Shown in pieces: positions 1 to 64,000 of a DNA stretch of 64,000 nt (positions within the stretch are counted from its first letter, which is position 1; each line of letters opens with the position of its first letter). The stretch lies in NCBI RefSeq assembly GCF_002261185.1, contig NZ_NEVQ01000013.1, positions 682,001 through 746,000 on the forward strand. The letters are read 5' to 3'. Origin of the DNA: Bordetella genomosp. 4 (lineage in GTDB: Bacteria > Pseudomonadota > Gammaproteobacteria > Burkholderiales > Burkholderiaceae_B). The notes under the pieces were generated by a model. It had not been told where the DNA came from and made no database searches. It saw nothing but the letters and a program-made list of their open reading frames with translations. The position numbers were made by a program, and so were the translations under genes.

Positions 1-241
1 TCAGTTTAGCGACCGCAATATTCGACCGGATGATATCGATCGCCACTCGCCGGCTCAGCCCCAGCAGCAACCATAATTTATGAGGCCGTCCGCGCAGCGG
101 CCGCAGGCGGCTGGACGCAAAACCCAGCCATAGCGCGAGCGCCAGGCCTAATGCGATCTGCCCGGCAGAAAGCGACTCGTTGAGCAGCAGCCACAAGACG
201 AGCAACGCCGCAGGCAGCAGGAGTTTGTACCAACGCCGCAT
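1..241 (-). CDS. mrpE: Na+/H+ (or K+/H+) antiporter subunit E, C-terminus cut by window edge
   Basis: First 80 residues of a small MnhE/MrpE-family membrane subunit of the multi-subunit cation/proton antiporter. The translation opens MRRWYKLLLPAALLVLWLLL and shows two hydrophobic segments followed by a basic stretch (LGLSRRVAIDIIRSNIAVAK), which is the family pattern. Its ATG overlaps the TGA of the upstream subunit D gene (ATGA at 238-243 region), so the two are translationally coupled. The gene runs off the left edge; subunits F and G would be expected next. Function in the complex is known only by family membership. Confidence 0.88.
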   Translation of the reverse strand, partial: MRRWYKLLLPAALLVLWLLLNESLSAGQIALGLALALWLGFASSRLRPLRGRPHKLWLLLGLSRRVAIDIIRSNIAVAKL

Positions 242-1866
242 CAATGCCCCCCCAAGGTACGCGCCGGATTGGCCGACAGTACCGCATCAATGTATAGCGC
301 GGGTTGATCGAGCGAGCGCGCCGCATCATCCAGATAAGCCGACACCGGCCCCGCGCCCGCCGCGAGTGCGACACACAACAGGATCAACACGGCAACGGGC
401 CCCGCCTCGAACACGCGCAGCCGCGGCGTCGTACGTTCCTCGTTACCCCAGAAAATCCGCATCCCGGCTCGCCCAAACGCCACGATGCCGGCCAACCCCG
501 CGGCCAACACGGCGGCCACCAGAATCCAGGCATCCGCCGGCTGGGTCGAGGCATTGGCCTCGGCAACCGCCGCGGACAAGAGCGAGAACTTGGCCACAAA
601 GCCGGACAATGGCGGTAACCCCGTCACGAGCAAGGCGCACGACACAAACGACAACCCCAGAAACGCCATCGCCGCAGGAATCGCCACACCCACCACATCG
701 TCGGAGCGGTTCGGGCTCTCTGGATCATCCAGGTCGAACATATCCAGCGTGACCGCCAGCACATTCGCCCCGAAAGTCTGGGTGCGCTCGACCAGCTCGA
801 CCAGCATGAAAAAGGCCCCCGTAGCCAGCACGGAGCTCAACAGATAGAACAACGCCGGCCCTGTCAGCCGCACGCCCGGCATGCCCAACGCCGTGAGCAG
901 CGTCCCAGCGGAAAGGATCACGCAATAGCTGACGAGCTGATCCAATCGCTGGGTCGCGAGCAAACCGATCGCCCCGAAAATCAAGGTCGCCAGGCCAGCC
1001 GCAAACATCCAGTCAAGGCTGAATGCCGCCGGCGCCCCCGTGGGCAGCAATAGCGAGCCAATGCGCAGCAAGGCGTAGATGCCCACCTTGGTCATGATGG
1101 AAAACACGGCCGCTACCGGCGCACTGGCCGCGCTATAGCCGCGCACCAGCCAGAAATTCAGCGGCCAGGCACCGGCCTTGACCAGAAACGCCAGGCCCAG
1201 CACAGCCGCGCCGGCCTCGAACAACAAGCGATCACTGCCACCCAGGACGCCGGCGCGCACCGCGAGATCGGCGAGATTCAGGGTGCCCGTGACCCCATAG
1301 ATCAGCGCAATACTGATAAGCAGCAGAAACGACGCCACCAGATTGATCGCAATGTACTGCAGGCCGGCACTGACGCGCGCCACCCCCGATCCGTGCAGAA
1401 TCAGACCATACGAGGCCGCCAGCAAGACCTCGAAAAATACAAATAAGTTGAACAGGTCCCCCGTCAGGAACGCCCCATTGAGGCCCATCAACAGGAACTG
1501 GAACAGCGAATGAAAATGCACACCCAGGTGGTCCCAGCGCGCCAGGGAATAGATCAATGACGCCAAGCCCAGCACGGCCGTCAACGTCAACATGACGGCC
1601 GACAAGCGATCGACGACCAGCACGATGCCGAACGGCGCGGGCCAATCCCCGGGCAGATACACCCCTACGCCACTGGGCCAGACGCCGCCGACACCGGCTG
1701 CCAGCGCGAGCAAGGTAATCGCCGCCGCGAGCTGAGCGAGACTAGCCGCCAGCCCGATTCCCGCCCGTAAACCCCGGCGCTTGTCCGCCAGCAATAACAT
1801 TGCCGCGCCCGCAATCAGCGGGACGGCAATGGGATATATAGGCGCGTGTTGCAACCAATCGATCAA
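241..1866 (-). CDS. mrpD: Na+/H+ (or K+/H+) antiporter subunit D
   Basis: A 541-residue polytopic membrane protein of the complex-I NuoL/M/N-like family, which forms one of the proton-translocating subunits of Mrp antiporters. The proton_antipo_M core is recognisable around residues 125-330 (GLNGAFLTGDLFNLFVFFEV, then a conserved lysine in FLVKAGAWPLNFWLVRGYSAA). The start is a TTG whose last bases overlap the stop of subunit C (TTGA), the only start that fits the tight operon. It ends overlapping mrpE. Cation specificity (Na+ or K+) cannot be read from the sequence. Confidence 0.93.
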   Translation of the reverse strand: MIDWLQHAPIYPIAVPLIAGAAMLLLADKRRGLRAGIGLAASLAQLAAAITLLALAAGVGGVWPSGVGVYLPGDWPAPFGIVLVVDRLSAVMLTLTAVLGLASLIYSLARWDHLGVHFHSLFQFLLMGLNGAFLTGDLFNLFVFFEVLLAASYGLILHGSGVARVSAGLQYIAINLVASFLLLISIALIYGVTGTLNLADLAVRAGVLGGSDRLLFEAGAAVLGLAFLVKAGAWPLNFWLVRGYSAASAPVAAVFSIMTKVGIYALLRIGSLLLPTGAPAAFSLDWMFAAGLATLIFGAIGLLATQRLDQLVSYCVILSAGTLLTALGMPGVRLTGPALFYLLSSVLATGAFFMLVELVERTQTFGANVLAVTLDMFDLDDPESPNRSDDVVGVAIPAAMAFLGLSFVSCALLVTGLPPLSGFVAKFSLLSAAVAEANASTQPADAWILVAAVLAAGLAGIVAFGRAGMRIFWGNEERTTPRLRVFEAGPVAVLILLCVALAAGAGPVSAYLDDAARSLDQPALYIDAVLSANPARTLGGH

Positions 1867-2207
1867 GATTCCGACTCCCTGCCATCAACGTGGTCGGTGC
1901 CGGTCAACCCGCGAGAAGCCAGCAATACGACAAGAAACAATGCGGTGGTTGCGAACCCGATCACGATAGCCGTGAGCACCAATGCCTGGGGTATGGGGTC
2001 GGCCATGGCGGCCGGATCCGGCGTGGCGCCAGGATCGATAACGGGAGGCCGTCCGACGGTCAGCCGCCCCATTCCGAAAATAAACAGGTTGACGGCATAG
2101 GACATCAAGGTCAGTCCCATGATGACCTGAAACGTACGGGGCCGCAGGATCAGCCATACGCCAGATCCGGCCAACACGCCAATCGCGATGGCATATATCA
2201 ATTCCAT
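1863..2207 (-). CDS. mrpC: Na+/H+ (or K+/H+) antiporter subunit C
   Basis: A 114-residue NuoK-like membrane subunit (MnhC family) with three hydrophobic segments and the characteristic motif RTFQVIMGLTLMSYAVNLFI. Its ATG shares a base with the TAA of the upstream mrpAB gene (TAATG), and its stop overlaps the start of mrpD, so it sits in a fully coupled operon. Length is typical for the family. Confidence 0.92.
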   Translation of the reverse strand: MELIYAIAIGVLAGSGVWLILRPRTFQVIMGLTLMSYAVNLFIFGMGRLTVGRPPVIDPGATPDPAAMADPIPQALVLTAIVIGFATTALFLVVLLASRGLTGTDHVDGRESES

Positions 2208-5107
2208 TAGGCAGGACTCCCGGATTCTGCGGCGGCTTGAGCTTCTGCCGCCGCCTTGCGTTGTGCGCGCAAGGATTGGTGAGCCAAGGCCACCAACACG
2301 AGCATGGTGCCGCCCACGACCAGCATGTACACGCCCACGTCAAAGAACAACACGCTGGAAAGATGGACATGGCCGATCAGGGGCAACGAAACATCCCACG
2401 CCATGGCCGATAGAAAGGGACGCGCAGCGAACCAGGCCGACACCGCAGTGAAGCCCGCACACAGCAGGCCCAAACCGATCCAATGCTGGGGATTCAGGCG
2501 GCTGCGCGACTCCACCCAATACACGCCGCCCACCATGTACTGCAGAATCACGGCGGTCGCCATGACCAGGCCGCCCACAAACCCGCCGCCCGGCGAATTG
2601 TGCCCGCGCAAGAGCAAATACACCGATACCATGGCCGCGATCGGTAACAGGAAACGTACCAGCACGGCAGGCAGGGCCAAGGCATTGTCCGGCAACAGCG
2701 CCTGAATGTCGGGCGCCACGATGGCACCCTGATCGCGTTGCTGGCGCGGCAAAGCGATACTTTCGGCCGCTGGCCGGAAACGGCGCAGCAAGGCGTACAC
2801 CGTCAGTGCAACAATACCGACCACGGTGATCTCGCCAAAGGTGTCAAAGCCGCGGAAATCCACCAGAATCACGTTGACGACATTGGTACCGCCCCCCTCT
2901 GGCAAGGCCTTTTCCACAAAATACGAGGCCACCGTCTGGCCCTGCGGGCGGGTCAATATGGCATAAGCCAAGGCGGCCAGCGACGTGCCTGTCACGGTGG
3001 CAATCACCAGATCGCGCGCGCGGCGCGCACGGGCCCGGGCGCTGCCATCCTGGCCCCCGCCTTCGATACGGCGCGGCAACCACCGCAGCCCCAACAGCAA
3101 CAGCACGACGGTTACTACTTCTACCGCAAGTTGCGTCAACGCCAGATCCGGCGCAGAAAACCAGACAAACGTCAGACAGGTCACCAGACCGGCGCCGCCG
3201 GCCAGAATCAATGCTGCCAATCGGTGGAATTTGGCCTGAAACGCCGCCCCGACCGCGCAAATCGCACCCACCACCCACAGTACGGCAAAAGCCGGATCCA
3301 GGGGAGTGATGGGCGACGGCGCGTCGTTCCACTGGCCGCGCTGCAACGGCAGCCAAGCCACAAGCAGCGCACCCAGCACGATCAGCACCATCTGAATCTG
3401 CATGCGTGGCGACGAAACACGCGCCAGCACCCAACTGGCGGCGACGCTGGAATAGTCAAACAAAAACTCGAACGTGCGCCGGCCATCGAAACGGTAGATG
3501 AATGGCACCTGCCCCGGCAACGCACGCTGGCGGGCACGTAACCCGGCATACAACAAAACGCCCGCAAGCATGGCGACAAAACTCATGACCAGCGGCAGAT
3601 TCACGCCATGCCATACGGCCAGGCTGTATTCGGGCATGTCGGCGCCGAGGATGCTTTGTGCCGCCGTATGCAGAAACGGCCCTACTGTCAGCCCTGGGAT
3701 GACGCCCACGACCAAACACATCAGCACCAGCAAGCCGCTCGGAACCAGCATGAAGCGCGGCGGCTCATGCGGCGCACGAGGCAAATCCTCTGCCGGCGGA
3801 CCGAAAAACACCTGAAGGATGAAACGCAGCGAATAGGCCACGCTGAACGCGCTGGCCAGCACTGCCATCGCAGGCAGACCGTATTGAATCATCGGATCGC
3901 CGCTGACAAAGGTCGTCTCGGCAAAGAACATTTCCTTGGAAATGAAGCCATTGAGCAGCGGCACCCCTGCCATGGCAGCGGCGGCCACCACGGCCAAAGT
4001 CGCGGTTATCGGCATGGCTCGCCTGAGCCCGCTCAGACGACCCAGATCGCGCGTACCGGTCTCGTGATCGACGATGCCGGCCGCCATGAACAACGACGCC
4101 TTGAACGTGGCGTGGTTCACCATATGAAAGATCGCGGCGACCAGGCCCAACGAGCTGTTCATCCCCAACAACAAGGTGATCAGACCCAGATGGCTGATCG
4201 TGGAGTACGCCAGCACGCCCTTCATGTCCTGTTGGAAAATCGCGGCATAGGCGCCCAGGACCAGCGAGCACAGCCCTGCTCCGCCTATGATCCAGAACCA
4301 TTCTTCGGTACCCGATAGCACGGGCCAAAATCTCGCCAGCAAGAACACCCCTGCCTTGACCATCGTGGCAGAGTGCAGATAGGCCGATACCGGTGTCGGC
4401 GCCGCCATGGCATTCGGCAGCCAGAACTGGAAAGGGAATTGCGCGCTCTTGGTGAGCGCGCCCAGCGCTACGAGCACCAACACGGCGGGATACCAGGGAT
4501 CAGCGCGAACCACCTCGCCGGCGGCCAGCACCTGGTCCATGTCGTAGCTGCCCACGATATTGCCCAGGATCAAGACCCCAGCCAGCAGACACAAGCCACC
4601 CGCGCCCGTGACCGTCAGCGCCATCCGCGCGCCGCGCCGGGCGTCCTGGCGATGATGCCAATAGGCAATCAGCATGAACGACGCCAGACTGGTCATTTCC
4701 CAGAACAGCACCAACTGAATCAGGTTGCCCGACAGCACCACGCCCAGCATGGCCGCCATGAAGGCCTGGAAAAACGAGAAAAACCGCGGCACCGGATCCT
4801 CGGGCGACATGTAATAGCGTGCGTAGAGCACCACTAAAGCGCCCATGCCCGAGACGATCAAGGCGAACAACCAGGCATAGCCGTCCATACGCAGGGTGAA
4901 CTGCAGGCCCAGTGCCGGTGCCCACTCCAGATCGGCACGAACCACCCCGCCATCGGCGACCTGGGGATAGAGACTGGCCACCAGGACGAAGCAGCTCAGC
5001 GCCATCAAGCCTGCCAGCCACGCCTCGGCATTACGGGCGTTGGAAGGCAACAGCGCGGCGCACAGGCTGCCGATAAACGGCAGAGCGAGTATGAGAATCA
5101 GCGACAT
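2207..5107 (-). CDS. mrpA: Na+/H+ (or K+/H+) antiporter, fused subunits A and B
   Basis: A 966-residue protein, the large NuoL-like subunit A fused to subunit B (PhaAB/MrpAB type). Residues about 60-400 form the NuoL-like channel core (SLASFMLIAYWHHR; KSAQFPFQFWLPNAMAAPTP with its conserved lysine; FHMVNHATFKASLFMAAGIV). The C-terminal 170 residues carry the MnhB domain (VRFLLPIAAMVSVYLLLRG, then HNSPGGGFVGGLV). The open frame extends 30 codons upstream, but that stretch is non-membrane and low in similarity to the family, so the ATG at 5107 starting MSLILILALPFIGS is chosen. It is the first gene of the operon mrpAB-C-D-E. Confidence 0.93.
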   Translation of the reverse strand: MSLILILALPFIGSLCAALLPSNARNAEAWLAGLMALSCFVLVASLYPQVADGGVVRADLEWAPALGLQFTLRMDGYAWLFALIVSGMGALVVLYARYYMSPEDPVPRFFSFFQAFMAAMLGVVLSGNLIQLVLFWEMTSLASFMLIAYWHHRQDARRGARMALTVTGAGGLCLLAGVLILGNIVGSYDMDQVLAAGEVVRADPWYPAVLVLVALGALTKSAQFPFQFWLPNAMAAPTPVSAYLHSATMVKAGVFLLARFWPVLSGTEEWFWIIGGAGLCSLVLGAYAAIFQQDMKGVLAYSTISHLGLITLLLGMNSSLGLVAAIFHMVNHATFKASLFMAAGIVDHETGTRDLGRLSGLRRAMPITATLAVVAAAAMAGVPLLNGFISKEMFFAETTFVSGDPMIQYGLPAMAVLASAFSVAYSLRFILQVFFGPPAEDLPRAPHEPPRFMLVPSGLLVLMCLVVGVIPGLTVGPFLHTAAQSILGADMPEYSLAVWHGVNLPLVMSFVAMLAGVLLYAGLRARQRALPGQVPFIYRFDGRRTFEFLFDYSSVAASWVLARVSSPRMQIQMVLIVLGALLVAWLPLQRGQWNDAPSPITPLDPAFAVLWVVGAICAVGAAFQAKFHRLAALILAGGAGLVTCLTFVWFSAPDLALTQLAVEVVTVVLLLLGLRWLPRRIEGGGQDGSARARARRARDLVIATVTGTSLAALAYAILTRPQGQTVASYFVEKALPEGGGTNVVNVILVDFRGFDTFGEITVVGIVALTVYALLRRFRPAAESIALPRQQRDQGAIVAPDIQALLPDNALALPAVLVRFLLPIAAMVSVYLLLRGHNSPGGGFVGGLVMATAVILQYMVGGVYWVESRSRLNPQHWIGLGLLCAGFTAVSAWFAARPFLSAMAWDVSLPLIGHVHLSSVLFFDVGVYMLVVGGTMLVLVALAHQSLRAQRKAAAEAQAAAESGSPA

Positions 5108-5392
5108 GGTATTCCGGGAGGGCCGGCGGCCTGGCTCTTGGGCAGGAGCCAGATTTGAGACCGGGGTGACGTTATACAGATGCGAAATTGAACCCATCGT
5201 TGCCGTAACACCGCCAATCCGGTGTCAAGCTGCCGACAAGCGCCAACCAAGTATCCACCCCGAAAAATATCAGATTCTTGTAAGGTTCGCATGGCGATCT
5301 AAGTGATTTTTTTGGTTGATCAGTGCTTTAAATACATTTTTCGCGTTAATTTGACTCTTTTAGCAGGCAACCAAATGAAACAGCCGGCCCAA
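5108..5392. other. Intergenic region upstream of mrpAB and downstream of the SbcC-like gene
   Basis: This 285-bp stretch has no supported gene. It must hold the promoter of the reverse-strand mrp operon; a TATAAC-like -10 candidate reads on the reverse strand near 5171-5176, without a convincing -35. The half nearest the SbcC-like gene (about 5300-5365) is AT-rich, unlike its surroundings, but shows no clear hairpin-plus-T terminator. Confidence 0.4.
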
Positions 5393-8023
5393 TCAGGGCA
5401 CCGCCCGCACCCCCACTCCCATGTCTTGCCACGCCTCGCCATGACAGGTCAGCAGCAGCATCTGGTGCCGCGAAGCGGCGTCGTACAGCGCGCGCTTCAT
5501 CAATTCTCGGCGCTCCTGATCCGCATGCACCAGAGTATCGTCCAATATCAGCAAGGTGGGCCGGCCAGCTTGTTGTAACAAATCTGCATAGGCAAAACGC
5601 GCCAGGACGCCGAGCTGCTCTCGCGTGCCGAAGCTCAAGGCGTTCAACGTTTCGGTCGCATCGGGACCTGTCCCCCGCACCACCGCAGCCGGCATCAGCG
5701 CATCGTCCAGGCGCCATTGCGCCCCAGGAAACAACAGCCCGACATAGTGTTGCAGACGCTGGGCCAGCGGGTCCAGCAAACGTTGCGTGGCGTCGGCGCG
5801 CCGCTGCCCCAGCAATTGCCATAACAGGTCCAACGCCTGCGCCCGGGTCGCAAACTCGTCGCGCCGCCGGGTCAGCCGCTGCGCCTCAGCCTGCGCCTGC
5901 AGCAGTTGCTCGCCCAGGCCATGAGCCTGGGCTTGTTCGAGTTTGCCCTGCAACTGCAGTAATTCAGCGTGGCGGCGCTGCTGCTCCTCGCGCTGCAGGC
6001 GAGCGGACTGCTCGAAACGCTGCGCATCCTGCTCGATCAGTTCCGGCTGCAGCGCCTGCAAAGCGGCTTGCGCCGCCTGACAGCGTTGCGCCAAGGTGTC
6101 ACGGGTCGCGCGTGCCTCGACCAACCGGGCGCCTCGCTGTTCGCGTTGCTCTACCCGGCCCACCGCGCCGAGTTCCGCCTGGAGTGCAGCCCACTGGGTC
6201 TGAAAAATCTGCGCCTTGGTCTGCTGGGTATCCAGTGCGGTGCGAGCGGATGTCACCGCCTGACCGGCGAGGTCGGCCTCGACGGTCGCGGCGTGCAAAG
6301 CCTGCTGGGCCTGGGCCAGATCCACGGGCGCTGCGGCACTCTCGGGCAGCACGGCCAGTTGTCCCTGCAATTGCGTCAATCGCGATTGCGCCTGCGACTG
6401 CAATTCGCGCAATGCCTCGATGCCCTCCGGCGCCTGGATACGCAAGGTCTGGCGGGCCATGTCCAGATCGCGCCGTGTCTGTTCATATGTCACGGCCCGT
6501 GCCTCGGCCTGAGCCAGCGACGTCGCGCCCAAACGGCCCAGACACGCGGTGCGCTCTGTCTGCGTCTGCTGGATAGCCGTCAATATGGCCGGCAAGTCGC
6601 TGCCGCCCGGCTCGATATGCAACACGCCGATTCCGGGAATTTGTAGCTCGGTAGCCTCGGAGACCAGGACCTCGCCCTCGCCCGCGACATCCCGGCCGGC
6701 CATCTGCAGTGTCTGCCCGTCCAGCAAACGATGATGCACCCGCGTCGCGCCGGCATTCTGTTGTGCCTGCAACTGCGCCAGACGCTGTTCCAGCTGGCGC
6801 AAGGTGTGTAGTGCCTTGTCATCGATTTCCAGTTGCGCGGACGATGCCTGCAGGGTGCGGACCTGCTCGGCGAGTTGCTCGGCCTGCACGATACTGTCCT
6901 GCGCCCGGCGCAATTCCTGGTTCAAGCGATCGATTTGCGCCAGGCAATCCGCCCGCTGAGCCGCCTGCTGGGCCGCGGCCACCTGAGCATTGGCCTGCGC
7001 CAGATTCTGGGCCGCGCGCTGCTGTTGCAGCAGAGCCCGGTCCAGCGCCTCGCGCGCAGGCACCAGACTGGCGGCAGCCGCCTCTGCATCGGCTTGCAAT
7101 GTCACCAGGGCTGCTGCATCACGCTGATCGCGTTCGACCTGCTCGTGCAACAGAGCCAAGGTGTCATCGGCCTGTGTCAGCTCGCGCTGCAGACCGGCCA
7201 GAGCGTCCCGCTCGCGGCTGATTTCGGCCAAGCGGGCACGCGCCTGGGCGGCGCGCTGCTCCAGGTTGAGCCAAGGCTGCTCCTGCTCGGCTTTGTCATG
7301 ATCGCGGCGCAATAGCGCCAGGCGATCCACGTCGGCATCGAGCGCCTGTTTTGAGGCGGTCAAGGTGGCGACGGACTCCTCCGCGCGCAGCAGCGCGTCC
7401 TCGGCGTCTTTATAGGCCCCCTTGGGGCGGCCACTGCGCCCATCGCGCAAGGCAGCACGCTCGACCTCGACCCTCTCGTAGAGCGAATCGCCGTCGGCCG
7501 AGGTCAATTCGCCCGTCAATCGTGTCAGTGCATCCCGAACGTGACTTTGTGCGTAACCTGCGGGCTCTAGCAGGTTTTGCCCCTCGCCCTGGGCGATCCA
7601 GAGCAGCCCGGGAATGCCGCCGTGTTCTGGGCGGCTATTGCCCTTTGCCGAGAATTCAAATCCCAGCAAGCTTGCCAAGGCGTTTTCCGCCGCCTCGCCC
7701 TCGTGCCGCTCGACGCCGTCGTCGACCACCAGCTCGCAACGCGCTCGGCTCAAAAATGATTTTCGCAGCAGATATTCATGGCCGTCGTGCTGGAACGCGA
7801 TCTCCACCGAAGGCCGAGCGCCAGACATGCCCCACGGCGCCAGGTCGGATACTTTGGTTGTCTTGTAGCGCTCGAGAAAGGCCGCACGAATCGCCGCCGC
7901 CAGGGTGCTTTTGCCGGCCTCGTTCGGCCCGGCAATGACATTGAGCCCGTCGGCCAAGCCATCCAGCACGACCGGATCGCGGAATTTTCGGAACTCTTGC
8001 AGCGCGATGCGGTGCAGCTTCAT
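5393..8023 (-). CDS. SbcC/YhaN-like SMC-type ATPase
   Basis: An 876-residue SMC/Rad50-like protein. It has a Walker A at residues 32-40 (GPNEAGKST), long Gln/Ala/Leu/Arg-rich coiled coils on both sides of a central globular insert (about 430-480), an ABC signature LSFGTREQ near 796 and a Walker B LLILDD near 824. The partner gene just upstream encodes an SbcD/Mre11-like phosphoesterase, so the pair likely acts as an ATP-driven nuclease on DNA ends or hairpins. Unlike SbcC or Rad50, no CxxC zinc hook is visible at the coiled-coil apex; a beta-rich segment with PGIGVLHIEPGG sits there instead, as in YhaN-type proteins. A third of the protein is coiled coil, so function is inferred from motifs and pairing. 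Confidence 0.88.
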   Translation of the reverse strand: MKLHRIALQEFRKFRDPVVLDGLADGLNVIAGPNEAGKSTLAAAIRAAFLERYKTTKVSDLAPWGMSGARPSVEIAFQHDGHEYLLRKSFLSRARCELVVDDGVERHEGEAAENALASLLGFEFSAKGNSRPEHGGIPGLLWIAQGEGQNLLEPAGYAQSHVRDALTRLTGELTSADGDSLYERVEVERAALRDGRSGRPKGAYKDAEDALLRAEESVATLTASKQALDADVDRLALLRRDHDKAEQEQPWLNLEQRAAQARARLAEISRERDALAGLQRELTQADDTLALLHEQVERDQRDAAALVTLQADAEAAAASLVPAREALDRALLQQQRAAQNLAQANAQVAAAQQAAQRADCLAQIDRLNQELRRAQDSIVQAEQLAEQVRTLQASSAQLEIDDKALHTLRQLEQRLAQLQAQQNAGATRVHHRLLDGQTLQMAGRDVAGEGEVLVSEATELQIPGIGVLHIEPGGSDLPAILTAIQQTQTERTACLGRLGATSLAQAEARAVTYEQTRRDLDMARQTLRIQAPEGIEALRELQSQAQSRLTQLQGQLAVLPESAAAPVDLAQAQQALHAATVEADLAGQAVTSARTALDTQQTKAQIFQTQWAALQAELGAVGRVEQREQRGARLVEARATRDTLAQRCQAAQAALQALQPELIEQDAQRFEQSARLQREEQQRRHAELLQLQGKLEQAQAHGLGEQLLQAQAEAQRLTRRRDEFATRAQALDLLWQLLGQRRADATQRLLDPLAQRLQHYVGLLFPGAQWRLDDALMPAAVVRGTGPDATETLNALSFGTREQLGVLARFAYADLLQQAGRPTLLILDDTLVHADQERRELMKRALYDAASRHQMLLLTCHGEAWQDMGVGVRAVP

Positions 8024-8090
8024 AGCGACACCTGCAGGGCGACGTGAAACCGCGCAACGGGAGACACCAGCGCAGCGATGCAGTGCTGCT

Positions 8091-9206
8091 TCATTGCGCC
8101 CCCTCCCGCTCGCGCTGAAATTGCACCAGCAACCGCAGCGCCTGGCGCGCGGCGGTGGCCTGGGCCGGATCGTCCTGCATGGCCTGCAGTTGCGCCGCGA
8201 CCTCGCCTACATAGCCGCTCGCTCCTAGCGCCGCCAGATCCTGGGCGTCAGGCGCCAAGGACAAACCGTCGGTGTCTAATAACAATGCCCGGCTGCGTGC
8301 CGCGGCGCGCGCGATAGCGGCCTGCAGTGCATCCCACGCCTCTAGCGGCAGTTGTCCTGACAGTTCTAGTCGCAACACGTCCTCTGCGCCCAGATCCTGC
8401 AGCCGATGGGCCAATGCCTCGGCGTCTGACGCCAAGATCAGCGACTCGGCCCACAACGTCCAGCGAAATCGCCCGACAGGCACGCTTTGCACGACGGGTT
8501 CCGCCCCAGGCGTGAGCCGCACGTCCAGCACGCTGCCATTGGCGTTGGATCGAAAACGATCCGGTTCCGGCGTGCCGGCATACCAAGTCCGCGCATCGAT
8601 CTGCAAGGTGCCATGCCAATCGCCCAGCGCCAGATAATCCAAGCGCGCGTGAGCAGCACGGTCGGCGGCAATGGGATTGGCCGAATCCACAGTGTCCGGC
8701 AGGCGGCCCGTCACGCTGCCATGCGCCAAGCCCACGCGCAACCGCCCAGGTTCGGTCTCCAAGACATCAAAAATGGCCGTCGTATCGTCGTAGGTGTGGC
8801 GCTGCGTGAGTGGGGCCGCCAATACCGCGAGGTTCTGCCCTGGCAAATCGACCACGCCTGGCCGCAGGGGAATATGCACGTTGGGCCCGATGCATCCCAG
8901 TTGATGCGCACGCGACCACACACTGTCGGCCAAGGCGGCGTCATGGTTTCCGGCAATCATGACCCATGGCCCGGCAAACGCGCCTAACGCGTCAAACAAG
9001 CGTCGAATGCTGCGGTCCGACACGGCCTGCGTATCGAACACATCTCCCGCCACCAGCACCGCATCGGCGCGGCGCTCGGCCGCCAGAGCGGCAATGCGCG
9101 CGACGGTTTCGTAGCGTGCCTCGGCCAACATGGCCGCATCGTCGGTTTCAAACTGACCGTACTGCCGTCCGATCTGCCAATCAGCGGTATGGATGAGATG
9201 TGTCAC
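8091..9206 (-). CDS. SbcD/YhaO-like metallophosphoesterase (DNA repair exonuclease family)
   Basis: A 371-residue calcineurin-like phosphoesterase of the Mre11/SbcD group. Motifs in order: HTADWQIG (residues 6-13), VAGDVFD (about 52-58), IAGNHD (about 83-88), AHGSVTG and LALGDWHG, all metal-binding positions of the fold. The first motif is D-x-Q rather than the D-x-H of classical SbcD, as seen in YhaO-like proteins. The start is a GTG with an upstream AGGGG. It is followed 67 bp downstream by its SbcC/YhaN-like ATPase partner, which supports a two-subunit repair complex. Confidence 0.88.
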   Translation of the reverse strand: MTHLIHTADWQIGRQYGQFETDDAAMLAEARYETVARIAALAAERRADAVLVAGDVFDTQAVSDRSIRRLFDALGAFAGPWVMIAGNHDAALADSVWSRAHQLGCIGPNVHIPLRPGVVDLPGQNLAVLAAPLTQRHTYDDTTAIFDVLETEPGRLRVGLAHGSVTGRLPDTVDSANPIAADRAAHARLDYLALGDWHGTLQIDARTWYAGTPEPDRFRSNANGSVLDVRLTPGAEPVVQSVPVGRFRWTLWAESLILASDAEALAHRLQDLGAEDVLRLELSGQLPLEAWDALQAAIARAAARSRALLLDTDGLSLAPDAQDLAALGASGYVGEVAAQLQAMQDDPAQATAARQALRLLVQFQREREGAQ

Positions 9207-9301
9207 GGAGCCCCTGCAAGTGCCTGCGCCATGATGGCGTCATGGCGCGATTGTGGCACAAAGGCAGGGACGGCAAGCAGGCGGCGTGACGAATCGAGCC
9301 C

Positions 9302-10609
9302 TCAGGCTGCGGCGTGGTCGCCTAGCGCGACGCGAGGCTGACGCTTGGCTGCCGCGCCATAGCGCGACAGTGCCAGATCATCGGCGCGGATTTCCGGCCG
9401 TTGGCCCATGACCAGATCCGACAAGAGCTTGGCAGAGCCGCAAGACATCGTCCACCCCAGCGTGCCATGCCCCGTATTCAAATACAGATTGGTATAACGC
9501 GTTGCACCCACGATAGGTGTGCTATCGGGCGTCATGGGCCGCAGACCGGTCCAGAACTCGGCTTGCTCTACCTCGCCGCTGCCCGGGTACAAATCATTGA
9601 CCACGAACTCCAGGGTGCGGCGGCGCTCTGGATGCAACCGCAGATCAAAGCCGGCCAGCTCCGCCATGCCGCCGACGCGGATACGGTGGTCAAAACGCGT
9701 GACCGCCACTTTGTAGGTCTCATCCAACACTGTCGAAACCGGCGCAGCATCTGCGTTCAATAAAGGAATCGTCAAGGAATAACCTTTGACCGGATAGACC
9801 GGCAAATCCAATCCCAGCGGCGCCAGAAAACCACGCGAATAGCTGCCAAATGCCGCGACGTAGCGATCCGCGGTGAGTACGTCGTCACCGACACGCACAC
9901 CGGTAATTTCCCCGCGCGCGGTCTCCAGACGCGTGACGCTTTGTCCATAGCGAAACTCTACGCCCAACTCTGCCGCCAACTGCGCCAATCGTCTCGTAAA
10001 CAGACGGCAATCACCCGTTTCGTCGTTGGGCAGGCGTAGACCGCCAGTCAATTTGTGCGCGGTGCGCGCCAAAGCCGGCTCGGCAGTTTCCAGGCGATTG
10101 CGATCGAGTAGTTCATACGGCACGCCGCACGCCTCCAGCACCTGGATATCGCGCTGCGCCGCCTCGTATTGGTGTTCGGTGCGAAACAGCTGCAAGGTCC
10201 CCTTCGTACGCGCCTCGTACTGGATGCCCGTCTCAGTGCGCAGGGCCTTCAGGCAATCGCGGCTGTACTCGGCCAGACGCAGCATGCGCTCCTTGTTCAC
10301 GGCGTAACGACTGGCCGAGCAGTTGGCCAACATCGCCGCCATCCAGCGCCACTGATACAGCGTGCCGTCCGGACGGATCGACAAGGGGGCATGGTCTTTC
10401 TGGAACATCCATTTCAGCGCCTTCAGGGGGATACCCGGCGCGGCCCACGGGGTGGAATAACCCGGTGACACCTGGCCGGCGTTGGCGTAGCTGGTTTCGC
10501 TGGCAGCCTCGGACTGGCGGTCCAATACCGTCACTTTGGCGCCCTGACGTGCCAGGTAGTACGCGGTGGTCGTGCCGATCACGCCACTGCCCAAGACGAT
10601 GACATGCAT
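9302..10609 (-). CDS. dadA: D-amino acid dehydrogenase
   Basis: A 435-residue FAD-dependent oxidoreductase (DAO family) that oxidises D-amino acids, classically D-alanine, to the 2-oxo acid and ammonia at the inner membrane. The Rossmann motif [19 protein letters not shown] is at the N-terminus, followed by the DadA hallmark [20 protein letters not shown]. The C-terminus has [20 protein letters not shown] and [19 protein letters not shown] good ribosome site (AGGGGA) precedes the ATG. It is divergent from an Lrp-type regulator 139 bp away, the standard dadA control arrangement. A second paralog lies at 47500-48747. Confidence 0.93.
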
Positions 10610-10748
10610 GAAAATCCCCTGAGTTAGGCATCTCTGATGGATGAATCAATAGTCTAGGACGATGTCACCAGTGAAAAGCACTAAAATCAGCGGCTCTGAA
10701 ATGTACTTTTACTGACAACAGGGGCTAAATGGCCCCGCTCAAAGTGAA

Positions 10749-11219
10749 ATGCGCGAACTCGATCGTATCGACCGGAAAATTCTGGATATATTGCAGCGCG
10801 ATGGGCGGATGTCTATCACCGATCTGGCGGAGCGGATCAGCCTGTCGGCGACGCCGTGCTCCGAACGCGTCAAGCGTCTGGAACGCGAAGGTGTCATCAC
10901 CGGGTATCATGCTCGCGTCAACCCTGCCGCGCTGGGATTGAATCTGTTGGTCTTTCTGGAAATCAAGCTGTCGGCCAAATCGGGCGACGTCTTTGATAGG
11001 GTCAAACAGGAATTGCTGTATGTCCCCGAGGTCATGGAATGCCATCTGGTATCCGGAGATTTTGACTATCTCGTCAAAGCACGATTGAGTGAAATGAATG
11101 AATACCGGCGGTTATTGGGCGAAATACTGAAACGCCTGCCCGCCTCGGCCGAATCGCATAGCTATGTGGTCATGGAAGAAATCAAGGAAACCTTGAGCTT
11201 GCCTGTCACCGGCCATTGA
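10749..11219 (+). CDS. Lrp/AsnC-family regulator, likely controlling dadA
   Basis: A 156-residue feast/famine regulator. An N-terminal winged helix (LDRIDRKILDILQRDGRMS, recognition region SATPCSERVKRLEREGVI) is followed by the AsnC/RAM ligand-binding domain (GLNLLVFLEIKL to about 145). It is divergent from dadA, so activation of dadA in response to alanine, as for Lrp and BkdR relatives, is inferred. The next gene starts within 30 bp of its stop. Confidence 0.9.
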   Translation: MRELDRIDRKILDILQRDGRMSITDLAERISLSATPCSERVKRLEREGVITGYHARVNPAALGLNLLVFLEIKLSAKSGDVFDRVKQELLYVPEVMECHLVSGDFDYLVKARLSEMNEYRRLLGEILKRLPASAESHSYVVMEEIKETLSLPVTGH

Positions 11220-11248
11220 ATCACTACGTATTACCGGAGCTTCACCCT

Positions 11249-11962
11249 ATGATGACGCGTTTGTCTCGATATTTCTTCCGCGGGCTGATTACCGTACTGC
11301 CGATCGCACTGACGCTATATCTGCTGTTCATCTTTTTGGCATGGACGGAAACTGCCGCCCTGTCGTTGCTCAGCCCCTTTATTGGCAGCTTTTATATTCC
11401 CGGCATGGGACTGGCCCTGGGTGTCCTGGGCATTTTGCTGGTTGGCTATCTGGTTTCCAAAGAGCGTATGCAACGGATATTCCATTTTGTGGAAATGCCG
11501 TTTACCAATATCCCGGTCGTCAAGAGTATTTATTCGTCGCTGAAAAGTTTTGCGGATTATTTTTCGCCCAGCGCGAAAGCCGATACTCAGCACGTCGTCG
11601 TGCTGCGTATTCCGGGTCAACCGCTGGAGCTGGTCGGCCTGATCACGCGGCGCAGCACCGAGGGACTGCCTGAGGGTTTTCTGCCTGGAGAACGGGTCGC
11701 TGTTTATCTACCCATGGGATACATGATTGGCGGCTATACGGTGTTTGTCCCGACCGACTGGGTCCAACCCATCGATATGTCGGTCGAGGAAGCCATGCGA
11801 GCCTCGCTGATTGCCTGGATGGCGCGCGCGCCGGGCGACTCGACGGCAGGGGGACGCTCATCGACTCCGCCCTCATCGGGCGGCACGCCGCCGGAGCACG
11901 TACCAGGCGTGCGCCCTGCGCCCTCGGCTCCTACGCATCCGTCGGATACGCAGAGTCACTGA
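11249..11962 (+). CDS. DUF502 family inner-membrane protein
   Basis: A 237-residue DUF502 protein. Two N-terminal membrane helices (residues about 10-35 and 45-75, with IPGMGLALGVLGILLVGYLV) lead to the conserved DUF502 body with FTNIPVVKSIYSSLKSF, GYMIGGYTVFVP and a low-complexity Gly/Pro/Ser tail. The family is conserved in proteobacteria but its role is unknown. An upstream TTG at 11216 overlaps the regulator stop, but the ATG at 11249 has a CGGAG ribosome site at proper spacing and fits the family N-terminus. Confidence 0.88.
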   Translation: MMTRLSRYFFRGLITVLPIALTLYLLFIFLAWTETAALSLLSPFIGSFYIPGMGLALGVLGILLVGYLVSKERMQRIFHFVEMPFTNIPVVKSIYSSLKSFADYFSPSAKADTQHVVVLRIPGQPLELVGLITRRSTEGLPEGFLPGERVAVYLPMGYMIGGYTVFVPTDWVQPIDMSVEEAMRASLIAWMARAPGDSTAGGRSSTPPSSGGTPPEHVPGVRPAPSAPTHPSDTQSH

Positions 11963-11997
11963 CCGCTGCGACAAGCTCCAAGACGCTAGAGAGCGCG

Positions 11998-12020
11998 ATG
12001 ATCGCAAATCCTGCGATCAT
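11998..12020. repeat. Perfect 9-bp inverted repeat (stem-loop)
   Basis: ATGATCGCA and TGCGATCAT flank a 5-nt spacer in the gap between the DUF502 gene and the Mrr-like gene. No T-run follows on either strand, so it may be a protein-binding dyad or an RNA stem rather than an intrinsic terminator. Confidence 0.55.
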
Positions 12021-12061
12021 TCCAACTCACCCTTTCGACAAGCTGCTCAGGACCTCCATCC

Positions 12062-12637
12062 ATGAAATTCATGGCCAAGAATTCGTTGTTTGCGATTTTG
12101 CTCCGCTCGTCATGGTGGATCAGCATGCTCGTGGCGGCTGCTCTGATTCTGGTGGCCGTTGCAGTCGTACCGCCGGCCTATGCGCTGTTTCCCATATGTG
12201 GCGCGGTGCCGTTCATCATTATTTCCGGCATCGCCGCCTGGAAACAACGCAACAAGCCCTCGTCAGCCCGCGTCGAGCAAACGGCGCAGGCTCTGTCGGC
12301 CATGTCCTGGGCCACCTTTGCCAATCAGCTCGAGGCCGCGTTGCGTCATGACGGCTGCCAGGTCAAACGCCTGAAAACCGATGCTGCCGATTTCGAGGTC
12401 GCGCGCCCCGGCGCTGGGCGCGCACTGATATCCGCCCGCCGCTGGAAAGCCGCTCACACGGGTGTCGAACCGCTGCAACGCCTGCAGACGGCGCGCAGCG
12501 CGGCAGGCGCCAGCGAGGGGATCTACGTCACGCTGGGCGATATTTCAAAGCCCGCGCAGGACTACGCGACCCAAAACAATATCCAGTTCATGGACGCCGA
12601 ATCGCTGACGCAGTTGTTCCGTCATCAGAAACTTTGA
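12062..12637 (+). CDS. Membrane-anchored Mrr-like restriction endonuclease domain protein
   Basis: A 191-residue protein with two N-terminal membrane helices (residues about 18-40 and 44-62) followed by a restriction_endonuclease_type_IV_Mrr-like domain. The pattern is visible as FANQLEAALRHDGCQVKRLKTDAADFEVARPG, then ALISARRWKA, then GIYVTLGDISKPAQDYATQNNIQFMDAESL. The usual catalytic lysine of the QxK/ExK motif appears as an arginine (ISARRWK), so nuclease activity is doubtful. Such membrane proteins are widespread in Bordetella relatives and have no assigned role. It is followed by an intrinsic terminator at 12692-12715. Confidence 0.78.
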   Translation: MKFMAKNSLFAILLRSSWWISMLVAAALILVAVAVVPPAYALFPICGAVPFIIISGIAAWKQRNKPSSARVEQTAQALSAMSWATFANQLEAALRHDGCQVKRLKTDAADFEVARPGAGRALISARRWKAAHTGVEPLQRLQTARSAAGASEGIYVTLGDISKPAQDYATQNNIQFMDAESLTQLFRHQKL

Positions 12638-12691
12638 CCAGAATCCGACTGCTCTCTTCCCTCACCAACGCCCAGCAGCAGTAGAATTTCT

Positions 12692-12715
12692 CGCGCCAGA
12701 CACGGCGCGCTTTTT
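12692..12715 (+). terminator. Intrinsic terminator after the Mrr-like gene
   Basis: CGCGCC and GGCGCG pair around the loop AGACAC, followed by C and TTTTT. It lies 55 bp after the stop of the upstream gene and before the Tgl-like gene, so it isolates the two transcripts. Confidence 0.8.
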
Positions 12716-12717
12716 CT

Positions 12718-12731
12718 CCCCAACGTTGGGG
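12718..12731. promoter_or_regulatory. Perfect palindrome upstream of the Tgl-like gene
   Basis: CCCCAACGTTGGGG is a 14-bp perfect palindrome ending 26 bp before the ATG at 12758 and starting right after the preceding terminator. It could be an operator or a leader hairpin; no regulator gene adjoins it. Confidence 0.4.
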
Positions 12732-12757
12732 ACCGCTCCGGTCTACGGAGCCCTCGC

Positions 12758-13900
12758 ATGCCCACATCCGCATCCCCTCGCGATCCTGCCCTGCGGCAAG
12801 GCATCCACATCGTCACGCCTGTACCCAGCGCGTTGCCCATGGAAACTCAGACAGCGCTGGATTGGTTGCAGACGCTGGGCCTCAATGCCTATCTGACCAC
12901 GGTGCCAGACGGCGCCAACGCGATCCATTTCGAGCCGAGCGAGACCTTATTGGCCCTGGCGCCGCAACGCGATACGACGGCCTTGTGTACCACGCTGCAA
13001 CTGGACACGGAAAATCGTCCCGATGATCTCGCTCGCGAAATCGTGCTGGCCATGTTGCTGGGGCCGGTGGCGTTCCCCTTTCCCAGCGCGGCCGAACTGC
13101 GTAGCGCCGTGCGCATTCGTCAGCACATCGTGCAGGCCGCGCGCAAAACCGCGTTGGCCTTCGACACCGAGCAGGCCGAGCGCCCCGCCGGCTATTGGCG
13201 CTACGACGAAGCGCGCGGTTTTACCATCGAACCCGGCGTATCGTTGATCGACGCCTTGACCAAGGCCACGCAACCCGACGCTTCGGACAAGCGCTATGCG
13301 TTCTCGTGCTATCGGGCCACCGAATATGTCACCCTGCTGGGCATCGCGCTGGAATTGCGGGACGCCCACCCCGGGCTCTATGCCAAGCTGCAACAGCAGT
13401 GGGAAACGCGCGCCGTGATGTCGGGCGCTTTTCACGAAGTCTTTCTGCGCGAGTATGGATCGATGGACGAGCCTCTGCCATCCAAGTATTACGTACCCGG
13501 AGACCGCCTGTGGTTTCGCAACCCGGATTCCCATTCCTCAAATGTCGAAGGCTATGAAGGATCCTGGGTGTTTTATCTGGGCGACGGCCGGTTCAATAAT
13601 TTTTGGAAACGCGATCAGCCCTATACATTGACGTCCAAATGCGTAGAGATCTATCACTGGCGCGATGGCGCACGCACCGATGAGCAAGACCGGCTGGTCA
13701 TCGACGAGACCATCGTCGAAGCCCGCGCGGCCCAGACGCTGCAAGACCCCGAGGCGCTGCGGGCCGTACTCGATCGCATGCTGCGACGGCGTGACCCGCA
13801 AGGGGTATACGCCGACGGCGGCTGCATCGATGCGACACGGGAATGCGTGCAGTGGATCCTGCCAGGTACGGCACAAATCAAACTGCCGGATTGCCCATAG
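12758..13900 (+). CDS. Divergent Tgl-like (protein-glutamine gamma-glutamyltransferase family) protein
   Basis: A 380-residue protein. Residues about 110-300 resemble my recollection of Bacillus subtilis Tgl, the spore-coat transglutaminase: a helix (AELRSAVRIRQHIVQAA), GYWRYDEARGF, the nucleophile region YAFSCYRATEYVTLLGIALE with Cys184 at the catalytic position, then YVPGDRLWFRNPD and WVFYLGDGRF. The residue preceding the cysteine (Ser rather than Glu) and the position expected for the catalytic His (Phe281-282 region) appear changed, so cross-linking activity is uncertain. It carries about 100 extra N-terminal residues and about 80 C-terminal ones. It has no secretion signal. A GGAG precedes the ATG. 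The organism is not a spore former, so the role is unknown. Confidence 0.6.
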   Translation: MPTSASPRDPALRQGIHIVTPVPSALPMETQTALDWLQTLGLNAYLTTVPDGANAIHFEPSETLLALAPQRDTTALCTTLQLDTENRPDDLAREIVLAMLLGPVAFPFPSAAELRSAVRIRQHIVQAARKTALAFDTEQAERPAGYWRYDEARGFTIEPGVSLIDALTKATQPDASDKRYAFSCYRATEYVTLLGIALELRDAHPGLYAKLQQQWETRAVMSGAFHEVFLREYGSMDEPLPSKYYVPGDRLWFRNPDSHSSNVEGYEGSWVFYLGDGRFNNFWKRDQPYTLTSKCVEIYHWRDGARTDEQDRLVIDETIVEARAAQTLQDPEALRAVLDRMLRRRDPQGVYADGGCIDATRECVQWILPGTAQIKLPDCP

Positions 13901-13909
13901 CCATTACGA

Positions 13910-14023
13910 GCAGGAGGTCGGCGTGTAAAAGCGCCGCCGGGCCGTTGAGCCGCGATTTAGCCCGCGAAGCGGGCCGAGTCGCGGCGATAGGCCCGGCGGC
14001 GCTTTTACACGCCGACCTCCTGC
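13910..14023. repeat. 114-bp nested palindrome with perfect 34-bp arms
   Basis: Arms 13910-13943 and 13990-14023 are exact reverse complements. The 46-nt centre holds another stem (GCCGCGA/TCGCGGC) enclosing a third hairpin (GCCCGC-GAA-GCGGGC). It lies between the convergent Tgl-like gene and glpV. It could stop transcription from both sides; there is no T-tract at the arm ends. It shares the design, but not the core sequence, of the elements at 50649-51511. Confidence 0.85.
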
Positions 14024-14112
14024 GCCAAAAGAACTCCGCACCACGCATGCCACAGACTGCAACCGTGGCGGGAAAAAGCCCCGTACCACGGCGGCTTCCT
14101 GCCTCAGTCAAC

Positions 14113-15843
<1,731 letters not shown>

Positions 15844-15933
15844 GCCCCATCTCCTCGAAATACCTTCCCGTTATGCTGCGGACCTGGGCCTGGGAAGAAT
15901 TCGGCCGACGGTCGTTTCCCTGCTATTTGTTAT

Positions 15934-16242
15934 TCAACCCTTGCGCATGATCCAGGCCAGCACCAGCAGCGACACGGCAAAGCTGATCCACAAGGTCGGC
16001 GGATCGTCCAATGCCAGCCAGTCCATCAATTTTTCGCCGAATCCCACATAGGCCAGATTGATCCAGGCCATCACCATCAGACCGATAAAAAGCCGATCGC
16101 CGCGCGTCGTCGCCATAGGCAAAAAGCCTTTACGCAATCGCGTCGGCGATTTCAATTCCCACACCGTCATGCCGGCCAGCATGAGCACGATGCAAATGAA
16201 GAACACCGCAACCGGCGTCGTCCATACCATCCACTGAAACAT
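15934..16242 (-). CDS. glpU: DUF2160 small membrane protein of glycerol ABC transporter (GlpU)
   Basis: A 102-residue DUF2160 protein with three hydrophobic segments (FFICIVLMLAGMTVWE, RLFIGLMVMAWINLAYVGFG, WISFAVSLLVLAWIM). It sits between permease glpQ and binding protein glpV exactly as glpU does in Rhizobium. The ATG at 16242 has a clear AAAGGAG site 9 bases upstream; an in-frame ATG further upstream is discarded. Its biochemical role in uptake is unknown. Confidence 0.87.
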   Translation of the reverse strand: MFQWMVWTTPVAVFFICIVLMLAGMTVWELKSPTRLRKGFLPMATTRGDRLFIGLMVMAWINLAYVGFGEKLMDWLALDDPPTLWISFAVSLLVLAWIMRKG

Positions 16243-16255
16243 GGTGCGCGCTCCT

Positions 16256-17068
16256 TTAGACCCGGCCCATCGCAAAGCCTTTTGCGATGTAATGCCGCAC
16301 GAACCAGATCACGATGCCGCCGGGCACGATGGTCAAAACGCCTGCGGCCGCCAACACTCCCCAGTCCATGCCCGAGGCCGACACCGTCCGCGTCATCGTC
16401 GCCACAATGGGTTTGGCATTGACCGACGTCAACGTGCGCGCCAGCAGCAGCTCTACCCAACTGAACATAAAGCAGAAGAACGCAGCCACCCCCACACCCG
16501 ATTTGATGAGCGGCAAGAAAATCGTCAGGAAAAACCGCGGAAACGAATAGCCATCGACATAGGCCGTCTCATCGATCTCGCGCGGCACGCCGGACATAAA
16601 GCCCTCCAGGATCCACACGGCGAGCGGGACGTTGAACACCAGATGCGCCAGCGCCACTGCCAGATGGGTATCCATCAAACCCAGCGAGCTATACAGCTGG
16701 AAAAACGGCAACAGAAACACCGCCGGCGGCGTCATGCGATTGGTCAGCAGCCAGAAAAATACATGCTTGTCGCCGATGAAGCGATACCGAGAAAACGCGT
16801 AGGCGGCGGGCAACGCCACTGCCAGCGAAATCAAGGTATTGATCACCACATAAATCAGGGAATTGATATAGCCCGAATACCAGGCCGAGTCCGTGAAAAT
16901 GGTGAGATAGTGTTCAAAGGTGAAATCGCGCGGCCACAGGGTCAACGACCCGACGATCTCGGTATTGGTCTTGAACGACATGTTCAACATCCAATACAGC
17001 GGCAGGATGGCAAACACCAGATACAACAGCAGAAAGCCTGTGCGCCAGGCTCGGCCCCGGTTATCCAT
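16256..17068 (-). CDS. glpQ: Glycerol ABC transporter permease
   Basis: A 270-residue inner-membrane permease of the MalG/UgpE type, six predicted membrane segments. The EAA loop that docks the ATPase is visible as EIDETAYVDGYSFPRFFLTIFLPLIKSGVG. The ATG lies inside the end of glpP (8-bp overlap), so the two permeases are coupled. It forms the membrane channel with GlpP. Confidence 0.92.
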   Translation of the reverse strand: MDNRGRAWRTGFLLLYLVFAILPLYWMLNMSFKTNTEIVGSLTLWPRDFTFEHYLTIFTDSAWYSGYINSLIYVVINTLISLAVALPAAYAFSRYRFIGDKHVFFWLLTNRMTPPAVFLLPFFQLYSSLGLMDTHLAVALAHLVFNVPLAVWILEGFMSGVPREIDETAYVDGYSFPRFFLTIFLPLIKSGVGVAAFFCFMFSWVELLLARTLTSVNAKPIVATMTRTVSASGMDWGVLAAAGVLTIVPGGIVIWFVRHYIAKGFAMGRV

Positions 17069-17942
17069 GAGACTCCTCCTGCGTGGCCGTGCCGGCGCGC
17101 TGCATCCAGTTATACAGAACAAAGCACAGCAGCAAAATGATCAGGAAATACACAATGGAAAATGCCGCCGCCGGCCCCAGATCAAATTGGCCTACCGCTT
17201 TCTGTGTCAAATATTGCGATAAGAACGTCGTGGCATTGCCCGGCCCGCCACCGGTCAGGACAAAGGGCTCGGTATAAATCATGAAGCTGTCCATGAAACG
17301 CAGCAGCACCGCGATCATCAACACGCCGCGCAGCTTGGGCAACTGGATATAGCGAAACACCGCCCACCGCGTGGCGCCGTCGATACGCGCAGCCTGGTAG
17401 TAAGCCTCGGGAATCGCGCGCAGCCCGGCATAACACAACAGCGCCACCAACGGCGTCCAATGCCACACATCCATGACCAACACCGTCAGCCATGCATCCA
17501 GCGGGTCGCCCGTGTATTGATACTGCACGCCCAACCATGTCAGCGCAGCGCCCATCAGCCCGATATCGGTGCGCCCGAATACCTGCCAGATCGTGCCGAC
17601 CACGTTCCACGGGATCAACAACGACAGCGCAATGATCACCAGCACCGCAGATGCGCGCCACCCCGAGGCGGGCATGCACAGGGCCAACAGAATACCCAAG
17701 GGGATTTCAATCGCCAGCACCGCCAGGGAAAAACCTATCTGCCGCAGCAAGGCACTGTGCAGCTCCTCGTCCTGCAGCACCGCCGCATACCATTCCGTGC
17801 CGACAAATACACGCCGCTCGGGCGACAGGATATCTTGCACCGAATAATTGACGATCGTCATCAGCGGCAAAATCGCCGAGAACGCCACACATATCACCAC
17901 CGGCAACACCAATAGCCAGGCACGCTGATTGATCGGTTTCAT
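17061..17942 (-). CDS. glpP: Glycerol ABC transporter permease
   Basis: A 293-residue permease of the MalF/UgpA type, six membrane segments. The EAA loop reads IPEAYYQAARIDGATRWAVFRYIQLPKLRGV. The frame is open far upstream inside glpT, but the ATG at 17942 (MKPINQRAWLLVLPVV) has a GAGGAA site and overlaps the glpT stop as ATGA, which decides the start. Confidence 0.92.
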   Translation of the reverse strand: MKPINQRAWLLVLPVVICVAFSAILPLMTIVNYSVQDILSPERRVFVGTEWYAAVLQDEELHSALLRQIGFSLAVLAIEIPLGILLALCMPASGWRASAVLVIIALSLLIPWNVVGTIWQVFGRTDIGLMGAALTWLGVQYQYTGDPLDAWLTVLVMDVWHWTPLVALLCYAGLRAIPEAYYQAARIDGATRWAVFRYIQLPKLRGVLMIAVLLRFMDSFMIYTEPFVLTGGGPGNATTFLSQYLTQKAVGQFDLGPAAAFSIVYFLIILLLCFVLYNWMQRAGTATQEESHG

Positions 17943-19057
17943 GTCAGCAGTTCCTCGTTCCGGTAGAAGCACGTATGCGCATTCAACAAAGGCAGCCACA
18001 CCGTATCGCCTACGGCGATTGCACTGCCGGCACGCGCACGGGCGCGCAACAGCGTTCCTTCGAACTCGCAACTCAAGAGCAGATAGGTCCCCAGGTCCTG
18101 TACTCGCGATACCCGTACAGACGCGGCCCCAGATGTATCGGTCGCGCAAGGATGCAAATATTCTGGCCGTACGCCCAGTCGAACCTCGCCGGCTTCTGCC
18201 AGCGCTGCCGCCCTGTCTGATGACCAGCCCGCGGGCAGCACGACATCCGTGAGCGCCCCATCCCACAAGCGCTGCGCCCCGACCGTCAAGACACCGCCCT
18301 GCCATTGCGCCGGCAAGAAATTCATCCCCGGCGAGCCAATGAAATTTCCCACAAATGTGTGCGCGGGACGTTCGAACAGATCCTCAGGTGTGCCAATCTG
18401 CACCGCCTTGCCGCGCGACATGACAACGACCTCTTCAGCGAACGTCAGTGCCTCCGTCTGATCGTGCGTGACGTAAATCAGCGTCAGATTCAGTTCTTGA
18501 TGGATTTCTTTGAGCTTGCGCCGCAGTTGCCATTTCAGATGCGGGTCGATCACGGTCAGGGGCTCGTCGAACAGCACCGCAGATACGTCGCTGCGCACAA
18601 GTCCTCGGCCCAGTGAGATTTTTTGCTTCGCATCTGCGCTCAATCCATTCGCGCGGCGATTCAATTGCGCGGACATATCCAGCATCTCGGCAATACGGCC
18701 TACGCGTTCCCGGATATGGGCCTCGGGCATACCGCGATTGCGCAGCGGAAAAGCCAGGTTATCGGCCACCGTCATCGTGTCGTACACCACCGGAAACTGA
18801 AACACCTGAGCGATATTCCGCTGCTGCGGCGTCAAGTCCGTGACATCCCGGCCATCAAACACAATACGTCCCTGCGACGGTTTCAACAGACCGGAAATGC
18901 AATTGAGCAGCGTCGTCTTGCCGCACCCCGACGGCCCGAGCAAAGCATAGGCGCCCCCATCGCGAAACGTAAAACGCAAGGGCAACAACGCGTAATCGTC
19001 ATCCGATTGGGGATGACTGACATACGCATGAGCTAAATCCAGTTCGATCGCAGCCAT
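17939..19057 (-). CDS. glpT: Glycerol ABC transporter ATPase
   Basis: A 372-residue MalK-type ATPase with Walker A GPSGCGKTT (about residue 38), signature region changed to LSADAKQKISLGRGL, Walker B VLFDEPLTV and switch His in YVTHDQTEAL, followed by a C-terminal TOBE-like regulatory domain. The LSGGQ signature is degenerate (NGLSADAKQ) while the paired ATPase keeps a canonical one, which suggests an asymmetric ATPase dimer. Start and stop overlap the neighbouring genes by ATGA. Confidence 0.92.
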   Translation of the reverse strand: MAAIELDLAHAYVSHPQSDDDYALLPLRFTFRDGGAYALLGPSGCGKTTLLNCISGLLKPSQGRIVFDGRDVTDLTPQQRNIAQVFQFPVVYDTMTVADNLAFPLRNRGMPEAHIRERVGRIAEMLDMSAQLNRRANGLSADAKQKISLGRGLVRSDVSAVLFDEPLTVIDPHLKWQLRRKLKEIHQELNLTLIYVTHDQTEALTFAEEVVVMSRGKAVQIGTPEDLFERPAHTFVGNFIGSPGMNFLPAQWQGGVLTVGAQRLWDGALTDVVLPAGWSSDRAAALAEAGEVRLGVRPEYLHPCATDTSGAASVRVSRVQDLGTYLLLSCEFEGTLLRARARAGSAIAVGDTVWLPLLNAHTCFYRNEELLT

Positions 19058-20133
19058 CAGGCGGCCCCCGCCGGATTACCGGCCGCAAGCAGCCGGCCGC
19101 CCGCATCAAAGGTGTACAAGCTTGCCGGATCGAAATACAGGGTCAAAGGGTCCTCCAGCTGATAGCGGTGCACGCCGGCCAGTTGCGCCACCACAGGCCC
19201 CGCCGCCGTCTCGGCATGCACGTAGGTATCCGATCCGGAAATTTCCGCAAGCTTCACTGCGCCTTTCAGGGCGACACGATTCTGGTCCGGCTCGACGCTA
19301 AAGGCTCCGGCACGCAGTCCCGCCGTAATGGCGGCGTCGCCTGCCCCTTCGGGCAATCGTCGCGCGGCGGTCACGCCTCCCTGCAAGACGATGCCATTGT
19401 CTTGGCGCTGCGCAGCAAATAAATTCATTGGAGGATCGCTGAACACCTGCGCCACCCGCAAGGAGGCCGGCTGATGGAACACCTCTGCCGCCGGACCATA
19501 TTGCAGCAGTTCGCCCGCATCCAGCACCGCTGTGTAGCCGCCCAACAGCAAAGCCTCGGTCGGCTCGGTGGTGGCGTACACCACAGTCGACTCGCCGCCG
19601 GCAAACAGGCTGCCCAACTCATCGCGCAACTCTTCGCGCAGCTTGTAATCCAGATTGACCAGCGGCTCGTCCAGCAAAATCAACGGCGCCTGCTTGGCCA
19701 AGGCGCGGGCCAAGGCCACACGCTGTTGTTGGCCGCCCGACAGCTCCGCCGGATAACGTTTGAGCAGATGTTCGATGTGCAGCCGCTCGGCCATCGCTCG
19801 GACCCGCGCCGGGATGTCCGCAGCGCCGCGCAGCTTCAGCGGCGACGCGATGTTGTCGTAGACGGACATCGAGGGATAGTTGATGAATTGCTGGTACACC
19901 ATCGCCACGTTGCGGCGCCGCACAGGCACCCCTGTCACGTCGGTGCCGTCGACCAACACCTTCCCCGCGGTGGGTCGATCCAGGCCCGCCATAATGCGCA
20001 TCAACGAGGTCTTGCCGGCCTGGGTCACCCCTAGCAGCACGGTCATCACCCCCGGTATGGGCGCCAAGCTCATCGGATACAGATGAGTCTGCGCCCCTGC
20101 CTGCAGGGCGATCTGGTCCAGCGTCAACTGCAT
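19057..20133 (-). CDS. glpS: Glycerol ABC transporter ATPase
   Basis: A 358-residue MalK-type ATPase. Walker A is changed at the usual GxxGxGKT positions to GVTQAGKTS; signature [15 protein letters not shown] and Walker [13 protein letters not shown] are intact; the switch His is replaced ([10 protein letters not shown]). Together with GlpT this gives one canonical and one degenerate ATP site. The start at 20133 has GGAGGAG ahead of it. It is the first gene of the glpSTPQUV operon, transcribed away from glpR. Confidence 0.92.
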
Positions 20134-20267
20134 TGCTCTCCTCCGGATCACGGATTCGCTGCGTTTTCGTTGTATTTTTGGTTTTTTGCGTTTTACCTAA
20201 CAAACGAAAGAAAAACAATCTTGCAGTGCGTCATTATTTTTCGCTTTTGTTGTTTTAATATACAAAC
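20134..20267. promoter_or_regulatory. Divergent glpS/glpR promoter region with candidate GlpR sites
   Basis: The 134-bp gap is AT-rich and repeats a TTTCGTT/TTTCGCTTTTGTT-like motif: TTTTCGTT near 20164, AACAAACGAAAGAAAAACAA near 20199 (opposite orientation) and TTTTTCGCTTTTGTTG near 20236. Such TTCG-centred repeats resemble operators of DeoR-family GlpR. A TAATAT -10 candidate (20256-20261) lies just 6 bp before the glpR ATG. Confidence 0.5.
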
Positions 20268-21137
20268 ATGATCCTAAATCCTCGCCAAAGCGCGCTGGTA
20301 GAAATGGTCCGTTCCCACGGATCGGCCAGCATCGAGTCCCTGGCCCGGCATTTTGATGTCACGCTGCAGACCGTGCGGCGCGATGTCAATCTGCTGGCTG
20401 AGGCCGGCCTCCTGTCACGTTTTCATGGTGGCGTACGCATCGAGTCGTCCACCATCGAAAATATCGCCTACCGCAAGCGCCAGGGCCTGCACGCCGAGGC
20501 CAAGCAGCGCATCGCCCAGGCCGTTGCGAAAGCCGTCCCGGACGGCTGTTCGCTGATTTTGAACATAGGCACGACGACCGAGGCCATCGCTCGCGCGCTA
20601 TTGCATCATCGAGGTCTGCGGGTCATCACCAACAATCTGCATGTGGCCGATATCCTGTCCGACAATCCGGACTGTGAAGTCATCATCGCAGGCGGCGTCG
20701 TGCGCTCGCGCGACCGCGGCATTGTCGGCGAGGCCACCATCGACTTTATCCGCCAGTTCAAGGTCGATATTGGCCTGATCGGCATTTCCGGCATCGAGGC
20801 CGACGGCACCCTGCGTGACTACGATTTCCGCGAGGTGCGCGTCGCGCGCAGCATCATCGACCAGTCGCGCGAGGTCTGGCTGGCGGCCGACAGCAGCAAA
20901 TTCCAGCGGCAAGCCATGGTCGAGCTGGCGCATATTTCGCAGATCGACAGATTCTTTACGGACGCTTATCCCCAACCGCCCCTGGCCCAGGTGCTGCAGG
21001 AATCCGGCGTGCGCTGCGTGATCGCCGAAGCGGACGCAAATGCTCTGGATGCAGGTTCCTCTATTGCGGGCGCCGCTGAGGCAGCCGCCTCGGGCCGGGA
21101 CACTCAGGTCCGTGACTCAGGCGGCGCGCGCCCGTAA
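20268..21137 (+). CDS. glpR: DeoR-family glycerol-3-phosphate regulon repressor
   Basis: A 289-residue DeoR-type repressor: N-terminal HTH (SIESLARHFDVTLQTVRRDVNLL) and the C-terminal sugar-phosphate sensing domain (LNIGTTTEAIARAL, VITNNLHVADIL, IIAGGVVRSRDRGIVGEA, LAADSSKFQRQAMVEL). It lies between glpSTPQUV and glpD, so it likely represses both until glycerol-3-phosphate accumulates. No ribosome site is seen before the ATG; a -10-like box is only 6 bp upstream, so the mRNA may be leaderless. The last 35 residues are an Ala-rich extension. Confidence 0.9.
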   Translation: MILNPRQSALVEMVRSHGSASIESLARHFDVTLQTVRRDVNLLAEAGLLSRFHGGVRIESSTIENIAYRKRQGLHAEAKQRIAQAVAKAVPDGCSLILNIGTTTEAIARALLHHRGLRVITNNLHVADILSDNPDCEVIIAGGVVRSRDRGIVGEATIDFIRQFKVDIGLIGISGIEADGTLRDYDFREVRVARSIIDQSREVWLAADSSKFQRQAMVELAHISQIDRFFTDAYPQPPLAQVLQESGVRCVIAEADANALDAGSSIAGAAEAAASGRDTQVRDSGGARP

Positions 21138-21184
21138 CGCTGTACGCACTATTTCCCCTCTCTGCCCACACCAATAAAACCACC

Positions 21185-22903
21185 ATGAACACCGCCCCCG
21201 TTCCCAAAGCCATTCCCGGCCGCGATGCCCTGTTGGGCGCACTGAATGACAACGCGACCTGGGATGTGGTCGTGATCGGCGGGGGTGCGACCGGGCTGGG
21301 GACCGCGGTCGATGCCGCCGCACGCGGCTACCGCACCTTGCTGGTCGAAGGCCAGGATTTCGCCAAAGGAACCTCCAGCAAAGCCACCAAACTCGTACAC
21401 GGCGGTGTACGTTACCTGGCACAAGGCAATATCAGCCTGGTACGCGAGGCCCTGCATGAACGCGGGCTGCTCAACCGCAACGCACCGCACTTGGTATGGC
21501 CCCTGGGGTTCGTCGTGCCTGCCTACGGTCTGTTTGATCAGCCGTTCTACGGCGTCGGGCTCAAGATGTACGACATGCTGGCCGGCAAACTCAACTTGGC
21601 GCCCAGCCGTTGGCTGTCGAAAAAAGAGACCTTGGCCGCGGCCAGCACCATTGCCCCGAACGTCAGCGGCCGCAGTCTGCGAGGCGGCGTGCTGTATTAC
21701 GACGGCCAATTCGATGACGCACGATTGGCGATAGCGCTAATGCGCACCTTGTTCGACCTGGGCGGTACCGCCATCAATTACGTACGTGCCGCGGGCCTGC
21801 TAGGTGGCAGCGCTGCCCGTGAGAGTAAAGGCGCCATCGAAGGCGTGATCGTGCAGGATGTTTTCAGCGGTACGGAATACCCCGTGCGTGCGCGCTGTGT
21901 GGTGAACGCTACCGGCGTATGGGTCGACAGCGTGCGCCGCATGGATGACCCGCAGGCTCAGACCATGGTGGCGCCCAGCCAAGGCGTGCATCTGACGTTG
22001 CCGCGCGACTTTCTGCCGGGAGACAAAGCCATCCTCATTCCCAAGACCGACGATGGCCGCGTGCTTTTTGTCGTTCCATGGAATGGCCATACCATCGTCG
22101 GCACCACCGATGCCCCACGCGACGATCTGCCGTTGGACCCGGTCGCCTCAAACGCCGACATCGATTTCATTCTGCAAACGGCGGCCCGTTATCTCAGCCG
22201 CAAACCCACGCGCGCAGATGTGACGAGCGTCTGGGCAGGCCTGCGTCCCCTGGTCAAGGCCACCGGCGAGGCCGCGACAAAAACGCTGTCGCGCGAACAC
22301 ACAATCCTGGTGTCGCGCAACGGCCTGGTCACCGTGACGGGCGGGAAATGGACGACGTACCGCCGGATGGCTCAGGATGTCATCGACACCGCGATTCAGC
22401 ATCAGTTGTTGCCTCAGGCGCATTGCCGGACCGCGGATCTGCCGTTGCATGGCGCAAGTCCAGCGGGAACACCGCCTGGCGGGGCCAGCACGGGCGCGAC
22501 ATTGCGTACGGGCTCGAACACGGACTCCTACGCCAATGCGACACGCAACACGCCAATGTCGCCGTTCGCGCATCAACCGGCTCATGGCACACCCGACAGC
22601 TATTACGGCACGGATCTGCCGACGTTGCGCGCCCTGCCCGGCATCGAGCATGTGCTCGTCAGGGCCAGCGGCCTGACGGAGGCCCATGTGCGCTTTGCCG
22701 CGGAGCACGAGCTGGCGCGCACCGTCGAAGACGTCCTGGCCCGGCGCAACCGTGCCTTGTTCCTCGATAGCGAAGCCGCCATCCTCGCCGCGCCCGAAGT
22801 CGCGCGCATTCTCGCTGAAGAACTGGGCCACGACGCCGCCTGGCAAAAAGCCACGCTGGAGGCTTTCATGCACACGGCGTCGCATTATCGTCTGAACAAA
22901 TAA
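21185..22903 (+). CDS. glpD: Aerobic glycerol-3-phosphate dehydrogenase
   Basis: A 572-residue FAD enzyme converting glycerol-3-phosphate to dihydroxyacetone phosphate at the membrane. FAD-binding GGGATGLGTAVDAAARGYRT is at residues 31-50, then GTSSKATKLVHGGVRYL; the body has GTTDAP and VTVTGGKWTTYRRMAQD, and a C-terminal DAO_C domain. About 55 residues near 420-475 (rich in Gly, Ser, Thr, Pro, Ala) form a low-complexity insert before the C-terminal domain that ordinary GlpD lacks. It follows glpR by 47 bp and completes the pathway started by GlpSTPQUV; no glycerol kinase is in the window. Confidence 0.93.
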   Translation: MNTAPVPKAIPGRDALLGALNDNATWDVVVIGGGATGLGTAVDAAARGYRTLLVEGQDFAKGTSSKATKLVHGGVRYLAQGNISLVREALHERGLLNRNAPHLVWPLGFVVPAYGLFDQPFYGVGLKMYDMLAGKLNLAPSRWLSKKETLAAASTIAPNVSGRSLRGGVLYYDGQFDDARLAIALMRTLFDLGGTAINYVRAAGLLGGSAARESKGAIEGVIVQDVFSGTEYPVRARCVVNATGVWVDSVRRMDDPQAQTMVAPSQGVHLTLPRDFLPGDKAILIPKTDDGRVLFVVPWNGHTIVGTTDAPRDDLPLDPVASNADIDFILQTAARYLSRKPTRADVTSVWAGLRPLVKATGEAATKTLSREHTILVSRNGLVTVTGGKWTTYRRMAQDVIDTAIQHQLLPQAHCRTADLPLHGASPAGTPPGGASTGATLRTGSNTDSYANATRNTPMSPFAHQPAHGTPDSYYGTDLPTLRALPGIEHVLVRASGLTEAHVRFAAEHELARTVEDVLARRNRALFLDSEAAILAAPEVARILAEELGHDAAWQKATLEAFMHTASHYRLNK

Positions 22904-22933
22904 CACGTAGCCGTAGATCCTCCGGCCCGCGCT

Positions 22934-23785
22934 TTACAGCTTATCCAGATCCAGATACCGGCTGGTTTGCACGATCTGCTCGCGCTCCTTGAAGCTGGTC
23001 AGTTGCTCAGCCAACGCGCTGCTGTCGCCAGTGCGCCTGATCTCCTGCAAGGTAATCTGCATGGCGTGGATAGCAGCACGCTGCAAATCGGACGGGATGA
23101 TGGCGATCTGATAGCCCAAGGCCGACAATTCATCGATAGGCACCAGTGGCGTCTTGCCACCGTAAAACATGTTGATCAGCTTCGGGCCGGGAATCCGTCG
23201 CGCGATCTCGCGAATCTGCTCGATGGTCTCTGGGGCCTCGACAAACAACATATCCGCACCAGCGGCGGCGTACTGCTCGGCGCGCACGAGCGCGGATTCA
23301 AAGCCTTCGACGGCAATGGCGTCAGTGCGCGCGATCACCAGGCAATCGGGATCAGTGAGGGTCTGCCGGGCGATCTTGATCTTGCGCACCATTTCGTCCG
23401 TATCGACCAGACTCTTGTCGTCCAGATGGCCGCAACGTTTGGGAAATGACTGGTCTTCCAGATGGAAAGCCGCCACGCCCGCACGTTCCATGACGCGCAC
23501 GGTACGCTCGACGTTGGCCGATCCGCCAAAACCGGTATCGGCATCGGCAATGACCGGCAGTCCGCTGGCCTCGACGATTTTCTCGACCCGGTCCATGACC
23601 TCGGTAAAACTCAGCAGGCCCAGATCGGGCACCCCCGCCGCGCGCGCGATCGCCCCGCCGCTGGCGTAGACCGCATCGAAACCCGCCATCGCGACCAAAC
23701 GCGCCGACAGCCCGTCGAACGCCCCTGGCGCTACCAAGGTCTTGCCCGTCGTCAATGCCTGCCGCAATTGCTGCGTCGCTTTCAT
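22934..23785 (-). CDS. Isocitrate lyase/PEP mutase family protein
   Basis: A 283-residue TIM-barrel enzyme of the PEP mutase/isocitrate lyase superfamily. It has the metal-binding DADTGFGG (about residues 81-88), the lyase signature PKRCGH (about 115-120) with its catalytic cysteine, and VIARTDA. The KRCGH motif favours a C-C lyase (2-methylisocitrate-, dimethylmalate- or oxaloacetate-type) over a phosphonomutase; the substrate cannot be told. The divergent LysR-type gene probably regulates it. Confidence 0.82.
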   Translation of the reverse strand: MKATQQLRQALTTGKTLVAPGAFDGLSARLVAMAGFDAVYASGGAIARAAGVPDLGLLSFTEVMDRVEKIVEASGLPVIADADTGFGGSANVERTVRVMERAGVAAFHLEDQSFPKRCGHLDDKSLVDTDEMVRKIKIARQTLTDPDCLVIARTDAIAVEGFESALVRAEQYAAAGADMLFVEAPETIEQIREIARRIPGPKLINMFYGGKTPLVPIDELSALGYQIAIIPSDLQRAAIHAMQITLQEIRRTGDSSALAEQLTSFKEREQIVQTSRYLDLDKL

Positions 23786-23897
23786 TTGCTATTCCTCGTC
23801 ATTTGATTCTGAATGGAGCCGCATGTGTCCCATACAGATAGATGGCCATGTCAATTACGGCGCAAATTATGGCGCGGCCAAATCATTACGTCTAATA

Positions 23898-23912
23898 TAT
23901 TGAAAATCAATA
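23898..23912. promoter_or_regulatory. Candidate LysR-type binding dyad
   Basis: TATTG and CAATA flank AAAAT in an AT-rich island between the lyase-family gene and the LysR gene, 23 bp before the LysR start. Position and dyad fit an autoregulatory LysR site; not tested. Confidence 0.45.
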
Positions 23913-23935
23913 ATCAATACCTTTTAAATACCAAT

Positions 23936-24856
23936 ATGGAACTACGCCATCTGCGTTACTTCGTAGCCACCGCGCAGGCGGAACATTTCACCCGCGCCGC
24001 GCAGCAACTGGGTATTGCGCAACCGCCCCTGAGCCAGCAGATACGCGAGCTGGAAAAGGAAATAGGCACCCCGCTGTTCGATCGCGTCGGCCGCGGCGTG
24101 GTGCTCAACAGCGTGGGCAAAGTATTCCTGGAACGCGCCCTCGATATCTTGTCGCGCGTCGATGATGCCCTGCACACGGCGCAGCGTGCCGCACGCGGCG
24201 AGGCTGGCGTGCTGCGCATCGGCTTTACCGAATCCGCGTCCTTTAACGATCTGGTGACGCACACTATCAGTCTGTACCAGCATCGGCATCCCGAGGTCGA
24301 AGTCAGCCTGGAGGAAAGCGACAGCGAGTCACTGATCGCCTCGCTCGGTGACAAGACGATTGACGCTGTGTTTGTACGGCCGCCCTTTTCCGTGGCCAGC
24401 GGCATTCATTTTGTGAAGCTTGCCGAAGAATCGCTCGTGGTCGTGCTGCCAAACAATCATCCTCTCGCTGCGCAGACCCGGCTGCAACTGCGGGATCTGC
24501 ATGCCGAACGCTTCATCATCTATGCCCGCAAATCAGGCTATGGCCTGAGCGCCGACATCATTTCCGCCTGCCGTCAAAACGGCTTCAACCCTGACATCGG
24601 GCAGCGCGCACCCCAGCTGTCTTCCGCCGTCAACCTGGTCGCCGCCGGCATGGGCATCGCCGTCATTCCAGCCTCCATGCGCTGCATGCAGCCGGCGGGT
24701 GTGACCTTTCGCCCTCTGGACTCGTCCTGGCCCAAAGCCGTGCTGGGCTTGGCCACGCGCCGCGATGAAACGTCGAGCGTGGTGTCGAATCTGCTGCAGT
24801 TGGTAAGTGAGGCCGGCGATGGCCGAACCGGTGCGCTCGATAGCCCGACCCATTGA
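23936..24856 (+). CDS. LysR-family transcriptional regulator
   Basis: A 306-residue LTTR of the BenM/CatM-like group. The N-terminal HTH begins MELRHLRYFVATAQAEHFTR and contains AQPPLSQQIRELEKEIGTPL; the remaining 210 residues are the effector-binding domain. The frame is open 42 codons upstream, but MELRHLRYF is the conserved family start. It faces away from the PEP mutase-family gene, its likely target. Confidence 0.9.
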   Translation: MELRHLRYFVATAQAEHFTRAAQQLGIAQPPLSQQIRELEKEIGTPLFDRVGRGVVLNSVGKVFLERALDILSRVDDALHTAQRAARGEAGVLRIGFTESASFNDLVTHTISLYQHRHPEVEVSLEESDSESLIASLGDKTIDAVFVRPPFSVASGIHFVKLAEESLVVVLPNNHPLAAQTRLQLRDLHAERFIIYARKSGYGLSADIISACRQNGFNPDIGQRAPQLSSAVNLVAAGMGIAVIPASMRCMQPAGVTFRPLDSSWPKAVLGLATRRDETSSVVSNLLQLVSEAGDGRTGALDSPTH

Positions 24857-24901
24857 GAGGGCGTATTATCTCGGGGTCGACTACCGCACTGCTCACTTGC
24901 C

Positions 24902-25384
24902 ATGGATGTATTTCAGCAACTGCAAACCCTGCTGACCGATCACCAGATTTCCTATCGCCTCCTACGCCACGAGCCTGCGGGCAAATCCGAAGAAGTCGCC
25001 GTCATCCGCGGCACTGCCGTCAGTCAAGGCGCCAAGGCACTGGTTTGCCGCGTCAAGATCACGTCTAATCAGCGCAAAAATGTCTTGGCGGTTTTTCCGG
25101 CCGATAAACAAGCCGATCTGGCCGCCATTGCTTTAGCAGCTGGCGGTAAAAAGGCCTCGCTGGCTTCACAAGACCTCGCGCGCGAGCTCACAGGCTGCGA
25201 AATCGGCGCCATTCCTCCTTTCTCGTTCAACGACGAACTATCGCTATTGGTAGATCCTTCGCTGCGCGAACGGCATGACGAAATTGTTTTCAACGCAGGA
25301 CGATTAGACGCATCCATCATCATGCGCACAGAGGATTATTTTCGTCTGGCGCAGCCGGTACAGGCGGCTTTTGTGCATGGCTGA
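24902..25384 (+). CDS. YbaK/EbsC-family aminoacyl-tRNA deacylase-like protein
   Basis: A 160-residue YbaK/ProX-type domain, related to editing domains that hydrolyse mischarged tRNAs. Features include the conserved Lys/Gly region SQGAKALVCRVK, AAGGKKASLASQDLARELTGCEIGAIPPFSF and DEIVFNAGRLDASIIM. Which mischarged tRNA, if any, it acts on is unknown. It runs alone in the forward direction between the LysR gene and the NRDE gene. Confidence 0.85.
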   Translation: MDVFQQLQTLLTDHQISYRLLRHEPAGKSEEVAVIRGTAVSQGAKALVCRVKITSNQRKNVLAVFPADKQADLAAIALAAGGKKASLASQDLARELTGCEIGAIPPFSFNDELSLLVDPSLRERHDEIVFNAGRLDASIIMRTEDYFRLAQPVQAAFVHG

Positions 25385-25422
25385 CGACGCACGCTGACTC
25401 TTTCACCTCACTGAATCATCCC

Positions 25423-26193
25423 ATGTGTCTCGCCGTACTTGCCCTCCACCACCTCACCGGCATTCCCGTTCTCATTGCCTCCAATCGCGATGAGTTTCAC
25501 GAGCGTCCGGCTCAAGCAGCATCAATGTGGCCCGGCGAGCCCCGCATCTATGCGGGCCGTGATCTGCGCGCGGGCGGCACCTGGATGGGCGTGAACGAAC
25601 ACGGCCGCTACGCCATCGTCACCAATTTTCGCGATCCGCAGCACGTGCTGAACGACGCCCCGTCGCGTGGCGCGTTGGTCGAAGACTTTCTACGCAGCGA
25701 CGCCAGCCCGGCCGACTATCTCGCCGCGGTGCATGAGCGCGATGCTCTCTACAACGGATTCAACCTGATCGTAGGCGACATCGCCGGCGCCTGTTATCTC
25801 AGCAATCGCGACGGCGCACCGCGTGCGCTGCCGCCGGGGATCTATGCCCTCTCGAACCATCTGCTGGATACGCCCTGGCCCAAACTCACGCGTACCAAGA
25901 TCGGCTTTGAACGCATATTGCAGGCCACGCCGCAACCCGACGTGCCCGCGCTCTACGCCAATCTCTTTGACCGCACGCCTGCCGACGACGCAGATCTACC
26001 GGCGACTGGCATTCCGTTGGACCGCGAACGCCTGCTCAGCAGCCCCTTTATCGTCAGCCCCAACTACGGCACGCGCGCCTCGACCGTGTTGGCCTTGCAC
26101 GCGGATGGCCGTGGTGAACTGCACGAACGCCGCTACAGTCCGAATGGCGAACCGGTGGGTGATAGCGATTTGACGTTCAGTTGGCAGGCATAA
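25423..26193 (+). CDS. NRDE (TANGO2-like) family protein
   Basis: A 256-residue protein with the family's N-terminal MCLAVLALH, the diagnostic ASNRDEFHERPA (residues 20-31) and RDLRAGGTWMGVN. NRDE proteins have a predicted Ntn-hydrolase-like fold with Cys2 as potential nucleophile; heme trafficking has been proposed for relatives. Convergent with arfB. Confidence 0.9.
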   Translation: MCLAVLALHHLTGIPVLIASNRDEFHERPAQAASMWPGEPRIYAGRDLRAGGTWMGVNEHGRYAIVTNFRDPQHVLNDAPSRGALVEDFLRSDASPADYLAAVHERDALYNGFNLIVGDIAGACYLSNRDGAPRALPPGIYALSNHLLDTPWPKLTRTKIGFERILQATPQPDVPALYANLFDRTPADDADLPATGIPLDRERLLSSPFIVSPNYGTRASTVLALHADGRGELHERRYSPNGEPVGDSDLTFSWQA

Positions 26194-26207
26194 ACCGCCG
26201 TTGCCGC

Positions 26208-26624
26208 TCAGTCGCCCGTCACTCTCCCGCGCAGGCGCTTGATTTCTCCGTGTAGTACCTTGCGCTGCACCCTGCGCTGCTGCGACGCGCGTGTCGGTCG
26301 CGTTGGCCGCCGAGCCTTTACTGGCCGAGCCGCTGCGCGCACCATCTCCGCCAGGCGCTCCAGCGCCTCGGCGCGATTTTTTTCCTGGCTGCGGTAGGCC
26401 TGTGCTTTGATCACGATGACGCCGTCTTTCGACACACGCCGATCCGGCAACTCGCACAGCGCGTCCTTGATGTGATCGGGCAAGCTCGATGCCCGCACAT
26501 CAAACCGCAGATGCACCGCGCTGGAGACCTTGTTGACGTTCTGGCCGCCCGCCCCCTGGGCGCGGATCATGCCGAACTCGATATCGCGCTCGTCGAGGTA
26601 TAGGTCGTCTTGAATGTGATACAT
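26208..26624 (-). CDS. arfB: Ribosome-rescue peptidyl-tRNA hydrolase ArfB
   Basis: A 138-residue class-I release-factor-like protein: the catalytic GGQ lies in RAQGAGGQNVNKVSSAVHLRFD (about residues 20-40) and the C-terminus is a highly basic tail that enters the mRNA channel of stalled ribosomes. It hydrolyses peptidyl-tRNA on non-stop complexes. The start at 26624 (MYHIQDDLYLDERD) matches the family; 17 upstream in-frame codons are rejected. Confidence 0.92.
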   Translation of the reverse strand: MYHIQDDLYLDERDIEFGMIRAQGAGGQNVNKVSSAVHLRFDVRASSLPDHIKDALCELPDRRVSKDGVIVIKAQAYRSQEKNRAEALERLAEMVRAAARPVKARRPTRPTRASQQRRVQRKVLHGEIKRLRGRVTGD

Positions 26625-26774
26625 GAATAGAAAATCAGCGCGGCAAAGGACACATCCATCGCCGCGCTGGATCAAAATGAGAGCTACAGCTCACATTTCA
26701 TCGTTATTTTCCGGTTTTGTGAAGTATCGATCACATTCTGCTGCTTATCGGATCGAGCGCAATACCCGCACGCA

Positions 26775-28535
26775 TTAATGGATAGGAGGCTCCGGCGTAG
26801 GGTCATTGCCTGACAGACTGGCAAAGTCGCACCCCAGATGGGCCTGCGTCACCTCGTTTTGATAGATGCGCGTAAAGCCGCGCGTATACGGCTGAGGCGG
26901 CGGCGACCATTGGCGACGGCGTTCAGCCAGCTCTTCGTCGGACACCAGCATATCCAGGCTGCGCGCGCCAATGTCCAATCGGACCATATCGCCCGTGCGC
27001 AACAACGCCAGCGGCCCGCCGATGGCTGATTCGGGCGAGACGTGCAGCACGCAAGTACCGTAATGCGTGCCGCTCATCCGCGAATCGGAAATACGCAGCA
27101 TGTCGCGTACGCCTTTTTGCAGGAGCTTTTTGGGAATCGGCAGATTGCCCCATTCCGGCATGCCAGGCCCGCCGATGGGTCCGCCGTTGCGCAGCACCAG
27201 GACCGTGTTCTCGTCCACATCCAGATCGGGGTCCGCCATAGCCTCGAACATCTCGGCGTTCGAATCGAATACCAGCGCCGGACCGGTATGGCGCAAGAGA
27301 TGCGGGCTCGCTGCCGAAGGCTTGATGACCGCGCCGTCGGGAGCAAGGTTGCCACGTACCACAGCCATCGCCAGACCGGCCTCGGCGCAATCTCCTACGC
27401 CCTGCTTGAGCGGCGCCGCAGGGTCCAGGATCGTGCCGTCCTCCTCGACCTCTGGCCAGTCTGCGAGGTTTTCACCCAGGGTGCGGCCGGTACAGGTCAA
27501 CGTGGACAGATCCAGATGTGCAGCCACCTTGCGCAATACCGTCGGCAATCCACCCGCGTAGAAAAAATCCTCCATCAGGCGCGTGCCCGATGGATAAAGA
27601 TTAGCGATCACCGGAACGTCTCGCGCAATCGCGTCGATTTCGTCCAGATTCAACTCGATCCCAGCCCTGCCCGCCATGGCGGGTAAATGCACCGCGGCAT
27701 TGGTCGAGCCGCCCAGGGCGACATAGGTCACCACGGCATTGCGAAATGCCGCAGCCGTGCAAATCCGCGAGGGTTTCAAGTCCTCCCACACCATTTCAAC
27801 CGCGCGATGGCCGCACTGCCATGCCATGCGCGTATGTGCAGCGTCCACCGCCGGAATCGCCATCGAGCCCGGCAGCGATAGTCCCAGAGCCTCGACGATG
27901 GCAGTCATGGTGCTGGCCGTTCCCATGGTGTTGCAGGTCCCCACGCTGCGCGTCATGCGCGACTCCATGGCTACCCATTCCGATTTGTCGATGGCGCCAA
28001 TGGTGTACTCGGCAAAGAACTTTTTAGTATGCGTGCCGGCGCCTACGGCTTCGCCGCGATACCGGTCGTTCAACATCGGGCCCGCCGGCATGAAAATGAC
28101 GGGCAAGTCCATCGACAACGCGCCCATCACCAACGCAGGCGGTGTCTTGTCGCAGCCTCCCATCAGCACGGCGCCGTCTATAGGCAGGCTGCGCAACAAC
28201 TCCTCGCACTCTACCGATAGCAAATTGCGATACAGCATGGTGGTGGGCTTGACCATCACTTCGCCCAGGCTCAGTGCAGGCAGTTCCAGCGGATAACCGC
28301 CCGCCTGCAAAACACCGCGCTTGACTGCTTCGGCGCGCTCGCGCAAATGCGCGTGGCACGGAGATAAATCGCTCCAGGTGTTGATGATGCCAATCACTGG
28401 CCGTCCCATGAATTCCTCACGGTTCAGGCCCTGTTGCTGCATACGCTGGCGGTGCGCGAAACCGCGGATGTCGTCGCTGGCGAACCAACGGTGGCTGCGC
28501 AGCGTTTCTGGTGTCTTGCGTTTGGGTGTGGTCAT
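26775..28535 (-). CDS. IlvD/Edd-family sugar-acid dehydratase
   Basis: A 586-residue [Fe-S] dehydratase. The cluster cysteines are in WSDLSPCHAH (about residue 60), MGGCDKTPPA (about 128) and SVGTCNTMGTASTM (about 200). The overall sequence and length resemble L-arabonate/D-xylonate-type dehydratases, which turn an aldonate into a 2-keto-3-deoxy acid, more than branched-chain IlvD. It is the last gene of a reverse-strand operon with an HpaI-type aldolase and a Bug receptor, which fits sugar-acid breakdown. The exact sugar acid is not known. Confidence 0.88.
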   Translation of the reverse strand: MTTPKRKTPETLRSHRWFASDDIRGFAHRQRMQQQGLNREEFMGRPVIGIINTWSDLSPCHAHLRERAEAVKRGVLQAGGYPLELPALSLGEVMVKPTTMLYRNLLSVECEELLRSLPIDGAVLMGGCDKTPPALVMGALSMDLPVIFMPAGPMLNDRYRGEAVGAGTHTKKFFAEYTIGAIDKSEWVAMESRMTRSVGTCNTMGTASTMTAIVEALGLSLPGSMAIPAVDAAHTRMAWQCGHRAVEMVWEDLKPSRICTAAAFRNAVVTYVALGGSTNAAVHLPAMAGRAGIELNLDEIDAIARDVPVIANLYPSGTRLMEDFFYAGGLPTVLRKVAAHLDLSTLTCTGRTLGENLADWPEVEEDGTILDPAAPLKQGVGDCAEAGLAMAVVRGNLAPDGAVIKPSAASPHLLRHTGPALVFDSNAEMFEAMADPDLDVDENTVLVLRNGGPIGGPGMPEWGNLPIPKKLLQKGVRDMLRISDSRMSGTHYGTCVLHVSPESAIGGPLALLRTGDMVRLDIGARSLDMLVSDEELAERRRQWSPPPQPYTRGFTRIYQNEVTQAHLGCDFASLSGNDPTPEPPIH

Positions 28536-28566
28536 GGGGACGATCAGATAATCGAGGCCGATCAGG

Positions 28567-29367
28567 TTAATAGGTGGCAGGCGTCACATCGGCGCCGCGT
28601 TTCGCGAACCGGGCTGCCGTCTCATCGCAGGCCTTGCGCAGCAGTACTTGATCCGTCGCCACAGCGACAAACAAGGCGCCCAAATCCAGGCATTCGCGGG
28701 CGCGGGGCTCGTCCAGCATCAATATACCCGGCGCTTTTCCACAAGCGAGAATGCGGGGGATGGCGCTGTCAATCGCTGCACGCACCTTGGGATGATGCAA
28801 CTCTCCAGGAACGCCCATACTGGCTGACAAATCCGCGGGACCGATGAATACCCCATCGATGCCATCAACCGAAGCAATCTGCTCCAACTGATCCAACGCC
28901 TCCATGGTCTCGATCTGCACCAACACGCAAAGCTCGCGTTCGGCCTCTTGCACGTAATTCGTGTCCCGGCCAAAACGCGAACCTCGCATCGAGCCTCCCA
29001 TCCCGCGCACGCCTCGCGGCGGATAACGCGTCGCCGCCACCGCCGCCTCGGCCTCATCGCGGTTTTGCACAAAAGGCAGCAACAGCGACTGCGCTCCCAC
29101 ATCGAGATGCCGCTTGATCAGCACCGTGTCATTCCACGCGGGCCGCACGACGGCGGATGCGGGCCGATCATGTTCCGCGGCGACGGCCTGCAATAGCTGC
29201 TGAACCACAATGGGATCACTGGGCGTGTGCTCGGTATCGATCAGCAGCCAATCAAAACCGGCGCCTGCGATGAGCTCGGATACCATGGGAAACGGCAGCG
29301 TCGACCACAGGCCGATCTGTGCCTGGCGCGCCTGCAAGGCACGTTTGAAAAGATTAGGGCTAGGCAT
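28567..29367 (-). CDS. HpcH/HpaI-family 2-oxo acid aldolase
   Basis: A 266-residue class II pyruvate aldolase (HpaI/GarL type). The motif LLIDTEHTPSD carries a metal-binding/catalytic His region, RGVRGMGGSMRGSRFG the substrate loop, and GIDGVFIGPADLSASMG the metal-binding end. It likely cleaves the 2-keto-3-deoxy acid made by the neighbouring dehydratase to pyruvate plus an aldehyde. No clear ribosome site precedes the ATG at 29367; a TTG at 29385 overlapping the Bug gene stop is an alternative start. Confidence 0.87.
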   Translation of the reverse strand: MPSPNLFKRALQARQAQIGLWSTLPFPMVSELIAGAGFDWLLIDTEHTPSDPIVVQQLLQAVAAEHDRPASAVVRPAWNDTVLIKRHLDVGAQSLLLPFVQNRDEAEAAVAATRYPPRGVRGMGGSMRGSRFGRDTNYVQEAERELCVLVQIETMEALDQLEQIASVDGIDGVFIGPADLSASMGVPGELHHPKVRAAIDSAIPRILACGKAPGILMLDEPRARECLDLGALFVAVATDQVLLRKACDETAARFAKRGADVTPATY

Positions 29368-29381
29368 AGGAGAATAGAAAA

Positions 29382-30356
29382 TCAATCGATGTGTACGTTG
29401 CCGGCCTTGATGACCTCGGCCATGCGTTGGGAATCGGCTTTCAGGCGCGCCTCGAATTCCTGGGGTGTGGACGACAGGATTTCACTGCCTTGGGCCTCTT
29501 GCGGTTTGCGAAACTCCGGCGTGGCGAGAATGGCGACCATTTCTTTGTGCAGCCGATCGACGATGGGCGCTGGCGTACCGCTACGCACCAACATGCCGCT
29601 CCACGCGATCTGCACGGTGCCAGGCGCGCCGGCCTCCGCCATCGTCGGGACGTCGGGCGCCAGCGGCGAGCGCTTCTCATCGGCTACTGCCAGAATGCGC
29701 ACCTTGCCCGCTTGCGCCACCGGCAACACCGCCGACAGATTGTGGAACATCATGGGAATCTGTCCGCCCATGACATCGGTCAGGGCGGCTGGCCCGCCCT
29801 TGTACGGCACATGTACCAATTTGGTTCCCGTACTGGCCTCGAACTGCAGGCCGGTCAAATGCATGGTGTTGCCGTTACCGGCAGAACCAAACGCCAATTG
29901 ACCAGGTTCAGCCTTTGCCGCCTTGACCACATCGGCCACCGATTTGTATGGCGTCTGAGCACCGACCACCAGTACGTTCGGCGTCTGGTTCGTCAGCGTA
30001 ATCGGCTGAAAATCCTTAAACGGATCAAAGCCCGGCGATTTATAGAGATGCGGATTGACCGCCAGCGTGCTGATCGAGCCGTAGAAAATGGTGTAGCCAT
30101 CGGCCGGACGCTGCGCCACATAGGCCGCCGCGATGTTGCCGTTTGCCCCCGCCCGGTTCTCGACCACGACAGGTTGGCCAAGCCGGGCGGCCAAGGCCTG
30201 CGCGAACGGCCGGGCCACTGCATCGGCAGCGCCGCCGGGAGGCTGCGGCACCACCAACGTGACGGGTTTCTGCGGATAGTCCGCCGCGTGGGCAAGCGGC
30301 ACGGCGGCCAACGCCACCGCGGAAAAAACGGCGCAGCCTAGGCGCGAGATCGTCAT
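29382..30356 (-). CDS. Bug-type (tripartite tricarboxylate transporter) substrate-binding protein
   Basis: A 324-residue periplasmic receptor of the Bug/TctC family with a signal peptide (MTISRLGCAVFSAVALAAVPLAHA). It shows YPQKPVTLVVPQPPGGAADAVARP, ENRAGANGNIAAAYVAQ and the typical VPTMAEAGAPG. AGGAG precedes the ATG. No TctA/TctB membrane genes are nearby, so it is an orphan receptor that must borrow a transporter or act as a sensor. First gene of the sugar-acid operon. Confidence 0.92.
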   Translation of the reverse strand: MTISRLGCAVFSAVALAAVPLAHAADYPQKPVTLVVPQPPGGAADAVARPFAQALAARLGQPVVVENRAGANGNIAAAYVAQRPADGYTIFYGSISTLAVNPHLYKSPGFDPFKDFQPITLTNQTPNVLVVGAQTPYKSVADVVKAAKAEPGQLAFGSAGNGNTMHLTGLQFEASTGTKLVHVPYKGGPAALTDVMGGQIPMMFHNLSAVLPVAQAGKVRILAVADEKRSPLAPDVPTMAEAGAPGTVQIAWSGMLVRSGTPAPIVDRLHKEMVAILATPEFRKPQEAQGSEILSSTPQEFEARLKADSQRMAEVIKAGNVHID

Positions 30357-30410
30357 GGTTTGTCTCCTGTCTGCCAGATTCAGGGTTGTCGTTATCTGCT
30401 TCCGGATCAA

Positions 30411-30447
30411 ATGATACCGGTTTCATTTGTTATGGTACCGGTATCAT
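30411..30447. promoter_or_regulatory. Two GntR/LacI-type operators 21 bp apart
   Basis: ATGATACCGGTTTCAT (30411-30426) and ATGGTACCGGTATCAT (30432-30447) are near-identical 16-bp palindromes of the ATGATACCGGTATCAT type. Starts are 21 bp apart, two helical turns, so two dimers can bind the same face. They lie between the Bug operon and the divergent LacI-family gene and overlap its likely promoter (TATAGT at 30465-30470). Confidence 0.82.
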
Positions 30448-30478
30448 TTTGCACATGCAAGCGGTATAGTTCCGTCCT

Positions 30479-31600
30479 ATGACGCAAGCACCCCCGCCCT
30501 CTCCTGACTCTGACCAAGCGGCCGATCCCCCCGCGGAATCTCAGCCACGGTCCCGCACCCGTCCCAAACTGGGTCATTACACGATCCATGACGTGGCCGC
30601 CCTGGCCGGCGTCTCATCTGTCACCGCGTCACGCTATTTCAATGCGCCGCATAAGGTCTCGCAAAAGCTGCGCGAGCGCATCGATGCCGTCATCGCCCAG
30701 ACCGGCTATGCCCCCAATCAGATCGCGCGGCGGCTCGCCTCGACTCATGGCGGCCCTGTCGGTGCGATCATGCAGAACGTCAGCAGCCCTACGTTCGCCC
30801 AGATGGTACGGGGAATGACCGATGCGCTCGAGGCGCAAGGATTGCAATTGCTGCTGGCCAATACCGAGTATTCGGTGGACACTGAATCACGCGCGATTCG
30901 TGCCTTTGTGGGATGGCACCCCAGCGGCCTCATATTGACTCGTGGCGATCACGCCCCTGCCATCGACAGCCTGCTGCAGACCTTGCAGATCCCTATCGTA
31001 GAGGCCTGGGAAATACTCGAAGGCCGCCCGTATCACCAAGTCGGTTTTTCTCAGCACGATGTCGGGCTGATGCTGGCCGAGCATTTCCTGCAGCAAGGCG
31101 CGCGGCGCATCCGCTTTGCCATGGCGCATGGCGCGCACGGCACGCAGGACACGCGCGCCGAACGGCGGGCGCAAGGCTATTCACAGGCCATGCAGCAGGC
31201 GGGGCTCAGCAGCGACATCGTGCGCGTCGCGGCTGACGATGACTACGCGGCGGGCTTGGCTCACGCGACACGGTTGGCCCAGGAACCCGCAGAGCAACGC
31301 CCCGAGGCCGTCATCTTTGCGCACGATCATCTGGCGCTGACGGCACTGTTGCGCGCGCCTACATTGGGTCTATCCATACCGCGCGACTGCGCGATCGCAG
31401 GCTTTGGCGATGTCCCGCTGGCCAGCATAGTCGAACCCGGACTGACCACGGTACGCACGCAACCCTACAAAATCGGCGAGCAAGCCGCCGCCACGCTAGT
31501 GACTGCCATGCAAAACGCTGCGGGGGAGATCACTGCCCCCACCGTCCATCACGTGCCCTGCGAGTTGGTCGTGCGCAACAGCAGCCGGCTTCGGGCTTGA
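30479..31600 (+). CDS. LacI-family repressor (GntR-like) of the sugar-acid operon
   Basis: A 373-residue LacI/GalR regulator. A Pro/Ser/Arg-rich 35-residue leader precedes the HTH IHDVAALAGVSSVTASRYFN (about residues 40-59); the periplasmic-binding-like sensor domain follows (GGPVGAIMQNVSSPTFAQM, AIAGFGDVPLASIVEPGLTTV). Two operators lie immediately upstream, supporting autoregulation and control of the divergent operon. No ribosome site is seen; a -10-like TATAGT ends 8 bp before the ATG, hinting at a leaderless or very short-leader mRNA. Confidence 0.92.
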   Translation: MTQAPPPSPDSDQAADPPAESQPRSRTRPKLGHYTIHDVAALAGVSSVTASRYFNAPHKVSQKLRERIDAVIAQTGYAPNQIARRLASTHGGPVGAIMQNVSSPTFAQMVRGMTDALEAQGLQLLLANTEYSVDTESRAIRAFVGWHPSGLILTRGDHAPAIDSLLQTLQIPIVEAWEILEGRPYHQVGFSQHDVGLMLAEHFLQQGARRIRFAMAHGAHGTQDTRAERRAQGYSQAMQQAGLSSDIVRVAADDDYAAGLAHATRLAQEPAEQRPEAVIFAHDHLALTALLRAPTLGLSIPRDCAIAGFGDVPLASIVEPGLTTVRTQPYKIGEQAAATLVTAMQNAAGEITAPTVHHVPCELVVRNSSRLRA

Positions 31601-31667
31601 ACCGCGAGGTTTTCGCATAACCCGGTAAAATACTGGATTACCCTAGATCGGCCCATGCCGTTCTCGC

Positions 31668-32300
31668 ATGACTTATTCCGCCAAAGAAATCTTCAAAACC
31701 CTGCAAGGCGAAGGCGCCCAGGCGGGGCGTGCCGCCGTGTTCTGCCGATTCGCCGGCTGCAATCTCTGGTCGGGCCGCGAGGCCGACCGGGCTAGTGCCG
31801 CCTGTACGTTCTGTGACACGGATTTCGTCGGCACTAATGGCGAGGGTGGCGGCAAATTCGCCACGGCCGCCCTGCTCGCCGATACCATCGCGGCGACATG
31901 GGGCCCGGATACCAAGGACCGCTACGTTGTCTTTACCGGCGGCGAACCGCTGTTGCAGCTCGACGAGGCCTTGCTCGAGGCCGTGCACGCGCACGGCTTT
32001 ACCGTCGCCATCGAAACCAACGGCACGCTGCCGCCGCCCCCGGGCATCGACTGGATCTGTGTCAGCCCCAAAGGCACTGCGCCCGTCGTGATCGAACGCG
32101 GCCACGAGCTCAAGCTGGTCTACCCTCAAGCCAATGCATTGCCCGAAACCTACGCTCACCTGGATTTCGAGCATTTTTTCCTGCAGCCCATGGATGGGCC
32201 GGCGCGCGCCGCGAACACCGAGCAGGCCGTTCAGTACTGTTTGCAGCACCCGCAATGGCGGCTCAGCCTGCAAACCCATAAATACATAGGCATTCCTTAA
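31668..32300 (+). CDS. queE: 7-carboxy-7-deazaguanine synthase
   Basis: A 210-residue radical SAM enzyme forming the deazaguanine core of queuosine from 6-carboxytetrahydropterin. The cluster motif is the unusual CX14CX2C type (C in FAGCNLWSG, then CTFC), as described for the Burkholderia multivorans enzyme, instead of CX3CX2C. VFTGGEPLLQLDEALL supplies SAM contacts. It is followed 31 bp downstream by queD, the preceding step of the pathway. Confidence 0.93.
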   Translation: MTYSAKEIFKTLQGEGAQAGRAAVFCRFAGCNLWSGREADRASAACTFCDTDFVGTNGEGGGKFATAALLADTIAATWGPDTKDRYVVFTGGEPLLQLDEALLEAVHAHGFTVAIETNGTLPPPPGIDWICVSPKGTAPVVIERGHELKLVYPQANALPETYAHLDFEHFFLQPMDGPARAANTEQAVQYCLQHPQWRLSLQTHKYIGIP

Positions 32301-32331
32301 TGATGACCCCTCACGCCCAGCGAGGCTTGCG

Positions 32332-32775
32332 ATGATCTCAGTGACTCGCAAGCTGGAATTCGATGCCGGGCATCGCATCCCCGATCACCGCAGCCAATGC
32401 CGCAACCTGCATGGCCATCGCTACGTCCTGGAGGTCACGCTCACCGGCGATATCGTCGATGCACCGGGGGAATCCGACAACGGCATGGTGATGGATTTTT
32501 CGGAAATCAAATCCATCGCCAAGCAGCATATCGTCGACCCCTGGGATCATGCCTTTCTGGTGTATCGCGGCGATGAGACGGTGCGCGGCTTTCTGGACAC
32601 GCTGCCGGGCCACAAGACCGTGGTGCTGGACTGCATCCCCACGGTCGAAAACCTGGCCAGCATTGTCTTTCGCACCCTGGCGCCGCACTATCATGGGCAC
32701 TATGGCGCACAACTGCGCCTGAGCCGTGTGCGCCTGTACGAGACGCCTAATTGCTGGGCGGATTGCGAGGGCTGA
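32332..32775 (+). CDS. queD: 6-carboxy-5,6,7,8-tetrahydropterin synthase
   Basis: A 147-residue PTPS-family enzyme making 6-carboxytetrahydropterin from dihydroneopterin triphosphate for queuosine synthesis. Zinc ligands and catalytic residues appear as FDAGHRIPDH and QCRNLHGHRYVLEV; PTVENLASIVFRTL is also conserved. The preceding queE uses its product. It ends 10 bp from the convergent TRAP receptor gene. Confidence 0.94.
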   Translation: MISVTRKLEFDAGHRIPDHRSQCRNLHGHRYVLEVTLTGDIVDAPGESDNGMVMDFSEIKSIAKQHIVDPWDHAFLVYRGDETVRGFLDTLPGHKTVVLDCIPTVENLASIVFRTLAPHYHGHYGAQLRLSRVRLYETPNCWADCEG

Positions 32776-32785
32776 AGCCTCCTTC

Positions 32786-33871
32786 TCACAGGCCTTTCTC
32801 TCGCGTTGCCATCAGATAGTTTTCGGCCGCGCCATCGTTCACGCTGTTCCACAGCAGTTGATCCGCCCGAAACTCCCGCCACGAGGCAAAGACCTTGGCG
32901 AACTGCGGGCTCTTGGCTGCGTAGTCTTCCAGGACCTGTTTGGTCGCGCTTTGCATCGCATGCATGACCTCGCGCGGCCAGGCTTTCAGCTTGACGCCCT
33001 GCCCGACCAGGCGCTTGAGCGCCACGATATTGTTGGCGTCATATTTGGCCAGTAAATCGTCCGCTGCCATGGCGCTGGCGGCACGCAATGCCTCTTGGTA
33101 GCGAGGCGGCAGTTTGGCCCAGCTGTCGCGATTGATCGCCAGGCACAGGTTCGCTCCCAGTTCCATCACACCAGGACCGTAGTAGTAGCTCGCGACCTTG
33201 GCAAAGCCCAGTTTCTCGTCGTCGTATGGCCCGACAAACTCCACTGCGTCCAGCGCCCCCTTTTCCATCGCGGGATAAATATCGCTGCCCGCGACCTGCT
33301 GCGGAATGGCGCCGAGTTTTTCGTACACCATGCTCAGCATGCCGGGCGTGCGTATCCGCAGTCCCTTCAGATCGTCGACTGTCTTGATTTCCTTGCGAAA
33401 CCAGCCTCCCATCTGCGCGCCCGTATTCCCGCAAGGAATCGCCAAAGCATTGAAGCGCGCATACAACTCGTCCATCAATGCGCCACCTCCGCCATGCAAG
33501 AGCCACGCCATCTGCTGACGTGGCGTCAACCCGAACGGAACCCCGGTATCGAATGCCAAGGCAGGCTCTTTACCGAGATAATAAAAACCCGCCGTATGCC
33601 CGCACTCCGTCGTGCCGTTCTGCACAGCGTCCAGCACCTGTAATGGCGGCACGATCTCGCCTGCAGGGAATCCTCGGATCGTGAATTTCCCGTCCGTCAG
33701 ATCGGAAACGCGCTTAGTCAGGTATTCCGCAGCTCCCCAGACGGTGTCCAGGGACCGTGGAAAACTGCTGGGCATACGCCAATTGATGGCGGGAGCCTCT
33801 TGCGCCACGACAGGCGCAGACAATAGGGCCCCACCCGCCCCTGCCAAAGTTAGGAAACGGCGGCGTTGCAT
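32786..33871 (-). CDS. TRAP transporter substrate-binding protein (DctP family)
   Basis: A 361-residue periplasmic DctP/TakP-type receptor. The N-terminus MQRRRFLTLAGAGGALLSAPVVAQ is a twin-arginine-like signal peptide. The mature part has INWRMPSSFPRSLDTVWGAAEYL, the ligand-clamping region LKGLRIRTPGMLSMVYEKLGA and VEFVGPYDDEKLGFAKVASYYY, close to 2-keto acid receptors. AGGAG precedes the ATG. It lies 13 bp after a class II aldolase gene in one operon; no TRAP membrane genes are in the window. Confidence 0.9.
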   Translation of the reverse strand: MQRRRFLTLAGAGGALLSAPVVAQEAPAINWRMPSSFPRSLDTVWGAAEYLTKRVSDLTDGKFTIRGFPAGEIVPPLQVLDAVQNGTTECGHTAGFYYLGKEPALAFDTGVPFGLTPRQQMAWLLHGGGGALMDELYARFNALAIPCGNTGAQMGGWFRKEIKTVDDLKGLRIRTPGMLSMVYEKLGAIPQQVAGSDIYPAMEKGALDAVEFVGPYDDEKLGFAKVASYYYGPGVMELGANLCLAINRDSWAKLPPRYQEALRAASAMAADDLLAKYDANNIVALKRLVGQGVKLKAWPREVMHAMQSATKQVLEDYAAKSPQFAKVFASWREFRADQLLWNSVNDGAAENYLMATREKGL

Positions 33872-33884
33872 GGCAAAGCTCCTC

Positions 33885-34673
33885 TTAGTCGAGACAGTCA
33901 GGCGCCTCGCGCAAGGCGCGACGGGCGAAATAGGCGAAAGTCAGCTCCAGTATCTTGGGCTTGACCAGAAAATCGTGGGATTCGCGGGCGCGGTCAGCGG
34001 GCACGGATTTGACTGGCCCGATCGCCCGCGCGCGCAATTGCAGCGCGGCGACTTGTTCCAGCCAGATCGCCATCACCGTGGCTTCCTCGACCGATTTGCC
34101 GGCCGTAAGCAGGCCGTGATTCGCCAACAGGATCGCGCGCTTGTTGCCTAATGCCTTGGAGATGATTTCGCCTTCGTCATCGCCGATGGGCAAGCCCGGC
34201 CACTCGGGCAGATAGGCGCAATCATCAAAGAAAGGCGTGGCATCCATGTGTGCCACCACCAGCGGCTCGCCCACCATCGACAGCGCCGACACGGCGGGAG
34301 GATGCGTGTGCACAATGCATTGGACTTCCGGGCGATGGCGATAAATCCAGGCGTGGAAACGATTGGCCGGATTCGGCAGCGATTTGCCGTCCAGAGGATT
34401 GATGTCTTCGTCGATCAGAATCAGCTCGCTCGCACGCGCCTCGTCGGCGCCGATCCCGAAAGGCAGGGTCCAGATCGTGCCAGGCTCATCGCCCCGCGAG
34501 GTGATCTGACCGGCCAGGCCGCCATGCCAATGGCCTTGCGCTGCCAGCATCCGGCAAGCCAGGGCCATTTTTTGCGCGGAGGTCCAATTCGCCGAGGGCG
34601 TCGCGCGCGATTCGATCTCGCGATCGACACGGCTGCGCAGGGCGTCTTTATCTTGAAAAGCGTAATCCGACAT
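33885..34673 (-). CDS. Class II aldolase/adducin-family protein
   Basis: A 262-residue class II aldolase/adducin-fold protein. Zinc-binding histidines are visible in CIVHTHPPAVSALS and, downstream, AILLANHGLLTAGKSVEEA. Proteins of this length in Alcaligenaceae are annotated only as class II aldolases and substrate is unknown. It begins a two-gene operon with a TRAP receptor and is divergent from an XRE-cupin regulator with two palindromes between, so it is probably under that regulator. Confidence 0.87.
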   Translation of the reverse strand: MSDYAFQDKDALRSRVDREIESRATPSANWTSAQKMALACRMLAAQGHWHGGLAGQITSRGDEPGTIWTLPFGIGADEARASELILIDEDINPLDGKSLPNPANRFHAWIYRHRPEVQCIVHTHPPAVSALSMVGEPLVVAHMDATPFFDDCAYLPEWPGLPIGDDEGEIISKALGNKRAILLANHGLLTAGKSVEEATVMAIWLEQVAALQLRARAIGPVKSVPADRARESHDFLVKPKILELTFAYFARRALREAPDCLD

Positions 34674-34729
34674 CTTGATATCCGTTGATTCCAGGGGAGA
34701 GACAACGCGTATCGGCTATCCCGTCCGTT

Positions 34730-34783
34730 TTGCCTAATAGGCAACATGTTGCCCAAAGTACAAATAATTGCCTTTATAGGCAA
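34730..34783. promoter_or_regulatory. Two TTGCCT...AGGCAA palindromes (likely XRE-cupin operators)
   Basis: TTGCCTAATAGGCAA (34730-34744) and TTGCCTTTATAGGCAA (34768-34783) share the half-site TTGCCT. Their centres are about 38 bp apart. A further perfect palindrome GGCAACATGTTGCC (34740-34753) overlaps the first. They lie between the divergent aldolase and XRE-cupin genes. Confidence 0.75.
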
Positions 34784-34869
34784 CGAGGGGAAACCCTCAA
34801 GGCCGCGCTGTGCGTCACGCCTAAAAGTGGCATCATCGCGTTTTCGCCCGAGATAGTTGCCGTCTTTCC

Positions 34870-35466
34870 ATGCCGCCCAAACGTCCACCTCTAGCCGCCA
34901 CGCCCCCCGATGCTCAGCAAGTGGGATTACGTATCCGGGCGACACGGCGCCAGCGCAAGTTGACGCTGACAGCACTAGCGGAGCAAACCGGCTTGGACAA
35001 GGGGTTTCTGTCGCGCCTGGAACGCGGCGAAAAATTCGGCTCGGTCGGCACGCTGCATACGGTGGCGACGGTGTTGGGGACACCGCTCTCCGCCCTGCTC
35101 GGCGAGGCCGATCCCAAAAACGAAATCCATATCGTGCGTGCAGGCGAGCGGCACCGATTGAGCTCGTCAGACACGGAGCCGGGCGAACATACTTATGAAG
35201 CCATCACCATGGGAGCCAGCAACAGCGGTCTGTCGGTTATGGTGGTAGAGGTCGGCACGCATGGCGAACGCACGGTGGCCCACCATGGCGGCGATGAGTT
35301 GATTTTTGTATTGGAAGGCCGCGTCCGCGTGCATTTCGGCGAACATACAGTGCTGCTGGAACGCGACGATAGCGTGCGTTTTCCGGGCTATCTGCCACAC
35401 AGCCTGTGCGCCGAGGGCCGCAAGACCGCGCGGGCGCTCATCATTATCGCCAGCGATCAGACCTGA
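34870..35466 (+). CDS. XRE-type HTH and cupin-domain transcriptional regulator
   Basis: A 198-residue two-domain regulator. Residues 18-75 form an XRE HTH (VGLRIRATRRQRKLTLTALA, LDKGFLSRLERGEKFGSVGTL); residues 120-195 form a cupin (VAHHGGDELIFVLEGRVRVHFGEH, DSVRFPGYLPHSL), which probably senses a small molecule. Two matched palindromes lie upstream in the divergent promoter region, so control of the aldolase/TRAP operon is inferred. Confidence 0.9.
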   Translation: MPPKRPPLAATPPDAQQVGLRIRATRRQRKLTLTALAEQTGLDKGFLSRLERGEKFGSVGTLHTVATVLGTPLSALLGEADPKNEIHIVRAGERHRLSSSDTEPGEHTYEAITMGASNSGLSVMVVEVGTHGERTVAHHGGDELIFVLEGRVRVHFGEHTVLLERDDSVRFPGYLPHSLCAEGRKTARALIIIASDQT

Positions 35467-35556
35467 TAGGGCCTTGCCTGACCGGTGCCCCGCCGCCACG
35501 GAATAATACGCTCGGATCTCGGGTAATGAAGAGCGAGAGTCTCAGTAGAGAGGTCT

Positions 35557-35877
35557 TCAGCCGCCCACGGCAGCCACCCCCACGGATACCGCCGTCTCGT
35601 TCATGAAGCGGGCCATGCGCACATCCAACTCGGTCACGCCATCAGCCGAATGGGTGGACAGGACCACGTCAACGCGGTTGTACACGTTGAACCATTCGGG
35701 ATGGTGATCGAGCTTTTCGGCATACATGGCCACGCGTGCCATGAAACCAAAGGCGGCGTTGAAGTCTTTGAACTGAAAGCTTTTCTGAATGGCGTCACGC
35801 TCGGCATGCGCCCGCCAGCCGGCAAGGCCGGACAGTACGCTCTGCGCGCCGAGCCGGGGTGAGGATGGTTTATTCAC
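35557..35877 (-). CDS. phhB: Pterin-4a-carbinolamine dehydratase
   Basis: A 106-residue PCD/DCoH enzyme recycling the pterin cofactor used in aromatic amino acid hydroxylation. The active-site triad region reads [22 protein letters not shown]. The open frame continues upstream through a repeat, but the GTG at 35877 ([10 protein letters not shown]) has an AGGAG 7 bases ahead and gives the family length; this start is chosen. No phenylalanine hydroxylase gene is nearby. Confidence 0.9.
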
Positions 35878-35927
35878 AGTAGCGCTCCTGAATAGCGGTA
35901 AAAACCCCCATGCTGCGCCTGCGGCTT

Positions 35928-35970
35928 GCTGCCCCCCAAGGGGCGTCTTTGCCTTGGGGCGGCCCGGGGG
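35928..35970. repeat. GC-rich hairpin repeat between phhB and the MarR gene
   Basis: CCCCAAGG (35934-35941) pairs with CCTTGGGG (35952-35959), with outer GCC/GGC pairs, flanked by C- and G-runs. Sequences of this kind recur in intergenic regions of Bordetella/Achromobacter as I recall; only one copy is seen in this window. Confidence 0.5.
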
Positions 35971-36003
35971 CAAAAAGGACCCAAACATTTTCGCTCAAAT
36001 ATA

Positions 36004-36033
36004 TTGATAGGATGCTAATAAATAGCATACAAT
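36004..36033 (+). promoter_or_regulatory. Promoter of the MarR-efflux operon with embedded operator
   Basis: TTGATA (36004-36009) and TACAAT (36028-36033) are spaced by 18 bp. A perfect inverted repeat ATGCTA-ATAAA-TAGCAT (36012-36028) fills the spacer, the classical place for a MarR repressor to block polymerase. The predicted start site is at or next to the ATG at 36040. Confidence 0.7.
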
Positions 36034-36039
36034 GCATAT

Positions 36040-36519
36040 ATGACGAATCCACACACCGACTCCTGCCTCATGGCGACCACCGCCAGCCTCATGGTGCTAT
36101 CGCGTGCTTATCGCAGCGTAGCGGATAACGCCCTGTCTGAATATGGCTTGTCACAGGCGACCGCCTGGCCCGTCATCCTGACGGGCCGCTTGGGCGATGG
36201 CGTGCGCCAGGGCGCGCTGGCCGAGGCTCTCGGTGTCGAGGGGCCTTCGCTGGTCCGCGTGCTGGATCAATTGGTCTCCTCAGGCCTGATCCAGCGCCGC
36301 GAGGACCCTCATGACCGCCGCGCCCGCACCATCCATCTCACTCCCGATGGCCACGCCCTGCGCGAACAAGTCGAGGGCGTCCTGGTCAAGCTGCGCCGCC
36401 AAATTTTCAAGGATGTGAGCCACGAAGATTTGCAGGCTTGCCTGCGGGTATTCGACACGCTAAAAACAGCGCTAGGCCGCGACGATGCCGTTCCTGTACG
36501 AAAGGAACATCGACCATGA
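36040..36519 (+). CDS. MarR-family regulator of the efflux operon
   Basis: A 159-residue winged-helix regulator: GVRQGALAEALGVEGPSLVRVLDQL is the recognition helix region, LIQRREDPHDRRARTIHLTPDG the wing. Its stop overlaps the start of the FUSC gene (ATGA), so it controls its own operon. There is no ribosome site and the predicted transcription start coincides with the ATG, suggesting a leaderless message. Confidence 0.92.
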   Translation: MTNPHTDSCLMATTASLMVLSRAYRSVADNALSEYGLSQATAWPVILTGRLGDGVRQGALAEALGVEGPSLVRVLDQLVSSGLIQRREDPHDRRARTIHLTPDGHALREQVEGVLVKLRRQIFKDVSHEDLQACLRVFDTLKTALGRDDAVPVRKEHRP

Positions 36520-38570
36520 AACTGCCCGATGCAAACGAGCTGCTGTTCTCGGTCAAGTGCTACATAGGCGCCATCACGGCGCTTTATCTGTCGTACACGA
36601 TCGGGCTGCCGCGTCCATTCTGGGCCATGACGACGGCCTATGTCGTGTCGCAGCCATGGGCCGGCGCCGTGCGTTCAAAGGCGGTTTTCCGGCTTGGCGG
36701 GACATTCTTTGGCAGCGCAGTCGTTGTCTACCTGGTCCCTCGCCTGTCCAACCAGCCCGTGCTGATGGTGCTGGCCATGTCGCTATGGATAGGTATATGC
36801 CTGTATATCTCGGTGCTTGACCGCACGCCGCGCTCGTACCTGTTCATGTTGGCGGGCTACACCGCCGCCATGATCGGTTTTCCCAGCGTCACCGATCCCT
36901 TGACGGTATTCGATACGGCGCTCGCCCGGGTCGAGGAAATCTGTCTGGGCATTGTGTGTGCGACGCTGGCTCATAGTTTGATTTTCCCGCGCGGCATCGC
37001 CGGCCCCTTGATGGCCCGGCTGGACGCCACCGTACGCGATGCACGCAACTGGGTCCACGACATCCTGACCAATCGCGAGACCGTGCAGCGCGGTAAAGAG
37101 CGCCGCGTCCTGGCCGAGGATCTGTCGCAACTGCGGATGCTGTCTACCCACGTGCCGTTCGATACCGGCAATATCCGTTGGACAGCAGGCGCGGTGCGCG
37201 CCATGCAGGATCAGATCGCAGCCCTGACGCCATTGGTGTCAGCCGTCGACGATCGCTTGCACGCTCTGCAAAAGGACGGACAACCGCTACCCGACGCGGT
37301 CAACGCGATCCTGCAGGACATTGCCGCCTGGGTCGATGCGGGCCCCAAGGCCGATCGCTCGCAGGCGCATACGCTGCGCACTGCGCTGACAGAGCTCAAC
37401 CCCGAGATCGGCCCTGCCTCTCAATGGCACGATGTGCTGATGGTCAGTCTGGTGAATCGCTTGCGTGAATTGGTTGACGGCTATGATCGCTGCCTGGCGC
37501 TGAGGCAGGACATTCATGACGGCCTGGCCGGTGTACCCCGCCAGTCCGGGCGCCAGGCGCGCTTTGGCAGCGGCTCGACCATGCACCGCGACCATGGCTT
37601 GGCCTTGCTGTCTGCACTGGCCGCTGGTTTGGCCGTGTCGGTATGCTGCATTTTCTGGATCCAGACCTCATGGACCAACGGCTCGACCGCTGTCATGATG
37701 GCGGCGATTTTCAGCTGCTTTTTTGCCGCACAGGACAACCCCGTGCCGGGCATCATGCAGTTTTTGACTTACACCATTTACTCGATCCCCATCTCGGCGC
37801 TGTATCTGCTGGGGATTTTGCCGGCGGTCCATTCATTCGAAATGCTGGCGCTGGTGATGGCGCCTGTAGCATTGGCGTTGGGTGTACTACTGCCCCGCCC
37901 GGCCTACACCGGCAAAGCCATGGCATTGCTGTTCGGTTTTTTGGGCACGCTTGCGTTGCATGATACGAACACGGCCGACCTGGTGTCGTTTGTCGATACG
38001 ATGACGGCGCAAATCATGGGCGTCGCGACCGCAGCCATCATTGCCGCGATTTTCCGCACCATCAGTGCCGATCGCAGCGCACGCCGCATCCAGATCGCCA
38101 ACTGGAAAGAACTGGTGGCATTGGCGAGCGCCAGCCAGGTGCCCTCGCGCTCGGCCTATGCCGCGCGGATGCTGGACCGGATCGGCATGCTGCAGCCGCG
38201 CTTGTCGCTGGCCAAACGCGCAGACGATCATCTGGCCGACGATGCCTTGAAAGATTTACGCGTGGGCAATGACATTGCGGAATTGCAGCGTGCCCGCCGT
38301 ATCCTGCCGGCGATTGACCCCAGTGTTCGGCCGGTACTGAAAGGCTTGGCCGACTTTTTCCGTCAACGTGCAACCCATCATCGCAAGGCCTCTGATTTCC
38401 CGAACTTGCTCGACAACATCGACCGCGCATTGGCGCGTGTCACAGCGTCCCCGGGCGCCCTCGTGGCGCGCGAGCGTGCCGTCGTGGCCCTGGTCGGGGT
38501 TCGCCGCGCCTTGTTCCCTGAGGCCCCTGACTATCAATCCGGCATTCTGCAGCCGGCCCACGCATCATGA
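36516..38570 (+). CDS. FUSC-family efflux pump inner-membrane protein (AaeB-like)
   Basis: A 684-residue fusaric-acid/aromatic-acid resistance type transporter. Two blocks of membrane helices (residues about 15-155 and 365-520) flank soluble domains; the FUSC hallmark RPFWAMTTAYVVSQPWAGAVRSKAVFRLGGTFFGS is near the N-terminus. It works with the DUF1656, HlyD and OMF genes that follow to export small, probably aromatic acids across both membranes. The ATG at 36516 has AAAGGAA upstream and overlaps the marR-type stop. Confidence 0.93.
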   Translation: MKLPDANELLFSVKCYIGAITALYLSYTIGLPRPFWAMTTAYVVSQPWAGAVRSKAVFRLGGTFFGSAVVVYLVPRLSNQPVLMVLAMSLWIGICLYISVLDRTPRSYLFMLAGYTAAMIGFPSVTDPLTVFDTALARVEEICLGIVCATLAHSLIFPRGIAGPLMARLDATVRDARNWVHDILTNRETVQRGKERRVLAEDLSQLRMLSTHVPFDTGNIRWTAGAVRAMQDQIAALTPLVSAVDDRLHALQKDGQPLPDAVNAILQDIAAWVDAGPKADRSQAHTLRTALTELNPEIGPASQWHDVLMVSLVNRLRELVDGYDRCLALRQDIHDGLAGVPRQSGRQARFGSGSTMHRDHGLALLSALAAGLAVSVCCIFWIQTSWTNGSTAVMMAAIFSCFFAAQDNPVPGIMQFLTYTIYSIPISALYLLGILPAVHSFEMLALVMAPVALALGVLLPRPAYTGKAMALLFGFLGTLALHDTNTADLVSFVDTMTAQIMGVATAAIIAAIFRTISADRSARRIQIANWKELVALASASQVPSRSAYAARMLDRIGMLQPRLSLAKRADDHLADDALKDLRVGNDIAELQRARRILPAIDPSVRPVLKGLADFFRQRATHHRKASDFPNLLDNIDRALARVTASPGALVARERAVVALVGVRRALFPEAPDYQSGILQPAHAS

Positions 38571-38779
38571 TCGGCGAGTTTAATTTTTACGGCATTTATT
38601 TTCCCTGGCCTCTGGTGCTGGGGCTGATCACGCTGGGTGTGTCCTGGGTTGTGCGCCGGGTATTGGCACGTGTCGGCTTTTATCGACTGGTATGGCATCC
38701 GGCCTTGTTCGATGTCGCGCTGTATGTGGTCTTGCTCTATGGCGTGTTTCTGATTTCACCTTATATATTCAAGCAGTAG
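38567..38779 (+). CDS. DUF1656 small membrane protein (AaeX-like)
   Basis: A 70-residue DUF1656 protein with two membrane segments, opening MIGEFNFYGIYFPWPLVLGL. Such proteins always sit between FUSC and HlyD genes in this class of exporter; role unknown. The ATG overlaps the FUSC gene stop (ATGA). Confidence 0.9.
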   Translation: MIGEFNFYGIYFPWPLVLGLITLGVSWVVRRVLARVGFYRLVWHPALFDVALYVVLLYGVFLISPYIFKQ

Positions 38780-38783
38780 TTCC

Positions 38784-39662
38784 ATGAAAATCCTCAATTC
38801 GCCGCGTTTTCGCCGTCTAGGCAAATTCTTCGTGACGGTATTGACCGTCTGCGTGGCGGTCTATGCCGGCTGGCAATTATGGGTGCATTATGAAATGGAC
38901 CCCTGGACACGCGACGGCCGCGTCAAGGCCTACGTCGTGCAGGTCGCCCCTGATGTATCCGGCCTGGTGACCGCCGTTCCGGTGCACGATAACCAGGACA
39001 TCAAAAAAGGAGATGTCCTCTTTGAGATCGATCGCGCCCGTTTCCAATTGGCGCTGAATCAGGCCGAGGCTGCCTTGCGCTCACAGCAAGTCGCCCGCGA
39101 TCAAGCCGCACGAGACGTCAAACGCAATCGCTCGCTAGGCTCATTGGTCTCGACCGAGGACGTCGAACAAAGCCAGGCCAAATTGCAACAAGCCGAGGCC
39201 GCGCTGGCCGAAGCCCACGTCCAGCTCGATACAGCCAAACTGAATCTGGATCGCAGCCGCGTGGTCTCCATGGTCGATGGCCGCGTGACCAACCTGGATC
39301 TGCGCGCCGGCTCCTATGTCACGGCGGGCCGAGGCGTCATGGCGATGATCGATGCGAACTCGTTCTACGTCGAAGGCTATTTCGAGGAAACCAAACTGGT
39401 TCACATCCACGAGGGCGACGCCGCCACGGTCACCCTGATGGGCGAATCGCGCCAAATCCAGGGCCATGTCGAAAGCATCTCAATGGGCATCGCGGATCGC
39501 GATCGCAGCACAGGCGCCAACCTGCTGCCCAATGTGAATCCCAATTTCAACTGGGTCCGTCTGGCGCAGCGTATCCCGGTGCGCATTCATATCGATCAAG
39601 TTCCCGAGGGGGTGCGTCTGGTGGCGGGGCAAACCGCAACAGTGGAGATCGATCCAAAATGA
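38784..39662 (+). CDS. HlyD-family periplasmic adaptor of FUSC efflux pump
   Basis: A 292-residue membrane-fusion protein. One N-terminal anchor helix (FVTVLTVCVAVYAGWQLWVHY) is followed by a biotinyl-lipoyl-like half (VAPDVSGLVTAVPVHDNQDIKKGDVLFEID), an alpha-hairpin of about 75 residues and the second half (LDLRAGSYVTAGRGVMAMID). It links the FUSC protein to the outer-membrane channel. It overlaps the next gene by ATGA. Confidence 0.93.
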   Translation: MKILNSPRFRRLGKFFVTVLTVCVAVYAGWQLWVHYEMDPWTRDGRVKAYVVQVAPDVSGLVTAVPVHDNQDIKKGDVLFEIDRARFQLALNQAEAALRSQQVARDQAARDVKRNRSLGSLVSTEDVEQSQAKLQQAEAALAEAHVQLDTAKLNLDRSRVVSMVDGRVTNLDLRAGSYVTAGRGVMAMIDANSFYVEGYFEETKLVHIHEGDAATVTLMGESRQIQGHVESISMGIADRDRSTGANLLPNVNPNFNWVRLAQRIPVRIHIDQVPEGVRLVAGQTATVEIDPK

Positions 39663-41134
39663 TTTCCTCTCGCGTATTGACCCCATTGGCACTGGCCATC
39701 ACCCTGGCAATAGCCGGCTGCGCCGCAGTGGGCCCCGACTACAAAGTCCCAGAGGACGCGGCGGTAAATCGTCCCGCCGCAGCTGGCGAGTTTCAACAAT
39801 CTCACGAGGCCGTCTTTCAGCAGAACGCAGTGCCGGGCACGTGGTGGCGGTTATACCAGGACCCCACGCTGGACCAACTGATCGGCCAGGCGCTGCAAGC
39901 CAATACGAGTTTGCGTATGGCCGCGGCGAATCTGGAACGCGCTCAGGCCCTGACCGAAGAAGCCCGCGGCGCGCAACAGCCCACCATCGGCGTGAACGCG
40001 TCACCAGCCACCTACGGACATTCGTCGGGAGTATCGGTGCTGGCGCCGGACACGCGTCCCAAGAATCGCTGGTCGTATTCGGGCGGCATCAGTATTGGCT
40101 ACCAGATTGATCTCGCCGGCAGAATCCGCCGCACCATCGAAGCCGCCGAGGGCGATGAAGCCGCCGCCCAGGCTGCCTACGATGCCGCGCGCGTGACGGT
40201 CGTAGCGGAAACGGCGCGTGCCTATGCCGACATCTGCGCCAGCGGCATGCAGCTCGCCTCGGCCCAGCGCTCCGTCGCCGTACAGCGCGATTCGCTCAAT
40301 GCGGTACAACGCCTGCAGCAGGCCGGCCGCGGCACCGTGCTGGATGTCACACGCGCACGCAGTCAATTACAGCAACTGCAAGCCAACCTGCCGCCCTTTC
40401 AGGCCAGCCAACGCCAGGCGCTCTATCGCCTGGCAGCCTTGACCGGCCGTACACCGGCCGAAATGCCTGCGTCGCTATTGGCGTGCCATACGCCGCCACA
40501 ACTGACGCAACCGATCCCGGTCGGAGACGGCGCTGCCCTATTGCGCCGCCGCCCCGATATCCGCGAAGCCGAACGCAAGCTCGCCGCCGCTACCGCGCGC
40601 ATCGGCGTGGCCACAGCGTCGTTATATCCGACGATTTCATTGGGACTGTCCGGTTCGTCCGCAGCCCCCATGACGATGATAGGCGAACGCGGCACGTATA
40701 GCTGGAGCGTGGGTCCGTTGATTTCCTGGACCATTCCCAATACCGGCATTGCGCAGGCACAAATCGCTCAAGCGAAAGCGGTCGCGAGTTCTGCACTGGC
40801 CAACTTCGACGATACGGTGTTGGGTGCATTGCGTGAAACGGAAAGCGCGCTGGTCGCCTATGCCCGGCAACTCGATAGACACGCTGCGCTGCAAGAAGCA
40901 CGCAATCAAAGCGCCATCGCGGCCAAGCAAGCCGAGCAGCTATTTCATGCAGGTAAAACCGATTATCTGAACGTGCTGGATGCGCAGCGTACCCTGGCGA
41001 CGGACGAGAGCGCGCTCGCGGCCTCGCAGGCTGCGCTGAGCGGCGATCAGATTGATGTGTTCCTGGCGCTGGGGGGTGGGTGGCAGGATGCGCCCGTGCA
41101 ACCCGTGTCGCAACCGGCATCGACGCCGCGATAA
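39659..41134 (+). CDS. NodT-family outer-membrane efflux lipoprotein
   Basis: A 491-residue TolC-like channel. The lipoprotein signal peptide ends ITLAIAGC, so Cys21 is the lipid attachment site; two OEP repeats follow (VPGTWWRLYQDPTLDQLIGQAL and RRRPDIREAERKLAAATARIGVATASLYPTISL). It completes the MarR-FUSC-DUF1656-HlyD-OMF export operon. Confidence 0.94.
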   Translation: MISSRVLTPLALAITLAIAGCAAVGPDYKVPEDAAVNRPAAAGEFQQSHEAVFQQNAVPGTWWRLYQDPTLDQLIGQALQANTSLRMAAANLERAQALTEEARGAQQPTIGVNASPATYGHSSGVSVLAPDTRPKNRWSYSGGISIGYQIDLAGRIRRTIEAAEGDEAAAQAAYDAARVTVVAETARAYADICASGMQLASAQRSVAVQRDSLNAVQRLQQAGRGTVLDVTRARSQLQQLQANLPPFQASQRQALYRLAALTGRTPAEMPASLLACHTPPQLTQPIPVGDGAALLRRRPDIREAERKLAAATARIGVATASLYPTISLGLSGSSAAPMTMIGERGTYSWSVGPLISWTIPNTGIAQAQIAQAKAVASSALANFDDTVLGALRETESALVAYARQLDRHAALQEARNQSAIAAKQAEQLFHAGKTDYLNVLDAQRTLATDESALAASQAALSGDQIDVFLALGGGWQDAPVQPVSQPASTPR

Positions 41135-41237
41135 GTGGCCACGCGAGGCCTGCGATAGGCACCGCGACGAGAGCGCGCTGCCTGGACGACGCTTTGTGTT
41201 GACACCCTCAGAACGGCTGAGCGTGCCGCACATCGGA

Positions 41238-41942
41238 TCAATGCAGCGTCTCGCCCTTTGACGGCGCCTGATCCAGTCCCAGCGCGGCTTCCCAGCTGCG
41301 CAGCGGCACGCAGGTTTGCAGACGCTCGATTCCGCGTTGAATCAAGGCCGGATGCAGTTCGTGGCCGACGCGGCTGGCCACGTCGATGGTGCAATCCCCG
41401 TGCAGAGAATCCAGCCACGCCTGCGCCGTTTGGGCATACGACACGTTCATCACGTGATCATCAGCCCCGTGCAATAAATGGATCGTGGTGTATTGCGGCG
41501 GGACCTTAGGTAGCTGGGCATAGCGGCCGGAAAATGCCAGCACGCGCCCTGCCAGACCATCATGTGCCTGTACAGCCTCGAGCGACATGATCGCCCCCTG
41601 CGAGAAACCGGCCAGCGCGGTATCGGACTGCAATAGACCAAATCGAGCCTGGGCGGCGCGGACGTAATCCACCAACGGCGGCAAAGCACGGGCCACACGT
41701 TCCGCGCGGTTGTCTTCGTCGATTCCTCGCACCGAAAACCATTGGCGCCCCTCGCCCCCACCGTCATAGGGCTCAAACCCCGCCGGCGCCAAAATCGCTG
41801 CCGCCGGAAATGCCGTGCGTACAGCCTGAATCAAGGCCGCCAGGCTGTGCGGTGTACTACCGACACCGTGCAGCAGGATAAAGAGTTGTTTGATCTCGGT
41901 ATCGGCGTCAGGCAGGAATTCGAGGGTGGCGGGCTCTGTCAT
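41238..41942 (-). CDS. Alpha/beta-hydrolase, YpfH-like carboxylesterase
   Basis: A 234-residue phospholipase/carboxylesterase-family hydrolase. The nucleophile elbow is LAGFSQGAIM (about residue 117), the acid in LLHGADDHVMN and the catalytic His in SRVGHELHPAL near 210. Cytoplasmic, with no signal peptide. Its start lies 93 bp from the imuA start in the opposite direction, so both promoters share the gap. Confidence 0.88.
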   Translation of the reverse strand: MTEPATLEFLPDADTEIKQLFILLHGVGSTPHSLAALIQAVRTAFPAAAILAPAGFEPYDGGGEGRQWFSVRGIDEDNRAERVARALPPLVDYVRAAQARFGLLQSDTALAGFSQGAIMSLEAVQAHDGLAGRVLAFSGRYAQLPKVPPQYTTIHLLHGADDHVMNVSYAQTAQAWLDSLHGDCTIDVASRVGHELHPALIQRGIERLQTCVPLRSWEAALGLDQAPSKGETLH

Positions 41943-42004
41943 GGGGTGCTCCAGGGGGCATCAACCTGGCCCCAATAAGCCATTGTAAATCCCCTCTCAA
42001 AATA

Positions 42005-42020
42005 CTGTATATTTATACAG
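42005..42020. promoter_or_regulatory. LexA (SOS) box
   Basis: CTGTATATTTATACAG matches CTGT-N8-ACAG perfectly and is palindromic. It lies 16 bp before the imuA start codon, where LexA would block the promoter of imuA-imuB-dnaE2. Confidence 0.94.
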
Positions 42021-42035
42021 CAAACGAGATTTATC

Positions 42036-42800
42036 ATGTCGTCCCCAGAACATATCCATCCTGCTTTATGGCGTGCTACTCAATTGGCGCATAGCGCCCA
42101 TCGTGGCATTTCCACCGGCTATGCGGCGCTGTCGGCCCAGTTGCCCGGCGGCGGCTGGCCGGTGGGCGCCCTGATCGAGCTCCTGACGCCGCACGCCGGC
42201 ATCGGCGAAATCCGCCTGCTGCAGCCCGCGCTGGCGCAACTCGACCGCCGGCATCCGATTGCCTTGGTGCAGCCGCCTCATGTGCCGCATCTGGCCTGTT
42301 GGCAAGGCTGGCGTCTGAATCCTGCGCAATTGCTCTGGGTCGCTCCCGAACGCCCCCTGGATGCGCTCTGGGCAGCCGAACAGATTCTGAAGCATGGCAG
42401 TTGCGGGGCGCTGCTGTGCTGGTTGCCGCGTGTGCGGCCGGAATCCTTGCGCCGCCTGCATCTGGCAGCGCAGATGGCCGAAACGCTGTGCTTTGTGTTG
42501 CGTCCGGCTACCGCTGCGCAACAGGCGTCTCCCGCGCCGCTGCGGCTGGCCCTATCGCCTGCGCCCGGCGGCCTGTCCGTGCACATCCTGAAACGCCGTG
42601 GCCCGAGTTGCACGCAGCCGTTATTTTTAGTGTTGGAATCTGCGGCGGCGCATACGTCTGCCACTGAAGAAACCATTCACACCTCTGTTGTCCAGACTGC
42701 CAGCGTACCGGTTGGCAGTCTCTCTGATCATGCCTCTCTGGATCGCCATCTTTCTGCACAGCCTGCCGCTGGACGCCGCACGCCCACGATGGTCTCCTGA
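42036..42800 (+). CDS. imuA: Translesion synthesis-associated protein ImuA
   Basis: A 254-residue RecA/SulA-like protein of the SOS mutagenesis cassette. It keeps the family opening (HPALWRATQLAHSAHRGISTGYAALSAQLPGGGWPVGALIELL) but no working Walker A. It acts with ImuB and DnaE2 in damage-induced mutagenesis. Directly preceded by the LexA box; its 3' end overlaps imuB by about 70 bp in another frame. Confidence 0.9.
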   Translation: MSSPEHIHPALWRATQLAHSAHRGISTGYAALSAQLPGGGWPVGALIELLTPHAGIGEIRLLQPALAQLDRRHPIALVQPPHVPHLACWQGWRLNPAQLLWVAPERPLDALWAAEQILKHGSCGALLCWLPRVRPESLRRLHLAAQMAETLCFVLRPATAAQQASPAPLRLALSPAPGGLSVHILKRRGPSCTQPLFLVLESAAAHTSATEETIHTSVVQTASVPVGSLSDHASLDRHLSAQPAAGRRTPTMVS

Positions 42801-44202
42801 TGCAGCGTTTGCGATGCTGGATCAGGCGGCGCGTATCGCGGCGCTGACGCCTGCTGCCGCAGCGTCGGGCATCCATGTCGGAATGCGCCGCGCGGGTGCT
42901 GCCGCCATCGCGCCGGACGTGCCTTTGCTCGCACGTGATCCGTTGATCGAACAGCATCTGCTGCACGAAACGGCACTGGCTTTGTTGCAATACACGCCCG
43001 AGATTGCAATAGCGGAACCCGACACGCTGCTCTTACAGGTCGGCGCCAGCCTGACGTATTTTGGCGGCCCGCGACGATTGCATGGGCGCATGGCCGCCAC
43101 ACTGCACAGTATGGGTTTGCATACCTGGTCAGGCATGGCGCCCACCGCTCAAGGCGCGTGGTTGTTAGCGCATCAGGCTCGCGCACGGGCATCGCGGCGC
43201 GCATTACAGCTCAGCACATTGGCGCGGCGGCTGGACACATTGCCCTGTGCCTTATTGCCCAGCGCACAGCCTCGTCTGGATTGGTTGCACGGCATAGGCT
43301 GCCGCACGCTGGGCGATTTGCGCCGCCTGCCACGCGCCGGCCTGCAACGCCGTTGCGGCACCGAACTGCTGCACTCTCTCGATGCCGCCTATGGCGCCGC
43401 CCCCGAATGCCATGCGTGGATTCAGCCGCCTGCGCGGTTTCTCCAGCGTCTGGAGCTACCCGATTACATCGAACATGCCGAGGCCGTCTTGTCCTGGGCG
43501 CAGCGGTTGATAGAGCCCCTTTGCGGCTGGCTCATCGCGAGACGCCGTGCCGTTCAACATCTCACGCTGGAACTCGAGCACGAACGCGGCCGGCGCGCGC
43601 GCGCCCCCACTACGCTGCCCATCGACCTGGCTCAGCCAGCATGGCAGCCCTCGCATTTACTGAGTCTGCTGCGTGAAAAACTCGGCCGTTTGCCGCTGGA
43701 GGCGCCTGCCATCGCCCTCAGTCTGCGCGTAGACGACACTGTCGAACAACCCGCGGCCAGCACCAGCCTGTTTCCCGAACCTGGCGGCTCGCCGGCGGAT
43801 CATGCCCGTCTGCTGGATCTGCTCAGTGCGCGCCTGGGACGCGAACGCGTGCTGCAAGCCAACCCCATCGCCGATCATCGCCCCGAGACTGCCAATCGCT
43901 GGTGCGCGGCACAGCAACCGTCGCCAGCGCCCCAGCAGAGCTCATTTGCATTCATGGACCGCCCCTTCTGGCTGCTGGATCCTCCCATTCCATTGCAGGT
44001 TCTGCAGAATCGTCCCACCTATGCGGGCCAGTCCTTGCGTCTCGTACGTGGCCCCGAGCGCATCGAAAGCGGCTGGTGGGATGCGGCCTTGACCGTACGC
44101 GACTATTTCGTTGCGGAGGATGCCGCGTCCGCCCGCTATTGGATTTATCGCGAACGCGACACCGAAAACGCTCGTTGGTTTTTGCATGGACGCTATGCCT
44201 GA
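42730..44202 (+). CDS. imuB: DNA polymerase Y family-like protein ImuB
   Basis: A 490-residue Y-family polymerase-like protein. It begins MPLWIAIFLHSLPLDA with the acidic catalytic residues missing, as in ImuB, which is a non-catalytic adaptor joining the beta clamp to DnaE2. PILVLHCLRTLGDLRRLPRAGLQRRCG-type HhH elements are present around 200. The ATG at 42730 is preferred to an upstream in-frame ATG at 42688. Its stop overlaps the dnaE2 start (TGATG). Confidence 0.9.
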   Translation: MPLWIAIFLHSLPLDAARPRWSPDAAFAMLDQAARIAALTPAAAASGIHVGMRRAGAAAIAPDVPLLARDPLIEQHLLHETALALLQYTPEIAIAEPDTLLLQVGASLTYFGGPRRLHGRMAATLHSMGLHTWSGMAPTAQGAWLLAHQARARASRRALQLSTLARRLDTLPCALLPSAQPRLDWLHGIGCRTLGDLRRLPRAGLQRRCGTELLHSLDAAYGAAPECHAWIQPPARFLQRLELPDYIEHAEAVLSWAQRLIEPLCGWLIARRRAVQHLTLELEHERGRRARAPTTLPIDLAQPAWQPSHLLSLLREKLGRLPLEAPAIALSLRVDDTVEQPAASTSLFPEPGGSPADHARLLDLLSARLGRERVLQANPIADHRPETANRWCAAQQPSPAPQQSSFAFMDRPFWLLDPPIPLQVLQNRPTYAGQSLRLVRGPERIESGWWDAALTVRDYFVAEDAASARYWIYRERDTENARWFLHGRYA

Positions 44203-47200
44203 TGACACACGCCGCGCCCTTGCCTGGATTGCCCGCTTATGCGGAATTGCAATGCCTTTCAAATTTTTCGTTTCTGCAGGGTGCCTCGCATCCAAAGGAG
44301 TTGGTCGCACAAGCCGCGCAACTCGGTTACGCCGCGATCGCCATCACCGACGAGTGTTCATTGGCCGGCGTAGTACGCGCACTGGTCGAAGCAGAAAAGC
44401 ACGAGATCTCGCTCATCATCGGGAGCACATTGCGTTTAGCTGCTGCGCCTTTTGCCCCTGACGCTCACGCGCTATCACTTGTGCTGCTGGCACAAACGCG
44501 CGAGGGTTATGGCAATCTGTCCGAACTGATCACTCTCGGCCGATCGCGCACAGAGAAAGGCCATTATCAGCTCTATCGGGATGACATCGCCGCCCCTCAG
44601 CCGCCCTATGCACATCTGCGCAATATGCCTGAATGTTTGGCGATTTTGGCGCCCCCTCATGGCACGCCGCCCGAGATCATCGTGGAACAAGCCCGTTGGC
44701 TGGCGCGCACCTTTCCGGGCCGCGCCTGGATCGGAATGACTTTGCTGCATCAGGCGCGCGATGATCTGCACCGCGCGGCTATACAACATGCCGCCCGTAT
44801 CACCGGGTTACCCATCACCGCGCTTGGCAATGTGCAGATGCACCTGCGTTCACGCAAGCCGCTGCACGATACCTTGACCGCCATCCGCAGCAAACGCGCG
44901 GTCTCGCAATGCGGCTACGATCTGCAATCTAATGCCGAACAGCATCTGCGCACTCGCCTGCGTCTGTCCTCGCTCTATCCCGCAGAAATATTGGCCGAAA
45001 CGATAGCTATCGCACAACGCTGCACGTTTTCGTTGCGCAGCTTGCGTTACGAATATCCCGATGAGATCGTGCCCGAGGGGGAAACGCCCACCAGCTATTT
45101 GCGAAAAGAGGTCTATGCGGGTGCCGCAAAACGCTTTGCCGAGGGCATTCCTTCCTCCGTGCTCGAGACCATCGAAAAAGAGCTCAAGCTCATCGTCGAG
45201 TTGGAGTACGAGCCGTATTTCCTGACGGTCTATGACATCGTGCAAGAGGCAAAGCGCCTGGACATTCTCTGCCAGGGGCGCGGCTCGGCCGCCAATTCAG
45301 TCGTGTGCTATTGCCTGGGCATTACTGCCGTCGATCCGCAACGCAGCCAGGCATTGTTCGAACGTTTTATCAGCAAAGAACGCAACGAGCCTCCCGATAT
45401 CGATGTCGATTTCGAACATCAACGCCGCGAAGACATCATCCAGTACATCTACGACAAATACGGCCGTCATCGCGCAGCGCTGACCGGCGTTGTCATTTCC
45501 TATCGGCCCCGCAGCGTACTGCGCGATACTGGCCGTGCGCTGGGAGTCGACCCAGGCGTCATCGATGCCGTCGCCCGCGCCCACCAATGGTGGGATAGCA
45601 AACTCGCTCTGTTGCGCACCCTGGATAGCTGCGGTCTCGACCCTAACTCAACGGTCGCCAGGCAGTGGGCCGCTTTGGCCGAAACTTTGATCAATTTTCC
45701 GCGCCATCTGTCGCAGCATCCCGGCGGATTCGTGATCGCGCGCAACAACTTGGCGCGTTTGGTCCCCATCGAAAACGCGGCCATGCCCGATCGCAGCGTC
45801 GTGCAATGGGACAAGGATGATCTTGATGCACTCAAGCTGTTGAAAGTCGACGTGCTCGCGCTGGGCATGCTCTCCGTTTTGCATCGCGCGCTGAATTTTG
45901 TCAGTCAACGCCGCGGACGCTCTTGGTCCCTGGACGATATTCCAGAAGGGGATTCTGCTACTTACGACATGATTTGCAAGGCTGACACTGTCGGCGTATT
46001 CCAGATTGAATCGCGCGCGCAAATGAGCATGCTGCCACGCCTGAAGCCGCAAAAATATTACGATCTGGTCGTGCAAGTCGCCATCGTACGGCCAGGCCCG
46101 ATTCAGGGCGGCATGGTGCATCCATACTTGAAACGGCGGCAAGGCCTCGAAAAAGAAACCTATCCGAGCGACGCCGTGCGTGGTGTACTGAAACGCACCA
46201 TGGGCGTACCCATTTTTCAAGAACAAGTCATGCAAATCGCTATGGTCGCAGCCGATTTTTCGCCTGGCGAAGCTGACGAATTACGACGCTCCATGGCAGC
46301 CTGGAAACGCAAAGGCGGCATCGGAAAATTCAATGAAAAGCTGATCAATGGCTTGCTAAAAAATGGCTACACCGAAGCATTCGCCACCGCCATCATCCGC
46401 CAAATAGAAGGCTTTGGCGAATATGGTTTCCCGGAAAGCCATGCTGCCAGCTTTGCTCTGCTGGCCTATGCGAGCGCTTGGATAAAGTGCCACGAACCCG
46501 AAGCCTTTCTGGCAGCGCTATTGAACTCCCAACCGATGGGCTTCTATGCTCCCGCGCAATTAATCCAAGACGCGCAACGCCATGGCGTGCGCGTGTTACC
46601 GACCGATGTCACCATCAGCAACTGGGACGCAACATTGGAGACTAACGCACATCGCAACACGTCATCCGTGGATGAGTCCTCCGCGCAATCCACATCCCCA
46701 CGTCCCGCCGTCCGGCTGGGCTTGAACCAAATCCAAGGCCTCTCAGAAGCCGCTGCGCTACGCATCGAACAGGCTCGCGCCAGACAGCCTTTCGCTCACA
46801 TCCAAGACCTCGCCCGCCGCGCGGAGCTCACGCGCCACGACCTCGATGCGCTGGCCGCGGCCGATGCGCTGTACAGTTTGGCCGGCCATCGCAGGCTGGC
46901 CAGTTGGGAGGCCAGCGCCAGCGTAGCCAGCCGCGACCTGTTGCGCCACGCCGATATCATAGACAGCGAAACACCGTCCTTGCCTACCCAAACAGAAGGC
47001 CAGGCGATCATCGACGACTATCGCAGCTTGCGCATGACCTTGCGACGCCATCCGCTGGCGTTGCTGCGCACACATCTGCAAAGCCTGCGCTTTGAGTCCG
47101 CCGAGATACTCAACACCTATCCCGACCGGCGCCTGGCGCGCGCCTGCGGACTCGTCATCAACCGCCAGCGTCCGCAAACCTCCAAAGGCGTGATCTTTCT

Positions 47201-47411
47201 CACCTTGGAGGACGAAACAGGCTCTGTAAACGTCGTCGTCCGTCCTGAACTCATAGAGCGCCAACGCCGGGAGCTTCTCGGATCTACGTTGCTAGGGGTT
47301 TATGGCACGTGGCAAAGCGTCCAGGGCATCCGCCATCTCATTGCGAAACGGCTGGTCGATCTATCGTCCTTGCTGGGCGGACTGGCGGCACGCAGCCGGG
47401 ATTTCCATTAA
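44202..47411 (+). CDS. dnaE2: Error-prone DNA polymerase DnaE2 (ImuC)
   Basis: A 1,069-residue C-family polymerase. The N-terminal PHP domain covers about residues 5-205 (AELQCLSNFSFLQGASHPKEL); the catalytic aspartates lie in PPDIDVDFEHQRRED near 397; GRGSAANSVVCYCLGIT precedes them; a C-terminal OB fold has GVIFLTLEDETGSVNVVVRP. It extends past lesions as part of the ImuA-ImuB-DnaE2 mutasome. The true start is the ATG at 44202; a longer upstream frame only overlaps imuB. Confidence 0.94.
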   Translation: MTHAAPLPGLPAYAELQCLSNFSFLQGASHPKELVAQAAQLGYAAIAITDECSLAGVVRALVEAEKHEISLIIGSTLRLAAAPFAPDAHALSLVLLAQTREGYGNLSELITLGRSRTEKGHYQLYRDDIAAPQPPYAHLRNMPECLAILAPPHGTPPEIIVEQARWLARTFPGRAWIGMTLLHQARDDLHRAAIQHAARITGLPITALGNVQMHLRSRKPLHDTLTAIRSKRAVSQCGYDLQSNAEQHLRTRLRLSSLYPAEILAETIAIAQRCTFSLRSLRYEYPDEIVPEGETPTSYLRKEVYAGAAKRFAEGIPSSVLETIEKELKLIVELEYEPYFLTVYDIVQEAKRLDILCQGRGSAANSVVCYCLGITAVDPQRSQALFERFISKERNEPPDIDVDFEHQRREDIIQYIYDKYGRHRAALTGVVISYRPRSVLRDTGRALGVDPGVIDAVARAHQWWDSKLALLRTLDSCGLDPNSTVARQWAALAETLINFPRHLSQHPGGFVIARNNLARLVPIENAAMPDRSVVQWDKDDLDALKLLKVDVLALGMLSVLHRALNFVSQRRGRSWSLDDIPEGDSATYDMICKADTVGVFQIESRAQMSMLPRLKPQKYYDLVVQVAIVRPGPIQGGMVHPYLKRRQGLEKETYPSDAVRGVLKRTMGVPIFQEQVMQIAMVAADFSPGEADELRRSMAAWKRKGGIGKFNEKLINGLLKNGYTEAFATAIIRQIEGFGEYGFPESHAASFALLAYASAWIKCHEPEAFLAALLNSQPMGFYAPAQLIQDAQRHGVRVLPTDVTISNWDATLETNAHRNTSSVDESSAQSTSPRPAVRLGLNQIQGLSEAAALRIEQARARQPFAHIQDLARRAELTRHDLDALAAADALYSLAGHRRLASWEASASVASRDLLRHADIIDSETPSLPTQTEGQAIIDDYRSLRMTLRRHPLALLRTHLQSLRFESAEILNTYPDRRLARACGLVINRQRPQTSKGVIFLTLEDETGSVNVVVRPELIERQRRELLGSTLLGVYGTWQSVQGIRHLIAKRLVDLSSLLGGLAARSRDFH

Positions 47412-47499
47412 AGGCACGTCGATTATCGCCACCAAACATACGCTATAGAAACGTCCACTATGTGTGCCGGATATCGATAATCAGCCATCGCCATACATA

Positions 47500-48747
47500 T
47501 CAAGGCCGAAACGGCATCGCGTCAATCGGCAATTCCAATCCCGACATCTGCGCCGTCAACAGCGCCGCGCTGCCGCAGGCGAGCGTAAAGCCCAAAGCGC
47601 CCTGCCCCACGTTCAACCATAGGTTATCGGCGACGCGGCTCTCGCCGATCAAGGGTTTGCCGGTGGGCGTCGCCGGGCGCTGCCCTGCCCACGGTACGGC
47701 TTGGGTCAGATCCAGTTGGGGAAAGGCCTCGTGCACTTGCCGTTTCAGCAATGCAATACGCGCCGGGTCAATATCGGCATTCGGGCTGCCGATATCCACC
47801 ATGGCCGCAATGCGCAATACTCGCCCGATGCGCGCATACACAATGCGCCGCTCGTAATCCGTCACACTGATTTCGGGCGCAGTGTCGTCGCCGGGCTCCA
47901 TCGGCACGCTCAGGCTGTAGCCTTTCAACGGATACAGCGGCAAATCCCGGCCCAAAGGCTTGATCAGACTGCGCGATGCGACGCCCGCCGCCAACACGAC
48001 CGCATCGACCGGTATATCTCCATTCGCGGTTTCAACCGCCACAATCTTGCGGCCCTCGCGACGCAGCGATTGCACGGGCGTTGCCATGCGGCATTCAACG
48101 TTGCCCAGGTCTTTCAGACGCCGGAACAAACCCTCGGTGAATTGACGGCAATCGCCCGCCTCTTCGCTGGGGGTGTAGACGGCGCCCGCCAGATTCGCGC
48201 CCAGCCCTGACAAGGCAGGCTCCAGTGCAATCGTTTCGGCCGCGCTCAATACCCGCTGCTCAGCCCCCAACGCCGCCTGATAGTCCACCAATCGGCGCGC
48301 TTTCTCCAACAATTCGGGGCTGCGATAGGCAATCAGTTTGCCGTTGCGGACATGACCGAAATCGAGGTCTTCTTCTTCGAGCAGGCGGTGCAATACATCC
48401 CGGCTCAGATACGACAAGGACTGTAATTGCGCGGTCGACGCCTGGGCCACGGACGCGCGGCAAGCCAATGCGAATTGCAGGCACCACAGCCATTGATGCG
48501 GATCCAGACGTGGCTGGAACCGCAATGGCGAATCGGACCGCAATAGCCAGCCCGGCACGCTGGGCAACACGCCCGGCCCTGCCAACGGGGCCACATAGCT
48601 GTAGCTCAGTTGCCCGCCGTTGGCGTAACTGGACACCGTCGCCGGACGCGCACGGCTATCCACCAGCACGACATCATGACCTTGACGCGCCAGAAAATAA
48701 GCCGACGTCACGCCGATGACGCCGGCACCAATTACACAAACTTTCAT
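47500..48747 (-). CDS. dadA: D-amino acid dehydrogenase (second paralog)
   Basis: A 415-residue DadA-type FAD oxidoreductase with VCVIGAGVIGVTSAYFLARQGHDVV at the start, then SSYANGGQLSYSYVAPLAGPGVL, and NVGQGALGFTLACGSAALL near the end. It is clearly diverged from the copy at 9302-10609 (for example YANGGQLSYSYVAP against [14 protein letters not shown]), so its substrate may differ. The start at 48747 fits the family; the longer frame upstream is rejected. No Lrp-type neighbour here. Confidence 0.9.
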   Translation of the reverse strand: MKVCVIGAGVIGVTSAYFLARQGHDVVLVDSRARPATVSSYANGGQLSYSYVAPLAGPGVLPSVPGWLLRSDSPLRFQPRLDPHQWLWCLQFALACRASVAQASTAQLQSLSYLSRDVLHRLLEEEDLDFGHVRNGKLIAYRSPELLEKARRLVDYQAALGAEQRVLSAAETIALEPALSGLGANLAGAVYTPSEEAGDCRQFTEGLFRRLKDLGNVECRMATPVQSLRREGRKIVAVETANGDIPVDAVVLAAGVASRSLIKPLGRDLPLYPLKGYSLSVPMEPGDDTAPEISVTDYERRIVYARIGRVLRIAAMVDIGSPNADIDPARIALLKRQVHEAFPQLDLTQAVPWAGQRPATPTGKPLIGESRVADNLWLNVGQGALGFTLACGSAALLTAQMSGLELPIDAMPFRP

Positions 48748-48862
48748 CGAAACCCTGGCTGATAAGAGACATTTACGCTGTTTCCTATTCTGAGAGCTTG
48801 ACCCCGGTCCCACAAATGCCAATCTGACGGGTAGTCATAACCTAAGGTTTACCCTTAGCCCG

Positions 48863-49300
48863 TCACGCCACCAGTTGCAGCCTCACAATCGCCTCGCCCG
48901 TGGGGGCTCGCACCAGATCGGCCAAGGTATGGCGATTCAATTCGTCGTAAAACGTCTTCAGGCTGTCTGCCAGTACGCCCGAGAGCAGGCAAAAACCCTG
49001 CAGTGCACAAACAGGCTCCCCGCAATTCACCAACGCTTTTTGATTCTCCAGGGCATACACCAGGTCCCCTAGCCGGTATTCGGCCGGCGCGCGCGCCAGC
49101 CGCAGGCCACCGCCCTTGCCCCGGGCGGTGGTCACCCAGCCCTGCTGGGCCAGGAAATGCGCGACCTTGACCAAATGATTGCGCGACACGTCGAACCGCT
49201 CGGCGATCTCGGGGATCGTCACCGGCGTTTTACGGCCATTGCCCTGCGTCAGGTACATCATGACGCGCAGGCCGAAATCAGTGTATTTGGTCAGTTGCAT
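48863..49300 (-). CDS. nsrR: Rrf2-family nitric-oxide-sensing repressor
   Basis: A 145-residue Rrf2 regulator. The winged helix has VTIPEIAERFDVSRNHLVKVAHFLAQQGWV; the [Fe-S] cysteines are spaced C-X4-C-X5-C (NCGEPVCALQGFC), as in E. coli NsrR. Nitric oxide destroys the cluster and relieves repression. It lies 18 bp downstream of hmp in one operon, so hmp and nsrR are co-regulated. Confidence 0.93.
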   Translation of the reverse strand: MQLTKYTDFGLRVMMYLTQGNGRKTPVTIPEIAERFDVSRNHLVKVAHFLAQQGWVTTARGKGGGLRLARAPAEYRLGDLVYALENQKALVNCGEPVCALQGFCLLSGVLADSLKTFYDELNRHTLADLVRAPTGEAIVRLQLVA

Positions 49301-49318
49301 GCGGTCGAACTATACCGG

Positions 49319-50539
49319 TTAAGCGCCCGGCCCGCCCGTGCCGAACAACTCGGCATGGATGCGCTCCGGCGCCACGCCCAGCGAGGTCAACGCTTGACGT
49401 TGCGCACTCATAAAGGGCAAAGGACCGCACAAGTAGTAATCCGCGTCCGGCAACACAGCGACATCGCGAATCGCCTCCAGGTTCATACGGCCTGCGTAGT
49501 CATAATCCTGGCCTTGTTGATCGTCCGGCGAGACGGTTTCGTAATAGACCACTTTACGCACATTGGGCCGCGAATTCGCAATGTCGTTCACATGCGATTT
49601 CATGGCATGCACCGAACGGTCGCGGCAAGCATGTACGAATCGAATCTGACGGCCGTCGTCGCGTGCCACCAGATGATTCAGCATCGATACCATGGGCGTC
49701 AAACCTACGCCGCCGCTCAACAGCACGACTGGCGCGGCGCCTTTATCGTTCAAGGTGAACTCGCCTTGCGGGGGAGCCAGGTCCACCACGTCGCCCTCTT
49801 TTACGTTGGCGTGCAAAACATTGGACACGCTGCCGGCTGGCGTATTGTCAGTGCCATCCTCGCGTTTGACCGAAATGCGCAGACGGCCTTTGCCTGGCGC
49901 ATCCGACAGGCTGTACTGACGGGGCTGCATGATGCCTAATTGAGGCACATAGACGCGCAGGGAAATGTATTGCCCGGGCAGATAATCTGGTACAGGGCCG
50001 CCATCTGCGGGGACCAGGTAGAACGACGTGATTTCGGCGCTTTCGGGGACTTTGCTGTCCACGCGGAAACCACGCCAGCCAGTCCAACCGCCGTCCTTGC
50101 CAGCGGACTCTGCGTAAAGTTTGGCTTCCTCGGCGATGAGCAGATCGGCCAACTGACCATAAGCCGCAGCCCAGGCCGCAATCAACTCATCGGTCGCGGC
50201 CTCTTCGCCCAGGACCTCTCTGATCGAGGCCAGCAAATGCTTGCCGACAATCGCGTAATGCTCAGGCCGTATCCCCAAACTGACGTGCTTGTGCACGATG
50301 CGGGTCACTACCGGCATCAACACCGAAGGATCATCAATATGCTCTGCATACGCGGCAACGGCCGCGGCCAAGGCCTGCTGCTGTTGCCCGCCGTCCTGGT
50401 GGCCTTGATTGAACACCTGCTTCAGTTCCGGGTTGTGGCGGAACATGCGGGCATAAAAGTGACAGGTGAGCGTTTCACCGTGGACTTTCAATACCGGCGC
50501 AGTGGCTTTTACCAGATCGCGGACTTCCTGGCTCAACAT
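49319..50539 (-). CDS. hmp: Flavohemoglobin, nitric oxide dioxygenase
   Basis: A 406-residue globin-FAD/NAD reductase fusion that oxidises nitric oxide to nitrate. The globin part has Tyr29 (CHFYARMF) and proximal His85 (IVHKHVSLGIRPEHY); the FAD motif is RQYSLSDAPG, the NAD-binding part VVLLSGGVGLTPMVSM. An AAGGAG ribosome site precedes the ATG. A dyad over a perfect TATAAT lies upstream and nsrR follows. Confidence 0.95.
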   Translation of the reverse strand: MLSQEVRDLVKATAPVLKVHGETLTCHFYARMFRHNPELKQVFNQGHQDGGQQQQALAAAVAAYAEHIDDPSVLMPVVTRIVHKHVSLGIRPEHYAIVGKHLLASIREVLGEEAATDELIAAWAAAYGQLADLLIAEEAKLYAESAGKDGGWTGWRGFRVDSKVPESAEITSFYLVPADGGPVPDYLPGQYISLRVYVPQLGIMQPRQYSLSDAPGKGRLRISVKREDGTDNTPAGSVSNVLHANVKEGDVVDLAPPQGEFTLNDKGAAPVVLLSGGVGLTPMVSMLNHLVARDDGRQIRFVHACRDRSVHAMKSHVNDIANSRPNVRKVVYYETVSPDDQQGQDYDYAGRMNLEAIRDVAVLPDADYYLCGPLPFMSAQRQALTSLGVAPERIHAELFGTGGPGA

Positions 50540-50571
50540 GATGCTAGCTCCTTCGGCTACTAGAAAACTTT

Positions 50572-50596
50572 AAACATGTATTTATTATACATATTT
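50572..50596 (-). promoter_or_regulatory. NsrR-type dyad over the hmp -10 box
   Basis: AAACATGTAT and ATACATATTT (9 of 10 positions symmetric) flank TTATT. On the reverse strand TATAAT (50584-50589) sits in the centre and would be the -10 of hmp. The ATGTAT half-sites fit NsrR sites described for proteobacteria, so bound repressor would occlude the promoter. Confidence 0.75.
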
Positions 50597-50648
50597 AGTT
50601 TGCCTATGGATAAGGTGGGTATGAAGTGAGGTAGGAGTTCTATTGGTC

Positions 50649-50992
50649 GTCGAGCCGAGGCAATCGGCCCGGCCGGGCTTCACAAAGTCGGTCCGGCGCG
50701 CGGGCGCCGGACACCGTGTTCGCTCACCTCGTCCGGCCCGTTCGGGCCTACCTACGGTGTCCGCTCCACTCGACTTTGAGGCGCCCGGCCGGGCCGATTG
50801 CCTCGGCTCGACTGGCAGCAATTAGAGCTCTCTGCACCGCTGGCACGACTTTCTTGCTTGGCATTTTTCTGCAGCCGCGTTGGTAGAGAGAAAGATCTTG
50901 CAGTGCTGCTTTCGGCAGGCGCCCAGCGCGCCTACCTCAAGCGATCGGTCCGGGCATGCGACGGGGTGGCGTGGTGGCTGATTGGAAGATCT
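50649..50992 (+). repeat. Structured non-coding element, copy A
   Basis: First copy of an element that aligns without gaps for 344 bp with an inverted copy at 51168-51511. It consists of a 164-bp hairpin element (50649-50812: arms 50649-50678 and 50783-50812, perfect complements; inner stem 50684-50689/50772-50777; 82-nt core 50690-50771), then a more conserved linker (to 50909), a hairpin (about 50910-50940), and a tail with shared GCATGC and AAGATCT. No convincing protein is encoded; the small frames across it are translations of the repeat. The linker has the shared blocks GCTTGGCATT and GAGAAAGATCTTGCAG. Confidence 0.88.
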
Positions 50993-51167
50993 GCTTGGCA
51001 GCGAGTGAGGCTTGCGGCGATGATGCGTAGGCTACTTTTTTTCGGCAGCGTATCCGTAGCATGCTCGTGCTCTGGATCACGAGTTCATTGTCGCAGACAT
51101 GATTTGCGCTCACCATGATGGCGCTAGAACGAGTGCCATGCGTGGCATTACGTCAATGTGACTCGAG
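50993..51167. other. Unique spacer between the two inverted element copies
   Basis: About 175 bp that do not align between the two copies. I see no gene, and no promoter I would defend. A T-run (TTTTTTT near 51036-51042) and local dyads such as CTCGTG...CACGAG near 51065-51082 are present without a clear reading. Confidence 0.5.
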
Positions 51168-51511
51168 AGATCTTTCGCCGGTAACGGTGCCACAGCCTCT
51201 GCATGCAGATCCCGAACGCGATGACCGGGTGTGCAGGGCACCCGGTCATCGCAGCCCTGCAAGATCTTTCTCTTCACCCAGACTGATGCAGAAGAATGCC
51301 AAGCAAAAAACCCGTGCCAGCGATGTGATGAGCTTGAGTTACTGCGAGTCGATGCGGGGCAGTGGCTGCGTGGGGGCGCCTCGTTGGCGAGCGGAGCGGA
51401 CACCGTAGGTAGGCCCGAACGGGCCGGACGAGGTGAGCGAACGCGGTGTCCGGCGCCCGCGCGCCGGACCGCCAACGTGAAGCCCCCACGCAGCCACTGC
51501 CCCGCATCGAC
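51168..51511 (-). repeat. Structured non-coding element, copy B (inverted)
   Basis: Second copy, in opposite orientation to the one at 50649-50992 and aligning to it base for base. Its 164-bp hairpin element is 51348-51511 with arms 51348-51377 and 51482-51511, again perfect complements, but 11 of 30 arm positions and 4 of 6 inner-stem positions differ from the other copy, each change being matched on the paired strand. The second hairpin (about 51220-51250) has 12 paired positions in the same register as copy A. The end nearest the GatB/YqeY gene is 77 bp from its start codon. Confidence 0.88.
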
Positions 51512-51588
51512 GTCCAATAGCACTAACCCCCACCCTCATCCGGTTTACACTTGACTCTCCCCCTCCGTATCTAAACAAAGGTTTCCCC

Positions 51589-52053
51589 ATGAGCACCACT
51601 ACGCTCAAAACCCGCCTGACCGACGCCGTCAAAGAAGCCATGCGCGCCCGTGACGCCCAGCGCTTGTCCACGCTACGTTTCCTCGTTGCCGCGGTCAAAC
51701 AGAAAGAAGTCGACGAACGCAGAGAACTGAGCGACGCAGACATCACGGCGATCATCGAAAAGCAGGTAAAGCAACGCCGCGAATCGATTGCCGCGTTCGA
51801 GCAAGCCGGCCGATTGGAAACCGCGGCACAGGAAACTGCCGAGCTGGACGTGCTGCGTGAATTCCTACCGCAAGCAGCCTCCCCCGAGGAAATCGCTGCA
51901 GCAGTAGACGCAGCCCTCGCAGAAGTCGCGGCACAGGGCCTGAGCGGCGGTGCTGCCATGGGCAAGGTCATGGCGATTCTCAAGCCCGCATTAGCTGGCA
52001 AAGCCGATATGTCCGAAGTATCGCAACAGGTCAAACAGCGCCTGAACGGCTGA
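51589..52053 (+). CDS. GatB/YqeY domain-containing protein
   Basis: A 154-residue YqeY-like protein, related to the tRNA-binding tail of GatB. It opens LKTRLTDAVKEAMRARDAQRLSTLRFLVAAVKQKEVD and has ELDVLREFLPQAASPEEI. It probably affects tRNA-dependent amidation or tRNA stability; the role is unproven. AAAGG precedes the ATG. In many betaproteobacteria it lies next to rpsU, but no rpsU is seen here; upstream is the repeat-rich interval. Confidence 0.88.
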   Translation: MSTTTLKTRLTDAVKEAMRARDAQRLSTLRFLVAAVKQKEVDERRELSDADITAIIEKQVKQRRESIAAFEQAGRLETAAQETAELDVLREFLPQAASPEEIAAAVDAALAEVAAQGLSGGAAMGKVMAILKPALAGKADMSEVSQQVKQRLNG

Positions 52054-52059
52054 TTCTGA

Positions 52060-53151
52060 TCAGCAAGCTGCCTCGCCGAACAAGTCCAGATCAGCCTGTC
52101 GGGCTTGTTCGGCAACATCCTCAAAATTGCTCATACCCACACCGGCCAATCGATACCGCGTCGTGCCGGGCAAATCCACGCGCAGGCAGAGCTGCTGAGC
52201 AACCATCGCGAGATCCTGGGCCGAGGCCGGCGCGCGTGTCAGCGTCAACGTGCGCGTCACGATACGAAAACGATCTGTCTTCAGCTTCAGGACCACCGTG
52301 CGGCCAATCGCGCCCTTTTTCAGTCCCTGATCCCAGACCTTGATCGCCAGACGCCCCAGCACCTCATTCAATGCCTCGATCGGCTGATCCACCATCAGAG
52401 TCGTTTCCGCCGATATCTGCTGCAATGGCGCATCAGGCTGCACAGCGCGATTGTCGATGCCTTGTGACAGCTCGTGCAATCGCACCCCATAGCGCCCAAA
52501 ATGATGCTCCAATTCGACCGCAGTAAAACGCGATAAATCGCCCACAGTCTGCACGCCCAGCGCGTCGAGCTTGCCCTGCATGACCTTGCCCACCCCGGGT
52601 ACTTTGCGCACCGGCAACGGCTGCAAAAATGCGAGCACCTGCGATGGTTTGATCACAAAAAGGCCATCGGGCTTATTCCAGTCAGAGGCAATTTTGGCCA
52701 GGAACTTATTGGGCGCAACGCCCGCAGAGGCCGTCAGACGCGTCTCCTGCAAGATCTCGCTGCGGATCACACGGGCAACCTCCGTGGCCGATGCCAGGCC
52801 CATCTTGTTTACCGTCACATCCAGATAAGCCTCATCCAAGGACAAAGGCTCGATCAAATCGGTATGGCGCGCAAAAACCTGCCGCACCTGGCGCGAGACC
52901 TCGCGATATCGATTGAAATCGGGCGGCACGTAAATGGCATTGGGACAAAGCCTCTGTGCGCGGGCCACCGACATGGCCGAATGCACCCCGAACCGGCGAG
53001 CTTCGTAAGAGGCCGCACAGACCACCGACCGCGGCCCTTCCCAGGCAACGACCACGGGCAACCCGCGCAACGATGGGTTATCGCGCTGCTCCACCGATGC
53101 ATAAAACGCATCCATGTCTACATGTACGATCTTGCGCGAAAACGAAAGCAT
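52060..53151 (-). CDS. dinB: DNA polymerase IV
   Basis: A 363-residue Y-family translesion polymerase. The catalytic acids are in IVHVDMDAFYASVEQ (residues 8-22) and PLSLDEAYLDV (about 103-113); HhH elements appear near 180 (VPGVGKVMQGKLDALGVQTVGDL). It ends with a short acidic/hydrophobic tail (ADLDLFGEAAC) that may include a clamp-binding motif. A TTG six codons upstream is the alternative start. No LexA box was found within the upstream gap. Confidence 0.93.
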   Translation of the reverse strand: MLSFSRKIVHVDMDAFYASVEQRDNPSLRGLPVVVAWEGPRSVVCAASYEARRFGVHSAMSVARAQRLCPNAIYVPPDFNRYREVSRQVRQVFARHTDLIEPLSLDEAYLDVTVNKMGLASATEVARVIRSEILQETRLTASAGVAPNKFLAKIASDWNKPDGLFVIKPSQVLAFLQPLPVRKVPGVGKVMQGKLDALGVQTVGDLSRFTAVELEHHFGRYGVRLHELSQGIDNRAVQPDAPLQQISAETTLMVDQPIEALNEVLGRLAIKVWDQGLKKGAIGRTVVLKLKTDRFRIVTRTLTLTRAPASAQDLAMVAQQLCLRVDLPGTTRYRLAGVGMSNFEDVAEQARQADLDLFGEAAC

Positions 53152-53171
53152 GACAAATGGGGATAACAATC

Positions 53172-53187
53172 TGCCGGGAAACCGGCA
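53172..53187. other. Small perfect hairpin upstream of dinB
   Basis: TGCCGG and CCGGCA pair around GAAA, 20 bp upstream of the dinB start. A 12-bp palindrome GGCGGATCCGCC follows at about 53200-53211. No thymine run; a regulatory role is possible but unproven. Confidence 0.4.
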
Positions 53188-53400
53188 TCACACTCACTGC
53201 AACGGGCGGATCCGCCAATAAGCAGATATCACACTGGCTGCCGCATGCGAACGACCACCGTGCGGACAAAAATACGCCAATGCTTCCCAGGTAAACAGAC
53301 CGATAATCGTCACGCCTGCCGGCAGCCCAATCCAAAAAAAGAATATTATGACGCGCTATCGCATCGCGCTTTTAACAATTTTGCTGATCTTCTCGTATCC

Positions 53401-53814
53401 ATGACCACGCCTGCCACGACTGACTATTTTGGCCTGACGATTCCTTTGATGCACCTGATGGGTGTGATTCCCGAAAGCATCGGCCCTGGCCATGCGCGTA
53501 CGCGACTGCCCTGGCGCGAGGATCTGACCAATAGCCGCGGCGATATTCATGGCGGTACGCTGATGAGCGTGCTGGATTTCACGCTCAGCGCCGCCGCCCG
53601 CGGCAGCGATCCTGAGCTGGGCATGGCCACCATCGACATGACCACCAGTTTCCTTTCCCCCGGCAACAGCGACCTCGTCATCGAAGCCCGTTGTCTGCGC
53701 CTGGGCACATCGATCGCCTTCTGTGAAGGAGAAATCCGCAATACCGAAGGTCAAATCGTCGCCAAGGCCTCGGCCTCCTTCAAAGTCATCAAACGACGGC
53801 CCGGCAGTGACTGA
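53401..53814 (+). CDS. PaaI-type thioesterase
   Basis: A 137-residue hotdog-fold thioesterase: [23 protein letters not shown] holds the catalytic Asp/Gly helix region, [12 protein letters not shown] the next strand. It hydrolyses acyl-CoA or aryl-CoA esters; substrate unknown. The frame is open upstream but the ATG at 53401 gives the family length. It is divergent from dinB with a 249-bp gap. Confidence 0.88.
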
Positions 53815-53948
53815 CCTGCATGACTGAGCGACGCGGCAAGCAGCGAAACGGCCTCACGGCAGCCCGCCAGGCGTCTATCCCAGCAGCATAGCCGCGACCG
53901 CAGTCAAGACAACAGCGGATCACTCGCTATCGCACTGTCCTACTATCC

Positions 53949-54386
53949 TTATTTTCGGGATTTTTGCTCCGCAGGCGGATCCTTGGGCATATACGTCGTG
54001 CACGACGGCACCTGGTAAATCACCGCCGCACGCATGGCGTCGACGGCTTTCTCGTTCCAGATGCCGCGCCCCCACATCAGGATGTCCACCTGAGACTCAC
54101 GATCGCCCTGGCCGGTGATTTTCACCCTCGCCACGTCGTCACCCGTAATCGGCGCCTCGACCCGCATCAATGCGGTGCGGCTCGCATCGTCCACCGTGCC
54201 ATGCACGGTATACGCCCCTGTGCCGCGCAGGCACCGCTCGGCCTGCGCCGTCGCCGCCTCGTACGTCGAACGGTAATCCGACTGCACCGTCAAACTATCC
54301 GACGGCATATTTCCGCCCGATGAAATCCCGGTCGAGCAGCCCGCCAGGCCGGCCACGGCGAGCGCCGCCACTGCAATTCTGATCAT
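53949..54386 (-). CDS. Predicted lipoprotein of unknown function
   Basis: A 145-residue protein with a lipoprotein signal peptide ending AGLAGC, so Cys17 is lipidated. The mature part has SDYRSTYEAATAQAERCLRGTGAYTVHGTVDD and CTTYMPKDPP, with several Cys. The ATG at 54386 has GGAG 5 bases ahead; a GTG 6 bp earlier is possible. I recognise no domain. It is divergent from an S9 peptidase gene. Confidence 0.82.
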   Translation of the reverse strand: MIRIAVAALAVAGLAGCSTGISSGGNMPSDSLTVQSDYRSTYEAATAQAERCLRGTGAYTVHGTVDDASRTALMRVEAPITGDDVARVKITGQGDRESQVDILMWGRGIWNEKAVDAMRAAVIYQVPSCTTYMPKDPPAEQKSRK

Positions 54387-54528
54387 GTTCACTCCAATAA
54401 CCAGCCGCGATTATCCCGCAATCCGGCTCTCCATCGCCAGTTTGCCCCACGGTTCGACGGAACCCTGCCCCCTATGGCATGATCAAGAGGTAAAACCGCC
54501 GGCCCGAATGCCGCTCAGGAGACCGACT

Positions 54529-56388
54529 TTGCCTCACACCACGCCGTTGCCCAAAAAATACCCGCTGAAAGACTTTTTCCGTAATCCCGACCGCGGCTAT
54601 TTCCGCTTGGCCGACGACGGCAAGACGCTGGGATTCATGCAGCCTGTGGCGCTGGACGACCAGCCGGCCCGCATGAATATTTTTGTGCAAGCCCTGCAAA
54701 ACGCCCAGCCCGTGGGCGAGCCGCGCAGACTGACCAGCGAAACTGCTCGCGATATCAGCAATTTCTTCTGGAAAGGCGACGACATCGTCCTGTATCAGAA
54801 AGATTTCGGTGGAGACGAAAATTTCCACGTCCTGGCTGTCAACGCGCAAACTGGCGTGGCCCACGATCTGACCCCCTACGAAAACGTCCGGGCCGGCATC
54901 GAAGACGATCTGCCTGACGATCCCGACCATGTCCTGATCAGCCACAACCAGCGCGATCCGCAGGTATTCGACGTCTATCGCGTCAACGTCCATACCGGCG
55001 CGGCCGTCCTTGTGGCGCAAAACCCGGGCAATGTCGTAGGCTGGCAAACCGATCACGCCGGTAAAGTCCGCGCCGCCATCACCAGCGATGGGCTGGACAC
55101 GACGCTGCTCTATCGTGACAACGAGGCGGCGCCTTTCAAGCCGTTGATCACCACTGACTACCGCACCACCGTCAGTCCGGCATTTTTCACCTTTGACGAT
55201 CGCAAGTTCTACGCCCTGAGCAATCGCGGCCGCGACAAACTGGCGCTGGTCATCATCGACCCCGCCACGCCCGACCAAGAGGAACTGATATTCGCCACCG
55301 ACGAGGTTGATCTCGATGCCGCCGGCTATTCCCGCAAGCGCCGTGTCCTGACTGTCGCCGCCTATCAAACCGACAAACCGCGCCGTCACTATTTCGACGC
55401 GCAGACCGAGGCGCTATACCAGCAATTGGAAAGCCTGCTGCCCGGCTACGATCTGGCCATCCAGGGCCTGAATCGCAACGAGGACACCTTCATCGTTGCG
55501 GCCTACAACGACCGCACGCCTGGCGCGCGCTACCTGTTCCAGACAGCAACGGGCGCGCTGCACAAGCTCGCGGATATCAACCCGTCCATTCCCGAGGCGG
55601 AGATGTCGCCGGTGCAGCCCATCCGCTACACCAGCCGCGACGGCCTGGAGATTCACGGCTATCTGACCCTGCCTGCCGGCCGCGACCCGAAAGGCCTGCC
55701 CTGCATCATCAATCCGCACGGCGGCCCCTGGGCGCGCGACGGTTGGGGCTATAACCCCGAGATTCAGTTCCTGGCCAACCGCGGATTCTGCGTCTTGCAG
55801 ATGAATTTCCGTGGATCCACAGGCTATGGCCGCCGTTTCTGGGAAGCCAGTTTCGGTCAATGGGGTCTGGCCATGCAGGACGACATCACTGACGGCGTGC
55901 GGTGGCTCATCGACCAGGGTATTGCCGATCCTGCGCGCATCGGCATCTATGGCGGCAGCTACGGCGGCTACGCCACGCTCGCGGGCATCACCTTTACCCC
56001 CGACCTCTATGCCGCTGCAGTGGACTACGTGGGCGTGTCCAACCTGTTCACCTTCATGAACACCATCCCGCCCTATTGGAAACCCCTGTTGGCCAAAATG
56101 TACGACATGGTCGGACACCCAGAGCATGATCAGGAACGCCTGGCCGCCACCTCGCCCGCGCTGCACGTCGATCGCATCCGGACGCCGCTCTTGATCGCCC
56201 AGGGCGCGCAGGACCCGCGGGTCAACAAGGCCGAAAGCGATCAAGTGGTACAGGCGCTACGCGAACGCGGCGTCGAAGTGCAATACCTCGTCAAAGACAA
56301 CGAGGGCCACGGTTTCCACAACGACGAGAACAAATTCGAGTTTTATGAGGCCATGGAGGCATTTTTTGTCGCCCATCTCAAACCCTGA
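54529..56388 (+). CDS. S9-family prolyl oligopeptidase-like serine peptidase
   Basis: A 619-residue enzyme with an N-terminal beta-propeller (TPDGRT-like DDGKTLGFMQPV repeats) and a C-terminal alpha/beta hydrolase. The catalytic triad is Ser in YGGSYGGYATL (about 477), Asp in AQGAQDPRVNKAES and His in DNEGHGFHNDEN. It cleaves oligopeptides; no signal peptide. A TTG at 54529 has AGGAG 7 bases upstream, better than any in-frame ATG; ATG at 54508 is an alternative. Confidence 0.9.
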   Translation: MPHTTPLPKKYPLKDFFRNPDRGYFRLADDGKTLGFMQPVALDDQPARMNIFVQALQNAQPVGEPRRLTSETARDISNFFWKGDDIVLYQKDFGGDENFHVLAVNAQTGVAHDLTPYENVRAGIEDDLPDDPDHVLISHNQRDPQVFDVYRVNVHTGAAVLVAQNPGNVVGWQTDHAGKVRAAITSDGLDTTLLYRDNEAAPFKPLITTDYRTTVSPAFFTFDDRKFYALSNRGRDKLALVIIDPATPDQEELIFATDEVDLDAAGYSRKRRVLTVAAYQTDKPRRHYFDAQTEALYQQLESLLPGYDLAIQGLNRNEDTFIVAAYNDRTPGARYLFQTATGALHKLADINPSIPEAEMSPVQPIRYTSRDGLEIHGYLTLPAGRDPKGLPCIINPHGGPWARDGWGYNPEIQFLANRGFCVLQMNFRGSTGYGRRFWEASFGQWGLAMQDDITDGVRWLIDQGIADPARIGIYGGSYGGYATLAGITFTPDLYAAAVDYVGVSNLFTFMNTIPPYWKPLLAKMYDMVGHPEHDQERLAATSPALHVDRIRTPLLIAQGAQDPRVNKAESDQVVQALRERGVEVQYLVKDNEGHGFHNDENKFEFYEAMEAFFVAHLKP

Positions 56389-56537
56389 TTCATCCCAAAA
56401 CAGGGACGATCCCCGATAAAATAGCTTCAACACCGCCTCGCCCCGGGGCGGATAAATCGCCCTTTGCCACGATTGGTTACGGAAACCTAATCCGCAGAGG
56501 GTGTGTCTATCTGGTTCTGGCCTAGAATCAGCAGCAA

Positions 56538-59210
56538 ATGAATACCCCTGAAAAATCGAATTCAGCCCCCCGTCGGGGCATCAAGCAGTTTCTGCGCAAA
56601 CGTATCGTGGCGCAGGCGGCAGTCGGCGTGGCGGGCCTGGGCGTGTGCGGCGCAGTGCTCGTGGGCCTCGCGGTCGCGCTGACCTGGCCCAATCTGCCGT
56701 CGCTGCACGCCATGACCGACTACCGGCCCAGCGTGCCGTTGCGTATTTACACAGCCGATCACGTCCTGATCGGCGAGTTTGGCCAGGAACACCGCAACGT
56801 CGTGCCCTTTGACGAAATCCCGCTGGTGATGAAACAAGCCATGCTGGCAGCCGAGGACGACGACTTTTACTCCCACGGCGGTATCGACTGGATGGGTATG
56901 GCGCGCGCCATGCTGACCAATCTGGTCCACATGTCGAAAAGTCAGGGTGCCAGCACCATCACCATGCAGGCCGCGCGCAATTTCTATCTGTCGTCCGACA
57001 AGACCTATTTGCGCAAATTCTACGAGCTGCTGCTGACCTTCAAGATCGAATCCGAGCTGACCAAGGACCAGATCCTGGAGCTCTACATGAACCAGATTTA
57101 TCTGGGTCACCGCGCCTACGGCTTCGAGGCCGCCTCGCGCACCTATCTGGGCAAGCCCCTGGCCGAAGTCACCCCAGCGGAGGCCGCATTGTTGGCAGGT
57201 ATTCCCAAAGCCCCCTCGCGCTCCAACCCGATTACGAATCTCGACCGCGCCGTCGTCCGTCAGCACTACGTGCTGGGACGGATGCAAACGCTAGGCTATC
57301 TCACGCCGGAACAAGCCCAAGCCGCCCGCGAGCAGCCGCTGCAGATTCGCGGCCGCCCAGGCGACCAAAGCGACGACTTCACGGTCCACGGCGAATATCC
57401 GGCGGAACTGGTGCGCCAGATCATGTACGGCCTGTTCCAGGACGGCACATATACGCGCGGCATCGACGTCTACACTACCATCGACTCCAAAGCCCAACAG
57501 GCGGCCTATCAGGCGGTGCGCACGGGCGTGCTGGACTACACCCGCCGCGCCGCCTATCCAGGCCCCGAGGACCAGATCGACCTGCCTGCCGGCATCGAAC
57601 AGGATCCGCAAGCTTTCGAAGAAATCCTCGATGGCGTCCAAGACGAAACGCCTGACAGCAGCGACCTGCTGACCGCTGTGGTGCTCTCGGCCAGTCCGAC
57701 CGAAATCAAAGTGGCGCGCAGCGCCAAAGAAGTCATCACCATCTCCGATAAGAAAGCCCTGGCCGTAGTGGCCCGGGCTCTCAACCCACAGGCCAGCGAA
57801 ACCCAGCGCATTAAGCGCGGCTCGGTCGTACGCCTGCATAAAAACGGCGATCAGTGGGAAATCCTGAATATGCCGACGCTGCAAGCCGCGTTGGTCTCAT
57901 TGGCGCCCAAGGACGGCGCCATCCGTGCCCTGATTGGCGGCTTCGATTTCTATAGCGGCACCTTCAACCGTGCGACGCAGGCATGGCGCCAGCCGGGCTC
58001 GACCATCAAGCCGTTCATCTATGCGGCCTCGCTCGAGCGCGGCATGACGCCCGCCACGCAGATATCGGATCAGCCCTTTACCCTGTCGGTAGAACAGACC
58101 GGTTCTCGCCCCTGGACGCCCAAAAACGACGGCAATGACTATCAGCCGATGCAAACCATGCGCCAGGGCCTGTATCGGTCCAAAAACATGGTCTCCATCC
58201 GCATCCTGCAGGCCATCACGCCGCAATACGCCCAGGAATACCTGACTCGTTTCGGATTCCAGAAAGATCGTTGGCCCGCGGTATTACCGATGGCCTTGGG
58301 TGCAGGCGGCGCAACGCCATTGCAGGTCGCTGACGCTTATGCCGTCTTTGCCAATGGCGGGTACCACGTGCCGCCCTATCTGATCGACAAAGTCACGGAC
58401 CGCTCGGGCAATGTCCTGATGCAGGCCCAACCCGTCGTAGCGGGCGACGAGGCCGCTCGTACCATCGATCCGCGCACCGCGTGGGTCATGGACGACATGT
58501 TGCGTGGCGTGGCCGCCAGCGGCACGGCGGCGCGCGCCAAGCGCACACTCAAGCGCAGCGACGTCGCGGGCAAGACCGGCACCACCAATGATGCGGTCGA
58601 CGTCTGGTTTGCGGGCTACACCCCAGCACTGGCCACCGCCGTCTGGATGGGCTTCGATCAACCGCAGTCACTGGGCAGCAACGCATTCGGCAGCGGCCTG
58701 GCGCTGTCGACTTGGCTGGACTATATGCAGCCCGTGCTCAAAGACGTGCCCGAACAACCTCAGCGCCCTCGTCCCGACGGTTTGCTGGTCGATAACGGCG
58801 AATACTATTACTCGGAATTCCCGCCCGGCCAAGCCATCGCTTCGCTGGATCTGCCCACCGGCGATCAGTTGACCGACTTCCTCAATAACATGCGGCCCAG
58901 CGATGGCGCCCCGACGCAAGTGCGTCCGTTAAATACGCCTGGCGGCAGCCTGCCTGCGCCAGCGAGCCCTGCCGCGCCGCTGAGCCAGGGGAATTCTCCC
59001 GCACAGGGGACCATCGTTGCGCCGGCCGTCGCTGTTCCAGCCCCGCCACCGGCTACTGCTGCACAAGCATCGCCCGGCACACGTTCCGCCACCAACCGCA
59101 CACCTGGCGCGTCCGGCAGCGACTCACCGGGCCAGCACGATGCGGCACTGGCCATCCCCATTCCACTGGCTCCGCCACCGGCCAGCCCGCGTCCTGTCAC
59201 AGAATATTGA
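56538..59210 (+). CDS. Class A penicillin-binding protein 1A-type (transglycosylase/transpeptidase)
   Basis: An 890-residue bifunctional cell-wall synthase. After a membrane anchor (about residues 25-50) comes the glycosyltransferase domain (AAEDDDFYSHGG with Glu106; GASTITMQAARNFYL; LYMNQIYLGHRAYGFEAASRTYLGK), then an OB-like insert, then the transpeptidase with SxxK in QPGSTIKPFIY, SKN in YRSKNMVSI and KTGTT near 680. It ends in about 150 residues of Pro/Ala/Ser-rich low-complexity sequence. It builds and cross-links peptidoglycan in the periplasm. Confidence 0.93.
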   Translation: MNTPEKSNSAPRRGIKQFLRKRIVAQAAVGVAGLGVCGAVLVGLAVALTWPNLPSLHAMTDYRPSVPLRIYTADHVLIGEFGQEHRNVVPFDEIPLVMKQAMLAAEDDDFYSHGGIDWMGMARAMLTNLVHMSKSQGASTITMQAARNFYLSSDKTYLRKFYELLLTFKIESELTKDQILELYMNQIYLGHRAYGFEAASRTYLGKPLAEVTPAEAALLAGIPKAPSRSNPITNLDRAVVRQHYVLGRMQTLGYLTPEQAQAAREQPLQIRGRPGDQSDDFTVHGEYPAELVRQIMYGLFQDGTYTRGIDVYTTIDSKAQQAAYQAVRTGVLDYTRRAAYPGPEDQIDLPAGIEQDPQAFEEILDGVQDETPDSSDLLTAVVLSASPTEIKVARSAKEVITISDKKALAVVARALNPQASETQRIKRGSVVRLHKNGDQWEILNMPTLQAALVSLAPKDGAIRALIGGFDFYSGTFNRATQAWRQPGSTIKPFIYAASLERGMTPATQISDQPFTLSVEQTGSRPWTPKNDGNDYQPMQTMRQGLYRSKNMVSIRILQAITPQYAQEYLTRFGFQKDRWPAVLPMALGAGGATPLQVADAYAVFANGGYHVPPYLIDKVTDRSGNVLMQAQPVVAGDEAARTIDPRTAWVMDDMLRGVAASGTAARAKRTLKRSDVAGKTGTTNDAVDVWFAGYTPALATAVWMGFDQPQSLGSNAFGSGLALSTWLDYMQPVLKDVPEQPQRPRPDGLLVDNGEYYYSEFPPGQAIASLDLPTGDQLTDFLNNMRPSDGAPTQVRPLNTPGGSLPAPASPAAPLSQGNSPAQGTIVAPAVAVPAPPPATAAQASPGTRSATNRTPGASGSDSPGQHDAALAIPIPLAPPPASPRPVTEY

Positions 59211-59213
59211 TAG

Positions 59214-59268
59214 GAATAAATATTATTCGTGATATCGTTGCGGACTAGGTCAACTTAGCTCGCAACGA
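59214..59268 (+). promoter_or_regulatory. Dyads upstream of the PepSY gene
   Basis: GAATAA-ATA-TTATTC (59214-59228) is an AT-rich dyad that could be a Fur-like or other repressor site. TCGTTGCG (59235-59242) pairs with CGCAACGA (59261-59268), the latter ending 2 bases before the ATG, so an RNA hairpin would cover the translation start. No Shine-Dalgarno sequence is seen. Confidence 0.5.
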
Positions 59269-59270
59269 CC

Positions 59271-60443
59271 ATGACTGCCGCCACCACGATCAAAACCTGG
59301 TATCTGGTCCACAAATGGACCAGCCTTATCTGCACCGTATTCCTACTGGTCATCTGTCTGACCGGGCTGCCGCTGATTTTTCATCACGAAATCGAACACT
59401 TGTTCGACGAAGGCAAACCCGTCGCGGCCTTGCCCGAGGGCACGCCACCCGCCAGCCTGGACAAAATCGTCGCTGCGGCCAAGGCCCTATATCCAGAAGA
59501 ATACGTCGACTACGTCTACATGGACGATCACGAGCCTCAGGTCTACGTAGGCTTTGCCCCAGAGCTGGGCACGGCGGTAGAAAAAGGCCACGCCGTACGT
59601 GTCGATCTGCGCACCGCCGAAGTCCTGCACGATGCACCGCCCTATTCCGAGGATCGTTTCTCGTTCATGGGCATCATGCTGGCGCTGCACGTAGACCTGT
59701 TCGCTGGGTTGCCTGGCGAATTGTTCCTGGGATTCATGGGCCTGCTTTTCGTGATCGCCATCGTGTCAGGCGTTGTCCTCTATGGCCCTTTCATGAAAAA
59801 AGTGGAGTTCGGCACCGTGCGTGCCGCGCGATCGACTCGCCTGAAGTGGCTGGATCTGCATAACCTGCTGGGCATTGTTACGCTCGTCTGGGCCTTTGTC
59901 GTCGGCGTGACGGGCGTGATCAACGAACTGTCCACGCCCCTGTTCCGTATGTGGCAAGCCTCGGAACTGCCGCGCATTCTGGCGCCCTATCAGGGCCGCA
60001 GCGTGCCCAAGGACCTGGCCTCTGTGCAAAACGCCGCCGATACCGCAATCAAAGCCCTGCCAGGTCGCGAAGTCTCGTTCATCGCCTATCCCGGCAACGC
60101 CTACGGCAGCCCGCACCATTACGTGGTCTGGCTAAAGGGCGACACTCCCCTGACCTCAAAACTGAATACGCCCGTGCTGGTGGATGGCGTCAGCGGCGAC
60201 CTCAGCGCCGTAGCGCGCATGCCTTGGTACCTGACGGCCCTGGAGGTCTCGCGCCCCCTGCACTTTGGCGACTATGGCGGCATGCCGTTGAAAATTTTGT
60301 GGACCCTGCTCGATCTCGTCACCATCGTGGTGCTCGGTAGCGGCCTGTACCTCTGGATCGCTCGCCGCAAGGCAAACAACGCTCGCATCGCAGAACTTGT
60401 TCGGCGTCATCAACAACTCAAACCGCAACAAACCCCCGCATGA
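59271..60443 (+). CDS. PepSY-associated TM-helix protein
   Basis: A 390-residue PepSY_TM protein of the kind often found with iron-uptake or reductase genes. Helices at about 14-36, 130-160, 195-220 and 345-370; the pattern HKWTSLICTVFLLVICLTGLPLIFHHEIE and LKWLDLHNLLGIVTLVWAFVVGVTG has conserved His residues fitting heme ligation or ferric-siderophore reduction. Possibly iron-regulated. It is coupled by ATGA to a small membrane protein gene. Confidence 0.87.
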   Translation: MTAATTIKTWYLVHKWTSLICTVFLLVICLTGLPLIFHHEIEHLFDEGKPVAALPEGTPPASLDKIVAAAKALYPEEYVDYVYMDDHEPQVYVGFAPELGTAVEKGHAVRVDLRTAEVLHDAPPYSEDRFSFMGIMLALHVDLFAGLPGELFLGFMGLLFVIAIVSGVVLYGPFMKKVEFGTVRAARSTRLKWLDLHNLLGIVTLVWAFVVGVTGVINELSTPLFRMWQASELPRILAPYQGRSVPKDLASVQNAADTAIKALPGREVSFIAYPGNAYGSPHHYVVWLKGDTPLTSKLNTPVLVDGVSGDLSAVARMPWYLTALEVSRPLHFGDYGGMPLKILWTLLDLVTIVVLGSGLYLWIARRKANNARIAELVRRHQQLKPQQTPA

Positions 60444-60643
60444 GTTCACGCAGCCGCTTTTTATTCGTATGGGGTGCACCCATTGTGCTGGGCCTGCTCA
60501 GCGTCTTCGGACTGCTGGCGGCCCTGCTGGGTACGGGCCTATGGCACTGGGCCTCCTGGCTCTCGCTGGCGATCCTGCTGGTGGTCATCGTCAAGTACTG
60601 GTGGTTCCCGGCAAAGCCAGCGGATTCGACTGCCAAGCGTTGA
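60440..60643 (+). CDS. Small membrane protein in operon with PepSY gene
   Basis: A 67-residue protein with two hydrophobic segments (IVLGLLSVFGLLAALLGTGLW and LSLAILLVVIVKYWWF) and basic ends. Its ATG overlaps the PepSY gene stop. Similar small proteins accompany PepSY_TM genes; function unknown. Confidence 0.82.
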   Translation: MSSRSRFLFVWGAPIVLGLLSVFGLLAALLGTGLWHWASWLSLAILLVVIVKYWWFPAKPADSTAKR

Positions 60644-60657
60644 GATCGAAAGGTCTC

Positions 60658-61587
60658 TCAGGCTCCCCGGGGTCGTTGCGCGCGATATAAGCGCCATGCG
60701 CCTTCTGTCATCAACACCAGGACCGCCAACCAGATCGCGATATAGGTGGGCCATTGCGCGGCGGCAATGGTCTCGCCCAACAAAACTGATACGACTACCA
60801 ACAACACAGGCTCAACATAAATCAGTAGTCCAAATAACGTCAGATTCAACCGCGGCGCAGACAATGCCTGGCACCCCAATGCCGAGGCGCTAATGACCCC
60901 CAATCCCAGCACCAGCCATAGTAAATGGGACGAACTGTCCAATGTGCCCAACACTTCGCCGCCCTGAAAAATGAAAAATAGGCTGATGGGCAGACTCAAA
61001 TTCATGTCAAACCACAGACCGCCCAGCGTATTGGTATTAGTGACTCGGCGCAGCCAAAAATACCAGGGATACCCGAGACATACTGCCAATACGGGCCATG
61101 AGATTGCACGCGCAATCACCACCTGATTCACGATACCCGCCAGCGCCAGCAAACACGCCGCCAGTTGAAACCCGCTGAGCCGGTCGCCGAATGCCGCACG
61201 CCCCAGCACGACCATCGCCAACGGCAAGAGAAAATAGCCCAGAGACACGTCCAGCCCATAACCATTGATCGGCGCCCACATGAACAGCCACAACTGCGCC
61301 CCTAGCAAAATGGACGACAACAGGCGTTTTCCCCAGAACCATTTCTCGTGGCGAACGCGATGCAAAATCGCACGCACCTCGTGCCAGCGGCCGGTGAGCA
61401 ACACCATCAACGTCAGGCACGGCGCGGTCAACAAGATACGCCATCCATAGATCTCCTCGCCGCCCAGCTCTGCGAGCAAGCTGGTGTAGCCGTACATGAT
61501 GGCAAACAACACCGATGCCAGGACGTTGAACCCCACCCCGATAGAGGTGCTTACGGTACTGCTCGTACCCGTATTACCCGTACTCAT
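60658..61587 (-). CDS. EamA/RarD-family transporter
   Basis: A 309-residue drug/metabolite transporter with about ten membrane helices. The RarD-like opening FNVLASVLFAIMYGYTSLLAELGGEEIYGWRILLTAP is preceded by a short Ser/Thr-rich tail. It probably exports amino acids or similar metabolites. The divergent Lrp-type regulator is its likely controller. Confidence 0.87.
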   Translation of the reverse strand: MSTGNTGTSSTVSTSIGVGFNVLASVLFAIMYGYTSLLAELGGEEIYGWRILLTAPCLTLMVLLTGRWHEVRAILHRVRHEKWFWGKRLLSSILLGAQLWLFMWAPINGYGLDVSLGYFLLPLAMVVLGRAAFGDRLSGFQLAACLLALAGIVNQVVIARAISWPVLAVCLGYPWYFWLRRVTNTNTLGGLWFDMNLSLPISLFFIFQGGEVLGTLDSSSHLLWLVLGLGVISASALGCQALSAPRLNLTLFGLLIYVEPVLLVVVSVLLGETIAAAQWPTYIAIWLAVLVLMTEGAWRLYRAQRPRGA

Positions 61588-61765
61588 TAATTCGCCAACG
61601 GCCTCTGCTCAATCAACCCAAGGGTAAAACGCGGGAATGCGATGTGACCCTCAAGGCTCGATAATTTATTGCAAATCGCCTAATAAATGGTCTCATTTTT
61701 CAGCGTTGCACAATAAAATTTCTCGTTTATTGTCCCGCCTCCATCGAGACTGGTTACGCCGCCTG

Positions 61766-62245
61766 ATGAAACCCGACATCGTTTTAGACAACTATGATCT
61801 CGCCTTGCTGGACGCCCTGCAGCAAGACAACAGCGTGCCGTTGCGCGAACTGGCCGAGCATGTGCACTTATCCACGGCATCGGTACAACGGCGCATTCAA
61901 CGCCTACGTAAAGCCGGGTATATCCAGGCTAATTCGGCGGTTATCGACCCGGAAAAACTGGGACAAGTCATCACCATGGTGGTGGAAGTGCACGCCGATC
62001 GAACCCAATCTGCGGATCTGGACGTGATGAAACAGACGTTTTCCGGGCCGGAGATCCAGCAGTGCTATTACGTGACCGGCGACGCGGATTTTCTGTTGAT
62101 CTTGACCGTGCCCAATATGACCGTCTTTCAGGACTTGGCGCAGCGCCTGTTTCACGATAATCCGAACGTGAAATGGTTCCGGACCGCGGTCGTGCTCGAT
62201 CGCGTCAAAACCACCTTGCATGTCCCTCTCAGGGGGCCAGCTTGA
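61766..62245 (+). CDS. Lrp/AsnC-family regulator, divergent from EamA transporter
   Basis: A 159-residue regulator: HTH (YDLALLDALQQDNSVPLREL, STASVQRRIQRLRKAGYI) then the ligand-binding RAM domain (TMVVEVHADRTQSADLDVMKQTF, CYYVTGDADFLLILTVPNM). The start is the ATG at 61766, not the longer upstream frame. Adjacent to an EamA exporter, as Lrp-type regulators of amino-acid exporters often are. Convergent with the zinc-ribbon gene. Confidence 0.9.
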   Translation: MKPDIVLDNYDLALLDALQQDNSVPLRELAEHVHLSTASVQRRIQRLRKAGYIQANSAVIDPEKLGQVITMVVEVHADRTQSADLDVMKQTFSGPEIQQCYYVTGDADFLLILTVPNMTVFQDLAQRLFHDNPNVKWFRTAVVLDRVKTTLHVPLRGPA

Positions 62246-62444
62246 ACCCGAGGTCTGTGCCCCACTTGTCCGTCTCGCGCAGCCATTTGGCCTCGCAAAC
62301 CAGGCAGCGGAAACGGTCCTCGCGACTGCCTTCCCGCCCCCTTTGGGTAGAGTAAATAAAGCCCTGATGCCCCAATTCACCGTGGGGTTCTGTTCCCGGT
62401 ACACCCGGCATGATTGCCTGGCACGCTGGACACATGATGCTCAT
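62229..62444 (-). CDS. Small zinc-ribbon-like protein
   Basis: A 71-residue protein with two CxxC pairs, MCPACQAIMPG near the N-terminus and FRCLVCEAKWLRE at about residues 47-58, which fits one zinc ribbon. Length and pairing give no specific role. The ATG at 62444 is followed by another at 62435 and no strong ribosome site is seen. Its 3' end overlaps the Lrp gene by 17 bp on the opposite strand. Confidence 0.7.
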   Translation of the reverse strand: MSIMCPACQAIMPGVPGTEPHGELGHQGFIYSTQRGREGSREDRFRCLVCEAKWLRETDKWGTDLGFKLAP

Positions 62445-62621
62445 GACCAATCTCTGAACGATAATTGGCAAATTGTAAGCGATTACACCAATTATTGACC
62501 TCCCCTTCGTGATCGGGGTCCGGAGATCCGGCCCTGGCGACCGTTTTTGCGGCAAAAAACCCTCATTGTGGGAGCGTTCTTATCGCTAGCAGATGTGCCA
62601 AACTGGCAACACTGTCTGCTC

Positions 62622-63728
62622 TCAAGCGGCAGGCAATGCGGCGTAACAGGTAGCCAGGTGATAAGGCGTTGACGAGGGCATATCCGCGCGTGCGAGTCGG
62701 CCGCTGCCATCCAGGCATTCGCGCCAGCCACCCGGGTGCAGAAAGCGGCTCTGGAACTGCTGCAGGTGCCGCGCCAACTCGGCCCATTCCCCCAACGCCG
62801 CCAGATAACGCGCGTACTCGGCCTGCGCCCAGATACGTTCTGTCGGGTCCTTGATCCGGCCATCCTCGTGCAGTGCGGCGCACACACCTGCGGTCCTGAC
62901 CGCGACTCCCTGCTCTCGCGCCCATTCGCAACCGCGTGGCAGCGTCAGAGGCAATTCCAGATCCGCGAACACGGCCGGCGCACTATTGAGCAACACAAAC
63001 CATTCAAACTGATGTCCGGGCTCTATGTGATTGTCGGCCTGCCCGGACGGCGCTTCAGTAATACACAAGGTCGGCGCATGCACAAAAGTATCCGCCACGC
63101 TTTGCACCAAACTACGCAACGTCTGCGCAAACCAGGCGGGCTCCGCAACGCGCGAAGCTGCCAGATAGGCTTCGGTCAGATGCATGACGGGGTTTTGCGC
63201 CGGGCCGGCTAGCGCTTTCTGCCAATCCGCCGACATCGATGCGTGATAGCGGCCGTCCTCACGCCGAAACCGCGCTTCGATCTGTTGGGCGGTTTGCAGC
63301 ATCGCTTGTCTGGCTTCGGCCCGGCGCGAGCGTTCGAAATACGCGGCGCAGGCAAACACTACAAACGCGTGCGTATACAAGTCCTGTGCATCATCCAACG
63401 GCAGCCCGTCAGCATCGATGCTATAGCGCCATCCGCCATGCACGTCATCGCGAAAATGACGCAGCAACGCATCGAACAAGCGATCCGCGTGATGCGCATA
63501 TCTTGCCCCTGGGGCACCTGCATAGACATACAACTGACGCGCGCATGCCATCGCACGATAGCGCTGCACGGGCAACGGCAATCCGGTATCGCCCGCCAAT
63601 GCCTCGTAAGGCAGGTTCATGCGTTCGTTAAAACCGCGTCCTGCCCACAAGGGCAAAATCACATCATTGAAATGCTGTCGCAGCGCCTGAATGGTGTGCG
63701 CGAGCTCGGTAGGGACAGAATTAGCCAT
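62622..63728 (-). CDS. AGE-family epimerase/isomerase
   Basis: A 368-residue (alpha/alpha)6-barrel of the N-acylglucosamine 2-epimerase/mannose isomerase family. Catalytic histidines are visible in NPVMHLTEAYL (about 170) and PGHQFEWFVLL (about 245), with DLYTHAFVVFA (about 120). It isomerises a sugar; substrate unknown. The frame is open 21 codons upstream, but MANSVPTELAHTIQALRQHF gives the family N-terminus. Confidence 0.88.
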   Translation of the reverse strand: MANSVPTELAHTIQALRQHFNDVILPLWAGRGFNERMNLPYEALAGDTGLPLPVQRYRAMACARQLYVYAGAPGARYAHHADRLFDALLRHFRDDVHGGWRYSIDADGLPLDDAQDLYTHAFVVFACAAYFERSRRAEARQAMLQTAQQIEARFRREDGRYHASMSADWQKALAGPAQNPVMHLTEAYLAASRVAEPAWFAQTLRSLVQSVADTFVHAPTLCITEAPSGQADNHIEPGHQFEWFVLLNSAPAVFADLELPLTLPRGCEWAREQGVAVRTAGVCAALHEDGRIKDPTERIWAQAEYARYLAALGEWAELARHLQQFQSRFLHPGGWRECLDGSGRLARADMPSSTPYHLATCYAALPAA

Positions 63729-63866
63729 CGGGACATGGCGCGCATCAACGCGCGCCGGAAATGACGAAGTAACGACGATAACCCGAATCATGCTACCACC
63801 AGAACCGGCGTCGTTCCGACCTCATGCGGCGCGCGTGACTTGCATCAAGTTTTCACCTACCCCATG

Positions 63867-64000
63867 TCAGCGAACGATGTTTTCCTCGACCCAATTTTGG
63901 GCAAAGATCTCTGCACGATCACGTGCCTCATGCAATGAAGAACAAACCCCCAGATAGGAAAAGGCGGCATCGACTTCGGTGCCTCCCTCAGCCGTTACCG
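63867..64000 (-). CDS. Unidentified C-terminal fragment, cut by window edge
   Basis: The last 43 residues of a reverse-strand protein ending in SLHEARDRAEIFAQNWVEENIVR, with the stop at 63867-63869. The rest lies beyond the right edge. I recognise no family. It precedes the AGE-family gene in the same direction, 138 bp upstream of its start. Confidence 0.55.
   Translation of the reverse strand, partial: VTAEGGTEVDAAFSYLGVCSSLHEARDRAEIFAQNWVEENIVR

What the first reader, a model, noticed from the sequence alone, without database searches (positions are those of the whole stretch)
50649..51511. Pair of inverted 344-bp non-coding elements whose 30-bp hairpin arms covary completely
The copies 50649-50992 and 51168-51511 (inverted) align without one gap over 344 bp. 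In the first 164 bp the arms are exact complements in both copies, yet 11 of 30 arm positions and 4 of 6 inner-stem positions (AAAGTC/GACTTT against GTTGGC/GCCAAC) differ between copies; all 15 changes are compensated by the partner strand. The unpaired spacers TTCAC and GAGGC are identical and the 82-nt core differs at 2 positions. This pattern indicates a structure that is kept while its sequence changes. Selection for an RNA or cruciform is one explanation; template-switch correction of imperfect palindromes is another. I do not know a named family with this layout, and cannot search for one.
Basis: seen in the sequence. Interest (0 to 1): 0.85.

Follow-up and report, generated by a model that had tools for sequence, protein, structure and literature searches.

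The report
Mobile twin element with RNA-like hairpins
This is one copy of a non-coding mobile element of about 0.9 kilobases, repeated dozens of times in this Bordetella-like genome and present in related genera, whose two ends each keep a branched RNA-like fold while their letters change in matched pairs.

Summary
The two 344-bp blocks are the halves of one gene-less element of about 0.9 kb. From fetched loci this genome has at least 37 left and 25 right halves; the hmp-yqeY site is empty in seven related genomes, so it spreads. Read outward, each half has a hairpin with variable stem (H2), a linker, a three-way-junction unit (U) and a C-rich end. A model of U matches 31 of 161 family genomes, 12 of 43 genera. 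In 70 distinct units, 33 of 36 pairs change on both sides and 95.8% of cells pair. In one orthologous element 8 of 72 pairs changed on both sides between two species, all kept. Wobbles favour the outward strand (51 G.U, 13 A.C), hinting at RNA. No target duplication was seen, no Rfam family reached threshold, and Y1 transposases, reverse transcriptases and one IS256 clade do not track it. In one relative an IS256-family IS lies inside the element at 10 of 10 loci. Transcript and mobilising enzyme remain unknown.

The parts
50624..51537 (.). whole twin element (outer limits approximate)
   Evidence: tails of 37 left and 25 right halves are alike for about 25 nt beyond the outer arms, then diverge; site empty in seven related genomes
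50624..50992 (-). left half (type I, A arm), read outward on the minus strand
50649..50812 (-). left U unit: P1 30-bp arms, internal loop, P2, P3 and P4 around a junction
50909..50941 (-). left H2 hairpin, imperfect in this copy
   Evidence: sequence; not found as a perfect hairpin
50942..51217 (.). variable centre
   Evidence: differs between types I and II and between genera
51168..51537 (+). right half (type I, B arm), read outward on the plus strand
51218..51252 (+). right H2 hairpin: 14-bp perfect stem, loop TGCAGGG
51348..51511 (+). right U unit

Best explanation
A non-autonomous mobile element with two divergent structured ends. Shown: it is dispersed and inserted, the complete copies in this genome carry no convincing gene, and each half keeps a fold (H2, linker, three-way-junction U) through compensatory change. 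Suggested by the data: the strand under selection is the one read from the centre outward, and its pairing tolerates G.U, as RNA does. Inferred: each half is transcribed outward, the folded RNA or RNA-protein complex marks the end of the element, and an unidentified enzyme acting in trans copies or moves the twin as a unit into intergenic sites, mostly between convergent genes where it does least harm.
For: Empty site in seven related genomes. At least 37 left and 25 right halves. Fixed left-right type pairs in 16 of 16 readable complete copies. Covariation: A1 219 both-side cells against 62 in shuffles; A2 565 against 144; 8 of 72 pairs changed on both sides in one orthologous element. Strand: 14 G.U against 3 A.C outward in 30 arm pairs, 51 against 13 in A2, 6 of 7 one-sided changes in the orthologous pair involve G.U; RNA folding stronger outward in 69 of 70. 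Where two units were found in a fetched locus of another genus they were divergent, 18 of 18 (several loci were fetched because a pair had been seen). Neighbouring gene points toward the element in 49 of 59 flanks.
Against: No transcript data. Only two promoter-like sites in the region, one of them (50995-51024, plus strand) in the centre, and no terminator-like site. Shuffled sequences also fold better outward (-4.1 against -8.2 kcal/mol observed), and related units are not independent. A2 was fitted to the model and holds 68 G.A or A.G cells, more than its G.U cells. C-to-T bias on one strand could mimic the wobble lean. No enzyme family tested tracks the element.
Confidence: 0.45

Rival explanations
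1. The fold acts as single-stranded DNA or a cruciform: a recombinase or transposase recognises the folded outward strand at each end, as integron and HUH enzymes recognise folded sites (recalled), and no RNA is needed.
For: Arms are almost wholly Watson-Crick (879 of 900 cells). A mismatched internal loop breaks the symmetry of the hairpin and could tell the strands apart. No target duplication.
Against: No Y1_Tnp match in this genome or in G015, G103, G003, G005, G047; integrases and other enzymes were not tested. G.U lean on the outward strand, although G.T in DNA is also better tolerated than A.C (recalled).
Confidence: 0.27
2. A host-serving element: a barrier or mRNA 3'-end structure between convergent genes, like BIMEs.
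For: 49 of 59 flanking genes point toward it.
Against: Empty at the same site in seven relatives; the window copy lies between divergent genes; G.U lean is on the strand antisense to the converging genes; insertion where promoters are absent is expected of any mobile element.
Confidence: 0.13
3. Template-switch correction of palindromes alone, without selection on structure.
For: 56 of 69 units have perfect arms; both-side changes in an orthologous pair could arise by correction.
Against: The internal loop GCCTC/GTGAA stays unpaired beside perfect arms in the units of this genus (the words were part of the search pattern, variants were allowed); three separate helices of a junction covary; one-sided changes lean to G.U.
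Confidence: 0.08
4. A MITE-like derivative mobilised by IS256-family (Mutator) transposases.
For: IS256-family insertions or remnants lie in elements of G047, G005, G003 and G080; the clade occurs in 10 of 31 carriers against 19 of 130 others.
Against: The IS has its own ends and an 8-bp duplication at 11 of 11 copies in G047, so it is a later insertion; no related transposase at E 1e-30 in this genome; the twin itself shows no duplication.
Confidence: 0.04

Closest known systems
REP / BIME / REPIN repeats with RAYT transposases, and TIR families of TIRtrons (PMC3733652, passages read)
   Same: dispersed, intergenic, palindromic, gene-less, often inverted pairs, thought to be mobilised in trans
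   Different: REPs are 20-40 bp; here each unit is a 152-164 nt branched fold with a second hairpin; no Y1 transposase found in this genome
MITEs
   Same: terminal inverted halves, no gene, many copies, empty sites
   Different: no target duplication seen in 17 complete copies; halves of about 370 bp with a conserved branched fold; no parent transposon found
Bor-2 of Bordetella bronchiseptica (PMC2267715, passages)
   Same: 167-nt model, 17(6) sequences, intergenic, structure predicted
BRE, betaproteobacterial repeat element (PMC3110155, section 14 and passages)
   Same: intergenic repeat of Bordetella, partly transcribed
   Different: 75-91 bp, often in tandem arrays
IS110 bridge-RNA elements (PMC11208160, search listing only; otherwise recalled)
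   Same: structured RNA tied to the end of a mobile element
   Different: those carry a recombinase gene; here no gene, and two inverted units

Membership tests
REP/REPIN with RAYT | palindrome of 20-40 bp | tested here: not met
   units of 152-164 nt; size of REPs from PMC3733652
REP/REPIN with RAYT | GTAG or CGTC tag at one end | tested here: inconclusive
   CGTC occurs at the outer foot of the arm in many copies, but no test against chance was made
REP/REPIN with RAYT | Y1 (tyrosine) transposase in the genome | tested here: not met
   PF01797: none at E 1e-5 in G000; 8 of 31 carriers and 27 of 130 others have one
MITE | inverted terminal repeats without a gene | tested here: met
MITE | target site duplication | tested here: not met
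   no repeat of 5-9 nt at a shared offset in 17 copies; the exact ends are uncertain, so a duplication at varying offsets could be missed
MITE | parent transposon with matching ends | tested here: inconclusive
   none seen in plasmids or phages nor in fetched loci; not sought systematically
IS256-derived element | 8-bp duplication and related transposase in the genome | tested here: not met
Retro-element | reverse transcriptase present in carriers | tested here: not met
   PF00078 at E 1e-10 in 16 of 31 carriers (one match in G000) and 47 of 130 others; absent from G015, G081, G103, G002, G003, G005
Any Rfam family | score at or above the gathering threshold | tested here: not met
   0 matches in the window; below threshold three hits, the best a plant-type microRNA precursor model at E 0.0077
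Bor-2 | sequence match to the published model | not testable with these tools
   model sequence not held
BRE | 75-91 bp repeat, often tandem | tested here: not met
   size and layout differ; sequences not compared

The most novel reading that the evidence does not exclude
A new kind of mobile element whose ends are two divergently transcribed, branched non-coding RNAs and whose spread depends on those RNAs: a gene-less, RNA-marked twin element of this bacterial family, which is at the same time a homing site for an IS256-family insertion sequence.
Probability: 0.27. Interest if true: 0.88.

Novelty: new variant of a known kind. Interest (0 to 1): 0.72.

Why it matters
Strong covariation across genera in a dispersed, gene-less repeat makes it a tractable system to ask how such elements spread without an obvious transposase, whether a structured RNA or folded strand can mark transposon ends, and why an IS256-family IS homes to it. 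Many contigs of this genome also begin or end inside copies, so the element breaks assemblies.

Tried and rejected
RAYT/REP reading: not supported, no Y1_Tnp match in this genome. Need for a reverse transcriptase: not supported, several carriers have none. IS256 as driver: not supported for this genome; in G047 it is an inserter. Target duplications: none at a shared offset. Rfam: nothing at threshold; three sub-threshold hits taken as chance. Plasmids and phages: no match. First genome contigs pattern too strict, 0 stretches; the second gave 5, four from Bordetella sp. 02P26C-1 and one from a Thermomicrobiales MAG; viral contigs 0. A pseudoknot between the H2 loop (GCAGGGC) and the downstream GCCCTGC fits many copies but not those with loop GCCCGTAG and some others, so it is not claimed. 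The C-rich tail was first read as a Rho site; since most neighbours point toward the element, antisense composition explains part of it. The split into types I and II intended failed (all 16 fell into one group), so its mean identities are not used; the types were read from the printed sequences. Literature searches listed no paper that I recognised as describing the element; most subscription papers are not held and supplements were not read.

Full report
CHECK. Every stated number holds: 344 bp ungapped, arms 11 of 30 different, inner stem 4 of 6, core 2 of 82, spacers identical, arms and stems exact complements in both copies. One search finds the same arms independently. The ORFs listed inside the element overlap the palindromes and each other and look incidental (my judgement). 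Neighbours are a flavohemoprotein-like gene at 49319-50539 (minus) and a YqeY-like gene at 51589-52053 (plus); these names are my reading of the translations.

WHAT IT IS. The blocks are the two ends of one element. A search of the own genome with one unit gave 104 matches, partial ones included. In fetched loci, 37 distinct left halves (14 type I, 23 type II) and 25 right halves (8 and 17) with at least 100 nt of tail were aligned. Many contigs begin or end inside a copy, so these are lower bounds. Seventeen copies have both outer arm ends, 470-871 bp apart. In 16 of the 17 both units could be read: 7 pair a type I left with a type I right unit and 9 a type II left with a type II right unit; the 17th (L105, the 470-bp one) lacks a readable left unit. 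So the twin behaves as one unit of inheritance.

MOBILITY. The genus search covered nine genomes, the own one included. In seven of the other eight (G152, G103, G151, G123, G141, G081, G053) the hmp-yqeY spacer was aligned and has no element. In the eighth, G015, the two genes matched on different contigs, so it is not counted. In the flanks of the 17 complete copies no direct repeat of 5-9 nt recurs at any offset pair within 80 nt.

ANATOMY (outward, centre to end). H2 hairpin: a perfect hairpin in 48 of 62 halves tested, 25 stem strings (some the same stem cut at different lengths) but 9 loops, 91-101 nt from U in all but one, which is at 160; the 14 without one include the left half of the window copy, whose hairpin is imperfect. 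Then a linker. Unit U: P1 (30 bp), an internal loop GCCTC/GTGAA, P2, and P3 and P4 at a junction. Tail GNCCAATAGNAC or similar, followed by about 12 C-rich bases. The centre varies.

COVARIATION. A1 (29 units of this genus): 99.3% of cells pair, 25 of 36 pairs change on both sides, 219 such cells against 62 in shuffles; slid partners give 32-43% paired. The measure 'further pair types' did not exceed shuffles there (370 of 500 reach it). P1 is biased because units were found by requiring paired inner arms; P2-P4 were not selected. A2 (99 model hits in 62 loci, 70 distinct rows, several genera): 95.8% paired, 33 of 36 pairs with both-side change, 565 cells against 144 in shuffles; slid partners at most 42.7% paired and 133 cells. 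A2 was fitted to the model. A cleaner case: G103 and G151 share the element at one site; flanking windows of 150 columns are 93-97% identical on one side and 87-96% on the other. There, 8 of 72 P1 and P2 pairs changed on both sides and all 8 are Watson-Crick in both species; 7 pairs changed on one side, 6 involving G.U and 1 A.C on the outward strand.

WHICH STRAND. In 30 distinct arm pairs 879 of 900 cells are Watson-Crick; on the inward strand 14 are A.C, 3 are G.T and 4 are other mismatches, which is 14 G.U and 3 A.C outward. In A2, 51 G.U and 13 A.C; also 68 G.A or A.G. RNA folding is stronger outward in 69 of 70 units, mean difference -8.2 kcal/mol, but mononucleotide shuffles already give -4.1. 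The lean is consistent but modest, and the units are related.

DISTRIBUTION. Model R1: 31 of 161 genomes of the family, 12 of 43 genera, at E 0.001. Model R2 at E 1e-5: 3 of 250 genomes of the order, all in the same family, and 1 of 370 of the class, the own genome; both used strict filters and scored only 14 and 9 candidates per genome, so weak matches may be lost. G015 has the contig lengths of Bordetella sp. 02P26C-1; that the family is Alcaligenaceae is inference. In 25 loci fetched from relatives, 18 have two units and 7 one; all 18 pairs are divergent. Several of these loci were fetched because a pair had been seen.

LOCATION. By a codon-composition gene call of my own, the best gene within 1.5 kb points toward the element in 49 of 59 flanks of this genome. 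The window copy is an exception. The tail strand is C-rich and G-poor, skew 0.77 at 10-20 nt falling to about 0.1 at 190 nt. A promoter scan gave two sites, one in the centre, and no terminator.

ENZYMES. Y1 transposase: 8 of 31 carriers, 27 of 130 others; none in this genome. Reverse transcriptase: 16 of 31 and 47 of 130; one match in this genome. IS256 clade at E 1e-30: 10 of 31 and 19 of 130; none in this genome. None explains the spread; other enzymes were not tested.

IS256 HOMING. In G047 a 1.4-kb IS256-family IS occupies 10 loci, one of them with a second copy nested in the first. All 10 lie between or inside two divergent units, and all 11 copies have 8-bp duplications. Of four copies at 86-87% protein identity in genus g4, one has a unit on each side (L277), one has a unit on one side and, by eye, a cut-off unit on the other (L276), one sits beside weak hits (L278), one ends near a contig end without a hit (L279). 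No unit was found in the 25 loci of more distant transposases.

HOW IT MIGHT WORK. The best reading is a gene-less mobile element whose ends carry folded outward RNAs or folded single strands read by an unknown enzyme. The fold and the insertion are shown; the RNA and the enzyme are inferred. Palindrome correction may add to the perfection of the arms but does not explain the persisting internal loop, the junction or the wobble lean.

KNOWN OR NEW. Rfam has no match at threshold. Bor-2 of B. bronchiseptica, 167 nt, 17(6) sequences, intergenic and structured (PMC2267715, passages), may be the U unit; it could not be compared. BRE (PMC3110155, section 14 and passages) is shorter and often tandem. 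REP and TIR families (PMC3733652, passages) are linked to tyrosine transposases. PMC1590033 (passages) describes 26-30 bp Bor repeats. The searches listed no paper that I recognised as describing the twin element.

Noticed in passing
L236-L245 (G047); L276-L279 (g4): An IS256-family IS has all 10 of its loci in G047 inside twin elements, with 8-bp duplications; a relative in genus g4 shows the same habit in part. It looks like homing to the element.
   Followed up: yes
centres of L141, L145, L277: A short palindromic repeat (GGTGTCTGGCACCC-like, inverted pairs) sits in the centre of elements of different genera.
   Followed up: no
P3 of units L001, L006, L007, L008, L013, L017: Nearly identical copies differ by whole P3 blocks (stem and loop together), as if short segments were exchanged between units by gene conversion.
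   Followed up: partly
L004, left flank: The outer end motif GGGTTCTATTGGTCG is repeated in tandem outside the element.
   Followed up: no
G000 contigs C1, C2, C3, C9, C10, C14, C15, C17, C21: Contigs begin or end inside or close to copies of the element, so copy numbers are underestimates.
   Followed up: no
L087, 6633-6667: One exact match of the P4 pattern in a Thermomicrobiales MAG contig; chance, contamination or a distant relative.
   Followed up: no
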